Below are positions 1 to 64,000 of a DNA stretch of 64,000 nucleotides, one piece after another. The translations under genes and the position numbers were made by a program. This DNA comes from Desulfobacteraceae bacterium Eth-SRB2. Lineage in GTDB: Bacteria > Desulfobacterota > Desulfobacteria > Desulfobacterales > UBA11574. The stretch covers positions 23,501 to 87,500 of the forward strand of contig RPGQ01000010.1 in NCBI GenBank assembly GCA_004193595.1, given 5' to 3'. How positions within the stretch are numbered: position 1 is the first letter of the stretch; every line of letters begins with the position of its first letter. The notes beneath the pieces were generated by a model. It was not told the DNA's origin. It was given only the letters and a program-made list of their open reading frames with translations, and made no database searches.

Positions 1-2793
1 TTCCCATGAAATTGGTTCTTTACCATTTGCCTTGGTTACTCTGAAAAATATTCCTATTATGTAATTACTATGTAATATTTGAAGGGTAAATTTTTTGTTG
101 CTTCTTTCAAAGGAATTTCGGAAGCGGCTTAAAAATACCTTGGCATAGTTCTCTAAGAATGGATCTTCTGTTTTTAAAGGCCGGAACAACTCTTTTTCAT
201 ATCCTTTATGCTTCATTATTAAGGGGATCGTAATATTCACCGCATAATCGACAAGAACCCTCTCCTGTTCATCCAGATCAAAACTGTTTAATATTTCATC
301 ATTCAGATTTTTTATGAGTTTTTTCTTTTTATCTTTCAGAGTTTGGGTGGGAGCTAATAGTTTTTGCTTTTCGTTGAACAGCTTTTTGCTGATTGATTCT
401 ATTTTCTCCACATATTGCGCTATGGCAGAGTTGTTTATGTATGGGAAGCTAAATTTTTCTTTGTCGTGAGTTTCTTCTCGTTCAATGCCGGCAGAGGATC
501 CAGTTTGTAATATATTGTAGGAAAATAAATTTGAATTCAACAAACCATTAATTATTTTAAGGTCATTAATCTTTTTTAAATCTAATAGTTTAATTCCGGT
601 CAGTGAGCTTTTAAAAACACAATTTTTATAAGATATTGCCGATTTTGACTCTAGTTTCTTATTTATACCGCCTGTTATTAATAAAGTGGGCGCATTAAAT
701 AAATTTTTATTTCTGGGTCTGTGAACATATTTTTGTGTCCATATATTATTTGGATTTCTATTGATGTAGAATTGTTCTATATCTTTCCTGGTATCTACAT
801 AAATTTGATTTAATAAATAAGAAACATCGTTTTGATCACCACCCCCAACCATAATTCCTTGTCCCACTAAGAATAAATTAGCATTATTTATAACATGCGA
901 AATAGTTTCGTTTTTTTCCTTCAATCTCTTTATTAAATTAAAATCCAGATAGCTCCCATAAACCAATGTTTTCCATAACCAGTCGTATTCTGTCAGCCGG
1001 GATTGAACAACTTGCTTATAGTCATTTCTTTGAAGTATAAAGATTTTAAAGAGGGAAAAGAACCGGTTTGGTTTTAGCGTTATATGGTCAATAATATTTT
1101 TATCGGTAGCCACGCCATGTGCATAACTGAAAAACAAACTGGCGGCAGGAGCAATTGACGGATCATTTGATTTGTCAAATACTTCCCTTCGGACAGGAGC
1201 AAGTTCAAAAACTTTATCAATAAAATAATTATGTAAAAAATATCTTCTGAATTTTTTTGCTTTGAGATTATACAATGTCTTACTGGTAACAATCAGGGCG
1301 CATTTGGTTTGTGCAGTACTGAAATCGCTCGTTCTCAACAAAAAGGCCTGCGCTATTTCATTATTGCTGATATTTATTTGAGGCTTATTATTGAATTTGC
1401 CTGATTCTCGCTTTTCCCTGTCTTCAATATATTGCGGAAATAAAGCGTTTTCATCGCTTCCGCGTTTCCATGGGGGATTACCGAGAATAAAATTGAATTT
1501 GATTTTCTTAATGATGTTATTGAAATCCGCATTAAGATCAAAAAAGTCATTGGTGAAAAAATTCTTGTTTATTAGTTTTGGGAATTTAAAATTTTCTATA
1601 TCCTTGGGGTCTCTAATATAGTCAAGCAAAGCAAGATAAACCGAGAATATGGCAACATTAATCGCATCGTCATCCTGATCGATTCCATAAATATTTTCTT
1701 CTGCTATCTTTTTTAAGACATTGGTCTTTGTGGAAGTTATTTCGTTCATTTCCTGATAACGTTCTATCATTCTCCTTAATGCCTGGACCAGAAAAATACC
1801 TGACCCGCAAGCGGGATCAAGCACCTTGCAGTTGTGGTCGTTTTGATTTGCTTTAAAATATTTCTCTACAGTCTCTTTTATTATGTAATCGACAAGAAAC
1901 ACAGGGGTATAGTATGCTCCTTTTTTAGCCTGATTTTCCTCTCCTATAAAGTGTTCATATACATTGCTGATAAACTCAACCGGAATTATTGAAAAATTAT
2001 AAATATCAAATAAAGACATTTGGCCGCTTGCTATTTTTGTTCCCCGCATAAGCTGGCTTAAAATATCGAATGCTTTTGGGGGAATAGTTTTTAAAAGAAA
2101 ATCTTTTAAAAGAAAAGCTTCTCCGTTAAAGTGGTTTTTTAGGTAATTCAAAAATTGAATGGTTTGATCTCTATTTTCTAAAACCTTACAGAATTCATCA
2201 TTCGTCCATGTCCGCTGTGTGCCGTCAAAATTGATTCTAACATTACGATCTATCAGGTAACGAATAAATATACATTTTCCGATAAGGGCATTAGATAAGG
2301 AACTATCAATATTGTATTCTTTAATGAGTAAATTTCTTGCATCTTTTATATTTTCCAGCAACTTGTAATCAACTCGATTCTGATATTTAAGTTTATTTTC
2401 ATAAGCCTGCCATGTCTTGCCCGTTACCAGTTCAAAATAAGAAAAAGCGTTGAGATTGCTTTCGTCTTCGAGTTTTTCAAGGGTTTTTTCTTTTTTCAGA
2501 TAGGAAAGTCCGTTGAAAATATCTACGGTATTTGGTTCGTTAACAATTACGACAGGAGACTCATTAAAGTTCCAGATATCTTTGAACAGTTTTTCTTTAT
2601 TTTGAGGGGAATTATAAAATAGCACTATTGGTTTTTTATCAATACAGAAAAAAGCCTCCGGTTTTAGTTTATCGTTAAGCAACCATTCTATCCGCGCAGG
2701 AAGCATTCCCTTCCAGGTATTTTCGGCAGTTATATACAGACCATCCCGATCCTTCATGTGAAGATGATCAAATATCTCTTCTAAATTATTCAT
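1..2793 (-). CDS. N6-adenine DNA methylase / Type IIG-like restriction-modification protein, C-terminus beyond window
   Basis: Open minus-strand frame from ATG at 2793 to the window edge, absent from the ORF track because it is edge-truncated. Translation contains KKGAYYTPVFLVDYII, DPACGSGIFLVQALRRMIERY (SAM motif) and NFILGNPPWKRG (NPPW catalytic motif). Confidence 0.85.
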   Translation of the reverse strand, partial: MNNLEEIFDHLHMKDRDGLYITAENTWKGMLPARIEWLLNDKLKPEAFFCIDKKPIVLFYNSPQNKEKLFKDIWNFNESPVVIVNEPNTVDIFNGLSYLKKEKTLEKLEDESNLNAFSYFELVTGKTWQAYENKLKYQNRVDYKLLENIKDARNLLIKEYNIDSSLSNALIGKCIFIRYLIDRNVRINFDGTQRTWTNDEFCKVLENRDQTIQFLNYLKNHFNGEAFLLKDFLLKTIPPKAFDILSQLMRGTKIASGQMSLFDIYNFSIIPVEFISNVYEHFIGEENQAKKGAYYTPVFLVDYIIKETVEKYFKANQNDHNCKVLDPACGSGIFLVQALRRMIERYQEMNEITSTKTNVLKKIAEENIYGIDQDDDAINVAIFSVYLALLDYIRDPKDIENFKFPKLINKNFFTNDFFDLNADFNNIIKKIKFNFILGNPPWKRGSDENALFPQYIEDREKRESGKFNNKPQINISNNEIAQAFLLRTSDFSTAQTKCALIVTSKTLYNLKAKKFRRYFLHNYFIDKVFELAPVRREVFDKSNDPSIAPAASLFFSYAHGVATDKNIIDHITLKPNRFFSLFKIFILQRNDYKQVVQSRLTEYDWLWKTLVYGSYLDFNLIKRLKEKNETISHVINNANLFLVGQGIMVGGGDQNDVSYLLNQIYVDTRKDIEQFYINRNPNNIWTQKYVHRPRNKNLFNAPTLLITGGINKKLESKSAISYKNCVFKSSLTGIKLLDLKKINDLKIINGLLNSNLFSYNILQTGSSAGIEREETHDKEKFSFPYINNSAIAQYVEKIESISKKLFNEKQKLLAPTQTLKDKKKKLIKNLNDEILNSFDLDEQERVLVDYAVNITIPLIMKHKGYEKELFRPLKTEDPFLENYAKVFLSRFRNSFERSNKKFTLQILHSNYIIGIFFRVTKANGKEPISWE

Positions 2794-2795
2794 AT

Positions 2796-3165
2796 TCACA
2801 CCACCTTAAATTCAATGCCGACATCTTTCATTTGCAGCAAAGTATTTGTTTTTAACTGGTCATTGTTTTTAAACAGTCTATCAAGGGTGATACACACCCG
2901 CGGTTTGTCTTCAAGGATAGAATCAACAATCTTTTCATCAATCTTTGAAAGAGCGATAATCATTTCGCCGTCATTTATCCTGTAATAATCATTGGTGTTT
3001 TCAATTGTTGAATTGATGTTGCGGCCTGACTTGAGCAACAGTTCAAATAATATGTTTTCTTCAACAGCATTCTTTTTTATAACGCGTCGGATACGTTCCT
3101 TGCCGATATCGGCAATGGTTTTGTATCCTGCTTTAAATCCAGCGACTTGCCATCCATTATAATTT
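2796..3165 (-). pseudogene. Type III/Mod-type adenine methyltransferase remnant, N-terminus lost and internal deletion likely
   Basis: Frame upstream of the listed 80 aa ORF reads ...GWQVAGFKAGYKTIADIGKERIRRVIKKNAVEENILFELLLKSG...PRVCITLDRLFKNNDQLKTNTLLQMKDVGIEFKVV. Both blocks resemble conserved C-terminal Mod segments, but the part between them is missing. Confidence 0.6.
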
Positions 3166-3214
3166 CCCTTTCGTGCCCTTACGTGGTTTCAGCTCTTTCT
3201 CCAACCCCGTTACA

Positions 3215-3586
3215 TTATTTTCTCTTGTTTCCGTAAGTTGCTTCTTTTTCAGCTACTGCCGGCTGCCTTGAACGATTTTCCGGTCGGATCTCGACATGGA
3301 TCTTTGCACCGAGGACTTCTGCGACGCGGCGCAACATGCTTAGGGAATGTCCCTGGTAGGATGGTGATTCAAGGCGGCTGATCTGCTGTTGCGTTGTTCC
3401 CACTTTTCGGGCCAGTTCTTTTTGAGATAAACCTGCCTTTTTGCGCAGAGCAGTTAATTGCAAGGCCACATCCCAGGCTTCACCAGCCTCTGGGTAATAC
3501 TTTACAAAATCCTGATCTTTTATCTGCGTTTCAAGGTATCGATCAAAATAGGTCTTTCTTTTCGTACTTGATTTTTTTCCAGCCAT
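3215..3586 (-). CDS. XRE-family HTH antitoxin (HigA-like)
   Basis: LRKKAGLSQKELARKVGTTQQQISRLESPSYQGHSLSMLRRVAEVLGAKIHVEI is a typical HTH_XRE domain. Confidence 0.8.
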   Translation of the reverse strand: MAGKKSSTKRKTYFDRYLETQIKDQDFVKYYPEAGEAWDVALQLTALRKKAGLSQKELARKVGTTQQQISRLESPSYQGHSLSMLRRVAEVLGAKIHVEIRPENRSRQPAVAEKEATYGNKRK

Positions 3587-3684
3587 TCACGTTTTCTTTC
3601 CAAGGCAACTTTACGATATATCGAGGGAATTTTTGTATCTTTGTTCCAAATTCCATGTAAAATGACGATTCGACGAGCCTTCAT
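3520..3684 (-). pseudogene. RelE/HigB-like toxin C-terminal remnant
   Basis: Frame reads MKARRIVILHGIWNKDTKIPSIYRKVALERKREWLEKN, resembling the C-terminal RelE/HigB segment. It overlaps the antitoxin start; no N-terminal toxin half is visible upstream. Confidence 0.5.
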
Positions 3685-3778
3685 AAAATTCTATGGCAAA
3701 TTCCATTTAGTGTCAACATCAATATTAGTGTATAAATGGCAATAGTAAAGGTAACTGCTTTTTTATTAACTTGGCAAA

Positions 3779-3967
3779 TTAAAGTTCGATCAATTCTTTC
3801 GAATAAACCCTTTTGGGCAGTTTTGCCTTAGCCTGTTCAATGGTTTCATCAAGCAATTTTCGAATGTGAATAATTTTTTCTTTAGTATACATGTTATCTC
3901 TATATGCATTGCGCCCCATGGACATTCTAAATTCCAGGTTATCACAAAAGCCAATTAATTGGTCCAT
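3779..3967 (-). CDS. small hypothetical protein
   Basis: 62 aa ORF, no recognised domain. Confidence 0.3.
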   Translation of the reverse strand: MDQLIGFCDNLEFRMSMGRNAYRDNMYTKEKIIHIRKLLDETIEQAKAKLPKRVYSKELIEL

Positions 3968-4037
3968 TTATTATATTTTCATGATATTCCGTAACGTTCC
4001 GTGATAACTATACCAATAAATATAAATAAAGATCATA

Positions 4038-5363
4038 TTAAGTTAGGGGAAAACGTGCTGCAAGATAGAGAGGATAATGATGAATGCTGTTTTTATGATC
4101 GATGTTCAAATTCTTAGCGCTCATAACCGTTCGATAGGGTGGGTTATACTTATCCGAAAAAACCTTTAGGCTTTTTGCCTGGGTCACCCAACCGGACTTT
4201 ACCTCCACAGGTAGGACCTTTCCATGTTTTTCCCTTAAAAATTCAACTTCAGCGGTTTTTTCTCTCCATGAATAAATCTGTGGGGTTCCTGCATACCTAA
4301 ACTCCTGGGCAATGAAGTTTTCGGCAAAATATCCTTTATAGGTTCCGTAATCATAATCGAGTATGGTTTTTGGTGGTAATTGGCTCATTGCGCCCAGCAT
4401 TCCCACATCAAAGAAACAGAGTTGAAAGCGGTTTTCCGCAGTGTATGCAGAAAAAGGGAATTCACCGCTGTTTACAATATAAATCTTGATAATAAGTCCT
4501 GCGGTATTCAGCCAATCAATTGGGCCGGCCAGCTTCGAATATGCTTTGATTCCCGGGACCACACCTTTGAATCTGAATTTTGGCGTTGAACCATCCTGCG
4601 CTCTGGCCAACTGGGCCGGAATATTTTTCCATATACGTTCGATATGCATGGCGTTCTGCTTGCCTGAATGCTTTGCAATATCAGCAAGATATGCATTTAT
4701 CAGATTTGTCTGCCGCTTCCTTACGGTCATAAGCGATAGAAATAAATCTACTTTGTAGTCCAAATAAGTCTGAATTATTTCCGGCAATCCCCCCACAACA
4801 AAATATATTTTCAATTGATCCCACAAAAGAGAATGGGCGGTTTCCGGAATAACGGTATCAAGGGCGCAATTCTGCAAAACATCAAGCAAACGAATTTCTC
4901 CTGACGCAGCCAGAAACTCCTCAAAACACATGGGAAACATTTCAATCTGGTCAACTTTGCCTACTGGAAAGGAACTGTTTCCAAGATGTATTCCCAACAA
5001 TGATCCTGCAGCACATATTGACAAACCGGCCAACTGCTCCTGGAAATATTTGAGGCTGGTCAAAGCCCTCGGACACGCCTGAATCTCATCAAAAATAATG
5101 AGATCCTTTTCCGTGTCTATGGACGATTCAACATAAAAGCTAAGATCCTGCAATATGCGCTTGGGTTTTAGGTCGTTGATAAAAATCCGACTCAACGCCT
5201 CGTCTTCTTCGAAATTCACATAATGAAATTTATCAAAAGCCTTTCGGCCAAACCGCTTTAAAATATATGTTTTACCGACCTGACGGGTGCCCTTTAAAAT
5301 AAGCGGCTTTCGATTTTTTCTGTTTTTCCATTCCTCAAGCTTTTGATAAATTTTTCTTTTCAT
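4038..5363 (-). CDS. AAA ATPase with DUF4143-type C-terminal domain
   Basis: Walker A LKGTRQVGKTYILKRF, LIIFDEIQACPRALTSLKYF, C-terminal VEVKSGWVTQAKSLKVFSDKY. Internal ATG at 5363 preferred because the upstream part overlaps a repeat element. Confidence 0.85.
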   Translation of the reverse strand: MKRKIYQKLEEWKNRKNRKPLILKGTRQVGKTYILKRFGRKAFDKFHYVNFEEDEALSRIFINDLKPKRILQDLSFYVESSIDTEKDLIIFDEIQACPRALTSLKYFQEQLAGLSICAAGSLLGIHLGNSSFPVGKVDQIEMFPMCFEEFLAASGEIRLLDVLQNCALDTVIPETAHSLLWDQLKIYFVVGGLPEIIQTYLDYKVDLFLSLMTVRKRQTNLINAYLADIAKHSGKQNAMHIERIWKNIPAQLARAQDGSTPKFRFKGVVPGIKAYSKLAGPIDWLNTAGLIIKIYIVNSGEFPFSAYTAENRFQLCFFDVGMLGAMSQLPPKTILDYDYGTYKGYFAENFIAQEFRYAGTPQIYSWREKTAEVEFLREKHGKVLPVEVKSGWVTQAKSLKVFSDKYNPPYRTVMSAKNLNIDHKNSIHHYPLYLAARFPLT

Positions 5364-5381
5364 GTCCTTGTTTTTTATTCT

Positions 5382-5614
5382 GTAACCGTTCACGGTTCAA
5401 AGTTTCAGGGGTTCAAGGTTTCATTCTTGTCCCCAAACTACATTTGATATGCGTATTTACGAGAAAAGTGTCAGTTTCGTCAGTCCTAATCCAAAATTTG
5501 AAGATAGATTGGCAATTACCTGGGAAAATGAACATTTGTAAAAAGGACTTCATATCTTCAATGCCCTCTTTGTCCTTAACCTTGAACGTTGAACACTGAA
5601 CCGTGAACAGATAC
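5382..5614. repeat. Family A element, copy 1
   Basis: Ends GTAACCGTTCACGGTTCA and (reverse complement) GTATCTGTTCACGGTTCA. Flanking direct repeat TTTATTCT at 5374-5381 and 5615-5622. Second copy in opposite orientation at about 29793-30024. Confidence 0.75.
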
Positions 5615-6016
5615 TTTATTCTTAACAAATTAGTGTATAATTAATAGTGATCACTAAAGTAATAATGGTGATACTTTCTGGTATCACTTTATTTAATTTT
5701 ATGCAACTAATTAATATATACTTTATCATATTTATTTTTCGTTATGAGAAATGTTTGATAATATAGTTTTGTTATTTCGAAAATAACATGTAACGGGCTA
5801 ACTCAAATATTTTAGCCTAATTGTGCATAGAATCCATATGCAAATTGAAATGTACTTTTAAGTTGAGATTCAGACTGAAAATTAAGTGCATGATGAAAAT
5901 AATTATGGTATTAGACATGCGGTTATTCTTGTTCGTCGAATTCGTTGATATATAGATGGGCATCTACACGATCATGATAGCATGTTTTCCGGCACCTGAT
6001 ATTATAAAGTATTCTT

Positions 6017-8350
6017 ATGGCAAAGGTAAAATCAAAAAAAAGACAGGCTAAACGCAAGACCAAACTAAAAAAGCGACGGAGCAAACTAACGGTTAACACC
6101 CAAAAGGAAAGGGCCGATTATTTTTTTCATGAGGCGCTCTGGTATTGGGACCAGATGGATCGTGAAAAAGCGCTGGCGCTTGTAACAAAAGCTCTGAGGT
6201 ATGATCCGGAAAACCCGGAAATGCTCGAATCACTGGTGGATTTGGGCTATGAAATGCAACTGCCGGATATTATGAGAAAGGGCCTTTTAGCGCTTTACAA
6301 AAACGGAAAGATCGAGAATGATCAGCAAATTACATTGTGCGATCTTTTGGCAAGGGACGAACAATATAATCTGGCCATTGATGTTGCCGAGAACTTGCTG
6401 AATCTGCTTCCCCGAATAAAAATCCGTAATAAACGGAAAATACGATCCGACACGATTAAACTCCAGGACTACTGCCGAAGACAGTTGGAATTTTCGCAAA
6501 ATTCGGCTGTAATTCGTAAAAGAACGAGCCCCAAGCCTTCGCGATCGGAAACCGTGGAACCTGCAACACCTCTGCCCAAAAGCAAACCTTTAAAGAAACC
6601 TTCAGCCAAGGCACCGCTTCAGAACATACCGATTTCAATTGAAGTGGATGCTGCCTCTTTCACCAAGCCGCTGTCCCAGGGGCATCTCACGTTTTATGAA
6701 AATTACAGCCTTTCTCTTGAAGCGTATCAAATCCGATTCAAAGAATCTTTTGAAAGCCTCATCTGTTTTACGAACCTGAAGGGTGTTCGCTCTTTATGGT
6801 ATCAGGAAGAAACCGCCCGCAAGGTGTTAAAACGTTTTCGTGGACGCGCCCTGCTGTCGGACGAAGTAGGCCTCGGAAAAACCATTGAAGCATCCATCGT
6901 GCTTAAGGAATATATTCAGCGGGGCATGGTGAAAAGTGCCCTGATTTTAACCCCCACATCCCTTGTGAGCCAGTGGAAAGACGAGTTGCGGACAAAATTC
7001 GGACTCGATTTTTTGTCTACCGATGATCCGAATCACCGGAAAAAAGGAAATCGTTTCTGGAAGGCGCCTTTTATTCTTGCTTCCATTAATTTTGCCAAAT
7101 CAAAGAAAAACTTTTCGCTGGTCACAGAACGGGAGTATGACATCGTTATTGTTGATGAGGCCCATCATCTGAAAAACCGGAACACCTTAAACTGGAAACT
7201 GGTTAATACTTTGAAAAAGCGATTTTTGCTGCTGCTAACAGCTACACCGGTGGAAAACAATCTGCTGGAACTTTACAATCTAATTACATTGCTGAAACCC
7301 GGTCAATTAAAAACCGCTTCTGAATTTCGCAAGGAATTCATGACGCGCGGTGATCCTACCGATCCCCAAAATCGCAGCCGACTCAAAGCACTTCTAGAAG
7401 AGGTTATGATCCGCAACACTCGTGCGCTGGCCAAAATCGGACTGCCGCCCCGTTTCGCCCATACCATACGAGTAGATCCGAGCAGGAGTGAAAAAGAGCT
7501 TTACGAGAGAATTACTGCTCTGGTTCAAGATATCAATACTACTGATGGAGTTGGCCGCAAGCTGTTGCTTAAAAACTTGCTGGCCGAAGCTGGATCATCC
7601 CCTCGTGCGGTGAGCATGACCCTGTCGCGTATGCTGTGTAAAAAAGACCTTCTACTGCACCATCAAAAAGAGATTCGGGCAATAAACAACCTTTGCCGTT
7701 CCATGGATGATACTCGCAAAAACCGGGTGCTGCTGAAGCTGATACGATCGTCTCCCGAAAAAAATATCATCTTTGTCAAATATCTGGACACCCTGGATCA
7801 TCTGTCGGATTTTTTGGCGTGGAATAAAATTTCCCATTCCCTGTTTCACGGTCGACTGAATAACCGCAGCAAGGATGAGCAAATAAGAAAATTCCAGGAG
7901 GAAACGGACATTTTACTGACGACGGAGATCGGCGGGGAAGGTCGAAATCTCCAGTTCTGTCACCAGATGATTAACTATGATCTTCCGTGGAATCCAATGA
8001 AGATCGAGCAGCGTATCGGCCGCATCCACCGGATTGGGCAGGAAAAAGAAGTCACTATCTACAACCTGTGTGCCACGGGCAGCGCCGAAGACTATATTCT
8101 TGAAGTGCTTGATAAAAAGATCAATATGTTTGAGCTGGTCATCGGCGAAATCGACATGATTCTGGGTCGTATCCGGGGCGAGAAGGAATTTTCCGATATG
8201 GTCTATGACATCTGGGTCCAATCGGATTCTGACGCGGAAAGAAAAAAAAGGTTCGATCAACTGGCCGGCCGTTTGAAGCGCAACAAATCCAGTTATGAAA
8301 AGACCAAGGTCCTGGATGAGAAGCTGTTTGGAGAAAACTATGAAATTTGA
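6017..8350 (+). CDS. SNF2/RapA-like DEAD/DEAH helicase with basic, TPR-like N-terminus
   Basis: LSDEVGLGKTIEASIVLKEYI, IVDEAHHLKN, LLLLTATPVENNLLELYNLI, YDLPWNPMKIEQRIGRIHRIGQ. Confidence 0.9.
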   Translation: MAKVKSKKRQAKRKTKLKKRRSKLTVNTQKERADYFFHEALWYWDQMDREKALALVTKALRYDPENPEMLESLVDLGYEMQLPDIMRKGLLALYKNGKIENDQQITLCDLLARDEQYNLAIDVAENLLNLLPRIKIRNKRKIRSDTIKLQDYCRRQLEFSQNSAVIRKRTSPKPSRSETVEPATPLPKSKPLKKPSAKAPLQNIPISIEVDAASFTKPLSQGHLTFYENYSLSLEAYQIRFKESFESLICFTNLKGVRSLWYQEETARKVLKRFRGRALLSDEVGLGKTIEASIVLKEYIQRGMVKSALILTPTSLVSQWKDELRTKFGLDFLSTDDPNHRKKGNRFWKAPFILASINFAKSKKNFSLVTEREYDIVIVDEAHHLKNRNTLNWKLVNTLKKRFLLLLTATPVENNLLELYNLITLLKPGQLKTASEFRKEFMTRGDPTDPQNRSRLKALLEEVMIRNTRALAKIGLPPRFAHTIRVDPSRSEKELYERITALVQDINTTDGVGRKLLLKNLLAEAGSSPRAVSMTLSRMLCKKDLLLHHQKEIRAINNLCRSMDDTRKNRVLLKLIRSSPEKNIIFVKYLDTLDHLSDFLAWNKISHSLFHGRLNNRSKDEQIRKFQEETDILLTTEIGGEGRNLQFCHQMINYDLPWNPMKIEQRIGRIHRIGQEKEVTIYNLCATGSAEDYILEVLDKKINMFELVIGEIDMILGRIRGEKEFSDMVYDIWVQSDSDAERKKRFDQLAGRLKRNKSSYEKTKVLDEKLFGENYEI

Positions 8351-9401
8351 TTCGGATCAATCTTTGGAGCGTTTTGTCTGCCGGTTTCTTGAAAATCGTG
8401 GTGCGATGATAGAAAAAAGCTCCCAGGGTTTTGACGTGCTTTTGCCCGATCATTTGTCCAACTTGCTGGAAACCCCTGAATTTATCCAAATCGATACAGA
8501 TCCGGATTCGGGATCAGGCTATTCGGTCAATTTCGGCTCGACTTTATTGGAAAAAATTGTAACTGCGGCTTGCGGAACTGCAGCATTGGTTGAATGTGAT
8601 TTGTGCTTTGATTATATTAAAAGCCAGGGGTTTGACAAGCTGATCAGGAATCAGTTTACCTTTCACGGAGCTGTGGGCAAGGTTGAAAGTTTTGCGGAGG
8701 TTAGGGCCGAATATCTGCTGATGACCTGTAAGTATCTGGCCCAAAGCGATGAGCAAAAGGAAGGTCTTATCAGACTGATATTCAATCTTGAGACCGGTGC
8801 CCGGATTGATGACATGGAGCAGAATATCAGGCTATCTGTCAGCGAGTTTCAAACAAAAGAAAAACCCGTTAGCTGGAGAGAAGGAAAGATCCGGAAAATC
8901 ATAGAATGGGTCGAACTTCATACAAAGGCAGTTTTGAAAGAAGAAATAGCACCATTTGAGAACAGCATGAACCGAAGGTTTCGCCGTGATGTGGCAAGCC
9001 TGGAAGAGTATTATGCCGGTCTGGAACAGGAAATGACAAAAAGCCTTGAAAGACCGGGGCTTTCCGGTCAACTGATCCAGGACCGCCAAAAAAAAATCGG
9101 TCTGCTACCCGATGAACTGGCACGAAAAACCGACGACCTGTTTAAAAAATACAGCATACGAGTCAATATAAAACTTTGTGGCGCCATGCTGATACGGACC
9201 CAGGCGGTCAAGGTTCTGTATCGGTTATCTGTCGGCAGAAAGCAGCATCGTCTTACCCTGATTTACAATCCCGCCAACAAATTTATGGATCCCGTGGTGT
9301 GTAAAGGTTGCGGCGTCAGTACCTTTAGGGTTAATTTTTGCCGTTACCTCCACCCGCTGTGCCCGAATTGCAGCCAGGAATGTCCTGTATGCAAAAAATG
9401 A
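8340..9401 (+). CDS. zinc-ribbon-tailed hypothetical protein, coupled to the helicase
   Basis: ATG at 8340 overlaps the helicase stop (8348-8350). C-terminus CKGCGVSTFRVNFCRYLHPLCPNCSQECPVCKK is Cys-rich. Confidence 0.75.
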   Translation: MKFDSDQSLERFVCRFLENRGAMIEKSSQGFDVLLPDHLSNLLETPEFIQIDTDPDSGSGYSVNFGSTLLEKIVTAACGTAALVECDLCFDYIKSQGFDKLIRNQFTFHGAVGKVESFAEVRAEYLLMTCKYLAQSDEQKEGLIRLIFNLETGARIDDMEQNIRLSVSEFQTKEKPVSWREGKIRKIIEWVELHTKAVLKEEIAPFENSMNRRFRRDVASLEEYYAGLEQEMTKSLERPGLSGQLIQDRQKKIGLLPDELARKTDDLFKKYSIRVNIKLCGAMLIRTQAVKVLYRLSVGRKQHRLTLIYNPANKFMDPVVCKGCGVSTFRVNFCRYLHPLCPNCSQECPVCKK

Positions 9402-9427
9402 CCAAATTATCTTATGAAAATTTTATT

Positions 9428-9901
9428 TTAATCATCATTTTCAGTGCTTGCTGGTTCATTATCGATTTTTAGAGAATACGTAATATTTTTTATTTCGCTT
9501 TTGTCAACATAATCCGGTACAGGGGAATCATCTTCAATCAGATCATCAATTTCGACAACTTCGTCTTCAATCTTATCTTCAGCCGCCGGGCCTTCCTGTT
9601 CATTTTTCATAAGATCGTGGTCGTCAAAAACCAGCTCAACGGATTGATCATTTCCGGATTCATACATATTTGTAACTGCTACAGCTATTTCTTTTGCGTA
9701 TATCTTGATCGGAAACAGATTTTTAGTCCTCAAGGTCTGGATAAGAAAATCTTCCCCTTTCGCAATTGCTGATGTTACAGACTCATCATCAAATGTCTCC
9801 TCACAGAGAAATGAAAACATTTCTTTATCCAACTCGGCAAATTCTTTAATTATAAGCTTGGTTTTTTCATCGTTTTTTAAAATCAAGTATTTTTGTTTCA
9901 T
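9428..9901 (-). CDS. acidic hypothetical protein
   Basis: Internal ATG at 9901 gives MKQKYLILKNDEKTKLIIKEF... with an Asp/Glu-rich C-terminus. Confidence 0.6.
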   Translation of the reverse strand: MKQKYLILKNDEKTKLIIKEFAELDKEMFSFLCEETFDDESVTSAIAKGEDFLIQTLRTKNLFPIKIYAKEIAVAVTNMYESGNDQSVELVFDDHDLMKNEQEGPAAEDKIEDEVVEIDDLIEDDSPVPDYVDKSEIKNITYSLKIDNEPASTENDD

Positions 9902-10140
9902 GGTCGATTTCCCCTTATACAATTCGTCTTTGATCAATTTACAAAAAGTCAAATTCATCAAACAGTTAGTGCATAACCCGGACAAGCCCGCCCTCCTGCC
10001 AGGCGGAGTGAGGCGGACGGGCCGGAACCAAAAATATCTGCCACAAAGACACAAAGGATATATTTATTTTGCCCTGAAAAACCTGGTCCTTTGGGCCAGG
10101 TCAGAGTTCTCTGGCTCTGCCTGAAGAATCGCTGCAAGAG

Positions 10141-10326
10141 TTTGAAGTGAACTAAAGTTTAAAGTGAGCTAAAGTTGTGGATTCCGCCTTCGGCGAAGCC
10201 AATTTAAAAAAGGATAGAATTCATTAACTTCAGGCACTTTAGATCACTTTAGGCACTTTAAACTTTGAAATTAAATGGATAAACCAGATATTATGCGTAA
10301 TCGTATTTAAGAATACGCGTACCTAG
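10141..10326. repeat. Family B element, copy 1
   Basis: Left arm gaagtgaactaaagtttaaagtgagctaaagt, right arm ggcactttagatcactttaggcactttaaact, tail cgtaatcgtatttaagaatacgcgtac. Similar copy at 12031-12239. Confidence 0.7.
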
Positions 10327-10434
10327 GGAACTAATATTTTGTCGGAAATCATAAAAAACAGGCCATGTCAACTAACAATAACAAAAATATTGACCTGTGA
10401 TTTGCAAAATGATAATTAAAAGTTCAAGTTACTC

Positions 10435-10522
10435 GGAGGGATGGCTGAGTGGTCGAAAGCGGCGGTCTTGAAAACCGTTGAGTGTAACAGCTCCGTGGGT
10501 TCGAATCCTACTCCCTCCGCCA
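10435..10522 (+). tRNA. tRNA-Ser(TGA)
   Basis: Acceptor GGAGGGA/TCCCTCC, anticodon loop CTTGAAA, long variable arm, GGTTCGAATCC T-loop, encoded CCA. Confidence 0.95.
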
Positions 10523-10529
10523 TTTAATT

Positions 10530-10703
10530 GAGACCTTTGAAAAACGTTCAATTTTGTTCAAGTCCAAGGAAGGCGAAAATTTTAACCACAGGAATACAGT
10601 AAGTATTTTGAGGATTAAAATTTGAGCCTGTCAAAGCGAAGCGTAGATCCCGATTATCGGGGACGCAGGAATTGGGCAAAAGAGGGCGTTTTGCGAAGGT
10701 CTC
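10530..10703. mobile_element. Family C MITE-like element, copy 1
   Basis: TIRs GAGACCTTTGAAAAACG...CGTTTTGCGAAGGTCTC. Flanks TAATT and TAACT. Shares its interior with 24382-24523. Confidence 0.8.
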
Positions 10704-10714
10704 TAACTTTAATC

Positions 10715-10807
10715 GGAGAGATGGCCGAGTCGGCTGAAGGCGCTCGCCTGCTAAGCGAGTGTGGGGCGAAAGTTCCACCGAGGGTTCGAATCCCTCTCTC
10801 TCCGCCA
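10715..10807 (+). tRNA. tRNA-Ser(GCT)
   Basis: Acceptor GGAGAGA/TCTCTCC, anticodon loop CTGCTAA, long variable arm, encoded CCA. Confidence 0.95.
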
Positions 10808-10815
10808 GAAAAACA

Positions 10816-10846
10816 AAAAGCCCGATTAAAAAGTCGGGCTTTTTTA
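10816..10846 (+). terminator. Rho-independent terminator after tRNA-Ser
   Basis: aaaaagcccgattaaaaagtcgggctttttt hairpin plus T-tract. Confidence 0.85.
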
Positions 10847-10888
10847 TTCTCACACCAAAAACTTAGCATTGTTTATGACAAAAGCAGG

Positions 10889-11581
10889 TTAAGCTCTGTC
10901 CATTTCACCCATCATCTGGTCCTTGTAAATCTGATAATATTTAAAGACCTTTTTGATATAGTGTTGGGTTGCCTTGAACGGTGGTATCCCCTGATAATGC
11001 CTTACGTTTCTGCTCCCGGCATTGTATGCCGCAAGAGCCAGTTCCACGTCCCCGTTGAATTGGGTAACCAGCTTTTTGAAATACCGTACCCCGCCGCTTA
11101 TGTTTTGCTTGGGGTTGAAAACATCCTCCACACCCAGCGCCTGGGCAGTTGCCGGCATGAGCTGCATAAGGCCTTTTGCACCTCTTTTGGAAATTGCTCT
11201 GGCATTATATCCGGACTCCGCCATAATGATCGCCTTTACAAGGGCAGGATCAACCTGGTGGCGACTAGCCGTTTGAATGACAATACGATGTAAGAGACGT
11301 TCGGCGTCCTTTCTGCCAATGGATGATAACCTGTGTCCCATGTTGGCATAATCGTATTCCTCTATCAGAGATCCGGAGTTCGCACCCTTTGAAATTGCCG
11401 ATATTTTATCGAGAATCCAGGCAGGCTTACGGCTATTGTAATTGGAGGCAACAGATACACCTATGATCATTATAGAAATGAATAGAAATTTCACAAGTCC
11501 TATTGATAATAGGTGTATAATTAGTTTTTTATCCATTATAGATCTCATTTTCGTTAGTTGATTACTTAACGATGTTTGCAT
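10889..11581 (-). CDS. lytic transglycosylase (SLT domain)
   Basis: ALVKAIIMAESGYNARAISKRGAKGLMQLMPATAQALGV...AAYNAGSRNV. Confidence 0.9.
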   Translation of the reverse strand: MQTSLSNQLTKMRSIMDKKLIIHLLSIGLVKFLFISIMIIGVSVASNYNSRKPAWILDKISAISKGANSGSLIEEYDYANMGHRLSSIGRKDAERLLHRIVIQTASRHQVDPALVKAIIMAESGYNARAISKRGAKGLMQLMPATAQALGVEDVFNPKQNISGGVRYFKKLVTQFNGDVELALAAYNAGSRNVRHYQGIPPFKATQHYIKKVFKYYQIYKDQMMGEMDRA

Positions 11582-11811
11582 AAAAAAAGCAGAACTTTAA
11601 ACTATAATCTTTATTTTTTATATGTCAAGCAAAAAAGACTACAATATATTGTGCTTTAACAAAGGATTATGCATATAAATATAAAAGACTTATAATTTTT
11701 TAAAAGCGGTGTTTATACCCTCCCCGACTTTTTTGCAATAATAATATGTTTGTTGTGAAATCCATTGTTGTACCAAATTGGTCAGATAAGAAGTGTGGGA
11801 AGAAATTGCGG

Positions 11812-12003
11812 TTACAGCGGGGGAAAGGTTATGAAACCGTCGTTCTGCCTTATGACAAGATCTGCCGTAATAATTCCTAACGAAAACAAGCCGTTCAGGA
11901 TAGTTCGAAACTTGTGTTTGTCAAAATTATTTATTGCGTCTACTAATTGCATTGATTCGTAAATACGGTGACGTATTTTATGACAGTCTACCGCATTCAA
12001 CAT
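11812..12003 (-). pseudogene. C-terminal fragment duplicate of the oxidoreductase gamma-type gene at 12915-13628
   Basis: FDKHKFRTILNGLFSLGIITADLVIRQNDGFITFP parallels FDFKKHKLLTIMKGPFSLGVIAADLKIRKDDRFIILP in the intact gene. Confidence 0.6.
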
Positions 12004-12030
12004 AGCGATTGATCATAAAAGTGACTAAAA

Positions 12031-12239
12031 TTTGAAGTGAGCTAAAGTGAACTAAAGTTAAGGAACTCGCCTGGGGCGAGGCCAGTTTAAAAATGATAGG
12101 ATTCATCAACCCCGGAGGAATGGGCTCCACATTCCACAGGGTGAACTTTAGGCACTTTAGATCACTTTTCACTTAACACTTTTAAATAAATTGAATAAAA
12201 CAAATATGATACGTAATCGTATTTAAGAATGCGTGTACT
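12031..12239. repeat. Family B element, copy 2
   Basis: tttgaagtgagctaaagtgaactaaagtt ... ggcactttagatcactttt ... cgtaatcgtatttaagaatgcgtgtac; direct-orientation match to 10141-10326. Confidence 0.7.
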
Positions 12240-12264
12240 AAAAGTATTGCTTAACATACTGTTA

Positions 12265-12651
12265 TTACGGCATGGGCTCAATTTCAACATGAATCGGTTC
12301 TATATGTTGATGAATCGGCACACACTCGCCGGCGCATCTGATCTTTGTCAAATTCAATTTGAATAAAAATTCCGCTTTCCATTCGCTCCCGTCAGATAAT
12401 TTTCCGGTGATTACTGTTTTTCTATACCTATCCCCGCTCCATACCCGCTCCGGGTCTCCAGTGCGGATACATTCACATCCGCTGTAACATCCTGTGGCGG
12501 TTCTGATGGTATTTTCTTTAATTATTTGGTCTTTTGCCATTGCTAAAAGCTTGGCATTATCCATACTAACATTTGGAGAGGCAACTTCTTGTACCAAATA
12601 GAGATTTGATGTCTTCCATTCCACAATTTCGCATTTATTGTCACATGTCAT
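12265..12651 (-). CDS. hypothetical protein
   Basis: 128 aa ORF, no recognised family. Confidence 0.5.
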   Translation of the reverse strand: MTCDNKCEIVEWKTSNLYLVQEVASPNVSMDNAKLLAMAKDQIIKENTIRTATGCYSGCECIRTGDPERVWSGDRYRKTVITGKLSDGSEWKAEFLFKLNLTKIRCAGECVPIHQHIEPIHVEIEPMP

Positions 12652-12738
12652 AACACCCTCCTAATTTTTAAGTGTTGAAAAAGCCAAATAGATTCTTGAT
12701 AAAAGGTGCAGGCCAAGTCGGTTCGCTTAGCCCCGAGC

Positions 12739-12849
12739 TGGAATGTTGGAATATTGGAATATTGGAACACTGGAATATTGGGTTTTGGGAAAATGGAAAA
12801 TTGGGTTATTGAAAAATTCCTCCATTCCAGCACTCCATTCTTCCATTCT
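12739..12849. repeat. Family F 8-mer array element, copy 1
   Basis: tggaatgttggaatattggaatattggaacactggaatattggg facing ccattccagcactccattcttccattc. Confidence 0.65.
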
Positions 12850-12914
12850 GATGAAATAAACAGGTTGCCATTAATAAACCTGTATTTTCAAGAATTTGTA
12901 GAATTCCCGAGACG

Positions 12915-13628
12915 TTAAATTAGGATGATCCTCTCATCCCGTGACCCGGCAAACTGCTTCCTGGCTGCGTATCCGGTTTCAAAAACGTTTTGATTGAGTC
13001 TCCTTATCTTGGCGTTGGTTGCGGGGTCCTTCTTTTGAGGCACGTTGTTGAGTATTCCCTGTATGGCCGCCTTTTTGGGTAAAATTATAAATCGATCGTC
13101 CTTTCTTATCTTAAGATCCGCCGCGATAACTCCCAGTGAGAACGGACCCTTCATAATCGTCAGAAGCTTATGTTTCTTAAAGTCAAAAAACACCAGCCTC
13201 AGGTCATGGCCTTGGTCGATGACTTCCTCAAACCTTTTAAGATACTCATCTCGAGTAAGATATCTCGGGCCTTTTCGGCTGGCGGTAACCAAAATCGGCT
13301 CATCCACATAGAAATCGGCGACAACCGTGAGCCCCCTGGGAAAAGATTTTTCAAAGTCTCCCGCCGTATAGACGGCTCGCCAGGCCTCGGAAAGATCAAA
13401 CCCGTTGACATAGTCCACACAATGGGACACGGAACCTTTGACTTCATGTTCACGGATCATGACATCCACGCAAAGTGGGCCGCCGGCCTGGGCCAGACCC
13501 CGGCACTGGTGAATGGCTGCATGAAAACCTGCTTCAATGGCTGAGTCCGCCTGTATATTCGACAGTGTGAGGTAGCCGGAACCGCCGATGGATGGATTGG
13601 TGATGGTTAGCTGTTTTTCTTTAGCCAT
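12915..13628 (-). CDS. 2-oxoacid:ferredoxin oxidoreductase, gamma-type (indolepyruvate-like) subunit
   Basis: GGSGYLTLSNIQADSAIEAGFHAAIHQCRGLAQAGGPLCVDVMI; immediately downstream of the alpha- and beta-type genes. Confidence 0.65.
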   Translation of the reverse strand: MAKEKQLTITNPSIGGSGYLTLSNIQADSAIEAGFHAAIHQCRGLAQAGGPLCVDVMIREHEVKGSVSHCVDYVNGFDLSEAWRAVYTAGDFEKSFPRGLTVVADFYVDEPILVTASRKGPRYLTRDEYLKRFEEVIDQGHDLRLVFFDFKKHKLLTIMKGPFSLGVIAADLKIRKDDRFIILPKKAAIQGILNNVPQKKDPATNAKIRRLNQNVFETGYAARKQFAGSRDERIILI

Positions 13629-13637
13629 GCCTTCCTC

Positions 13638-14567
13638 CTAAATCTTTTTAAGTTCGGTTATGCTGATTGAAGTCGAAAAGCTTGGACCCTCGAAACTCAG
13701 GGCGCCAACCGGGCAGGGAAACTGGATACACGCCCCACAGCCGAAGCATTTGCCGGGGTCGTTGTCGAGCAGTGCATGGCACCTGAGCCCGATGCCGCAA
13801 AGCCGGCACTTGAACTTGGGTAGATCCTTGAGTTTTTCAGGCTCCTCCCGGGCCACCCGCTCTCTTTCTTTGGCAAACTTAAGATCCAGGCACTCATCGG
13901 ACCTTATAAAATGACCCATCCGGACACCTGAGTCCTTGGCAGTTTTTCCCATGTCCAGTACGCAGACCCCGTCTGCCACCACCATTATTTTTTCTTTTTT
14001 GAGATATCTGCCGTAAAGTTCCTTGAAGAGTTCGGCGTTGTCGTCCACACGGTATGGGTTTATATGGATCACTTCAAAGCCCAAGGCCGGGCCTTCTTTG
14101 TCGAAATCCACCTCCAGGGGAATCTGGCCGCCGGTCATCCGGATGTTAAAGTTATTGTAGATGACGTTAATGGCGCCGAACTTTTTGTTTTTGGCGGCGA
14201 ACTTGATACCGCTGATATTAAAATTATAGGCACCGTCTCCTGATGCGGTTACCACAAGCTGTTTCTCGGAACAGGATTCCTTGATCCCGTCACCCACTAT
14301 GGCACCGCTGCCCATACAAAAGATTGCATCCACTATGCCGTAAGCGTGGTAGCCCTGAAGATTGCCGCATCCTCTGTCCGCCGCATAGATGAGTTCATAT
14401 CTGTCTTTGCCTTTAAGTTTCAGCTGTCGGTTAAACCGTCGCATACCCTCACGCACTGACCAGGAAACCTTGGTGTCTCCACAACCGGAGCAGTTGGAGA
14501 CAGGTCGAAGGTATGTTATCTCGTCTGTTGTGAAACTCTCTGTCGCCTGACTCTTCATGGAAGCCAT
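13638..14567 (-). CDS. 2-oxoacid:ferredoxin oxidoreductase, TPP-binding beta-type subunit with ferredoxin-like C-terminus
   Basis: NCSGCGDTKVSWSVREGM, CGNLQGYHAYGIVDAIFCMGSGAIVGDGI; CFGCGACIQFPCPVGALSF. Confidence 0.8.
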   Translation of the reverse strand: MASMKSQATESFTTDEITYLRPVSNCSGCGDTKVSWSVREGMRRFNRQLKLKGKDRYELIYAADRGCGNLQGYHAYGIVDAIFCMGSGAIVGDGIKESCSEKQLVVTASGDGAYNFNISGIKFAAKNKKFGAINVIYNNFNIRMTGGQIPLEVDFDKEGPALGFEVIHINPYRVDDNAELFKELYGRYLKKEKIMVVADGVCVLDMGKTAKDSGVRMGHFIRSDECLDLKFAKERERVAREEPEKLKDLPKFKCRLCGIGLRCHALLDNDPGKCFGCGACIQFPCPVGALSFEGPSFSTSISITELKKI

Positions 14568-14581
14568 GTTCGTACCTCCCT

Positions 14582-15844
14582 TTAAATGTACACAATATGG
14601 TCGATATAGGAAAACCGTTCGTATATCCTGGGTTCAAAAGGAATGCCGCAGTCCAAAACTTTTACTTTAAGTTCCCGTCGGTTTACCAGGTCTAAGAGTT
14701 GGAGATATATTACCCGTCCGTAGCCCTCTTCGAACACATAGATCTTTTCGATGGAATGTTTTGAAACCAGATCTTCATAAAGGGCGCCGGGTTGGGGAAA
14801 TACAAGGTCGCTCTCAATTACTACAACATCTCCGTATTTGTTTAAAAGACGGTCCTTAAGAGCCGGGTCGTCATCCACCATGCGAAAATCCTCCCTGAAG
14901 GGGCCGTTCACTACTATCATGACCTTGGGATCGGTGCCGTATTCCGTCACTCGGTTTCCCAAAAACTCGAAGTTTTCTATGATTTTTTGTTTGAACAAAG
15001 GAATCAGTTTTGAATGAAATTTTCTTTCTCTGGGGCGGATGTGGGGGCCGATGGTGACCAAATGTTTGGGGTCCCTGGTGAAGCCCTTGAGCCGATGATT
15101 CACCTCCATGTCCAACTCCACCACCGGATCCACGGAAACCTCCCGGTAGGAGAGATCATAGTTCATGATCACCGCAAACGGAACACCCAATTCCTCGAAG
15201 AGGCGATAGCAGTTCTTGACGGTGGTGTGAGCGGTGCTGGGGGAGTGAAGTTCCAGGGTAGGGATTCTAAAATGAAACCCGAAGAGGACCTTGTTGTCTT
15301 GCATGGTCTGTGAGGATGTGCCCTGACGGTCATCCCCTGAGGCAATACCCAGGCCCCCGGTATACGGAACAACATTAACCGCAACCCGAAGCGCATCCGC
15401 TGCAGTATTTGCGCCCAGGTGCTTAAACGAACACATCACTCGTGACCCTACGGGAATTCGCTTTTCTTCGTCTTTGGCAAATACCGTATCACCATAAACC
15501 AGGTCCCATTCTTCTTCTGTTAGGAATTCCCGCTTTTTAAAATCCCCTTTACAGACTACGGCTCCCAGTGCCAGCGCCGCGGCATTGTCTTCGTTGGTGG
15601 TCGTTCCCCAGTGAGCGGCAAGCTGGTACCCTGTTTGATGCAACATTTCACCCACCCTGATGGTAAAAGGGTTTGTCTTAGGGATATTCCCCGCCAGTTG
15701 CTCGAAGCTCCCCTGGACGTCCGAAATGGGTGCTCCCGGATAACCCGTGGTCACTCGCACGCCCGCCTCTAAGACTCCCCGGGCGATGGCATGGTTGCCC
15801 GAAAGCCTCATCCTGCCTAAATCAAAACTTGCAATATTTTCCAT
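14582..15844 (-). CDS. 2-oxoacid:ferredoxin oxidoreductase, alpha-type subunit (IorA-like N-terminal domains)
   Basis: LSGNHAIARGVLEAGVRVTTGYPGAPISDVQ; DDRQGTSSQTMQDN. Confidence 0.8.
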   Translation of the reverse strand: MENIASFDLGRMRLSGNHAIARGVLEAGVRVTTGYPGAPISDVQGSFEQLAGNIPKTNPFTIRVGEMLHQTGYQLAAHWGTTTNEDNAAALALGAVVCKGDFKKREFLTEEEWDLVYGDTVFAKDEEKRIPVGSRVMCSFKHLGANTAADALRVAVNVVPYTGGLGIASGDDRQGTSSQTMQDNKVLFGFHFRIPTLELHSPSTAHTTVKNCYRLFEELGVPFAVIMNYDLSYREVSVDPVVELDMEVNHRLKGFTRDPKHLVTIGPHIRPRERKFHSKLIPLFKQKIIENFEFLGNRVTEYGTDPKVMIVVNGPFREDFRMVDDDPALKDRLLNKYGDVVVIESDLVFPQPGALYEDLVSKHSIEKIYVFEEGYGRVIYLQLLDLVNRRELKVKVLDCGIPFEPRIYERFSYIDHIVYI

Positions 15845-15946
15845 TGACTTACCTCTCTTGCCATATAATTAATCTTTAAAATCAATTGGTTATAGTAATC
15901 CTAATATCACATGGTCAGGATTTTTTTCGTATTTAAAAATATATTC

Positions 15947-15964
15947 AGCAAAAACTGTGCCAAG
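15947..15964 (-). promoter_or_regulatory. sigma54 (-24/-12) promoter for the oxidoreductase operon
   Basis: Minus strand reads CTTGGCACAGTTTTTGCT; TGGCAC-N5-TTGC with correct GG-to-GC spacing. Confidence 0.75.
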
Positions 15965-16148
15965 AAAAAAAAGATCATGGCTAACTTCTTGAAATAAAAT
16001 GATAAATTAGAATAATAAACACTATTAATATGAGTATGAATTTTTTGGATAGAGACAAAAATGTCTCAATAAAATAAAAACACAGCATTACTTACTGATA
16101 GTGCAGATAATATTGGTTGTGGGACAAAAATAGCCCGAATCGGGATTA

Positions 16149-18365
16149 TTAAATCCTGTACGTTTTTATCTTTCTGAACAGTGTCCTGCGGTTGATGCCC
16201 AGAATCGATGCGACCTTGGCTTTGTGCCAATGGTGTTCATGGAGCAATTTTTCGATATATTTTTTCTCGAAACTTTCCTTTGCGTTACGTAACATAAGAT
16301 TATTGAAATTTTCAAGAATTAATTTTTCTGCGATAATTTCCGGTTTGGCCGGTTTTGATTGTGATATATCCAAAAAGTCGATTTCCTTTAAAGTGATATA
16401 GCGGTGTATGGCATTCTGGAGTTCCCGGACGTTACCCGGCCAATCGTAGCTTTGCATGGATTTAATGATATTTTCGGGAATTGAGGGGATATTATCGTCA
16501 TCACAATAGGCATGCAAAAAATGATAGAGCAACAAAGAAATATCCTCTTTACGTTCTCTTAATGGCGGAATGGTGATGGGAATGATATGTATTCGATAGT
16601 AAAAATCCTCACGCACTTCACCTTTTTCTACACAATCCTTTAAAACTTTGTTGGTTGCTGAAATAATACGGATATTCGGTTTTTTGATTTCCCTGCTTCC
16701 TATGGGTGTATATCCGCCACCTTCAATGGCTCGCAACAGTTTTACCTGCATGTTAAGTTCAAGTTCGGCCACTTCATCCATAAACAATGTGCCGCCGTCG
16801 GCAATATCCAAATAACCGGGTTTATCCATATCCGCTCCGGTGAATGCCCCTTTTTTATACCCGAAAAATTCACTTTCAATCAGGTTGTCCGGGATGGCGC
16901 CGCAATTAACGGTCACAAAATTCTTGCTGCCACGATTGCTCAAATCATGAATGGTTTGAGCCACCAACTCCTTGCCGGTACCGGATTCCCCGTAAATAAT
17001 AACATTGGCATTGGATTGGGCGGCTTTTAAAATAGTTTCATAGACCTCATGCATTTTTATGCTTTTTCCAATAATGCTGCCGAACTGGGTAGACCCTCTA
17101 AAAGAAGCTCTCAGTCGCAAGTTTTCCTCACGCAAACGAGCCTCACTGATTCGCAAAGCCTCCTCATTTAGCTTCCGCTCGGTAATATCCACATGGGTTC
17201 CGACAATCCGGGCAGGCGTACCGTTTTCATTCCGATCAACAATCTTACCTCTTGCCATAATCCATCGCCATCCTCCCTGATTTGTTTTTAAGCGGTATTC
17301 AATTTCAAATGAACCGGAATTTTTTTTAGCATATTTATTAATCTTGTCGATTGCTGATTCCCTATCTTCAGGGTGGATCAAGCTTTTCCATGTGTCGAAA
17401 CTCTGTGGCATTTCATAGGGTTTATAACCGAGCATGGTATAGAAGCAGGGATTGAAAAAAGCTTTGTTAGTCACCAGGTCCAAATCCCATAATGCATCGC
17501 TGGTTGCTTCCATGGCAAGGTCAAGTCGCTTTTTGCTCTGTCGAAGGGATTCTTCCGAATTCCGGTAATCGGTTATATCTACCCCTGAACAAACAACGTA
17601 TTCAACATTTCTGTTTTCGTCCAGCTTTGGGGTCTTCGTTGTGGATAATAATCGTTTTTCTCCTTTTCCATTAATAACCCATTCTTCAGTGCAAATCTTT
17701 ATTTTTTGATCAAATACCTTTGTGTTGTTGGCGATAATGGCCTCAGCTTCCTTTTTATTCAGAATATCGTGGAAGGGCTTGTATTCTATGTCTTTTTTTT
17801 CTAAGTTTAAAAATTCCGCATGGGCTTTGTTAACCGCGCCATATGTTTTTGAATTTGCTAAATACCAGATTTGAGTTTGTATGTTATCTAAAAGTAATTC
17901 CTGTTCCTCTATCTTTTGTTTCAAAGATTGTTCCGCGTGCTTTCGGTCAGAAATATCCATAATCATCGCCAGCTTGGAAATAGATCCATCTGAATGGCAT
18001 ATTGGCGTACTGACCACATAATACCAGTTATCCTTTGGGGTTAAGACTTCACACCGAACGGTTTCACCTTTAAATATCCGGTCGTTAAGACACCAGGGGC
18101 AGATAGAATCACGATTTTGTAACGATTTATAACATATTTGCCCGGTAGCGTCATAACCGAGCTGTTTGATATAATGTTCGTTCATAAATTCAACGCAGTA
18201 GTCTTGGGAAGATAAATATATTAGCCCATCAAAAGCTTCCACTATTGCTTCCAGTTGCAAGCCTCTTTCATGTAATACCGTCTGCCGCTCTTTACGCTGT
18301 TTATTTATTGTATCTTTTTGATTAACCTTGGGTGTTATTTTTTTGCAGATTGGTTTTTTTGTCAT
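16149..18365 (-). CDS. PAS-domain sigma54-dependent transcriptional activator
   Basis: Multiple PAS/PAC segments; AAA+ IIYGESGTGKELVAQTIH, GAFTGADMDKPG; C-terminal Fis-type HTH AKVASILGINRRTLFRKI. Confidence 0.95.
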   Translation of the reverse strand: MTKKPICKKITPKVNQKDTINKQRKERQTVLHERGLQLEAIVEAFDGLIYLSSQDYCVEFMNEHYIKQLGYDATGQICYKSLQNRDSICPWCLNDRIFKGETVRCEVLTPKDNWYYVVSTPICHSDGSISKLAMIMDISDRKHAEQSLKQKIEEQELLLDNIQTQIWYLANSKTYGAVNKAHAEFLNLEKKDIEYKPFHDILNKKEAEAIIANNTKVFDQKIKICTEEWVINGKGEKRLLSTTKTPKLDENRNVEYVVCSGVDITDYRNSEESLRQSKKRLDLAMEATSDALWDLDLVTNKAFFNPCFYTMLGYKPYEMPQSFDTWKSLIHPEDRESAIDKINKYAKKNSGSFEIEYRLKTNQGGWRWIMARGKIVDRNENGTPARIVGTHVDITERKLNEEALRISEARLREENLRLRASFRGSTQFGSIIGKSIKMHEVYETILKAAQSNANVIIYGESGTGKELVAQTIHDLSNRGSKNFVTVNCGAIPDNLIESEFFGYKKGAFTGADMDKPGYLDIADGGTLFMDEVAELELNMQVKLLRAIEGGGYTPIGSREIKKPNIRIISATNKVLKDCVEKGEVREDFYYRIHIIPITIPPLRERKEDISLLLYHFLHAYCDDDNIPSIPENIIKSMQSYDWPGNVRELQNAIHRYITLKEIDFLDISQSKPAKPEIIAEKLILENFNNLMLRNAKESFEKKYIEKLLHEHHWHKAKVASILGINRRTLFRKIKTYRI

Positions 18366-18551
18366 TAGAACATCCCCCAGTTGTTATTTTAAGTAAGGAT
18401 GCTAAAAAGGATGGTTTTCAGTGAACCGTCGAAGTATATTGTATGATTCCCAATAGGAAGCATTTTTATTATATAAGCATTATCACTATACGATTGTCTT
18501 TTTCAAGAATTTTTACGCAATTACGGTTGAATTTGTCTAAACATCCGACAT

Positions 18552-18720
18552 ATGTGTAATTCACTGATGTTGGTTAACAGCGGTCATTTATTACTTTCCA
18601 TCGGAATTCGAAGGTCTGGTTTCAGGTGTCGGGTGTCAGGTGTCAGGAGGACGAACGTAAGAGCTGACACCTGAAACCTGGATTGCTTGAGCTAAATCAC
18701 CAACAATCTTGATTTACACC
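18552..18720. mobile_element. Family D1 element, copy 1
   Basis: Near-identical to 32870-33052. Flanks CATCCGACAT and CATTCGACAT; right end TTGATTTACACC. Confidence 0.8.
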
Positions 18721-19048
18721 CATTCGACATTAGATATTGACATTTTATTTTTATTCCAATATATTAATAACTCAATTAGCTTGATCAAGGCGAATGTCAA
18801 CAGGCCTTCCCACAAGGAAGGCCTTCACGTTTGGCTTGAAAGGAATCCTATCCTTCCTTCGTAGCCTTATTTTCCTAAAATGTTAGTGTTTTACCTGTTA
18901 GAAATCCGGTTAATACCCGTTCTGTTTATACTGGCCATTCTAGTTTCTTTAAATCGAGGCTAAAGATATTCCCGGATATTGTGAGCGTCAAAGCAAGCTT
19001 TTTTTAACATATTATCAATTCTAAAACCGAAGAAATCGATTATATAAG

Positions 19049-19069
19049 ATTTCTGCAATATGCAGAAAT
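19049..19069. promoter_or_regulatory. perfect palindrome upstream of the PFOR-like gene
   Basis: ATTTCTGCA-ATA-TGCAGAAAT, 9-bp perfect arms, about 38 bp before the start codon. Confidence 0.5.
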
Positions 19070-19106
19070 TGTAACTACATAAATATATTGTAAGGAGTGC
19101 CGAGTT

Positions 19107-22100
19107 ATGAGACCGCAGATAGACATATTTACTCTTTTAGATAAACTTCCCTATCGCAGGAAGAAAGAAAAAGAAAAGATAGTTCAGTTGGACTGGAAGG
19201 CAGAGTGGGAGCGGTTCGATGCCAAAAAACTTTTTGAGTTTGACCTTGCCGCTATTCCTGAAGAAAAATTAAGTGTTATTCGGAAGCGAAAAGAAGTCAT
19301 CATGGACGGCAACTATGCGGCGCTTTCGATTCTCACCAGGGTTGTCGACGGTCTCTGCGGCTATCCCATCACGCCCTCCACTCCCATTGCCGAAAATTTT
19401 GCCAGCGTTGCCTCTCAGGGCCAAAAGAACCTGTTTGGCTCTGAACTCATGTATTTTCAACCCAGCGATGAACTTTCCGCCATTGCTGCGGTGGAGGCCA
19501 TGTCATCCCAGGGAGGACGTTACGTTGACAACTCTTCTTCCCAGGGATTGGTTTTAAAGACCAAAAACCTCTTTTCAGTGGCCGGCAAACGCCTGCCGGT
19601 GGTGATGACGATTATGGCAAGGGAGGTCAACAAAGGATCTTTAAGTATTCATTGTGGTCACACCGATTTTTACGGTGTTCGCAATACCGGTTGGGCTCAA
19701 CTGGTTGCCGGGGACAACCAGGAGCTCCACGATCTTTTGCCGATAGCTTTTAAGACCGCCGAGGTGCGCCAGGTAATGCTTCCGTGCATGGTAATCGGCG
19801 ATGGGTTTATTAAATCCCATGCGTTAGAGAACATAAAGGTGTTTTCAGACGATTTTCTTAAGTATTTTGTCGGGCCTCCGAACAGATTATATCAGCCCGA
19901 TTTTGAGCAAAAGACCTTAACCGGCACCTTTACCGACGTGGATCTTACCATGGAAGGTCAGGTCGCCCAGGATCTTGCTTACCGATTTATAAAAAGGGGA
20001 CTTATTGCCGCCATGAACATGATGAACAAAATCATGGGGACTAATTTAAAGGCGGTGGAATGCTATCGCACCGAAGATGCGGAAATGGTGGTTGTAATTC
20101 TGGGATCCGCAGCCGGTGTTCTCAAGGATATGGTGGATTACTACCGGGATGTGAAGGGGGTGAAAGTGGGGGTGGTTCGCCCGGTACTTTTCAATCCCCC
20201 CTGTTTTCAGGAGCTTGCCTACGGGCTTCGCAATGCAAAGGTGGTCACCGTTCTGGAACGATCCGGCATGTCCCATAACCAGCTTCTTTTAGCGGACATA
20301 CAGTCCGCACTCCAGGTTTCTTTTCGGGCCGGCCGCGAAGGCCGGCCGGAGCATAAAATCTACGGCCGTACCGACATGCCGACCCTTTTGCACGGGGTTT
20401 ACGGATTGGGGAGCAAGGACTTTAACAAATACCACGCTGCGGCTGTTATAGAGAATATGTGGGCATGTTTTCAGGGAAAGACGCGCGATCATTTTCTCCG
20501 TGACTTTTTTGTCGGAATTGAAGGACCTTATACATTAGAACCCAAGCCGCTTTCGGACTACAAGGATCGTGAGCTTGGAATGACATTTATCGGCATTGGT
20601 GCAGAAGGCGTTAAGACGGCTCTGGAGACTGCGGCACTTATTTATGCGGAAGGTAATGACAACGGCAAGAGATACATCCAGTCCGGTGCGCGATACGGTG
20701 CTGCCAGGAAAGGGGCGCCGGTTTTTATGAACCTTAGGATCAGCTCCGGTCCGATTCGCAATTCCTCGGAGCTCACCGAGCACGATGTCCTTGCATTTTT
20801 CAATGATAAATTTCTCTCCGGAGAGATTTTAAGGGATTATGTGGGAGGGCTGAATGAGAACGGTCTTCTTGTTATAAACAGCTCCAGAACAAAAGACGAC
20901 ATCACGGGGTCGTTTTCCTCCGAAATGCGCGAGCTTATTTCAAAGAGAAAGATCAAAATAATTGTTCTGGACGCAACCCGGGCTGCCCTGAAGCATCTCA
21001 AAAGGAACCTGCCCGGTGCAATGATGCTGGGTCTTATAAACGGCGAGACAAAGATACTTTCCGCCGATGAATTCGGAAACAGGTTTCAAAACATACTTGA
21101 GCAAAAACTGGGACCCAAAAAGGGTCGAGAGATTGTTGAATGGAACGTTGCACTTTTAAATGAAGGGACAAAATGGGTCGCCTCAGCACCGGAACAAATG
21201 CCCGGGGCGTTTGCCGGGGTCTCGGATAGTCAGAAGCCGATAACGGTAATTAAGCCCGAAGATTTTGGCAAAGGGTTCGGAACTGCCGGTTTGCGCACCA
21301 AGCTTTCCCAAAAAGATGAGATGGGAACCATCAAGCCGGTCAACCTGATTAAAGATTATCAGAAACAGTTTGGCGAGGATATGGTTAAACCTATCCTGGA
21401 GGGTAAAAATGTTTCCTGGGATCGATTTTTGCCCGTGGTTCCGTCGGCCACCAGCAGGTTTAGGGACATGAGCTATATCGGGACCCAGATACCGGTGTGG
21501 GATGCGAAAAAATGCATTGCCTGCGGCATGTGCGCTGCTTTATGCCCGGATTCAGCGATCTATTCCACCATAACGGATAGGCCCATTCCGGATGATGCGG
21601 CCGCCTATTTCAAGGTTTTCAAGAAACCGCCCAGGGGTATCCCCTGGAAGAGATGCGCCATGAACCTCAACGTAATTGATGCCTCCTGCAAGGGATGCGG
21701 GGTTTGTACCCAGGTCTGTCCGGTGAACGCTTTGACCATGGTGGACAAATCAAAAGTAAAAGATACTGATTTTCTGCCCAAAAAATACCAGGATCTTGAC
21801 AATACTTACGATGCGGCCGGTTATGTGGACCGGATGGCCTTAAACCATCAGGTTCTCTTTGTTTTTTCAAAGCTTTATCCGGGCAAACATACATTGTGTC
21901 CGGGTTGCGGCGAGGGTACGATCAACCTGTTGACCTTTTTTGCATTAGAAAGTTTGCGTAACAGTCCCAAAGGGATCGAGACCTTCTACCAGGGGATCAA
22001 GGTTTTGTCGGATATTAACCGGCATGCCATAGATCATATGATCGACCGAGGGTTCAGCATCTACACGATCAATTCCACAGGCTGCAACCAGGTTTCCGAA

Positions 22101-22988
22101 CTGGTCAATCCGTTCAACACCCGAATTTACCAGTCGGGTCATTACGGTTTCGGTACGGCATCTGCTGCCGCTCTTGGGGCCAAATTCAGTATGGACCAGG
22201 CATATCATAACGGTTTTAATGATGTATTGACCAAGATCATCGTTTTTGCCGGTGACGGCGCCATTTACGATATCGGCAACGGTCCCTTCAATTATGCCCT
22301 GGGCGAAAATTTCGATGTCACCTGGGTGATTTATAACAACGAGGGATACATGAACACCGGGGCCCAAAAATCCGGTGCCACCCGTTTCGGTTGTGACAGA
22401 TCAACATCCCCCATAGGGGTCAAGCATGCCGGCAAGACCACCTTGCACCGTCGGATCGTCAGCCAGGCCACGGCAATTTCACATGTCTATTCGGCTAAGC
22501 TAACCGTGGACAATCCGTTTTACGCCATCAAGATATTAAAGGAAGCCATCGCTTATTGCGGCCCGTCTGTGGTGGAATTTTTCTCATACTGTTCACAGGG
22601 CCACCAGAGTCATGACTGGGCGGGTCCTTTAATATCGAGGATGATGAATGAGGCCAGGAAATGGCAGATACAGGTAAGAAGACCGTTCCATAAGCTTGAC
22701 ATTTCGGCCAATCCCGATCCCGACAAAACATATCCGGTCAAAGGGAAATCGTTTAAAAAGGGTATCAAAAGAGAGCCGGCCACTTTCTATGATGTGGTGA
22801 GTATGCTGGGCCAGTACAATCGTCATATCAAGGCCCAGGAAGGTGACGTGATTCCTGAGCTTGTCTTTGTAAACGAGACCGTATCTCTTTTTAGATGGTT
22901 CAGAAACCAGTACCTGGCCGGCTACCGTGATACCATGCCGGCTGAAGAGGAAGTGGAGCGTATTGTGGCTGAGCGTTACAAGATATAG
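19107..22988 (+). CDS. fused 2-oxoacid:ferredoxin oxidoreductase (PFOR-like; alpha, gamma, 2x4Fe-4S and TPP domains in one chain)
   Basis: GYPITPSTPIAENFA; GIGAEGVKTALETAALIYAEG; CIACGMCAALCPDSAIY and CKGCGVCTQVCPVNAL; TLCPGCGEGTINLL. Confidence 0.9.
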   Translation: MRPQIDIFTLLDKLPYRRKKEKEKIVQLDWKAEWERFDAKKLFEFDLAAIPEEKLSVIRKRKEVIMDGNYAALSILTRVVDGLCGYPITPSTPIAENFASVASQGQKNLFGSELMYFQPSDELSAIAAVEAMSSQGGRYVDNSSSQGLVLKTKNLFSVAGKRLPVVMTIMAREVNKGSLSIHCGHTDFYGVRNTGWAQLVAGDNQELHDLLPIAFKTAEVRQVMLPCMVIGDGFIKSHALENIKVFSDDFLKYFVGPPNRLYQPDFEQKTLTGTFTDVDLTMEGQVAQDLAYRFIKRGLIAAMNMMNKIMGTNLKAVECYRTEDAEMVVVILGSAAGVLKDMVDYYRDVKGVKVGVVRPVLFNPPCFQELAYGLRNAKVVTVLERSGMSHNQLLLADIQSALQVSFRAGREGRPEHKIYGRTDMPTLLHGVYGLGSKDFNKYHAAAVIENMWACFQGKTRDHFLRDFFVGIEGPYTLEPKPLSDYKDRELGMTFIGIGAEGVKTALETAALIYAEGNDNGKRYIQSGARYGAARKGAPVFMNLRISSGPIRNSSELTEHDVLAFFNDKFLSGEILRDYVGGLNENGLLVINSSRTKDDITGSFSSEMRELISKRKIKIIVLDATRAALKHLKRNLPGAMMLGLINGETKILSADEFGNRFQNILEQKLGPKKGREIVEWNVALLNEGTKWVASAPEQMPGAFAGVSDSQKPITVIKPEDFGKGFGTAGLRTKLSQKDEMGTIKPVNLIKDYQKQFGEDMVKPILEGKNVSWDRFLPVVPSATSRFRDMSYIGTQIPVWDAKKCIACGMCAALCPDSAIYSTITDRPIPDDAAAYFKVFKKPPRGIPWKRCAMNLNVIDASCKGCGVCTQVCPVNALTMVDKSKVKDTDFLPKKYQDLDNTYDAAGYVDRMALNHQVLFVFSKLYPGKHTLCPGCGEGTINLLTFFALESLRNSPKGIETFYQGIKVLSDINRHAIDHMIDRGFSIYTINSTGCNQVSELVNPFNTRIYQSGHYGFGTASAAALGAKFSMDQAYHNGFNDVLTKIIVFAGDGAIYDIGNGPFNYALGENFDVTWVIYNNEGYMNTGAQKSGATRFGCDRSTSPIGVKHAGKTTLHRRIVSQATAISHVYSAKLTVDNPFYAIKILKEAIAYCGPSVVEFFSYCSQGHQSHDWAGPLISRMMNEARKWQIQVRRPFHKLDISANPDPDKTYPVKGKSFKKGIKREPATFYDVVSMLGQYNRHIKAQEGDVIPELVFVNETVSLFRWFRNQYLAGYRDTMPAEEEVERIVAERYKI

Positions 22989-23070
22989 CCAAGCGGAGAT
23001 CCCGCATAGCGGGGCTGCGGGGAGCTTCATTTTTTTCGCGACCCCTTACGAATTTATCAAACTTAAGTCG

Positions 23071-23613
23071 GGTGATCAAGACTGTTGTTTGCTAAGATTG
23101 CTATGGCTATTTGGTTTCAGGTGTCAGGTGTCAGGTGTCAGGAAACATGTTCAGTAGTAATGGGCCAGCCCTGAGGGAACGATTCATTTTTTACGCCATA
23201 CACTGCCGTTTTCTCAGCTAACTGCCAGCGGCGTTCTCGCTCTGGGACTTTCCGTTCCAATGTTTTCTCTAATCCATTCAACATACGAATGCATTCTTTG
23301 TAACGACCCCGAATTTCTAAATACACCTTTTCCGTGATGTACCCTTTGAGTTTCGCCATGAACAGATGGTGAATGGTCTCAGCTGCTTCGCCCCTGGCGC
23401 GATTCACGCCTTCAATTTTGTTACGGATATAGCGGATCATCATTTTTCTCGGCGAGTTGTGCAGGATCGCTGTTTGAGGAGCGCCTGGAATTGGTCACCT
23501 CGTTTCCCCCTTAATCCTTAACCCTGACACCTGAAACCTAAAAAAAAAGCTTTGGAGCCACGGTTTGTCAATAGAAAGGCATCAGCGTTTACCAACGGTC
23601 TTGATTTCCACCC
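23071..23613. mobile_element. Family D2 element, copy 1, carrying a four-helix-bundle ORF
   Basis: Ends GGTGATCAAGACTGTTG and (reverse complement) GGGTGGAAATCAAGACCGTTGG. Flanks ACTTAAGTCG and AGTTAAGTCG. Internal arms ggtttcaggtgtcaggtgtcaggtgtcagg and cctgacacctgaaacc. Confidence 0.8.
23138..23443 (-). CDS. four-helix-bundle (S23/IVP, bAvd-like) protein, probably N-terminally truncated
   Basis: EGVNRARGEAAETIHHLFMAKLKGYITEKVYLEIRGRYKECIRMLNGLEKTLE resembles the C-terminal half of the family. Confidence 0.55.
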   Translation of the reverse strand: MMIRYIRNKIEGVNRARGEAAETIHHLFMAKLKGYITEKVYLEIRGRYKECIRMLNGLEKTLERKVPERERRWQLAEKTAVYGVKNESFPQGWPITTEHVS

Positions 23614-23615
23614 AG

Positions 23616-24362
23616 TTAAGTCGCTTGGTTTTTTATATAGGGCGCTGGTTGCAACCATTTGTTTTTATTGCTATCGTAAAACCATTTGTCCGGGAATCCC
23701 CGACGTTTGAGATAAGAAGGATTCTCCGCCCAGCTGATAAGCTCTAAATATGCCTGGTGAATTCTTCTGAATGTATCTGTATCTCCCCCAAGGTCCGGAT
23801 GATGTTTTTTAACCTGAAGCCGGAATGCACTTTTTATTGTTTTTTCAAGTTCCGGAGAATTCAAATTCGACTTGTCAAGCTTCAAGTACATCAGCGACGC
23901 CTTTTTAACGGCGGGAATTTTTATTTCCGGCGGCATTACAGAACAGAATGCAGGATCATTGCGTCTTGCCCTTTCGAGCAAGAAACGGGTGGCAATATAG
24001 TTTCGATGCGTTCGTTTTTTTTCGGCCCACCATTTATTTCCAAGAATCTCGGACATAATACAGTAATCCTCGGCGGGTTTTTTTCCGGTAGAACGAGGAT
24101 AGATAAAGCTGAAGATTTCTTTGGAATTATAAGGAAGAACATCCATAACGATCATTATGTCAGTAAAATAAAAGGTCGCATAGCGGGTGTTTAATGTCTT
24201 GAGCAAACCGGTTCTTAAATTAAGCGCATACCTGAGCTTCTGTCGGCAATCAATGGAACAATACCTTCGCCGGCCAAGATTTTCGTCTGTACCGCAGGAG
24301 AGACATTGTCTTTTTATCCTATGATCCGAACAGAATATGTTTTTTTGTAAAGAACTTTTCAT
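23616..24362 (-). CDS. DnaJ-domain protein with N-terminal Cys motif
   Basis: TIKSAFRLQVKKHHPDLGGDTDTFRRIHQAYLELISWAE (HPD); CLSCGTDENLGRRRYCSIDC. ATG at 24362 preferred because the upstream part lies in a repeat. Confidence 0.7.
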   Translation of the reverse strand: MKSSLQKNIFCSDHRIKRQCLSCGTDENLGRRRYCSIDCRQKLRYALNLRTGLLKTLNTRYATFYFTDIMIVMDVLPYNSKEIFSFIYPRSTGKKPAEDYCIMSEILGNKWWAEKKRTHRNYIATRFLLERARRNDPAFCSVMPPEIKIPAVKKASLMYLKLDKSNLNSPELEKTIKSAFRLQVKKHHPDLGGDTDTFRRIHQAYLELISWAENPSYLKRRGFPDKWFYDSNKNKWLQPAPYIKNQAT

Positions 24363-24381
24363 GAAAAATGCGCTATATTGC

Positions 24382-24523
24382 GAGACCTTTGAAAAATGCT
24401 CAATTTTGTTCAAGGCCAAGGAAGACGAAAATTTTAACCACAGGAATACATTGAGTATTTCGAGGATTAAAATTTGAGACTGACGCCGGAATTGGGCAAA
24501 AGGGGGCGTTTTTCAAAGGTCTC
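24382..24523. mobile_element. Family C MITE-like element, copy 2
   Basis: GAGACCTTTGAAAAATGC...GGGCGTTTTTCAAAGGTCTC flanked by perfect 5-bp repeat ATTGC. Confidence 0.85.
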
Positions 24524-24527
24524 ATTG

Positions 24528-25868
24528 CTATTTTTTAATGTATCCCCACTCAACCAGACGTTGATAGGCATATTTGGCTTTTTCGCCCTGGTTAACAATT
24601 TGAAGATATCTATTGTACTCGTTAGCCGATTTCTTGATCTGCTGCATCCCATCCAGAGACAATCCTTGAAAAAAAATAATGTTAGGATTACCTGACAGTA
24701 ATTTTTCATAATATTTAAATTCTTCATATGCTGAGTCGTAATCTTTTTGCTTGATTTTGGCAAATCCGGAAAGATAATATGCTTGACCCTCCTGTGGATA
24801 GACGGTTTTTGCTTTTTCTGCAAAGGATTCGGCTTTTGCATAATGTTTCTGGGTCAGTTGGCATGTTGACATCATGACAAGCCCGGCATAATCGTCAGGA
24901 GTTTGACTCAAGGCTTTTGAAAAATGGATTTCAGCTTCAGCATATTTACCTTTGGCCATTAAGCTTTCGCCTTTTTGTAAGGCTTCGATGGCTAATTTAA
25001 TTTTCCGCAGTTTTGCCGTATGGTCCATGTAGCGATCTCGGTATGGGGGAAAGTTCTTCGAAGACCGATATTGTGTATGCACGGCTTCCACAGCCGTATG
25101 GTAACGCTCATCGCTCATAGGATGTGTCGCAAACATCAATTCAATGGCACTGGGCTTATACTTGGAGGTGCGTCTCAGCATATCCATCAGTCCCACAAAT
25201 CCGTTTGCGTTATATCCGGCTTGGACCATATATTCCAAACCCGAGGCATCGGCCTCACGTTCGTTGTCTCTGCTGTAGGATGCAAGGAGCGCTCCGGCAC
25301 CGACCATTCCCAGTTGTGATGCCAGGTTGCCAAGGCCGGAGCTTTTTGTTCCTGCATATGTCGCAATACCACCGATAAAGACGTTTGTTAATACACTTTT
25401 AGACATCTGTTCGGCAGTATGTCGACGGTTAACATGACCGAGCTCATGGCCCAGCAGGGCAGCAAGTTGTGCTTCGTTCTCAAGGGCAAGCAAAATTCCC
25501 CGGGTTGCGGCGATACTTCCCCCCGGAAAGGCATAGGCATTCACATAAGTCGCATTCACGCCTCGGAAGGAATACGGCATATGGGGACGATGGGTTCGGG
25601 CGGCTAAATTTTTGCCGGTTTGATCGATGTAATTATTCAGGGATGTATCCTGCAGAGTGCCGTAGTCCGAAGAAAATTGATGGGGTGAATTTTGTTTGTC
25701 GATCTCAATTTCCTGGGCCTCCGATACCACCATGAATTGAGGCCTGCCGGTAACCGGGTTTGCTGCACACCCGACCATAAAACCGGCTGCGGACATTGAA
25801 GAAATCCATAAGAATTCTCTACGGGTTATGCCACATTCGGTGCTGCTTTGTATGGGTTTAGTTTGCAT
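24528..25868 (-). CDS. M48-family metallopeptidase with TPR repeats, signal/lipoprotein N-terminus
   Basis: LAALLGHELGHVNRRHTAEQMSK (HExxH); TRREFLWISSMSAAGFMVGCAANP; C-terminal TPRs. Confidence 0.9.
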   Translation of the reverse strand: MQTKPIQSSTECGITRREFLWISSMSAAGFMVGCAANPVTGRPQFMVVSEAQEIEIDKQNSPHQFSSDYGTLQDTSLNNYIDQTGKNLAARTHRPHMPYSFRGVNATYVNAYAFPGGSIAATRGILLALENEAQLAALLGHELGHVNRRHTAEQMSKSVLTNVFIGGIATYAGTKSSGLGNLASQLGMVGAGALLASYSRDNEREADASGLEYMVQAGYNANGFVGLMDMLRRTSKYKPSAIELMFATHPMSDERYHTAVEAVHTQYRSSKNFPPYRDRYMDHTAKLRKIKLAIEALQKGESLMAKGKYAEAEIHFSKALSQTPDDYAGLVMMSTCQLTQKHYAKAESFAEKAKTVYPQEGQAYYLSGFAKIKQKDYDSAYEEFKYYEKLLSGNPNIIFFQGLSLDGMQQIKKSANEYNRYLQIVNQGEKAKYAYQRLVEWGYIKK

Positions 25869-25900
25869 GTTTGTTTCCTTTGGATGAATGGACACTACTT

Positions 25901-26077
25901 GACGGTCTCGTAAAAAGTCCAACTTCTGCGTTGTGCTGCATTTCGCAATCATTCAGCGTACGAAAAGTACGCCTCATGATTACAAAATTTGCGACGCCTT
26001 TTTATCCCGCCTATGTTTGGCGGGGGAATTTGAACTTTTTACGAAACCGTCTAAATCGGACTTTTTACGAGTTCATC
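25901..26077. mobile_element. Family G MITE-like element, copy 1
   Basis: TIR GACGGTCTCGTAAAAAGTCC / GATGAACTCGTAAAAAGTCC; near-identical (3 differences by eye) to 30417-30593. Confidence 0.85.
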
Positions 26078-26078
26078 A

Positions 26079-26834
26079 TTACTTGATTCCCTTTTCTTTT
26101 TTAATCTCTTCATAGGCGGACTGGATTTCACGGAATTTATCACTGGCAAATTTTCCAAATTCCTCAGGCAACCCCTTTGATGCGATCTTGTCAGGGTGAT
26201 AATCGGACACAAGCTTTCGGTATTGTTTCTTTATGTGCTCATTTGAGTCGTTTCTGTCACATCCAAGGACGGCATAATATTTCTCAACATTCTGGATATA
26301 TTTTGATTTTAGTTTCCTGTATTTTTCATCGTTGAAATTAAATATCCTCACAGCGGACAGGATAAGCTTTTCTTCGTTTGGGTTCAGCCTACCGTCAGCT
26401 ACAGATACTCTGACTAATATATCTATCATAAGGTCGAGCATTTGGTACTGGGATCGAAATTGGTTGTAAAACTGGCCGGCAAAAGCATTAAAGTTATCCG
26501 GAGAATCAATGGCAGTATGAAAAATGTTTGTGGCCAGTCTTTTGCTTTCAGGGTTTAGGTTCAAGTCGTATACCATAAAATTTTCAACGGCATTTATTTC
26601 TTCTTTTGATACCTGTCCGTCTGCCTTGACAAGCTTTGCGAGCATGGAAAACGCTGCAACGAAAAAGGTAAACTGGGCTTCTTCACCGGCCGAAAGACGG
26701 GCCCGTTCGGTTGTGTAGTAAGTTTGACCGCCGGAATCAAACGCATGTCCAAGCGCAGCACCGGCAATTGCACCCAAGGGACCGGCCATAGCAAATCCTA
26801 TTGTACCTCCGATTACCTTTCCCAGAAAACCCAT
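26079..26834 (-). CDS. TerB-like plus DnaJ-domain co-chaperone (DjlA-like)
   Basis: [65 protein letters not shown]. Confidence 0.85.
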
Positions 26835-27028
26835 AAATCTCTCCTTTTTATCTCCTTAATATGTAACACCTCAAAAGTGTCTGGTATGTTAATGAACCAA
26901 TTTAACAAAAAAATCCCGTTCTCTCAAGTATTCAAACAAATGGGTACGATGCTTCCTTGGTCCCAATAGCATATTTTTGTAGTGTTTCCAAACTTGAAAT
27001 TATGACATGAAATGAAAACGTTCTTTGG

Positions 27029-28903
27029 TTACTGTTCATGAAATTTCCGTTTGGCAGGCACGGCCAAGCTAAGATAATTGTCGTTTTCTTGGAACATCAG
27101 TTTTTTGTCAACCATCATTTTTAAAAAAGTCTCGATTCTGTCTGAAGCTACAGACGGGAAACGGACAAGGATTTTTTTTAACGACCGGTGCCGTAAGCAA
27201 AAAACATAGATTGCCCGGGACGTCCCCTCCAGGCGGTGGGTCAGGGGTCGGCCGTTGAGCCTTTTCTGGCGTATGATTATAAAATATCTGCCATCGCGAA
27301 AGCTTAAGATGTTCTCATGTCTTGGACCCTTATGGAGTTCGTCATACGATTTTTCCCAGGCGTTCAGCTTTTTTTTGACCGGCCGCCAGAGTTTTTTCTG
27401 AACCCCGAGGTCCCCTCGATAGGACTGAATGGTAAACCGCATGGCTTTAAAAACGTCCGGTGGAAATATATGCGCATAATTACGGTGGTTGAAAACAGAT
27501 TTAAGTCCGAAGGTTTCAGGGTTTTGCCATACGGGGCTCCCCAGCCCGAGCCAGAAATGAACCATCTTTAACGGACGAAAGCACAGAACAAAATCCAGGT
27601 TTCGGAGCGTTTCGTCCACATCCTTCTGGTCGCTACCCGGGAAATAGAGTATTAGATTCGATGAATTTGTAATGCCCGTCATTTCGCAGTGTTTCATGAT
27701 TTCAATATTCTGGATTGTCGTGGTTCCCTTATTGAGTTTCTTAAGGAGTCGTGTGCTCAGTGCCTCTATACCGATCTGGACCTCTTGCATTCCGGCGGCC
27801 CGCATGGCTTTCAATACGGGTCCCGGTGTGATAGCCCTGATTTCTCCGAACAGGCGAAAATCCTTTTCCAGTCTTGCTATGCGATTAAAAATATTCCGGG
27901 AGGTTTTCAAAGGGAGAAGGTTGTCCATAAAGGCTACGGAAAGTGTTCTGTATTTCGTGGTGAGATGATCAATTTCCGAAACCACCTGAGCCGGCTTTTT
28001 TGATCGGTAACCGTCCCACTGGAGGTTGAGATTACAAAAGGCACATCCTGTAGATTTGCCGCTTTCTTGTTTGCGCTGCCACCAGCACCCTCTTGAGATT
28101 TCCATGGGAAGTGTTGGGAAAAAGGTTTTTTCCGGTTCGAATGATTGCAGCAATTCAAAATAGTCGTCGTAATCCGGAGGAACAAGAGCGGATAACTCAT
28201 TCATCTGATGAAAATCAGCCGGTGTTTTTTTCTCAGCGGATTCCGGTGTGATAATTCCCTTAACCGGAGGAATCACTTTACACCGCGGATCTTTGAGATA
28301 AGCAATCAATCGGCTTAGGGGAAGTTCGCCTTCACCGTTGACGGCCACATCAATTTCGGGAAATATTTTAAACAGGTGACCTGTGGTATCACCGGTAAAC
28401 ATGGACCCGCCCACAACAATAAAAAGATTCGGGAATTGCCTTTTGATTTGCCTGATGAAATAGAGTGACGAAGTTAACTGGCAAAGACATATGGAAAAAC
28501 CCGCCAACCCATATGCTTCCCAGTCAATGGTGTGTATAAAAGTCTCTGAAACCTTTTGAATCTGCTGGGTTAAATCTTCAAAAAGAATTCCCCGCAGCAA
28601 AGATTTACCAGTTGCCTGTTTATAAAAGATTTTTTCTATATGCTTTAGACGTTCCGGATATAACAGAGCCGCGTAAATGGTTTCCGCGAGCCATGTCCGC
28701 TCGGAGATTGCTCGATAGCGTCCGTATCCGATGGTCTCGGCGACTTTTAAATAAAAATGATGTGCATCCACCTTCAGATCAGGAAACTTTTTCTTTAGAT
28801 AGGATTTCAGCGTGCCGATTTGAATTGAGGGGCGGCTGTAAAGGGGCCAGGGTGCGGAGATGAGAATTATTTTTTTCAATGGAGCTGTATGTTTAAATTT
28901 CAT
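27029..28903 (-). CDS. B12-binding radical SAM protein, RiPP-maturation type
   Basis: B12-like domain (IVVGGSMFTGDTTGHLFKIFPEIDVAVNGEGE); MEISRGCWWQRKQESGKSTGCAFCNLNLQWDGYRSKKPAQVVSEI; AFMDNLLP. Confidence 0.8.
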   Translation of the reverse strand: MKFKHTAPLKKIILISAPWPLYSRPSIQIGTLKSYLKKKFPDLKVDAHHFYLKVAETIGYGRYRAISERTWLAETIYAALLYPERLKHIEKIFYKQATGKSLLRGILFEDLTQQIQKVSETFIHTIDWEAYGLAGFSICLCQLTSSLYFIRQIKRQFPNLFIVVGGSMFTGDTTGHLFKIFPEIDVAVNGEGELPLSRLIAYLKDPRCKVIPPVKGIITPESAEKKTPADFHQMNELSALVPPDYDDYFELLQSFEPEKTFFPTLPMEISRGCWWQRKQESGKSTGCAFCNLNLQWDGYRSKKPAQVVSEIDHLTTKYRTLSVAFMDNLLPLKTSRNIFNRIARLEKDFRLFGEIRAITPGPVLKAMRAAGMQEVQIGIEALSTRLLKKLNKGTTTIQNIEIMKHCEMTGITNSSNLILYFPGSDQKDVDETLRNLDFVLCFRPLKMVHFWLGLGSPVWQNPETFGLKSVFNHRNYAHIFPPDVFKAMRFTIQSYRGDLGVQKKLWRPVKKKLNAWEKSYDELHKGPRHENILSFRDGRYFIIIRQKRLNGRPLTHRLEGTSRAIYVFCLRHRSLKKILVRFPSVASDRIETFLKMMVDKKLMFQENDNYLSLAVPAKRKFHEQ

Positions 28904-29054
28904 GTGAATAAACCCAACCCAGACACCAAGTATAAACTAAATTTCAAATTCCAATATTCAACACGCGGCGCAAGCGCCTGCGCTGCGCGTGACCAAAGCC
29001 TGTTTGGAATTTCGGTTATTGTGATTTGCGATTTGTTATTTGTTTTTTCCCGGT

Positions 29055-29741
29055 TTATCCGGCCATTATGATGTCGTGCGCTTTTGATCCGCAATTTAAA
29101 ACAAGGTCAAATGCGGACAGGTTGGGAATAAAACTTCCCCAGAGTTGAGGATAAACCGGTGATGGGGATTTAACATCCGTTAGTCGAATTCCCGCTGCTT
29201 TGAACCTGTCTGCATCAAGGTACTTTCTGGCAGCTCTCTGGGCCAGAAACTGCGATGCTCCCAATCTCCTGCACATCTCTATGAGAAGCTTATCTCCTTT
29301 TGCCTTTATTTCAAGTTCGGACAATAATATGATTTCTGTTTCAATCTGAAGATGTTTCATCAAATAACGGATGATTTTAAGATTAAAATCGATAAGTTTT
29401 TCAAATTTTGTTGAAAAAAGTTCCTCTAAAAAAGTTTGATGGTCCTTAACATACGGAGCTTTTGCATAAGCATTTCTCAAGCTTTCCAAATGTTTTTTTG
29501 CCCATCCACCCTCGTGGCATATCCTGACCGTGTTGATTTTTTGCAGACCCAAGCCTTTCTTTTTTACAGGCAATGTCATCCATAGGCTTCCCTGGGGATT
29601 TTTAAATCTGTTTCGAGTGGTCCAGGTGGTTCCCCTGGGGAACTGAACGTCATCCAGAATTACAAAAACGTCGGAAAAATAAGTTTTGTAAAAAAAACCG
29701 GGATACGGAAAATAGTAAGGCTGATTTGCAGAGACAATCAT
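29055..29741 (-). CDS. WbqC-like family protein
   Basis: MIVSANQPYYFPYPGFFYKTYFSDVFVILDDVQFPRGTTWTTRNRFKNPQG is characteristic. Confidence 0.9.
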   Translation of the reverse strand: MIVSANQPYYFPYPGFFYKTYFSDVFVILDDVQFPRGTTWTTRNRFKNPQGSLWMTLPVKKKGLGLQKINTVRICHEGGWAKKHLESLRNAYAKAPYVKDHQTFLEELFSTKFEKLIDFNLKIIRYLMKHLQIETEIILLSELEIKAKGDKLLIEMCRRLGASQFLAQRAARKYLDADRFKAAGIRLTDVKSPSPVYPQLWGSFIPNLSAFDLVLNCGSKAHDIIMAG

Positions 29742-29792
29742 TTTTTCAGTTGACTTTTTTCAGTATTATGTCCCATATAATCAAAAATTAGG

Positions 29793-30024
29793 AAACAGTT
29801 CACAGGTTCAGGGTTCAACGTTCAGGGTTAAGGACAAAGAAGGCATTTAAGATCCGAAGTCCTCGTTACAAATGTTCATTTTTCCAAGTAATAGCCAATT
29901 TGGCTTCAAATTTTGGATTAGGCCTGACGAAATTGACGCTTTTTTCGTAAATACGCATCCCAAATGCAGTCCGGGGACAAGAATGAAACCTTGAACCCCT
30001 GAACCCTTGAACCCGTGAACGCCT
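29793..30024. repeat. Family A element, copy 2 (inverted relative to copy 1)
   Basis: Arms gttcacaggttcagggttcaacgttcaggg and ccttgaacccctgaacccttgaacccgtgaac. Flanks CAAAAATTAG and CAAAATTTGG. Confidence 0.7.
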
Positions 30025-30066
30025 ACAAAATTTGGCACTGTTTTCAGAAACACGAGGAAAATTTTA

Positions 30067-30411
30067 ATGGATATTGAAGATATTTACAATCTAATTCCGG
30101 ACTTTCAATGTGCCCATGGCTGTGATGAATGCTGTAAAAACTTTGGCGTGCCTTCCAGAACTAAAGTTGAGGATGAACGGGTTAAAGCGTTTCTTAAAAA
30201 AAACTCAATGAAACCGGGAGTGGCTCATGGAAACACCTGCCCCTATTTAAATGAAACCGGTTGTTCTATCTATCCTGTCCGGCCGTTGATCTGTCGCCTG
30301 TACGGAACATCCCCAAATTATGGATGTAAAATGAAAGTTGCGCCGGTCAGGCTTTTGCATGAAGATGAAGAAGCGGAAATCTTCCATTTATATCGCACCC
30401 ATTTTTTCTAA
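30067..30411 (+). CDS. YkgJ-type cysteine cluster protein
   Basis: CAHGCDECCKNFGVP...GNTCPYLNETGCSIYPVRPLICRLYG. Confidence 0.85.
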   Translation: MDIEDIYNLIPDFQCAHGCDECCKNFGVPSRTKVEDERVKAFLKKNSMKPGVAHGNTCPYLNETGCSIYPVRPLICRLYGTSPNYGCKMKVAPVRLLHEDEEAEIFHLYRTHFF

Positions 30412-30416
30412 ATCGT

Positions 30417-30593
30417 GACGGTCTCGTAAAAAGTCCAACTTCTGCGTTGTGCTGCATTTCGCAATCATTCAACGTACGAAAAGTACGCCTCATGATTACA
30501 AAATTTGCGACGCCTTTTTATCCCGCCTATGTTTGGCGGGGGAGTTTGAGCTTTTTACGAAACCGTCTAAATCGGACTTTTTACGAGTTCATC
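30417..30593. mobile_element. Family G MITE-like element, copy 2
   Basis: Same TIRs as copy 1, flanked by direct repeat AAATCGTG. Confidence 0.85.
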
Positions 30594-30644
30594 AAATCGT
30601 GTCCATCCATAAATCTATATTGGACACTAACCCGGTAGTATACC

Positions 30645-30831
30645 GGGGTGATTAAAATTGCCCATAATATGGCTTTAAAAAATATCCCATATTTATTCCT
30701 TCCCGTATGCTTGGTGTCAGGTTTCAGGTGCCAGCGCCTCTGTTCATCATTCCTGACACCTGAAACCTTAAGATATGGAACAAAAATGGGATTAAAATTC
30801 CATCTGTATACACGGCGATTTTCACCACCCC
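30645..30831. mobile_element. Family E element, copy 1
   Basis: TIR GGGGTGATTAAAATTGCC / GGGGTGGTGAAAATCGCC; perfect 10-bp direct repeat GTAGTATACC on both sides. Confidence 0.85.
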
Positions 30832-30843
30832 AGTAGTATACCA

Positions 30844-31038
30844 TTACTTGAGCCGGTAAAAAGGCCCGTCCCCGCTTTTTCCCACCAGCCTCAATCGACC
30901 CCCACATTGCTCGCATACCAATAGGATGTCCAAAAGCTTGGAATCAGCGTCGGTTGAATCGTCCATGATGACGGAATCTTCGGGAAGATAGATTGTTATG
31001 CCACATTGCATACACATACATTCTATTTCATTGTTCAT
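30844..31038 (-). CDS. small zinc-ribbon-like hypothetical protein
   Basis: CMCMQCGITIYLPE...LLVCEQCGGRLRLV. Confidence 0.6.
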   Translation of the reverse strand: MNNEIECMCMQCGITIYLPEDSVIMDDSTDADSKLLDILLVCEQCGGRLRLVGKSGDGPFYRLK

Positions 31039-31374
31039 GTGATATCCTTATGATAAATATCGAGTTATTTAATCCCACTATCCAAAACCGAGAGAAGCCG
31101 GTTGTTTTTGAAATTGAAACCTTGGGGATTTTTTCTTAAAAGCTAAAAATTTTATGGACGTTATAAGTTTTACAATGTAAAGAACTACATATAGCAAATT
31201 TATAAGATTAATTCTACCGAAACAAGTTTATTTAATCTTAAAAACCTGCATCTTTAAAAACTTTCAACGGACTATTGTTTAACATTAATTTAACCGTTCA
31301 GGGTTCAAAGGTTCAGAAATTGTAGGTTTACTTCACAAATCTGAGCCGTGAGCGGTTAAAAAGGATAAATACAT

Positions 31375-32865
31375 ATGAAACAAGAAACAATCGTACGCTT
31401 TGCTCCTAGCCCCACCGGTTACCTTCATATCGGGGGTGCCCGCACAGCGATTTTCAACTGGCTCTTTGCCCAAAAGACCGGCGGCAAATTTATCCTTCGA
31501 ATCGAGGATACGGATGCGGAACGGTCAACTGAAGAATCTATACAAGGAATTATTGAAAGTTTGAAATGGCTGGGGATAACTTGGGATGAGGGCCCCTATT
31601 TTCAGTCGCAGTTTATTAATGAACATCAGGCCGCCGCGCACAAACTGCTGGAATCGGGGCATGCCTACAAGTGTTTTTGTACCAAAGAAGAACTTGACCG
31701 AAAAAGACAGGCGGCATTGAAGCAGAAGAAAGATTTAAAATATGACGGTACCTGTCGCCATTTAACACCGGATCACGTTGCCGAAAAGGAAGCGGCAGGG
31801 ATTCCTTTTACCATTCGCATGAAGGTGCCCCGCGTCCAGGGCTCTGTCCGTTTTGAAGACACGGTCTACGGAACCATTGAATATAAATACGAGGATATTG
31901 AGGACTTTGTCATTGTCCGTTCCAACGGTCAACCTCTGTACCTTCTTTCAAATACGGTGGATGATATCCGTGACCGGATTACCCATGTCATTCGCGGTCA
32001 GGACGGGCTGTCAAATACACACCGGCAGATTTTGATCTACCAGGCGCTGGGAACACCGGTGCCGCAGTTTGCGCATATGTCCCTCACCCTGGATCCTAAA
32101 AAAGCCAAGATCTCCAAGCGCAAGCATGGCGAAATGGTTGCCGTTCACTTTTACAGAGAGCACGGATTTTTACCATGGGCATTTGTAAATTTTTTGGTAC
32201 TACTGGGATGGGCTACGCCTGAATCCAGAGAAATCTTTTCCAGGGAGGAATTAATCCAAGCGTTTTCCCTTCAAAGAATCAATCGCGCCAATTCCATCTT
32301 CGATGTAAGAACGAATGATCCAAAATACTTTACCGATCCCAAGGCGATAAGTATCAACGCCCATTATCTGAGGACCCTGCCGGTTGAGGAGATTGAACCT
32401 TATGTTCGAACCGAACTGGAAAAAGCGGGTCTCTGGAATCCCGAGTATGAGGGCGCAAAGCGCCGCTGGTATCTGGATACCATTGAACTGATTCGCAGCC
32501 GGTTTCATGTGACAACCGATTTTGTTTCCCGTGGTCGGGCCTATTTTTCCGACGATTTTTCCATTGAATCCAAGGCACTGAAAAAAAATATTTTCAAGCA
32601 TCCGGATCTAAAAAAATGGCTCCCCTTGCTGGCAGACCGGTTGCAGGCTTTGGAAAATTTTACGGCTTTGGAAACCGAGGATACCATTCGTGAGATGGCT
32701 GAGGAGCTAAAAATCAAACCCGGGGTATTGATCAATGGCGTTCGAACCGTTGTTACGGGCCAGCTTGCCGGCCCCGGAATATTTGATATTTTGATTACTT
32801 TAGGACAGCGTCGTGTTGTGAATCGCCTGAAAAAGGCGCCGGCACTTTTCGATAAAGATAGCTAA
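31375..32865 (+). CDS. gltX: glutamyl-tRNA synthetase
   Basis: VRFAPSPTGYLHIGGARTAIFNWLFA; KISKRKHG. Confidence 0.97.
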   Translation: MKQETIVRFAPSPTGYLHIGGARTAIFNWLFAQKTGGKFILRIEDTDAERSTEESIQGIIESLKWLGITWDEGPYFQSQFINEHQAAAHKLLESGHAYKCFCTKEELDRKRQAALKQKKDLKYDGTCRHLTPDHVAEKEAAGIPFTIRMKVPRVQGSVRFEDTVYGTIEYKYEDIEDFVIVRSNGQPLYLLSNTVDDIRDRITHVIRGQDGLSNTHRQILIYQALGTPVPQFAHMSLTLDPKKAKISKRKHGEMVAVHFYREHGFLPWAFVNFLVLLGWATPESREIFSREELIQAFSLQRINRANSIFDVRTNDPKYFTDPKAISINAHYLRTLPVEEIEPYVRTELEKAGLWNPEYEGAKRRWYLDTIELIRSRFHVTTDFVSRGRAYFSDDFSIESKALKKNIFKHPDLKKWLPLLADRLQALENFTALETEDTIREMAEELKIKPGVLINGVRTVVTGQLAGPGIFDILITLGQRRVVNRLKKAPALFDKDS

Positions 32866-32869
32866 AGAA

Positions 32870-33052
32870 GTGTGTAATTCACTGATGTTGGTTAACAGCG
32901 GTCATTTATTACTTTCCATCGGAATTCGAAGGTCTGGTTTCAGGTGTCGGGTGTCAGGTGTCAGAAGGACGAACGTAAGAGCTGACACCTGAACACTGAC
33001 ACCTGAAACCTGGATTGCTTGAGCTAAATCACCAACAATCTTGATTTACACC
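32870..33052. mobile_element. Family D1 element, copy 2, between gltX and glnS
   Basis: Same sequence as 18552-18720 except one substitution and a 14-bp (2x7) expansion; flanks share CTAAAGAA. Confidence 0.85.
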
Positions 33053-33073
33053 CTAAAGAATGGAGCTTTGAGT

Positions 33074-34786
33074 ATGACAAAAACCGAATTCACTCCGGCC
33101 CCTAATTTTATCCGGAATATTGTCGCCCAGGACTTAAAAGATAACAAAAACAACGGCCGGGTTGTCACCCGCTTTCCTCCGGAGCCCAACGGATATCTAC
33201 ATATCGGACATGCCAAATCCATTTGTCTTAACTTCGGTATTGCCGCAGAGAATAATGGGGGTATTTGCAATTTGCGATTCGATGATACCAATCCGGGCAA
33301 AGAGGATATTGAATATGTTGAATCCATAATAGAAGACGTCCGATGGCTTGGATTCGATTGGGATGATCGTCTGTTTTATACCTCCGACTACTTTGAGCAA
33401 CTTTATCAATATGCCGTTCAGTTGATCAAAGCCGGTAAGGCTTATGTGTGCAGCTTGCGCGCTGATGAGATCAGGGAGAGCCGCGGAACCCTGACAACGC
33501 CGGGAAAGGAAAGTCCCTATCGCAACCGTTCGGTGACGGAAAACCAGGACCTGTTCGAACGTATGCGAGCCGGAGAATTTGAAGACGGTTCCCACGTGCT
33601 CCGAGCCAAGATTGATATGGCATCGCCAAATGTTCTGATGCGTGATCCCGCGCTTTATCGTATTCGACGGATACCCCATCACAGAACCGGTGATAAGTGG
33701 TGCATTTATCCCATGTACGACTTTGCCCATTGCCTTTCAGATTCCATCGAAGGAATTACCCATTCTCTTTGCACCCTTGAATTTGAAATTAATCGCCAAC
33801 TCTACGACTGGATATTGGACGAACTGAATGTGGATTGCCATCCCCAACAAATCGAATTCGCCCGCCTTAACCTCAGCTATACGGTATTAAGCAAGCGCAA
33901 ACTTGTGGAGTTGGTAGATGGGGGACGTGTTTCAGGATGGGATGATCCTCGAATGCCTACAATAAGCGGTCTGAGGAGACGCGGCTATACACCGGAGTCG
34001 ATCCGCAATTTTTGTGACCGGATCGGAGTGGCCCGGCGGGACAGCATTGTTGATATGGCTTTGCTCGAATACAGCATCAGAGAAGATTTGAATAAACGGG
34101 CACAACGCGTAATGGGTGTGCTGCGCCCGTTCAAGGTCGTCATCGACAATTTTCCCGAAAACAAGGTTGAAGAATTGGATGCCTTGAACAACCCTGAAGA
34201 TCCGGCTATGGGTACACGCAAGATTCCTTTTTCGCGAGTGATTTATATAGAACAGGACGATTTTTTAGAGGATCCGCCGAAAAAGTTTTTCCGTTTGGCG
34301 CCCGGGCGTGAAGTGCGACTGAGATATGCGTATTATATTACCTGCGTGAGAATTGTTAAGGATGAAAAAACCGGACAGGTGGTCGAACTGCATTGCACCT
34401 ATGATCCGGATACCCGCGGCGGATCATCGCCTGATGGACGGAAGGTTAAAGCAACCTTACACTGGATTTCTGCGGCCCACGCGATAAAAGCCGAAACACG
34501 CCTTTACGAACATTTCTTTATAAAAGAAAATCCGGATGAGGAGAAGGATGTTGATTTTAAAACATATTTAAATCCGAATTCTTTGGAAACACTCCCTTTC
34601 TTTGTGGAACCCAGTCTTGCCGGTGCGGCACCGGGTAGCCGATACCAGTTTGAAAGACTCGGTTATTTCTGTGTCGATTCCAAAGATTCTTCCGAACGAG
34701 CCCTAATATTCAACCGCACGGTAACGTTACGGGATACATGGGCCAGAATACAGAAAGCACAGCAGAAAAAACAAAAAAAGAGGTAA
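33074..34786 (+). CDS. glnS: glutaminyl-tRNA synthetase
   Basis: [36 protein letters not shown] at 33074 preferred over the ORF start inside the repeat. Confidence 0.97.
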
Positions 34787-34848
34787 GGTAACCATTTCGT
34801 TCTTTGAAACAAACCGGATCCAAACGAGCGGTCTATAAAATTTTCAAA

Positions 34849-34871
34849 AAGGGGCGTTTTGCAAAGGTCTC
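34849..34871. repeat. Family C element right-end remnant
   Basis: aaggggcgttttgcaaaggtctc matches the right terminus of family C. Confidence 0.6.
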
Positions 34872-34903
34872 GAAGCTAACGTGATATCAAAAGAGGTTAA
34901 ACC

Positions 34904-35398
34904 ATGCCGATCTACGAATTTTATTGCAGGGACTGTAATACTCTTTTTAACTTTTTCTCCAAAACCATTAATACGACCAAAAAGCCCAAGTGCCCGAAAT
35001 GTAAAACAAGGACACTTACCCGACAGATTTCTGTGGTGGCATTTACCGGACGAGCAAAGGAAGACGGCGATCTTGATGATCTGCCCTTTGACAGCAGCAA
35101 AATGGAACAGGCCATGCAGATGTTGGCGGGTGAAGCTGATAAAATGAACGAGGATGATCCCAAGCAGGCTGCCAATCTTATGCGCAAACTTTCTGATATG
35201 ACAGGCCTTAAACTCGGTGACGGCATGGATGAGGCGTTGAGGAGGATGGAAAAAGGTGAAGATCCTGAACAGGTGGAGGCTGAGTTAAGTGATATTCTGG
35301 AAGAGGAAGACCCGTTTTCTTTGCAGGCGAAAGAGTCAAAAAACATCAAACCAAGACGCAAAGAACCGTTACGGGATGAAACCCTTTATGACTTATGA
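34904..35398 (+). CDS. FmdB-type zinc-ribbon protein
   Basis: MPIYEFYCRDCNTLFNFFSKTINTTKKPKCPKCKTRTLTRQIS. Confidence 0.85.
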   Translation: MPIYEFYCRDCNTLFNFFSKTINTTKKPKCPKCKTRTLTRQISVVAFTGRAKEDGDLDDLPFDSSKMEQAMQMLAGEADKMNEDDPKQAANLMRKLSDMTGLKLGDGMDEALRRMEKGEDPEQVEAELSDILEEEDPFSLQAKESKNIKPRRKEPLRDETLYDL

Positions 35399-35471
35399 CC
35401 GTTTCATGCAAAAGTGCATCCGGAGGTTTTCGGCGCTTATTTAAACAACATCGGCAATATTTTGTAGATAT

Positions 35472-35757
35472 TGAAATCAAGACCGTTGGTAAACGCTGAT
35501 GCCTTTCTATTGACAAACCGTGGCTCCGAAGCTTTTTTTAGGTGTCCGGTGTCCGGTGTCAGGTGTCAGGTGTCAGGTTTCAGGTGCCATCGCCTCTGTT
35601 CATCATTCCTGACACTTGACACCTAAAGATATGGAACAAAAATGGGATTAAAATTTCATCTATATACACGGCGATTTTCACCACCCCACCTGACACCTGA
35701 CACCGGACACCAAATAGCCATAGCAATCTTAGCAAACAACAGTCTTGATTTAAACCC
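35472..35757. mobile_element. chimeric element: inverted family D2 ends with a family E half at the centre
   Basis: Left aatcaagaccgttggtaaacgctgatgcc... and right ...ccaaatagccatagcaatcttagcaaacaacagtcttgatttaaaccc are D2 ends; 35567-35697 matches the right half of family E. Confidence 0.75.
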
Positions 35758-35828
35758 ATGCTTCGCAGAAGCCACATTTATAAGCTCTAATAAATCCTTA
35801 TCTTCAGAGACTGTTCGGAGGCAGAACC

Positions 35829-36356
35829 ATGGAAAAGGAGGCGCTTGAGCGCATAGAAATTTTACGGGGAGATATAACCCGTCTTCAACTGGATGCAGTT
35901 GTTAATGCAGCGAATACGTCGCTTTTGGGAGGAGGCGGTGTGGATGGAGCAATCCATAGAGCAGCGGGTCCGAGGCTTTTAAATGAATGCCGAAAAATCG
36001 GGGGATGCCCTACCGGTGAGGCCAGAATAACCAGAGGCTATAATATGCCTGCCGGATATGTAATACATACGGTAGGGCCTATCTACAGTGGAAGGGCTCA
36101 AGACCGAAAACTTCTTTCCTCTTGTTACTTGAACAGTCTGAAACTTGCCGTAAAAAATTCTATTACTTCTATTGCCTTTCCAGCTATAAGTTGTGGCGTG
36201 TATGGTTACCCCGTAGAAGATGCCTGTAAAATCGCAGTTGATACGACCTGCGATTTTTTAAAGGAAAACAGAACCATAAAAAAGGTCGTCTTTATCCTTT
36301 TTTCTGAAAAGAATCATGCGGTCTACCAGGAATACTTAAAAAGTTTGGCAAAATAA
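35829..36356 (+). CDS. macro-domain protein (ADP-ribose/O-acetyl-ADP-ribose hydrolase type)
   Basis: [47 protein letters not shown]. Confidence 0.92.
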
Positions 36357-36359
36357 AAC

Positions 36360-36411
36360 GTGATGAATTCGCAAAAGGTTTTTTTTGACTTTTTACGAGA
36401 CCATCATAACT
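36360..36411. repeat. Family G terminal remnant
   Basis: gatgaattcgcaaaagg...tgactttttacgagaccatca resembles fused family G ends. Confidence 0.5.
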
Positions 36412-36567
36412 ATCGGATTCGAAAAAATAAAATTCATCTTATCTTAGGTTTTAATTTATGGTTTTTTTAACCTCTTACATTGACAAATCCATATGTCGAG
36501 ATTATGTTAAAATTTAATTTAGACCTATTTAACAGGCGGTTATATTTTTTACAAAAAGGAGAATATT

Positions 36568-36882
36568 ATGATTGAAGTTAGCAAATTAGCTACAGAACAG
36601 ATTGCCGAATATTTCAAAGAAAAAGAGGTTTCACCCATACGGATCTTTTTAAATTCGGGAGGATGAGGCGGCCCATCACTCGCCATGGCTCTGGATGAGT
36701 CTAAAGATACAGATCACGTTTTTGAAATTGACGGTTTCAAATATATCGTCGACAAAGAGTTTATGGAAAAAGCAAAGCCGATAAAGATAGATTTTTCCGA
36801 AATGGGTTTTAAACTCAACTGCGGCATAGATTTCGGATCAGGATGTTCAGGCTGCGGATCACAAACAACTTCCTGTTGTTAA
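36568..36882 (+). CDS. IscA/HesB-like Fe-S carrier protein, probable selenoprotein (in-frame UGA at 36664-36666)
   Basis: Read-through gives MIEVSKLATEQIAEYFKEKEVSPIRIFLNSGGUGGPSLAMALDESKDTDHVFEIDGFKYIVDKEF...NCGIDFGSGCSGCGSQTTSCC. The UGA sits in a GG-x-GGPSLAMALDE context. The ORF track shows only the part after 36685. Confidence 0.85.
36667..36702 (+). promoter_or_regulatory. putative bacterial SECIS element
   Basis: Hairpin GGCUC-UGGAU-GAGUC about 21-35 nt after the UGA, with GG in the apical loop. Confidence 0.5.
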
Positions 36883-36906
36883 TTATACAGATTCCGTTAT
36901 TAACCA

Positions 36907-36937
36907 AGGGCAACACCGTTAAGGTGTTGCCCTTTTT
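36907..36937 (+). terminator. Rho-independent terminator
   Basis: GGGCAACACC-gttaa-GGTGTTGCCC followed by TTTTT. Confidence 0.95.
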
Positions 36938-37109
36938 ATATTTTTCTGGAGAAATGGCTTCATCAAGCCGGCTGAATTCTTCTCTGAATTCATCGCCATA
37001 TCGATAATATTTATTGCGAGAAAACCGGAAGGCCCTTTTGCGTGAGCGGTTAAGGATTGTATATGCGTTTTTCCCATAATCTTTGAAAATATGGGATCAG
37101 TCCATAGAG

Positions 37110-37409
37110 TTATTCGGTTGGAAATTCCAAGCTATCGCTTTCAGATAGATAGGGTTCGGATATATGACTCCCGGCAACGTGAAAATCCAATGGCCTTTGG
37201 GTTTCAGACGGTTCTTTAAGGGCTTTTTCACGAAAATGTATTTTGATGATCTCAATACGTTGTCGAGCCAATTTTTCACCCCCAAGTTTTAAGTAAGTTA
37301 AAATAATTTGCTGGGTGTGGTCGTCACCTTTAAGTGGGTCGGGAAGCAGATTAATCAAGCGCTTAAAAGCCAATTCCAATTCGTCCAGAATTTTCATTTG
37401 ATTCGTCAT
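37110..37409 (-). CDS. hypothetical protein
   Basis: 99 aa ORF, no recognised family. Confidence 0.5.
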   Translation of the reverse strand: MTNQMKILDELELAFKRLINLLPDPLKGDDHTQQIILTYLKLGGEKLARQRIEIIKIHFREKALKEPSETQRPLDFHVAGSHISEPYLSESDSLEFPTE

Positions 37410-37709
37410 TATATCTCCTGAATACGGATTTTTAATATGGCAAATAGTGACAATAAATCATGAATGAAAAATGTAAAGTGTTTTTATCAGAAATTTATTA
37501 AATAAATTTAAAAAAGGGTATCAGACAAGTGATTCACTTAAAAACCGGATCGCCTGAATGCTTGTTTGTTTCCTTTGTTTTGTGAAGATAGAATGATACA
37601 AAAGTAAAGAACCACGGTGGCTTAAGCTATACCGGTTGAAAAATTGATATAACTTTGATAGGATTAACCTAAATCATAAATCCAAAGATCACAGAAAAGA
37701 TAAATTCTT

Positions 37710-38705
37710 ATGACTGCAGAAGAATTGAATCCGGAAAAAATACTTAAATTATCAGGAAGTTATTGGGAGACTTGTACGCTTCATGCGGGAGTTAAACTCG
37801 ATGTTTTTACAATCATCGGCAAAGATTATCTTAAGGGGGAAGATGTGGCCGACAAACTTAACGGCGACAAAAGAGGGGTTAAAACACTTCTCAATGCCCT
37901 TTCTGCCATGGATCTTCTGGTGAAAAAAGAAGATACCTATGCCAACACCCCTTTGAGTTACGCTTTTCTTTCCAAGGACGCTTCCCGATATATGGGGCAC
38001 ATCATCATGCACCATCACAATTTGATAGAGTCTTGGGGCCGGCTGGATGTAGCGGTTCAATCCGGCCGTTCGGTAAGGCATAGAGCAACGCATACGGACG
38101 AAGACGCACGAAAAAATTTTCTTATGGGTATGTTCAATTTGGCGATGAATCTCGCCCCGGTGCTGGTGCCGAAAGTAGATCTTTCCGGTCGACGGCATTT
38201 ACTCGACCTGGGGGGCGGCCCCGGAACTTATGCCATTCATTTTTGTATGAAAAATCCCCAGCTCAAAGCAACGGTTTATGACCTGCCCACCACGCGCCCC
38301 TTTGCTGAAAAAACCATTGCTAAATTTAATTTGCAGGACCGGATCGATTTTAAAGACGTGGATTATCTTGAAGAAAAGATTGAAGGAATCTATGACGTGG
38401 TATGGCTGTCTCAAATTCTCCACGGAGAAGGACCCGAGGACTGTCGCAAAATTATCGGCAAGGCCGCTTCTGTCCTGGAACCCGGAGGTATGATCCTGAT
38501 CCACGATTTTATTTTAAACAACAGTATGGACGGCCCGCTTTTTCCGGCTTTGTTTTCCCTGAATATGCTTTTGGGAACGCCGTCAGGACAATCCTATTCT
38601 GAAAAACAGATCGGAGACATGCTTTTCGATGCCGGGGTCAGGGAAATCCGGCGCATTTTTTTCGAATCACCCAATGATTCTGGAATAATAACCGGTATTG
38701 TTTGA
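37710..38705 (+). CDS. SAM-dependent methyltransferase with dimerisation domain (O-methyltransferase type)
   Basis: HLLDLGGGPGTYAIHFCMKNPQLKATVYDLP; VLEPGGMILIHDFILNN. Confidence 0.88.
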   Translation: MTAEELNPEKILKLSGSYWETCTLHAGVKLDVFTIIGKDYLKGEDVADKLNGDKRGVKTLLNALSAMDLLVKKEDTYANTPLSYAFLSKDASRYMGHIIMHHHNLIESWGRLDVAVQSGRSVRHRATHTDEDARKNFLMGMFNLAMNLAPVLVPKVDLSGRRHLLDLGGGPGTYAIHFCMKNPQLKATVYDLPTTRPFAEKTIAKFNLQDRIDFKDVDYLEEKIEGIYDVVWLSQILHGEGPEDCRKIIGKAASVLEPGGMILIHDFILNNSMDGPLFPALFSLNMLLGTPSGQSYSEKQIGDMLFDAGVREIRRIFFESPNDSGIITGIV

Positions 38706-38718
38706 TGAGGAAGAGATC

Positions 38719-39663
38719 ATGAATTGTCATCCCATTACCCGTAGAGAATCGATAAAAAAGCTTTTTAAAATAACCGGAAGCCTTGCGCTGACCGGCGTAA
38801 TGACATGCCCTTTTCAAAAAACGATTTCGGCCTGGGCCGGATCAACCAATAAAAAATTTATTGTTGAGGGGATCGGACAGAATCCTGAATATTCTGTTAA
38901 GGCCTTAGTCGAAAAGGTTTTTGAGGCGGCCGGCGGAATACAAAAATTTGTTTCAAGGCAGGATGTGGTGGTGATCAAACCGAATATCTCTTGGGCAAGG
39001 CACCCCGACCTGGCGGCAACCACCCATCCGGAAGTTTTGAAAGCGGTTGTTGAGCTCTGTCAGGAGGCCGGAGCTAAAAAAGTCAGAATCGCCGATCATA
39101 CCATCCATGATGCCAGACGCTGTTTTGCCATCACAGGTGCCGGGATGGTTGCAAAAAAAACCGGAGCGGATCTGGTATATCCACGGTCGTCATTGATGCG
39201 TAACATGAAATTACAGGGACACCGTCTGGATGTCTGGCCGGTTTTTTTGCCTCTGGTTGAGGCCGACAAAATCATCAATCTGCCGGTTGCCAAGGTCCAT
39301 AGCCTTAGCGGTCTAACGCTTGGCATGAAAAACTGGATTGGAGCTGTGGGCGGCAGGAGAAGTGCCCTGCACCAGGATATACACCTGACCATTGTGGATC
39401 TGGCTCAATTTTTCAATCCCACGGTCACTCTCATAGATGCCACCCGGATCATGGTCGCTAACGGTCCATCGGGCGGAAGCCGTTCGGATGTGGCGGTTTC
39501 AAATCGCCTTATATTAAGTGACGATCCTGTTGCCGCAGATGCCAAAGCAGCAGGTCTCTTTAATTTACGTCCCCAGGACATCGGTTTCATTCGCCTCGGG
39601 GAAAAATGGGGACTTGGCACCACTGAATTTCAAAAACTCCGTCAGACCCAGGTGATCATTTGA
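38719..39663 (+). CDS. DUF362-domain protein with N-terminal export signal
   Basis: DVVVIKPNISWARHPDLAATTHPEVLKAVVELC; INLPVAKVHSLSGLTLGMKNWIG. Confidence 0.85.
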   Translation: MNCHPITRRESIKKLFKITGSLALTGVMTCPFQKTISAWAGSTNKKFIVEGIGQNPEYSVKALVEKVFEAAGGIQKFVSRQDVVVIKPNISWARHPDLAATTHPEVLKAVVELCQEAGAKKVRIADHTIHDARRCFAITGAGMVAKKTGADLVYPRSSLMRNMKLQGHRLDVWPVFLPLVEADKIINLPVAKVHSLSGLTLGMKNWIGAVGGRRSALHQDIHLTIVDLAQFFNPTVTLIDATRIMVANGPSGGSRSDVAVSNRLILSDDPVAADAKAAGLFNLRPQDIGFIRLGEKWGLGTTEFQKLRQTQVII

Positions 39664-41288
39664 AAGCAACACATCTGGTCTGGATACGACGCATGAGCCA
39701 GGCCTTTTTTTTAATTCTTTTTATTTTTCTCCTGGTTGAAAGCCGCCTGCCCCAAGACATTTATCTGGATTATTCCGTAGCACTGAACGCTGAGCAGGAC
39801 ATCGATCTGGATTATCCTGTAAAATTTTTTTTTCAGCTTGATCCCCTCATATGGATTACATCTTTCATATCAGGACACCAGTGGACCACAGGCTTTGGGT
39901 GGGCTTTGGGGATTATTATCCTGACGTTTTTCTTTGGCAGGATTTTCTGTGGCTTTATCTGTCCGTTGGGTACCCTTCATCACATGGCAAGTTATATAAG
40001 ACCGGCCCTGAAAAAACAACGGATGATTTCTGCCAACCAAAAACACGCCAGTCAGAAATTCAAATATTTTTTGCTGATTCTATTTCTTATGGCTGCGTTG
40101 CTGGGTCTCAATCTCACCGGATTGTTAGACCCCATTGCTTTTTTATTTCGCTCTTTGGCTCTTGCTGTTTTCCCGGGGATCGGAACAGGGATCAAAGAAT
40201 TATTGGATCTGACTGCGCAAAGCGATATAAAAATCTTGAATTATATAAGCTACGGCGGGGAGGTTCTGGTATCACCGGTTTTCGGATATGGATATAAAGC
40301 CTTTACATCTGCATGGTTCATCGGCATTCTGTTTCTATTTATTTTGTTTCTCAACCGTATCCGGCCGCGTTTCTGGTGCCGGACACTCTGCCCTCTGGGC
40401 GCTCTATTAGGCCTTTTTGCACGGTTCAGTATCTTAAGACTGGAAAAAAATCCTGAGAAATGCACGAATTGTAATTTGTGTGTTCTATCATGTCAGGGGG
40501 CAGCCTCTCCGGTTCCGGGACAGGAATGGGACGCCTCGGAATGTATGTTCTGCTTTAACTGTTTTAACTCCTGCCCTGAAAAGGCCGTTGTCTTTAAATT
40601 GGGATGGCCGCCGCACGTCAGTAAAAAGCCGGATATGGGTCGCCGGGCCGTATTGGGTGGTTTGTTGGCCGGCCTATCTTTTCCTTTATTAGGAAGGTTG
40701 GATGGCAGGTTGCACCATGTATCTGATGCACGTTTGATCAGACCTCCGGGTTCATTGCCCGAAAAGGATTTTTTAAAGCTCTGCCAGCGATGCGGGCTCT
40801 GCATGAAGGCTTGTCCGACAAATGTTATCAACCCTACACTCACAGAAGCGGGAATGGCCGGGTTCTGGACACCGAATCTCATTATGACCCAAGGGTATTG
40901 TGAATATACCTGCACACTTTGCGGCGGTGTTTGTCCTACAGGTGCTATCCGTAAATTATCAGGCAAAGAGAAAATCGAAACTCCTATCCGGATAGGGTCT
41001 GCCTATGTAGACCGGGGACGATGCCTCCCATGGTCGGGAAACGGACCCTGCATCGTCTGTGAAGAACACTGCCCCACTTCTCCCAAAGCCATACGCCTTA
41101 TCCAAGGGACGTCTTTGTCACCGGCAGGGAAAAAGGTGAATGTAAAATTGCCTTATGTGGATCTCAAAAGCTGTGTGGGGTGCGGAATTTGTGAATATAA
41201 ATGTCCTGTAAAAGGCAAACCCGCCATCCGGGTGATAGCAGCCGGAGAATCCAGGTCTGTGGCAAATCAGATTTTACTAGAGTTATAA
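39660..41288 (+). CDS. membrane polyferredoxin (NapH-like) 4Fe-4S protein
   Basis: N-terminal TM helices; CGFICPLGTLHH and CRTLCPLGALLG; CTNCNLCVLSCQGAA, CQRCGLCMKACPTNVINP, CVGCGICEYKCPVKG. Confidence 0.9.
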   Translation: MKATHLVWIRRMSQAFFLILFIFLLVESRLPQDIYLDYSVALNAEQDIDLDYPVKFFFQLDPLIWITSFISGHQWTTGFGWALGIIILTFFFGRIFCGFICPLGTLHHMASYIRPALKKQRMISANQKHASQKFKYFLLILFLMAALLGLNLTGLLDPIAFLFRSLALAVFPGIGTGIKELLDLTAQSDIKILNYISYGGEVLVSPVFGYGYKAFTSAWFIGILFLFILFLNRIRPRFWCRTLCPLGALLGLFARFSILRLEKNPEKCTNCNLCVLSCQGAASPVPGQEWDASECMFCFNCFNSCPEKAVVFKLGWPPHVSKKPDMGRRAVLGGLLAGLSFPLLGRLDGRLHHVSDARLIRPPGSLPEKDFLKLCQRCGLCMKACPTNVINPTLTEAGMAGFWTPNLIMTQGYCEYTCTLCGGVCPTGAIRKLSGKEKIETPIRIGSAYVDRGRCLPWSGNGPCIVCEEHCPTSPKAIRLIQGTSLSPAGKKVNVKLPYVDLKSCVGCGICEYKCPVKGKPAIRVIAAGESRSVANQILLEL

Positions 41289-41295
41289 CGGATTT

Positions 41296-41601
41296 TTAAT
41301 GCGCACTTTTCTTTTTGCTCCGTGCAATTTTTTCTTTACCGACTATCCATTTTCCGTTTTCTTTGATTAATTGGATTTGTTCTTCATAATTAATTGTACC
41401 GGAAACTTTTATTGTTGCGTTATTACCTTCTGGGTCTTCGGTAACCGTATATTTTAATTTGGACGTGTTAAGCTTACCGGCCTTATCAAGCGTAAACTGC
41501 TTTTTAACATAATCCTTGGCCACGTCTTCCGGGCTATCTTTACCGCATCCAAAAACCATGAAAATAGACAAGATAATAACAAGATAGATGATTTTTCTCA
41601 T
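41296..41601 (-). CDS. small lipoprotein, DUF4878-like
   Basis: MRKIIYLVIILSIFMVFGCGKDSPEDVAKDYVKK, lipobox FGC. Confidence 0.7.
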   Translation of the reverse strand: MRKIIYLVIILSIFMVFGCGKDSPEDVAKDYVKKQFTLDKAGKLNTSKLKYTVTEDPEGNNATIKVSGTINYEEQIQLIKENGKWIVGKEKIARSKKKSAH

Positions 41602-41868
41602 GTAGCACCTCTTTAGTTCTTGATAAATTCGTAAGCGATGTTTTACGAAACCATCAGTTTTTTTGTTGAAAATAAAAGTCTATTTTTTTAAAATAATTTT
41701 ATATCAATATAGGAACGGATAGCACTTTTTCCCAAAATGATCAAGGCGAATTAGCGTAACTACCAGGGTAAACGCTTTTGATTTCGGTGCAGCGTAACGA
41801 CGGCGTGTTTCTCTTTATATTAGGAATCAAATGCGTTTTTCCTGGCGTAACCACGACAACACTCCCCA

Positions 41869-42026
41869 TTAATGACTCTGTTGATTTACTATACTTAAAA
41901 AAAATTGCTTAAAAATCGACTCCCTCAGAGGCTCATATCTTGACGATCTTACGCAAAGGAATGATAAATGCTGCGTGTTTTTTTGTAATTTTTTAAAAAA
42001 TTGGACTAAATCAACAGACTCATTAA
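41869..42026. repeat. MITE-like inverted repeat upstream of lutC-like gene
   Basis: Left TTAATGACTCTGTTGATTTACT versus reverse complement of right TTAATGAGTCTGTTGATTTAGT. Confidence 0.65.
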
Positions 42027-42042
42027 TAGAAAGGAGGATATT

Positions 42043-42696
42043 ATGGATAAACCTATTGATAAGTTTTGGAGAACAAGACTGACCGATCTTAAGAAAGTTT
42101 TGGATTCAAATAACTTTGAAACCTTTGTGGCGGAAAATATCGATGAAGCCAAAAACATTGTACTGGAAAAAATTATACCCGAGACTTCACCTACAAGCGT
42201 TTCATGGGGAGGGTCGCTCACATTCACTGCTACGGGGCTATATGATACGTTAAAGAAAAGAGGTGATTTAAAAGTGCTGGACACTTTTGAAAAAAATCTG
42301 ACTCCTGAAGAAAGTCTGGAGCGTCGCAGGCGGTCGCTTTTGGTGGATCTTTTTATCACCGGAAGCAACGCGGTGACCGAGGCCGGTCAGCTTGTTAATC
42401 TTGATATGATCGGAAACCGTATTTGCGGGATCACTTTCGGCCCGAAACATGTTATTATCCTTGCAGGACGAAATAAAATTGTTCCTGACCTGGATGCGGC
42501 CATGTTTCGTATTAAAAATTATGCCGCTCCGGTCAACACCATGCGGCTGGACAAAAAAACACCTTGCGCCAAAACTTCATATTGCGAAGAGTGCAAAAGC
42601 TCTGATCGTATTTGCAATACTTGGACGATTACCGAAAAATCGTTTCCCAAAGGAAGGGTGAAAGTTATTTTGATTAATGATGACCTGGGATTTTAA
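42043..42696 (+). CDS. LUD-domain (LutC/YkgG-like) lactate utilisation protein
   Basis: TSVSWGGSLTFTATGLYDTLKKRG; NRICGITFGPKHVIILAGRNKIVPDLDAA. Confidence 0.85.
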   Translation: MDKPIDKFWRTRLTDLKKVLDSNNFETFVAENIDEAKNIVLEKIIPETSPTSVSWGGSLTFTATGLYDTLKKRGDLKVLDTFEKNLTPEESLERRRRSLLVDLFITGSNAVTEAGQLVNLDMIGNRICGITFGPKHVIILAGRNKIVPDLDAAMFRIKNYAAPVNTMRLDKKTPCAKTSYCEECKSSDRICNTWTITEKSFPKGRVKVILINDDLGF

Positions 42697-42722
42697 ATCC
42701 CATTCGGATGCAGAAACGACAT

Positions 42723-42930
42723 GGGGTGATTAAAATTGCCCATAATATGGCTTTAAAAAATATCCCATATTTATTCCTTCCCGTATGCCTGGTGTCAGGT
42801 TTCAGGTTTCAGGTGCCAGCGCCTCTGTTCATCATTCCTGACACCTGACACCTGACACCTGAAACCTTAAGATATGGAACAAAAATGGGATTAAAATTCC
42901 ATCTGTATACACGGCGATTTTCACCACCCC
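42723..42930. mobile_element. Family E element, copy 2
   Basis: Same TIRs as copy 1; direct repeat AGAAACGACAT on both sides; 21 bp longer than copy 1 (3x7 bp). Confidence 0.88.
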
Positions 42931-43104
42931 AGAAACGACATAAGCATAGAAGATATATTCCATATAACAATTCCATAGCGTGGATGGACACTATCTAGTG
43001 AGGAAAGAATCGGGAATCAGGTCGTCAGAACAAAAAGTGTTATGCAGTGGAAGTCAAATCAATGTAAAGCACTGACTTTAATAGGGGGTCATCAAAAATC
43101 TAAT

Positions 43105-43365
43105 TTACACAAACGGATGGACATGAAGGTGTTTTGGTTTATAATAATTTTCTATCTTTGGGCGAATCTTATAACAATCAGAACACTTAATGAAATACCC
43201 GCCAGATGAACACTTAAATAAAGCGCCGCCCTGTAATCCAAATCCTCCTGAGGTGGATGTGATATTAATTTTTACATTCTCGCCGCAGTCTGAACATTTA
43301 CCATTTAATTCGATTGTCGTTTTCCCAGGGTTAGCTTCAAATAGTTTTCTTAGCATTTCTTCCAT
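43105..43365 (-). CDS. small Cys-rich hypothetical protein
   Basis: CSDCGENVKI...CSDCYKI. Confidence 0.55.
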   Translation of the reverse strand: MEEMLRKLFEANPGKTTIELNGKCSDCGENVKINITSTSGGFGLQGGALFKCSSGGYFIKCSDCYKIRPKIENYYKPKHLHVHPFV

Positions 43366-43963
43366 TAGTAGCTACCTCCCTCAGTTTTTGACCCTGTTCG
43401 TTTAAATAATTTTTTTGTATATTGATATTCTTGGTTTTAATCTTCTATCATGCCCGCTTCTGCGTTCTTTTCCGGATCTGCGTTCAGGAATATGTAAATT
43501 ATAGGAGAATTGACGTCGATCAATCCCTAAACGCCGGTCACCATTGTTCTTGGTAAATAACGCCATAACTTCAAAAATTTTATTAATGCGTTTTATCGAT
43601 TTAAAGACCTAAAGAGAAAATGAGGGATATGTTTGACTTGCTCATCATAGAAGATTCCATAAACTTGTAATTTGTTGGTGTCAAGTAAAATTATGTATAA
43701 TTTATATATAATTTTAGTGAATTAGAATATGTTGTATTTTATTAAAATAAATTACTATATATTGTGCATCTAAGAATCAAGAAGTTAGTAAAATCGGACT
43801 GTTCTATTACCATACCTCCTTAAGTACCTCTGAACAATAAACTCGTAAGATTTACAAAATATTTCCAAATCCCATAGATTTTGGGCGCAGTTCTCTTACG
43901 AACTCCATTTGGATTTATTGGAAATAGGCTTCAACAGGACAATCCGGATAGATGTCCAAGTAT

Positions 43964-44314
43964 TTATACTTTTACATACACCCCAATCCCCGCGCTTTTA
44001 ATCTTTCCCTGCTTCTTCAAAATCTTAACATTATCGTATATTTTTCTTTTATTGAAGTCCGTCTTTTTCATTAACGTAGCGACATCAGCGCCCTTTTTGT
44101 ATCTTTTAATAATTCCAAAAAGACTATCGGCCGCTGTTAATTTGGCAGTTTTTTTAGCAATGCCCTTTTTCACGGGTTTTGTTTTGTCCACGGTTTTCTT
44201 CGTTGATTTTGGGTTCTCAAGTTTCCCGACCTCGACAATCATTTTATCAACTTTTTTTGATAGTGCCTTTAGATCCTTGTTCACAGCTTTCAGATCCTTC
44301 ACTAGATTCTTCAT
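43964..44314 (-). CDS. Lys-rich coiled-coil plus winged-helix-like hypothetical protein
   Basis: N-terminal coiled coil, KKTVDKTKPVKKGIAKKTAK linker, C-terminal LFGIIKRYKKGADVATLMKKTDFNKRKIYDNVKILKKQGKIKS. Confidence 0.65.
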   Translation of the reverse strand: MKNLVKDLKAVNKDLKALSKKVDKMIVEVGKLENPKSTKKTVDKTKPVKKGIAKKTAKLTAADSLFGIIKRYKKGADVATLMKKTDFNKRKIYDNVKILKKQGKIKSAGIGVYVKV

Positions 44315-44746
44315 TTCCGGGCTCCTCCTTTGCTTTTAAGTTTAACCTAAATCGAGCTATTTTTTACTCCATTTGCACCGATCTCCCCGCTGACGGGGGA
44401 TCTTGGACTTGCGCATCAAGGATCCGCGAAAAATCTCGACATATCCATCCCGATGTTTTTTCGGGACGTTTTCGTAAACCCTTATGCATCAAGATCTCAG
44501 CACATCTCTTCCCAAAAAATTCCTCAACGCAGATTTAATAATCAACCCTCTCTTTCAACTCTTTTCCACATTTATAAAACGAAAGTTTCTTCGAGTTGCT
44601 TTGTAGCTTCTGAAATTTGAATTAATTCAGTTAAATACATCAAAAAAAAAGAACTGTCAAGAATTCTGTAGGGTTGAAGGATTATGGCATTAAAGGAATG
44701 GAGTCAGACCGTTTGGAGGTCATTCCAAACTGTTCATACTTCCTTG

Positions 44747-45039
44747 GATGTAAATCAAAACTGTTGTTTGCTAAGATTGCCATGGCTATTTGGTTTCAGG
44801 TGTCAGGTGTCAGGTGTCAGGAGGCATGGAGCCCTGAGGGAACGATTCATCTCCATTTAACAAATGTGTAACCGACACAACTTTTTATAGACCTCAAGAT
44901 CCTCCACGTCCATATAATTGCTATTGGTCACCTGGTTTCCCCCTTAACCCTGACACCTGACACCTAAAAAAAGGGCTTCGGAGCCACGGTTTGTCAATAG
45001 ACAAGGATCAGCGTTTACCAACGGCTTTGATTTACACCC
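44747..45039. mobile_element. Family D2 element, copy 2 (internally deleted, no ORF)
   Basis: D2 ends and arms as in copy 1; perfect 10-bp direct repeat TACTTCCTTG at 44737-44746 and 45040-45049. Confidence 0.88.
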
Positions 45040-45120
45040 TACTTCCTTGTGCATTCCATTTTAAGTTGGCTTTAGCGGGCGTTGCTCAACTATTACCGGC
45101 ACAACAATGGCAGGCAATAT

Positions 45121-45158
45121 AAAAAAAGAGCGGGAAAGCCTGATTGCCAACCCGCTCG
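45121..45158 (-). terminator. Rho-independent terminator after tRNA-Pro
   Basis: Minus strand GAGCGGG...CCCGCTC followed by T-tract. Confidence 0.8.
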
Positions 45159-45174
45159 ATTTACTTTTCATTTC

Positions 45175-45251
<77 letters not shown>

Positions 45252-45598
45252 ACGATAAATAAACAACTAACACTTCAGAAATGCCATGTCAAGATATGAT
45301 ACGATGATGAATTCGTAAAAAGTCAAATTCATCACGTTTCAGGTGTTGAGTTTTAGGTAACGATCATTTATGTATTTAGCAAACACTTAAAACAGTTGTA
45401 GGAAATCATTTTTTTTATTTTTTGTGAAGGAAATGGAGTTTTTCCTAAACCTCATATGATAATGGTTTTAATTTTTTATTGACGATTGGACAAAAAGGAT
45501 GTTTTATTTAAACAACATGAATCTATTCAAAACTCGATTTTGGCATTATCCGTTATTTTAAAACTTAATTTAATAACCACGCAGATCCATTCAAATCC

Positions 45599-46519
45599 AT
45601 GAAAAAAAAAGCTGTTAAGCCTTACTGCCTGATGCCGGGCGATACCGTCGGCATTGTTGCGCCTGCCGGCCCATTTGATCCCAAAAAATTCATGAAAGGA
45701 AAGGCGGTTCTGGAGTCAATGGGGTTTCGAACCTTTTTTGATGAGGGTATTTTCCAAAAGTATGGATTTCTTGCCGGAACCGACATACAGCGGGCGGATC
45801 AAGTGAATCGTCTGTTCGCCGATTCCGCCGTCAAAGCGGTTGTTTGTGCCCGGGGCGGGTATGGCAGCATGCGGATACTTCCGTTTCTCGATTATAAAAC
45901 CATTAAAAAGAATCCCAAGATCTTTGTGGGATTCAGTGATATTTCGGTGCTGCTGTCTGTATTACATGACCGGTGCCGTCTGGTCACCTTTCACGGGCCT
46001 GTGCTAACCACCCTGGCAAATACCGATGAACAGACCGTTGCGGCAATGCGTGTGGCCCTGACATCCAATATCATACTTGAACTGAAACCCGAAAAAGGCA
46101 TTGTCATTAAGCCGGGGGTGTCCTCAGGATTAGTGGTCGGCGGCAATCTGACGACATTGTGTCATCTTGTTGGGACTCCTTATGTGCCGAATTTCAAAGG
46201 GAAGATCCTATTCCTTGAGGATCGGGCAGAGTCGCCATACCGAATAGACCGGATGCTGACCCAGATGAGGCTTGCCGGATGTTTTGAGGGGATTAAGGGC
46301 CTTTTCCTGGGTTCCTTTGAAGCGTGTGGAGAGCTCGACGAAATATTCCGGATCGTTCTGGAAATATTCGGAGATGTCAACATTCCTATTCTTTCCGGTT
46401 TTGAAATCGGCCATGGCAGGATTAATATTACGATTCCAATTGGACTCGGAGCAACCCTTGATGCAGACCGGCAAATTTTGACTTTTCATGAACGGGCAAA
46501 CGTGACAATTAACGAATGA
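45599..46519 (+). CDS. LD-carboxypeptidase (S66 family)
   Basis: GDTVGIVAPAGPFDPKKF; AVVCARGGYGSMRILPFLDY; GFSDISVLL. Confidence 0.92.
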   Translation: MKKKAVKPYCLMPGDTVGIVAPAGPFDPKKFMKGKAVLESMGFRTFFDEGIFQKYGFLAGTDIQRADQVNRLFADSAVKAVVCARGGYGSMRILPFLDYKTIKKNPKIFVGFSDISVLLSVLHDRCRLVTFHGPVLTTLANTDEQTVAAMRVALTSNIILELKPEKGIVIKPGVSSGLVVGGNLTTLCHLVGTPYVPNFKGKILFLEDRAESPYRIDRMLTQMRLAGCFEGIKGLFLGSFEACGELDEIFRIVLEIFGDVNIPILSGFEIGHGRINITIPIGLGATLDADRQILTFHERANVTINE

Positions 46520-46523
46520 TAAC

Positions 46524-47606
46524 ATGGAATCGGTAAACAACTTGATGAAACAAGCGGTTATTAATAATGTTTTTCCGGGAGGGGTGCTCCTGGTCTCAAC
46601 CGCGGGTTCCGAAATTTTTTTCCAAGCCTACGGATATGCGAATAAATTCTCCGGCCGTCAAATGACAAGAGATACAATTTTTGACCTGGCATCTTTAACA
46701 AAACCGCTGGCAACCACACTGGCGATCATAAAGCTCATTTCGCAAAACAAGCTGGAGCTGGATCAACCTCTCGGATCGATTTTGTTCCAATTTAACCCTA
46801 CGGACAAGGGGGGGATAAGTATAGAAAACCTGCTTTATCATACTGCGGGCCTTCCGGATTATCGCCCCTATTACAAGGTATTGTCCAAGCTTGAGCCCAA
46901 TCAAAGAAAAGATGCGTTAAGAGGGCTTCTGGTGGAAGAACCGCTTATAAATCCCCCCGGCAAACAGGTGATGTATAGCGATATAGGATTCATGATTCTG
47001 TGCTGGGTGATAGAACAGGTGTCCGGAAATCAATTGGACCGTTTTGTTACGGATGAGATCTACAATCCATTGGGTCTTGAAAACTTGTTTTTTGTAAATC
47101 TTGATTCAAAGGCCCGTCAGGTAGAGTTTGCCGCTACCGAACTCTGTTCGTGGCGGAATATCCTTTTGGAGGGCGTAGTCCATGATGATAACGCCTATGT
47201 GGTAGGGGGTATCGAGGGACATGCCGGGCTTTTCGGGACGGCCCAAGATGTTCTTTCTCTTTTGTCCGAGCTTATGGCCGCATATTTAGGGTTCCCTTGC
47301 ACGGCTGTATTTGAAAGTGATTTAATCCAAATGTTTTTCAAACGGCAGGAACATACGGGTCGGGCTCTGGGATTTGACACCCCTTCTCCGGTCGGCCCGA
47401 GTTGCGGCCAATATTTTTCTAAGGAAACAGTGGGGCATCTTGGCTTCACCGGAACATCTTTCTGGATGGATCTTGACCGCAGAGTTATCATTATTCTATT
47501 AACCAATCGTGTACATCCATCGCGTAATAATAACAAAATAAAAGCCTTCAGACCGAAATTACATGATAGGGTCATGAAAAAGATCTTCAATGACGGCTTG
47601 GTTTAA
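46524..47606 (+). CDS. serine hydrolase, class C beta-lactamase family
   Basis: FDLASLTKPLATTLAI (SxxK); YSDIGFMIL (YxN-like); HLGFTGTSFWMD. Confidence 0.88.
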   Translation: MESVNNLMKQAVINNVFPGGVLLVSTAGSEIFFQAYGYANKFSGRQMTRDTIFDLASLTKPLATTLAIIKLISQNKLELDQPLGSILFQFNPTDKGGISIENLLYHTAGLPDYRPYYKVLSKLEPNQRKDALRGLLVEEPLINPPGKQVMYSDIGFMILCWVIEQVSGNQLDRFVTDEIYNPLGLENLFFVNLDSKARQVEFAATELCSWRNILLEGVVHDDNAYVVGGIEGHAGLFGTAQDVLSLLSELMAAYLGFPCTAVFESDLIQMFFKRQEHTGRALGFDTPSPVGPSCGQYFSKETVGHLGFTGTSFWMDLDRRVIIILLTNRVHPSRNNNKIKAFRPKLHDRVMKKIFNDGLV

Positions 47607-47675
47607 CGTTTTGAAAATTTTACAATTGGTTAAAATTAAAGATATTTTAATAGATTTTGGTTTATGCTACTTCCA

Positions 47676-47796
47676 TGGAATGATGGAATATTGGAATACT
47701 GGAATATTGGTAGTAAGGGCGGAAATCAACCATTTTAATTGTAAAAAACTCCTTCACCCCATAATTCCATTGCTCCATCATTTCAACATTCCAATT
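47676..47796. repeat. Family F 8-mer array element, copy 2
   Basis: tggaatgatggaatattggaatactggaatattgg facing ccataattccattgctccatcatttcaacattcca. Confidence 0.65.
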
Positions 47797-48096
47797 GTGA
47801 GCGAAGCGAACTAACTTAAAAAGATGTGTTCTAAAGTCTATATCCTAAGATGATGATAAGATATTAAGTTCTGTTGATAGTAATAATATTTTTTTTGGGC
47901 GGGGCAGTCCCGCTGCAAGTGAGATTGTATTAAATAGAGATGCGATTTTATAACTTGATATTTTTGTTGTAATTATAGAGCAATTCTGATAAATTTAATT
48001 TTTTAATGATTAATAAATTATTAACCTTCTTTTCAAGGCCGTAAAAAAATATCATTTATAAGATAAGGTATGAGCACTTTTCGAGTGCAGATATGA

Positions 48097-49146
<1,050 letters not shown>

Positions 49147-49150
49147 TTTC

Positions 49151-49984
49151 ATGTTCTCCAAAAAAATGGTGATGATTATTGGCGTGATCGTTTTGATTGC
49201 TGTCAACATCATACTCCTTTCTGTTTCCAATCGCTACTATCAATCTTATGGTCCGGGGCGGATAGCTATCTCTTTAATGGCCCCTTTTCAGGAGGCTGTT
49301 TCCCGTTCAATTCGTTTTGTAAAAGATATCTGGGTACACTATTTCTTTCTTGTTGAAACAGCAAAAGAGAATGATATTTATAAAAAAGCCTTAAGTTATG
49401 AAGTTGAAAAAGATAATCTGCATAAGGAACTAAAGCTTTCCAACAATCGTCTCCGCAGTTTACTTAATTTTCAGAAAACCATTACCGATAAAGTAATTTC
49501 TGCCGAGGTTATCGGCAAAGATTCCTCTCCCTGGTTTAATACCATAATGATAGATAAAGGGAAAGATGATGGTGTGAAAAAAGGTGCGGCTGTTGTGATT
49601 CCTGAAGGAATTGTGGGACAGGTTGCAGAAGTTTCGACTAATTATTCAAAGGTGTTACTGATTATTGATCATAACAGCGCCGTTGATGCTCTGGTGCAGA
49701 GGACCCGGGCGCGCGGGATTATTAAAGGCTCATCCTCGGACCGATGCCTTTTTAAATATGTTCTGCGTAAGAAAGGTGTTTCCGTTGGCGATACCGTTGT
49801 TTCGTCTGGATTGGACGGTGTTTTTCTAAAAGGACTCCCGGTGGGCCACGTATCCGGCGTTATCAAACCTTTTTCAGGAATCTTTCAGGAAGTGTCAGTT
49901 ACACCATACGTTGATTTTGAAAAACTTGAAGAGGTTCTGGTTGTATTAAACCCCAGAAAAGATAAGTTTCAGAGCGAGCAATGA
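49151..49984 (+). CDS. mreC: rod shape-determining protein MreC
   Basis: Position after mreB; N-terminal TM, coiled coil, VIPEGIVGQVAEVSTNYSKVLLIIDHNSAVDALVQRTRARGIIKG. Confidence 0.95.
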   Translation: MFSKKMVMIIGVIVLIAVNIILLSVSNRYYQSYGPGRIAISLMAPFQEAVSRSIRFVKDIWVHYFFLVETAKENDIYKKALSYEVEKDNLHKELKLSNNRLRSLLNFQKTITDKVISAEVIGKDSSPWFNTIMIDKGKDDGVKKGAAVVIPEGIVGQVAEVSTNYSKVLLIIDHNSAVDALVQRTRARGIIKGSSSDRCLFKYVLRKKGVSVGDTVVSSGLDGVFLKGLPVGHVSGVIKPFSGIFQEVSVTPYVDFEKLEEVLVVLNPRKDKFQSEQ

Positions 49985-50496
49985 CCTATTGTTTTCATGT
50001 CGGCATTTGTATTTGTCTGGTGCTTTTTCAGACAACGGTTATGCCCTATTTTAACATTTTTGACGACTTTTATGATCTGCTTTCCCCCTTTGTTATTTAT
50101 TTAAGTCTTTCTCATTCTCTTCGTCAAAGCATACCTGTTATACTCTTTTTTGGATTCGTAATGGATAGCCTTTCCGGCGGTCCTTTTGGGCTGTATTTAA
50201 CAACCTATGTCTGGCTCTTTATAGGGGTTCGGTGGATTGTTACCTTTTTACATGTAGGAGACAGTTTTCTTTTACCCTTTGTTGTTGCTGCGGGCGTGTT
50301 GTTACAAAATTGCATATTTATAGGAACCATTGCCATGTTCAAGCCGGGCGCACAATTTTTATCAGCGGCCATAAGCACCGTGACGGTGCAGCTTTTGTGG
50401 GCAATATTTACCGGGCCGATTTTCCTGATGTTTTTTAATTATTCTCATAAGAGATTGAATAGATGGCGTAAAAAAGTGTTTGCCAAAGAAAGTTGA
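49981..50496 (+). CDS. mreD: rod shape-determining protein MreD
   Basis: Polytopic membrane protein overlapping the mreC stop. Confidence 0.88.
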   Translation: MTYCFHVGICICLVLFQTTVMPYFNIFDDFYDLLSPFVIYLSLSHSLRQSIPVILFFGFVMDSLSGGPFGLYLTTYVWLFIGVRWIVTFLHVGDSFLLPFVVAAGVLLQNCIFIGTIAMFKPGAQFLSAAISTVTVQLLWAIFTGPIFLMFFNYSHKRLNRWRKKVFAKES

Positions 50497-50595
50497 TTGT
50501 ACCCCTTGCATTTTTCCGCTATTAGCGGGAGAAACAAAGATATTTATTGGATTGTTTTTAAAGGGTGAAGCGAACTCACTAATAAAAGAAATTCA

Positions 50596-52467
50596 TTGAG
50601 GTCCCCTTTGGGTAAATATTTAAAAACCGCAGACACGGATTGGTACAAACAACGGTTAACCCGGGTGATGCTATGCGTTGCAGGAGCCTTTTTTATTCTT
50701 TTATTACGTTTATTTTATCTTCAGGTGATTGAGGGGCAGGAGTTAAGGCGACTTTCAGAAAACAACTGTATTCGGCTGCAAAGTACAGATGCTTCCAGGG
50801 GGATGATTTTTGATCGTAATGGAATACTCCTGGTTGATAATCGGCCGGCCTTTGATCTTAGTATTATATTAAAAGATGCCAAACCGGTTGATCGTACTAT
50901 TGAAAAGCTGGCTAAGCTCATTGACGTTCCTGTGTCGGAGCTTATGAAAAAAATTGGGAATAATAAAGGTATTTCATTCTATAAACCGATTCTTTTGAAA
51001 CAGGATATCGGGCGAGATTGCCTTGCGGCTGTCGAGGTCGGAAAGTTCGATCTTCCCGGTATTGTCCTAAATGTCAAGCCGCAAAGACACTACATCAAAA
51101 CACAGAGCGCCGCCCATCTCATCGGATATTTGAGTGAAATCAATTCTGATGAACTCAAATCAGGGAAGTATCCGGATTGTAAAGGTGGAGATTTTATTGG
51201 AAAGTTTGGTGTGGAAAAGGTGTTTGAGCGGTTTTTGAAGGGAGAACGAGGGGGACGACAGGTCGAAGTAAATGTCATGGGACAGGTTGTTAAAGTCTTA
51301 AAAACGGTTGATGCCCTGCCCGGGCAAAATATTTATCTGACCATTGACTATATTTTGCAGAAAAAGGCGGAAGCGCTTTTAAAAGGCTCAGCCGGTGCTG
51401 TGGTCGCCATGGATCCGAAAACAGGCGATATACTTGTAATGGCAAGCTCCCCTTCATTTGACCAGAATGCTTTTGTTGACGGTATGTCACACAAACAATG
51501 GGAGTCTCTTATTTCCAATCCGTTAAGACCAATGGAAAACAAGGCTATCCAAGGTGAGTATCCTCCGGCATCTACTTTTAAGATTGTAACCGCAATTGCA
51601 GGGCTGGAGGAAGGTGTTATCGATGAAAACACAACTATGAACTGTCCGGGGCATTATAAATACGGGAATCGTGTATATAGATGCTGGAAACATGGAGGGC
51701 ACGGCAGTGTAAATATTTTTAAAGCATTGGCTGAATCCTGTGACGTCTTTTTTTACCAGGTGGGTCAAAAGCTGGGCATAGATCGACTCGCGTTTAACGC
51801 CAAGGCGTGTGGTTTAGGTTTCGCAACCGGGATAAATCTGGACGATGAGGCAGCAGGGCTGGTTCCCTCCGCGGCCTGGAAAAAGCGGCGAACCGGCATT
51901 GCCTGGCAGGGGGGAGAGACCCTTTCGGTTGCCATCGGACAGGGGTATAATCTATCAACGCCGCTGCAGATGGTGGTTTTGACTTCGGCATTGGCAAATG
52001 GCGGAACAAGATATAAGCCACTGATACTCAAGTCGGTTAAAACAGTGGATGGTGATATTGTTATTCAGAGCAAAAAACAGGTTATCGGCAGGCTGCCCGC
52101 CGGCAAAAAAACATTGGCCATCGTCAAGAAAGGCCTTTGGGAAGTCGTCAACAGTCCCAAAGGCACTGCACGAATTGCACATATTAAGGGTATTGATATC
52201 AGTGGAAAAACCGGAACCGCACAGGTGGTTGGACGTCATAATAAACCCAATCTATCTGAAAAAGATATGCCGGACCAGTTCAAATCTCATGCGTGGTTCG
52301 TGGCTTATGCACCACCGGTGGATCCACAAATAACTGTTGCCGTATTTATAGAACATGGAGGACACGGATCAACTGCAGCGGCGCCCATAGCAAGGGAAAT
52401 AATCAGGACATATTTGGAAAAGGATGAATATGGCAGGCAGCTGAAAGCTGAAATCTTAAAGCAATAA
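50596..52467 (+). CDS. mrdA: penicillin-binding protein 2
   Basis: ASRGMIFDRNGILLVDNRPAFDL; YPPASTFKIVTAIAGLEEG; ISGKTGTAQV. Confidence 0.96.
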   Translation: MRSPLGKYLKTADTDWYKQRLTRVMLCVAGAFFILLLRLFYLQVIEGQELRRLSENNCIRLQSTDASRGMIFDRNGILLVDNRPAFDLSIILKDAKPVDRTIEKLAKLIDVPVSELMKKIGNNKGISFYKPILLKQDIGRDCLAAVEVGKFDLPGIVLNVKPQRHYIKTQSAAHLIGYLSEINSDELKSGKYPDCKGGDFIGKFGVEKVFERFLKGERGGRQVEVNVMGQVVKVLKTVDALPGQNIYLTIDYILQKKAEALLKGSAGAVVAMDPKTGDILVMASSPSFDQNAFVDGMSHKQWESLISNPLRPMENKAIQGEYPPASTFKIVTAIAGLEEGVIDENTTMNCPGHYKYGNRVYRCWKHGGHGSVNIFKALAESCDVFFYQVGQKLGIDRLAFNAKACGLGFATGINLDDEAAGLVPSAAWKKRRTGIAWQGGETLSVAIGQGYNLSTPLQMVVLTSALANGGTRYKPLILKSVKTVDGDIVIQSKKQVIGRLPAGKKTLAIVKKGLWEVVNSPKGTARIAHIKGIDISGKTGTAQVVGRHNKPNLSEKDMPDQFKSHAWFVAYAPPVDPQITVAVFIEHGGHGSTAAAPIAREIIRTYLEKDEYGRQLKAEILKQ

Positions 52468-52479
52468 TAATGCCCCAAT

Positions 52480-52709
52480 TGGAATAATGGAATAATGGAA
52501 TGATGGATAGTAGAGTGATGGAGTGATGACTCAGGCTAATTAGAAAAAAAGTCACACTCCGGTAAGATCCACCGGACTTGCGGGACAGGCTGGAAAAAAT
52601 GATGGATGAGCTTGTCCTGAACGAAGTTGAAGGAAAGGAGTTTTTTTACAATGAAAATGGTTTATTTCCGTCCTTATCCCCAATATGCCAGTATTCCATC
52701 ATTCCATTC
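52480..52709. repeat. Family F element, copy 3, between mrdA and rodA
   Basis: tggaataatggaataatggaatgatgg facing ccagtattccatcattccattc, about 230 bp overall. Confidence 0.65.
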
Positions 52710-52800
52710 GGATGGCATAAATACGTTGAAATTAATAGACTGTTAATTTCAATGAGTTGTAAAATTTTCAACACCTCTATCTATATGGAGTGTAGCGGTT

Positions 52801-53904
52801 ATGTTTGATCGGCGGTTTATAAAATACTTTGATTGGGGCTTATTAGGGCTTACTTTTTTAATCGGACTATTCGGTCTTGTTACCCTATACAGTGCGGTAA
52901 CATCAGCGACTCCCACGCCGCAAAAAACACTCTATTTTAAACAGATCATCTGGTATTGTATCGGGATGACCGGCATGGTTTTATGTTTTCTGATTAATTA
53001 TAAGTCATTGTATCGATGGTCTCCCGCAATCTATGCGGTATGCATATTGCTTTTGATATATGTATTAATGATGGGGAAATATGTAGGAGGCGCAAGGCGC
53101 TGGCTCGTATTGGGACCTATTTCAATTCAGCCGTCAGAGCTTGTCAAGATTGCCGTGATAATCAGTCTGGCAAGATACTATTCCAAATTTGCATACACCA
53201 GAGGTTTTTCCTTGCGAGAACTTCTTACCCCTTTGATATTGACGGCAATTCCTTTTATTTTAATCGTTAAACAACCGGATTTAGGGACAGCCATGGTGGT
53301 GGTCTTGATTGCCGGTTTCATGACTGTATTTGTAAAAATTGAAAGGCGGTCACTTTTATATATTATTACTGCGTGTACGATAACCGGTCCTTTGGTCTGG
53401 TTTTTACTGAAAGGTTACCAGAAGGAACGGATATTAACATTTATAAATCCAGACCGTGATCCACTGGGTGCGGGTTATCATATTATACAATCAAAAATTG
53501 CCATAGGTTCCGGAATGATCTTCGGTAAAGGATTTTTGAAAGGAACTCAGAACGCACTCTCCTTTTTGCCTGAGCAGCATACCGATTTCATATTTTCAGT
53601 TTTGGCCGAGGAATGGGGATTTGTGGGATCGGTGGTTATTCTTTTTCTTTTTCTTATGCTTATAATTTGGGGATTAAATATTGCTTATAGATGCAGAGAT
53701 CCTTTTGGAACTATTCTGGCTGTAGGCATCACGGCAATGATGTTCTGGCAGGTTTTTATTAATATTGGAATGGCTATGGGCCTGATGCCCATCGTCGGTG
53801 TGACGCTGCCATTTACCAGTTATGGAGGTTCATCGGTCGTTAGCATAATGATTTGCGTCGGCCTTTTAATGAGTATCAGCATGAGGCGCTTTCTGATTGA
53901 ATGA
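52801..53904 (+). CDS. rodA: rod shape-determining protein RodA
   Basis: SEDS family: LGPISIQPSELVKIAVI; QPDLGTAMVV; TLPFTSYGGSSVVS. Confidence 0.96.
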   Translation: MFDRRFIKYFDWGLLGLTFLIGLFGLVTLYSAVTSATPTPQKTLYFKQIIWYCIGMTGMVLCFLINYKSLYRWSPAIYAVCILLLIYVLMMGKYVGGARRWLVLGPISIQPSELVKIAVIISLARYYSKFAYTRGFSLRELLTPLILTAIPFILIVKQPDLGTAMVVVLIAGFMTVFVKIERRSLLYIITACTITGPLVWFLLKGYQKERILTFINPDRDPLGAGYHIIQSKIAIGSGMIFGKGFLKGTQNALSFLPEQHTDFIFSVLAEEWGFVGSVVILFLFLMLIIWGLNIAYRCRDPFGTILAVGITAMMFWQVFINIGMAMGLMPIVGVTLPFTSYGGSSVVSIMICVGLLMSISMRRFLIE

Positions 53905-53965
53905 TCGAGAAACATGATGCTTGAATTGACCGGACAATGTGTTTTCAGCTATTTTCTGTAGATTC

Positions 53966-53983
53966 ATTTTTTTCAAAGGTCTC
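53966..53983. repeat. Family C right-end remnant
   Basis: catttttttcaaaggtctc matches the family C terminus. Confidence 0.5.
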
Positions 53984-54033
53984 TTATTCTAAAGGGGTGA
54001 TTTGCACCGGCTTGTCCGGGTTATGGAGAATGT

Positions 54034-54375
54034 ATGAGAAAGAAAAAAGAGCCGGAAAAGATAAACACTTTTTTTGGAGCCGGCACCAGTATTGAAGGTA
54101 CAATCGAGTTTAGTAATACCGTCAGGCTGGACGGAAATGTTAAAGGAAAAATTCATGGTAATAAAGGTACGGTGATTATAGGGGAAAAAGCTGTTGTGAA
54201 CGCAGAGATAATTGTTGATGTCGCGATAATCATGGGTGAGGTAAATGGTACCATCCATGCAAAGGAAAAAATTGAAGTTTATCCGCCGGGCCGTGTTGTG
54301 GGTGATATTGAGGCTCCGGTTGTATTGATTGAATCCGGGGTCATTTTCAATGGAAATTGCTCTATGAAAGCCTGA
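54034..54375 (+). CDS. bactofilin / polymer-forming cytoskeletal protein
   Basis: FFGAGTSIEGTIEFSNTVRLDGNVKGKIHGNKGTVIIGEKAVVNAEI. Confidence 0.92.
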   Translation: MRKKKEPEKINTFFGAGTSIEGTIEFSNTVRLDGNVKGKIHGNKGTVIIGEKAVVNAEIIVDVAIIMGEVNGTIHAKEKIEVYPPGRVVGDIEAPVVLIESGVIFNGNCSMKA

Positions 54376-54555
54376 ACTCTTTGTTGAAGCAATACAACCG
54401 ATTTAATTTTAAGGGGAAATAAGACATAAAAGAAAAATTAAAAAAAACCTTTGACAACCTTTATCACTGATGCTATGAACCGCCGAGTTAAAAACATGAG
54501 TTTTTATAAATTGCGTTTACAGCGTTTACTAGTTTCACGGATGGAGGATCTATAG

Positions 54556-55080
54556 ATGAGAATAGTTGGTTTAAACCGGAAAGGTTGGATTATCTTCTAT
54601 TTTATATTAGCCTCTCTATGGTTTGCGGGAGTTGCTTTTGGCGCAGGTGGAATAACGGTTATTCCTGATTGGACGCTTTTCGTTCAAATGGCCAATTTTC
54701 TCCTTATTGTATGGGCGTTAAATATTATTTTATTCAGGCCGATTCGCAACATTCTGATCCAAAGAAAGGAAAAAATTGTAACCCTTGAGCAGAATATCGA
54801 AACTTCAGACAAGGGAGCAAAGGAAAAAAACGAGGCCTTTGATTCGGGGATTAGAGAGGCAAGGACTAAAGGATTAAATGAAAAGAATGCCCTGTTAAGT
54901 GAGGCTGCTGGCCAAGAAAGAGAGATCATCGATAAAATTAATCAAAAGGCTCAGGCAGATCTTGTCGAAGTGCGTGAAAAGATTGCAAAGGATGCCGAGG
55001 CGATAAGGGCATCTTTACAAAAGGAGATTGATACCTTTGCGAGTGCTATTGGTGAAAAAATTCTGGGGAGGGCTGTTTAA
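54556..55080 (+). CDS. atpF: ATP synthase F0 subunit b' / b-like
   Basis: N-terminal TM then FVQMANFLLIVWALNIILFRPIRNILIQRKEKI; first gene of the atp cluster. Confidence 0.85.
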   Translation: MRIVGLNRKGWIIFYFILASLWFAGVAFGAGGITVIPDWTLFVQMANFLLIVWALNIILFRPIRNILIQRKEKIVTLEQNIETSDKGAKEKNEAFDSGIREARTKGLNEKNALLSEAAGQEREIIDKINQKAQADLVEVREKIAKDAEAIRASLQKEIDTFASAIGEKILGRAV

Positions 55081-55712
55081 TGAACCTGATTACTAAAAGA
55101 CGGTCCGGTGTTGGTCGCAAGAATCTGATTATAGCAAAAGGTTCTGCCATGATGGTTATATTGGCCGTGTTTTTATTCTGTTTTGTCGGAGCGGTTGCAG
55201 CGTCGTCAGAAGGCGAGGGCGGCCATGAAGGAGTTAAAGGATGGGTAGCGACGGATACTTACCGGGTTATGAATTTTGCTGTTTTGGCAATCGGCCTTTT
55301 TTTTCTGTTACGCAAGCCGGTATCTCAAGCACTTAATTCCAGAATTAAGGGTATAAAAGATCAGCTCAGCGAACTGGAAGCTAAGAAAAAGGATGCCGAA
55401 AAAGAGTTGGCAAAATACAATGAAAGGCTTTCGCATTTGGAACAGGAGGCCGAGAAGCTTATCCAAGAGTATATAAGGCAGGGAAACGAGGCCAAGGCGA
55501 GAATCATTGATGAGGCGAAAAAGACCGTTGAGAAACTGGAAGAACAGGCCCGGCGCAGTATTGAGCATGAGTTCAAACAGGCCAAAACAAAGCTGACACA
55601 AGATATACTCGAAAAAGCGCTTGTTAATGCTGAAACATTGATAAAGGACAGTATTACAACCCAGGATCAGGACAAATTGGTAGATGAATACTTAGAGAAG
55701 GTGGTGGCATAA
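55080..55712 (+). CDS. atpF: ATP synthase F0 subunit b
   Basis: TYRVMNFAVLAIGLFFLLRKPVSQALNSRIKGIKDQLSELEAKKKDAEKEL. Confidence 0.88.
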   Translation: MNLITKRRSGVGRKNLIIAKGSAMMVILAVFLFCFVGAVAASSEGEGGHEGVKGWVATDTYRVMNFAVLAIGLFFLLRKPVSQALNSRIKGIKDQLSELEAKKKDAEKELAKYNERLSHLEQEAEKLIQEYIRQGNEAKARIIDEAKKTVEKLEEQARRSIEHEFKQAKTKLTQDILEKALVNAETLIKDSITTQDQDKLVDEYLEKVVA

Positions 55713-56263
55713 TGAAGAATCTAAAAGTAGCCCGGCGTTATGCCAAGGCACTTCTGATTATCGGCAAAGAGGATGATAAGGCTGAGACTTATAAAGAAGA
55801 GCTTGATCAATTTTCAGATTTAATTGCAAGGGAAAAAGAGCTTGAGCAGGCAATTGCAAACCCCCTTTATGACGCGGGAGGTCGTAAAAAGGTTTTGCAG
55901 GCAGTCATTGATAAAGTAAATATTTCCAAAGTGATGTCATCTTTCCTGCTTTTGCTGTTTGACAAAGGACGGTTTGGGTTTTTAAATGATATCAATGAGT
56001 TTTATAATAAACTGGCCGATGAATTAAAAGGCGTTGTGCGTGCCAGTCTGGTTTCAGCCACTGAGTTGTCATCCGAAACCGTTGAAAAAATCCGTACCAC
56101 CCTGTCGAAAAAGACAGGTAAAGATATTATTCTGGAGGTTGAACAAGACCCCAGCCTTATAGGGGGAATTGTCTCCCGAATAGGTGATCTCGTTTTGGAC
56201 GGTAGCATCAAAACACAATTACTCAATATGAGAGAATCTTTAAAAAGGGGTGAGAGTGTATAA
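55712..56263 (+). CDS. atpH: ATP synthase F1 subunit delta
   Basis: [13 protein letters not shown]...; C-terminal [25 protein letters not shown]. Confidence 0.95.
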
Positions 56264-57780
56264 TGGAACTAAAAGCTGAAGAAATAAGTCAGATCATTAA
56301 GCAACAGATTACGGATTACGACAAGAAAGTTGAATTGAGTGAAACAGGAGTTGTCTTGTCGGTGGGTGATGGTATTGCCAGGGTGTATGGTCTGGACAAG
56401 GTTATGGCTATGGAGCTGGTTGAATTCCCGGGCAGCGTTTATGGTCTTGTGCTGAACCTCGAGGAAGACAACGTAGGCATTGCAATCATGGGTGACGACT
56501 TCGGTATCAAAGAAGGTGACATGGTCAAGCGTACCGGCCGAATTGCTGAGGTCCCTGTGGGAGAAGCTCTCTTGGGACGGGTGGTTTCAGCAGTGGGTGA
56601 GCCTATCGATGGCAAGGGACCGATAGATGCCAAGGAAACCCGAAGGGTCGAGATGGTTGCGCCGGGTGTTATTGCCAGAAAGGGTGTGCATGAACCCATG
56701 TACACCGGAGCAAAAGCTGTTGATGCCATGACACCGGTGGGCCGCGGTCAGCGGGAGCTGGTCATAGGTGACCGCCAGATCGGCAAAACAGCTCTTGTCA
56801 TAGATGCCATCATTAACCAGAAAAATACGGATGTTTACTGCATTTACGTGGCCTCCGGCCAGAAGAAATCCACGGTTGCTCAGGTCGTAGCCGCCCTTGA
56901 AAAACACGGGGCCATGGAATATACCACGGTTGTTGCCGCCTGTGCCAGCGACCCGGCGACATTGCAGTATATCGCTCCTTATGCGGGATGCGCCATGGGA
57001 GAATATTTCCGGGACAATAAAAAGCATGCGCTCATCATTTATGATGACCTTTCAAAACAGGCGGCGTCATATCGCCAGGTTTCGCTTCTTTTAAGACGTC
57101 CGCCAGGTCGTGAAGCCTACCCCGGCGATATCTTTTACAATCACTCCCGCCTGCTGGAGCGAGCCTCCAAGCTCAACGACGAACTGGGCGCCGGTTCTCT
57201 GACAGCGCTTCCGATTATCGAGACCCAGGCCGGTGATGTTTCGGCATATATTCCGACAAATGTTATTTCCATTACCGACGGCCAGATCTTTCTTGAGCCC
57301 AATCTGTTTTTTGCGGGTGTTCGGCCTGCAATCAATGTCGGACTTTCGGTGTCGCGCGTGGGGGGTGCGGCTCAGGTCAAAGCAATGAAACAGGTGGCCG
57401 GTACTCTGCGGCTTGATCTGGCCCAATACCGTGAACTTGAAGCGTTTGCCGCTTTTGGAAGCGACCTGGACAAGTCGACTCAGGCACAGCTTTCCCGTGG
57501 AGAAAGACTCGTTGAGATTTTGAAGCAGCCGCAGTTTCAACCGCTCACGGTTGAAAAACAGGTGACCATACTCTATGCGGGAACAAAAGGTTTTCTCGAC
57601 AAGTATCCGGTTAACGTTTTAGAGAAATATGAGGCAGGCCTGTACCCTTTTATTGAAGACAGGTATGCTCAGATTTTTACTGAAATTGCGGAGAAACAAG
57701 AGATATCAGATGAACTTGACAAAGTCATGACTGAAGCTTTGAACGCTTATGACGAGGAGTTCAAGGATACAATCAAATAG
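56263..57780 (+). CDS. atpA: ATP synthase F1 subunit alpha
   Basis: [18 protein letters not shown]; full-length alpha. Confidence 0.98.
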
Positions 57781-57839
57781 TTGTTTGTTGTTTATTGATT
57801 TGTATAAATTAAGGTAATTGAAACAAAATAACAAATAAC
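57781..57839. repeat. short inverted repeat-array spacer between atpA and atpG
   Basis: ttgtttgttgtttattgatttgt facing aaacaaaataacaaataac. Confidence 0.5.
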
Positions 57840-57862
57840 TTTAATCATAAAGGCTGAATTGT

Positions 57863-58753
57863 ATGGCGACGTTAAAAGAGGTCCAAACAAAAATAGGTGC
57901 GGTAAAGAAGACAAAGCAAATCACAAAAGCCATGAACATGGTGGCTGCTTCCAGATTGCGCGGCTCTCAGACCAATATGGATGGCTTTCGACCCTATGCT
58001 GAAAAATTCGCCGAAGTTCTTGGAAGTGTTTCAGGAAGAGCAGGAGAGGAAACCAGCCCTCTTCTTTTGCCGCATGAGGAAGTCATAAAAAAACACATAA
58101 TTTTGTGCACTTCCGATCGGGGCTTATGCGGTGGTTTCAATGCACATCTTATTTCCAAAGTCAATTCATTTATAAAAGAAGCCGGAGAGGATATAGAGAT
58201 TTCCCTTACAAACTTTGGCAAAAAGGGACGTGATTGGTGCCGTAAAAATCAAATTCCTATCAAAAGTGAGCATATTGATGTCATTGGGACTGTCATCAAG
58301 TTCAATATTGCTTCCACAGTCGGCAAAGGCTTGATTGACGGATTTCTTAATGGAGAATATGATGAAGTCTATGTTGTTTATTCAGAGTTCATCAGTATGG
58401 GACGGCAGATCGCGACAATAAAACAGTTGCTTCCCATACCACCACTTGAATCTGGTGAAGATGAGACCGAAGACCAGGACAAGCCGTATCTGGCGGAGCA
58501 TATTTGTGAACCGTCTCCTGATGAACTTCTGGGCGAGTTGCTGCCAAGGAGCGTATTTGTCCAATTGTACAGCGCGTTACTCGAAACATCAACCAGTGAA
58601 CATGCCGCACGGATGATGGCCATGGACAATGCGTCAAAGGCTTGTGACGATATGGTAGACAATCTTACTTTGGTATACAACAAGGCTCGGCAGGCAACCA
58701 TTACCGCTGAGTTGATGGATATCGTCGGCGGTGCCGAGGCCCTTAAAGGGTAA
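57863..58753 (+). CDS. atpG: ATP synthase F1 subunit gamma
   Basis: MATLKEVQTKIGAVKKTKQITKAMNMVAASRLR; C-terminal NKARQATITAELMDIVGGAEAL. Confidence 0.97.
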   Translation: MATLKEVQTKIGAVKKTKQITKAMNMVAASRLRGSQTNMDGFRPYAEKFAEVLGSVSGRAGEETSPLLLPHEEVIKKHIILCTSDRGLCGGFNAHLISKVNSFIKEAGEDIEISLTNFGKKGRDWCRKNQIPIKSEHIDVIGTVIKFNIASTVGKGLIDGFLNGEYDEVYVVYSEFISMGRQIATIKQLLPIPPLESGEDETEDQDKPYLAEHICEPSPDELLGELLPRSVFVQLYSALLETSTSEHAARMMAMDNASKACDDMVDNLTLVYNKARQATITAELMDIVGGAEALKG

Positions 58754-58772
58754 ACCTGGGGAATAGTCACTC

Positions 58773-58807
58773 GTTGTTTGTTGATCGATTAACAAATAAC
58801 AAATAAC
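58773..58807. repeat. short inverted repeat-array spacer between atpG and atpD
   Basis: gttgtttgttgatcgattaacaaataacaaataac. Confidence 0.5.
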
Positions 58808-58825
58808 AGATTCGGAGGTCTATAG

Positions 58826-60238
<1,413 letters not shown>

Positions 60239-60260
60239 ATCTAGTTATGAGGGGAAATGG

Positions 60261-60671
60261 ATGGCTGGAAATATTACATTAGAAGTGGTTACCCCTGAAA
60301 AAGTGGTTGTTAGCGAAGAAGTTCAAATTGCGGTGGCTCCCGGCAGTCTCGGTGAGTTTGGCGTACTTGTCGGCCATACCACTTTTTTGACGACCCTGAA
60401 AACAGGTACGATCCACTATACGGGTGCAGACGGGGGGCAAAAATATATTTTTGCCAGCGGTGGATTTGCTGAGGCGCTTCCGGATAAGCTTACGGTGCTG
60501 GCGGAATCGGCTGAAAGGCGGCGTGATATTGATACCGAACGTGCACAGGCTGCAATGGATCGAGCCCAGAAACGTTTGGAAAAAGAAACTGATGATATCG
60601 ACTTCGCAAGAGCCAAGGCAGCTCTGGAAAGAGCCATAAACCGAATAAGACTTTCTGAAACAAGGCAATAG
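60261..60671 (+). CDS. atpC: ATP synthase F1 subunit epsilon
   Basis: ITLEVVTPEKVVVSEEVQIAVAPGSLGEFGVLVGHTTFLTTLKTG. Confidence 0.96.
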   Translation: MAGNITLEVVTPEKVVVSEEVQIAVAPGSLGEFGVLVGHTTFLTTLKTGTIHYTGADGGQKYIFASGGFAEALPDKLTVLAESAERRRDIDTERAQAAMDRAQKRLEKETDDIDFARAKAALERAINRIRLSETRQ

Positions 60672-60745
60672 TAAAAATCACCGTTGGTTTTTGAGTTTAT
60701 ATTTATCCCTGATATATGGGAATTGATTGTTGGATTTATATAATG

Positions 60746-60780
60746 AGGGCAGACCGATAATTTGGTTTGCCCTTTTTCTT
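60746..60780 (+). terminator. Rho-independent terminator after atpC
   Basis: GGGCAGACC-gataatt-TGGTTTGCCC followed by TTTTT. Confidence 0.85.
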
Positions 60781-61202
60781 TCAAAGCCAAGGATTCAGGG
60801 TTCCTTGTTTAAAAAAATAAAAGAAAGACAATTTCGAGATGGGTGTAAAATGGAAAAAATTATGGGAAAACAATTATTATAGTATTTGTTGCCGGAATGG
60901 GCAAAGGTATGAAATTCGGAAAAGCAAAAGGATTATACGAGATTTTTTGCATGCCCACGATTTAAAAAAACAGTACTGTACACAGCGAGTTTTATATAAC
61001 GGATATTTTCGAATTAGGGTATAAGGATGGAAAGGTTGTAGGGGGTCTTATTGGTGGCCATAGCAAGAAGACGGTTGGGGCCAACACCATACAAAACCTT
61101 ATGACGCTTTGAACACATTTTGCATAACAGATTAAGGAATAAAACCTTGACTTTCGGTTATATAAAAGATTATATTAAATAAACAGATTATGAGGTGTAA
61201 GG

Positions 61203-61445
61203 TTGGATAACGAACTTATTTTAAGACAATTTGAAGAAATTGAAAAAAAAGTTGAGAAATTAATCGACATTAATAAATCACTTGAGGCGACAAACCTAGA
61301 ATCTATAAATAAAATTAAGAGATTAGAAGAAGAGCTTCAAGGTAAGGTTGATGCTGAAACCAATTACACACAAGAGAAGGCTTTGATCCGGTCAAAGATT
61401 GATAGTCTTTTGGTAAGACTAGAGGATATTACTGAGATTGAATAG
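61203..61445 (+). CDS. zapB: ZapB-like coiled-coil cell-division protein
   Basis: Short coiled coil directly upstream of zapA. Confidence 0.65.
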   Translation: MDNELILRQFEEIEKKVEKLIDINKSLEATNLESINKIKRLEEELQGKVDAETNYTQEKALIRSKIDSLLVRLEDITEIE

Positions 61446-61488
61446 TGGCCAAAAGGGATGATCTTAGAAAGGTAGAAGAACTTATTCA

Positions 61489-61782
61489 TTGGAACAACTT
61501 GTAACAATAGAACTGTTTGGGCAGCCCTATACATTTAAAACAGAATCTGACATAACCAATGCTAAAGAGGTTGCTGATTACCTTGTCAAAGAAGTGGCTA
61601 AGGTTGAAACTCAACATTCGAGCAAATCATCTGTTACTAAATTTGCGACTTTGATTTTAGCTGCACTTAACATTGCTAATGAAAATATTGAGAGAAAAAG
61701 ATTTTATTCAGACTTGTTGGCAAATATATCTAAACAATCAGCCAACCTGATCCGTGCATTGGATGCTGCAGTAAATGATTAA
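61489..61782 (+). CDS. zapA: cell-division protein ZapA (TTG start)
   Basis: LVTIELFGQPYTFKTESDITNAKEVADYLVKEVAKVE; position before 6S RNA. Confidence 0.88.
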   Translation: MEQLVTIELFGQPYTFKTESDITNAKEVADYLVKEVAKVETQHSSKSSVTKFATLILAALNIANENIERKRFYSDLLANISKQSANLIRALDAAVND

Positions 61783-61933
61783 TGGTTTTTAACAAGTTGA
61801 TACCACTAATATATGATAAGTTGTTCTTTCATGTTCCTCCCTTAATCTTTGTATTTATCAAGGACAAATTTAGGCAGTTTTTGTTATCCTCCCGGGATAA
61901 AATGTGATCTTGATGTTTTTTAAACCAGGTGTT

Positions 61934-62113
61934 TCACCCCTGCCGTGTTTGTGATTGGAAGATGTCCCTTGACCCAACATCTATTTAAAGGGAGCCTTCC
62001 CTGATTTTGGTGCGCATGTTCTGCTCGTACAGAAAAGCCTAAAGAAATTAAAAGGTGCCCACTTTATTTTTTTGGTTCAAAGACCTCCCAACACGGCATT
62101 GTGGCAGGGGTCC
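61934..62113 (+). ncRNA. ssrS: 6S RNA
   Basis: Downstream of zapA. TTGGTGCGCATGTTCTGCTCGTACAGAAAAGCCTAAAG parallels the E. coli 6S segment GGTGAGCATGCTCGGTCCGTCCGAGAAGCCTTAAA. Closing stem CCCCTGCC...GGCAGGGG. Confidence 0.85.
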
Positions 62114-62409
62114 TGCTTAATTCAGATCAAAGAATAGCAAACAATCTGATACGGCGGGAAGTGCCGATACAAAACTATTGAAACATTAAGTGCACACAGA
62201 TATAAGCGTTTTTTTAAATACCTTACCTTTTTTTCCTAAATTTCTCATTCATAATCTGCATCATTATAACATTCTTCATAAGTCGCATCGTAAAGCGGAC
62301 AGTTTAGTTTTATCTGATATCAAATTTAACCTATTGAACTTTCAGGTAAAACGTAAAGTTTAAATCTTGATGAGAATGTTACATATAAATATTTTCAGGG
62401 AGTAGGCTA

Positions 62410-63972
62410 ATGAATGAATATAATTTATTAATAGGGATGATTGCATTCGTTCTAGGCTTTGCAATTGCCTATTGGGTTAAAGGGATAATTGTAGCTCAGA
62501 AAGTTAAGGCAGCTGAAAGGGAGACTTCGCGAACATTAGAGGATGCCAAGAGAAGATCAGAGACTCTAATAAAAGAAGCGCAACTGGAGGTTAAAGACAA
62601 ACTTTTCAAGATGAAAAGTGACTTTGATGCTGATACCAAAGAAACTATAAATGAATTGAAAAAAAGAGATCAACGGTTGATGCAAAAAGAAGAGAATATC
62701 GACCGGAAGATAGATCAATTTGAACGTAGGGAACGGGATATTTCGCGAAAAGAGAAAAAGCTTGGGATAAAAGAGGAAGAAATAGGGCGGACTAAAATTA
62801 AATATAATGAGCTTATTGAAGAACAGAAGAGACAGCTCGAAAAGATTTCTGGTTTAACGGCGGAACAGGCCAAGGAACTTCTTGTTAGAGCCATGGAAAA
62901 CGAGGCGCGATATGAAGGTGCCAAAATTATCAAAAGGATAGAGAATGAAACAAAAGAACAGGCAGATAAAAAAGCCACAAAGATCATGGCTACTGCCATT
63001 CAAAGGTACGCCGGAGATTTTGTCGCTGAACATACTGTTTCAGTGGTTCAACTCCCAAACGATGAGATGAAAGGTCGAATAATCGGCAGGGAAGGTCGAA
63101 ATATTCGTGCACTTGAGGCGGCAACCGGTATTGATCTTATCATAGATGATACGCCTGAGGCGGTTATTTTGTCCGGTTTTAATCCGGTTCGACGTGAGGT
63201 TGCCAGGCTTTCATTGATGCGGTTAATAGCGGACGGTCGGATTCATCCGGCCCGCATTGAGGATGTTGTTAAAAAAGTTGGGAAGGAAGTTGATTTAACC
63301 ATAAAAGAAGCTGGAGAACAGGCGGCGTTTGATTTGGGTGTTCACGGTATTCATAGCGAACTTATTAACTATATCGGCCGATTGAAGTTTCGTACCAGTT
63401 ATGCTCAGAATGTTTTGCAGCATTCGGTTGAGGTGGGTGTTATAAGTGGTATTATGGCGTCTGAATTGGGGCTTAACTCGAAACTGGCGAGACGAATGGG
63501 ATTGCTGCATGATATCGGAAAGGCGATTGATCGCGAGGTTGAAGGCCAACATGCTATAATCGGTTCTAAGCTTGCAAAAAAATACGGTGAAATACCTGAG
63601 GTCGTGCATGCCATCGCTGCTCATCATGAAGATGTGCCGCCGAGCTCGGTGTATGACTTGTTGATACAAGCTGCAGATGCTTTATCAGGGGCAAGACCCG
63701 GAGCTCGTAAGGAACTGCTTGAAAATTATATCAAAAGGTTGGAAGACCTTGAAAACATAGCAAAATCATTTAATGGGGTTGCCAACACTTATGCTATTCA
63801 GGCGGGAAGGGAGCTTAGAGTTATCGTGGAAAGTGGTATTATTTCTGATGAAGATTCGACGCTTCTCAGTAGAGATATTGCCAAAAAAATTGAGGAGTCT
63901 CTAACCTTCCCCGGTCAGATCAAGGTTACGGTCATACGTGAAACCCGGGCGGTAGAGTATGCAAATAAATAA
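62410..63972 (+). CDS. rny: ribonuclease Y
   Basis: N-terminal TM and coiled coil; KH domain [59 protein letters not shown]. Confidence 0.98.
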
Positions 63973-64000
63973 GTTGAAAATTATAAATGAGGTAAAAATA

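Follow-up and report, generated by a model that had tools for sequence, protein, structure and literature searches.

Truncated S23/IVP gene in a miniature heptad-array element, and inverted short-repeat arrays around IVP genes of many bacterial phyla

In genomes of at least ten phyla, genes of the S23/IVP family lie between inward-facing arrays of short repeats, and the element at positions 23071-23613 of the window (the whole 64-kb stretch of DNA that was analysed) is a recent insertion that carries the remnant of such a gene. According to the explanation favoured here with moderate confidence, this element belongs to a transposable family as a non-autonomous copy with an internal deletion, while the inner array-IVP-array cassette would be housed in diverse transposable shells and would include the 23S rRNA intervening sequences.

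The element (e2) is ordered, from the outside inwards, as outer inverted arms (GGTGATCAAGACTGTTG.. and ..CAACGGTCTTGATTTCCACCC) extending ~40-75 bp beyond the heptad arrays, one heptad array per side and, innermost, a minus-strand ORF. Its features are:

23061..23070, no strand: left target-site duplication ACTTAAGTCG, present as a single copy, ACTTAAGTTG, at the empty site of genome G006
23071..23112, plus strand: left outer arm, terminal inverted repeat GGTGATCAAGACTGTTG (repeat families D4 and I4)
23113..23142, plus strand: left heptad array GGTTTCAGGTGTCAGGTGTCAGGTGTCAGG, 3' of the ORF, its 7-bp period detected by TRF
23138..23443, minus strand: truncated S23/IVP gene, reduced to its C-terminal 101 aa by deletion of the N-terminal half (profile matches, comparison with longer copies)
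23484..23494, no strand: internal deletion scar, CCTGGA/ATTGG microhomology (comparison with full-length copies)
23495..23522, minus strand: remnant of the IVP 5' leader with the Shine-Dalgarno-like stretch GGATTAAGGGGGAAACGAGGTGACC on the minus strand (comparison with full-length copies)
23523..23538, minus strand: right heptad array CCTGACACCTGAAACC, 5' of the ORF (from the sequence)
23539..23613, plus strand: right outer arm, terminal inverted repeat CAACGGTCTTGATTTCCACCC (repeat families D8 and I2)
23614..23623, no strand: right target-site duplication AGTTAAGTCG (from the sequence and the G006 empty site)

Comparison with the sister genome G006 revealed an empty site (L252) that reads ..TTTATCAAACTTAAGTTGCTTG.. 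and contains the 10-bp target once, such that the flanks of the element represent a true target duplication. The first-pass annotation had described a heptad-repeat element with target-site duplication enclosing a four-helix-bundle ORF; the arrays and flanks are as it had stated, but the ORF is only a fragment. The element, with its inverted arrays, is flanked by convergent genes, namely a pyruvate:ferredoxin oxidoreductase gene on one side and a DnaJ-domain gene on the other. As had also been stated, no rRNA is found at this position, the 23S rRNA gene of the genome being located outside the 64-kb window. Terminal inverted repeats, a target-site duplication of fixed length, empty sites and the lack of a transposase gene together assign the element to the MITEs, or non-autonomous TIR transposons. 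Other identities were rejected: a CRISPR array, given that the repeat units are contiguous 7-mers rather than repeats parted by unique spacers; a REP/RAYT system, given that the arrays of the full-length copies and of the intact locus L106 (see below) leave space for the IVP gene alone; and a 23S rRNA intervening sequence in place, given that the element lies outside any 23S gene.

Profile searches, proposed earlier as a check of the family assignment, gave a divided answer for the ORF itself. Against TIGR02436 ('four helix bundle protein'), ORF 23138-23443 passed over positions 52-108 (32.1 bits, cut-off 24), whereas PF05635 was matched at positions 58-106 only and, as befits a fragment, with a score (29.9 bits) under the cut-off of 33.8. 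The ORF corresponds to the C-terminal two thirds of an S23/IVP gene, left by a microhomology deletion. Longer copies in the same genome (C14, C46, C19 and C63) keep the N-terminal half, preceded by the Shine-Dalgarno-like GGGGGAAACGAGG; from the window copy, this half was lost between two ATTGG/ATGGG stretches near 23484-23494. The long copies of the source genome carry stops, frameshifts or an insertion, and an intact family ORF of 153 aa was found between AGGTGTC arrays in a genome of the same genus, G003 (L106), which holds another copy, L102, with a perfect 9-bp duplication (AACCCGACC). The L106 protein matches PF05635 with 83.7 bits and TIGR02436 with 77.4 bits. Its AlphaFold model (pLDDT 90) has as best PDB matches 2gsc and then 2rld, S23 proteins of five chains each, followed by Avd (4dwl; TM-score 0.86, normalised on Avd) and the ribonucleoprotein of a diversity-generating retroelement (DGR; 8ub7). 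The assignment to the S23/four-helix-bundle family is thereby upheld, the fold being judged from the model of intact L106 and the window fragment being devoid of the N-terminal helices. The further suggestion that the window copy may be the protein-coding form of the element holds for the family, which does have such a form, but not for this copy, whose ORF, a truncated pseudogene, is ruled out as the active form. Purifying selection acts on intact IVP genes (median dN/dS of 0.097 over 86 pairs of IVP genes of the GGTTCA group). We know of no enzymatic motif in the S23/IVP family, and PADLOC returned no match to a known defence family.

In its own genome, the family of the 23071-23613 element numbers ~40 copies (107 BLASTN pieces). 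Further elements of the AGGTGTC kind are found in the window, none with an assigned strand:

18553..18721: e1, third shell type, AGGTGTC arrays, target-site duplication ATCCGACAT/ATTCGACAT, empty in G006
30645..30832: e3, second shell type, AGGTGTC arrays, target-site duplication GTAGTATACC, empty in G005
32871..33053: e4, third shell type, target-site duplication (C)TAAAGAA, empty in G002
35473..35758: e5, chimera of 23071-23613-family arms and an e3/e6-like interior, with the junctions at the heptad arrays
42723..42931: e6, second shell type, target-site duplication AGAAACGACAT
44745..45039: e7, second copy of the 23071-23613 family, deeper internal deletion of the IVP gene, target-site duplication TACTTCCTTG

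Empty sites were thus identified in sister genomes for four window elements (e1, e2, e3 and e4), and the AGGTGTC unit is common to three unlike outer shells. The target-site duplication of the AGGTGTC family is ~9 bp long, with 57% of sites, each entered on both strands, surpassing the 95th percentile of a null of mismatched flank pairs. Genome-wide, the pattern CAGGTGTCAGGTGTC was counted 360 times and its reversed control once. At L255 and L256, IVP genes have been lost through microhomology deletion, with the arrays remaining.

Another possibility is that the IVP gene is mere cargo of ordinary MITEs and that the arrays are slippage-prone spacers unrelated to the protein. In its favour, the AGGTGTC copies are MITE-like in their TIRs, 9-bp duplications, random orientation and decayed ORFs, many array-bearing elements are without IVP, and one 100-bp copy (L261, ~190-290; G000:C4:61490) comprises both outer arms, with no arrays and no payload. 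Still, a passenger role is considered unlikely, as it leaves unexplained the matched, lineage-specific arrays that surround IVP genes in many phyla, most of them without recognisable MITE arms, and the lack of such arrays at ParE genes of the same genomes. Likewise, the family resembles MITEs and other TIR elements mobilised in trans in being short, with TIRs, a fixed duplication, many copies and internal deletion derivatives, yet differs from them in that a conserved protein, not a transposase, is encoded between the lineage-specific arrays of full copies and in that its differing shells share arrays and swap interiors.

The tie between IVP genes and arrays was apparent at every one of the 27 PF05635 places of the source genome (27/27 between short-repeat arrays). 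The 12 full-length IVP genes are without AGGTGTC arrays, each lying between arrays of its own kind (units GGTTCAA, AGGATAG, GCCTAAAAT, TGGAGTAC, AATGGTCA, GAACATCGA and others), and the remaining 15 places are fragments or stop-containing genes within AGGTGTC arrays. When public genomes were scanned with a single IVP protein, 80 loci were recovered, from Desulfobacterota, Planctomycetota, Verrucomicrobiota, Chloroflexota, Nitrospirota, Elusimicrobia, WOR-3, KSB1, Acidobacteria and other phyla, in nearly all of which arrays hug the gene; this sample, biased towards one IVP subfamily, was enlarged by 30 loci taken from 17 genomes and by 10 that lie on complete isolate plasmids, among them plasmids of Riemerella and cyanobacteria, with the same pattern being seen. 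As arrays also occur on complete isolate plasmids, the pattern is not a binning artefact.

When the upstream and downstream flanks of each gene were compared, an inverted match of at least 12 was obtained at 65/71 IVP loci, as opposed to 4/170 offset positions on the same contigs (3/87 and 1/83). In a non-redundant set (loci clustered at 85% identity), array evidence was present at 62/74 loci, with inverted matches at 69% for flanks of the same locus versus 2% for mismatched loci, and array periods of 7 (72), 8 (16) and 9 (5). Within the same 17-18 genomes, arrays accompanied 24/27 IVP genes and 2/27 ParE toxin genes (Fisher p=1e-9). The first-pass annotation had staked its proposal on four-helix-bundle genes being enriched between inward-facing short arrays; with the massive enrichment found here, the proposal stands on this count. 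Exceptions are L004 and L215, where arrays on both sides share the same orientation, and the plasmid locus L283, with short traces only. Arrays of different loci were alike in ~53% of pairs when the proteins were 70-90% identical, but in 0-2% when identity was below 50%; the unit is therefore a property of the protein lineage, with both arrays of a locus changing in step. Given such locus-specific matching and the purifying selection on the genes, a functional tie of IVP to its arrays is likely; the role in mobility or maintenance at which the first-pass annotation had hinted is putative. Within the open-access literature, to which the search was confined (i.e., excluding subscription papers and preprints), no previous account of heptad arrays around S23/IVP genes was found, nor any paper linking these genes to array-flanked cassettes.

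Arrays of the octad TGGAATAT and their inverted counterparts also occur in the window without an IVP gene (12731-12870, 47668-47718 and 52472-52721), one of them between the PBP2 and RodA genes of an mreBC-pbp2-rodA cluster. This octad is the unit of the L010-type IVP gene, and the window octad arrays are probably array-only leftovers of IVP cassettes.

With respect to orientation, of 53 intact, non-redundant loci for which both neighbours could be seen, 47 are in sense between two co-oriented genes and 2 are antisense, which differs (p=1e-4) from the 6 sense and 7 antisense AGGTGTC-family copies of the source genome. On the basis of this difference, IVP genes appear to stay intact only where host transcription runs through them, as it does in rRNA intervening sequences. 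The arrays abut start and stop codons, with the neighbouring genes at median distances of 100 bp and 52 bp. Such placement, together with sense orientation in operons and purifying selection, is also what would be seen were a host-domesticated IVP to regulate itself and its operon neighbours via the arrays, at the operator or translational level, with mobility being incidental; in Beggiatoaceae, TAACTGA heptads that precede start codons have been proposed as regulator sites (PMC4679880). Recent empty sites, target-site duplications and internally deleted copies, however, reflect turnover typical of selfish elements, and a mirror-image array downstream would be superfluous for an operator, such that a regulatory role of this kind is deemed improbable. 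The Beggiatoaceae heptamers, like those of cyanobacteria and Bacteroidetes, resemble the present arrays as 7-bp direct repeats near start codons for which horizontal spread was proposed, but form direct rather than inward-facing arrays and were not linked to S23/IVP (PMC4679880). Were the arrays kept as an RNA stem, a sense-strand bias in G.U asymmetry would be expected; the test for this asymmetry was negative (p=0.65-0.86), and duplex energies of the 150-nt flanks were not discriminating.

Knowledge of intervening sequences in 23S rRNA dates back to 1990. Among the loci considered here, L282, on a plasmid of Azospirillum lipoferum 4B, is an IVP gene lodged within a 23S rRNA gene, between inward-facing 7-bp arrays (AGAGGACGGATGACAGAGGACGGAGGACAG upstream, the inverted counterpart downstream). 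In the Coxiella intervening sequence, three tandem GACAGAT heptamers precede the S23 ORF, and a 28-bp terminal stem and RNase III cleavage at the first repeat have been described; the same study called the function and origin of intervening sequences, along with the role of the S23 protein, unclear, citing an older suggestion that the ORF had a part in mobility (PMC4990558). The intervening sequences of Coxiella, Leptospira and others are like the intact relatives of the window cassette in having a sense S23/IVP gene between complementary ends, the window copy itself being flanked by convergent genes; the Coxiella heptamers lie just upstream of the ORF. By contrast, the window element and nearly all of its relatives lie outside rRNA, and the window family has transposon-like outer arms and 9-10-bp target duplications.

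The GGTTCA element L006 is absent from G006 and has an 8-bp duplication (ACATAGCT), and five related GGTTCA loci have TIRs starting with GTA and 8-bp duplications, with none at 7, 9 or 10 bp. As the IS66 copies of the source genome have GTAAG ends and 8-bp duplications, an IS66-type transposase acting in trans is a good candidate for the mobiliser of this group. As mobiliser of the AGGTGTC family, IS66 was rejected, its ends being different, as was IS256 (PF00872), which is absent from the genome. With IS256 and IS66 checked, no transposase with GGGTGTAAATC ends was found for this family, nor was an intact transposon with such ends seen among the TIR pairs read (L261-L273). A general scan of divergent IVP loci for TSDs and TIRs gave no signal, perhaps owing to the age of the insertions, and 8-bp duplications emerged only among the closely related GGTTCA loci.

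Exchange between elements is visible in e5 and L263, chimeras that combine the arms of the 23071-23613 family with the interior of e3/e6, while IVP is carried behind two arm types (intact in the e3-type L106, and in the e2-type L102). Judging from these junctions, interiors are exchanged at the arrays. At a site shared by L002 (G000) and L109 (G004), moreover, the IVP genes are 97.5% identical, the flanking genes 87-90% identical and the array lengths different, and a similar excess of IVP over flank identity was seen at the site shared by L009 and L258, from two species. This likeness suggests cassette exchange or re-homing, although it is seen in only some pairs and is partly due to protein conservation. 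Near-identical cassettes between differing flanks could also arise if IVP, like Avd, partnered a reverse transcriptase in trans that copied cassette RNA into other arrays. Avd and the DGR ribonucleoprotein share the fold of L106, L278 weakly matches the Avd model (36.8 bits, below its cut-off), and IVP genes are in sense within transcribed regions. Nonetheless, on reading the ~3-kb IVP loci, no reverse transcriptase or template/variable repeats were noticed, and TIRs with fixed 8- and 9-bp duplications are better suited to DDE transposition; retro-homing is accordingly given somewhat less credence than either a passenger or an operator role. REP/BIME sequences with their RAYT offer another parallel, in that short repeats are scattered in the genome and flank a protein gene, but RAYT is a Y1 transposase, whereas IVP is a four-helix bundle without known catalytic residues.

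In the explanation favoured here, namely an array-IVP-array cassette in transposable shells, the full form of the family consists of a terminal inverted arm, a heptad array, the S23/IVP gene, an inverted heptad array and a second terminal arm, the inner part being one case of a widespread cassette to which the 23S rRNA intervening sequences would also belong. The intact cassette would reside in transcribed regions and be expressed off the host operon transcript, in which its two arrays may pair into a stem; for the Coxiella rRNA case, processing by RNase III has been described. IVP, which like its S23 and Avd relatives probably forms a pentamer, may recognise its own array unit and so help the cassette to persist, be exchanged or re-home between arrays. 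Movement of whole elements would fall to DDE-type transposases acting in trans on the outer ends, presumably IS66-like with an 8-bp duplication for the GGTTCA family and some other enzyme with a 9-bp duplication for the AGGTGTC family. Copies landing out of sense would lose the gene and persist as array-bearing miniature elements like 23071-23613. More tentatively, S23/IVP could be the array-reading part of pan-bacterial mobile cassettes, each lineage reading its own 7-9-bp unit and spreading or exchanging the cassette between the arrays of unrelated transposon shells and operons, with 23S rRNA intervening sequences being simply the cassettes whose landing site was in rRNA. The present data set these intervening sequences within a very common bacterial architecture, offer the orphan S23/IVP protein a candidate ligand in its own heptad array, and suggest IVP cassettes as a source of many unexplained heptanucleotide arrays in bacterial genomes.

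Linkage of IVP proteins to CRISPR modules has been reported (PMC10910872). Cyanobacterial plasmid cassettes (L278, L280 and L281) were observed between cas10 and cmr3 and between cas6 and cas4, and such cas-gene cassettes may be the source of that association.

Other repeats were noted in passing. A ~230-bp miniature element without heptad arrays (inverted pair I1; window 29794-30026 and 5394-5602) has dozens of ~93% copies in the source genome and its sisters. A 179-bp repeat, of which there are many in the genus, is present in the window at 25900-26078 and 30416-30594 (copies 98% identical) and is missing at the 25900 site in G006 and G002. Finally, in G005, at almost the same spot as e4, there is a different hairpin element with the TIR TGAGTCTGTTGATTAAT (L245, ~10780-10980, reverse strand), and a core related to it interrupts the IVP gene at C19:65.5k.
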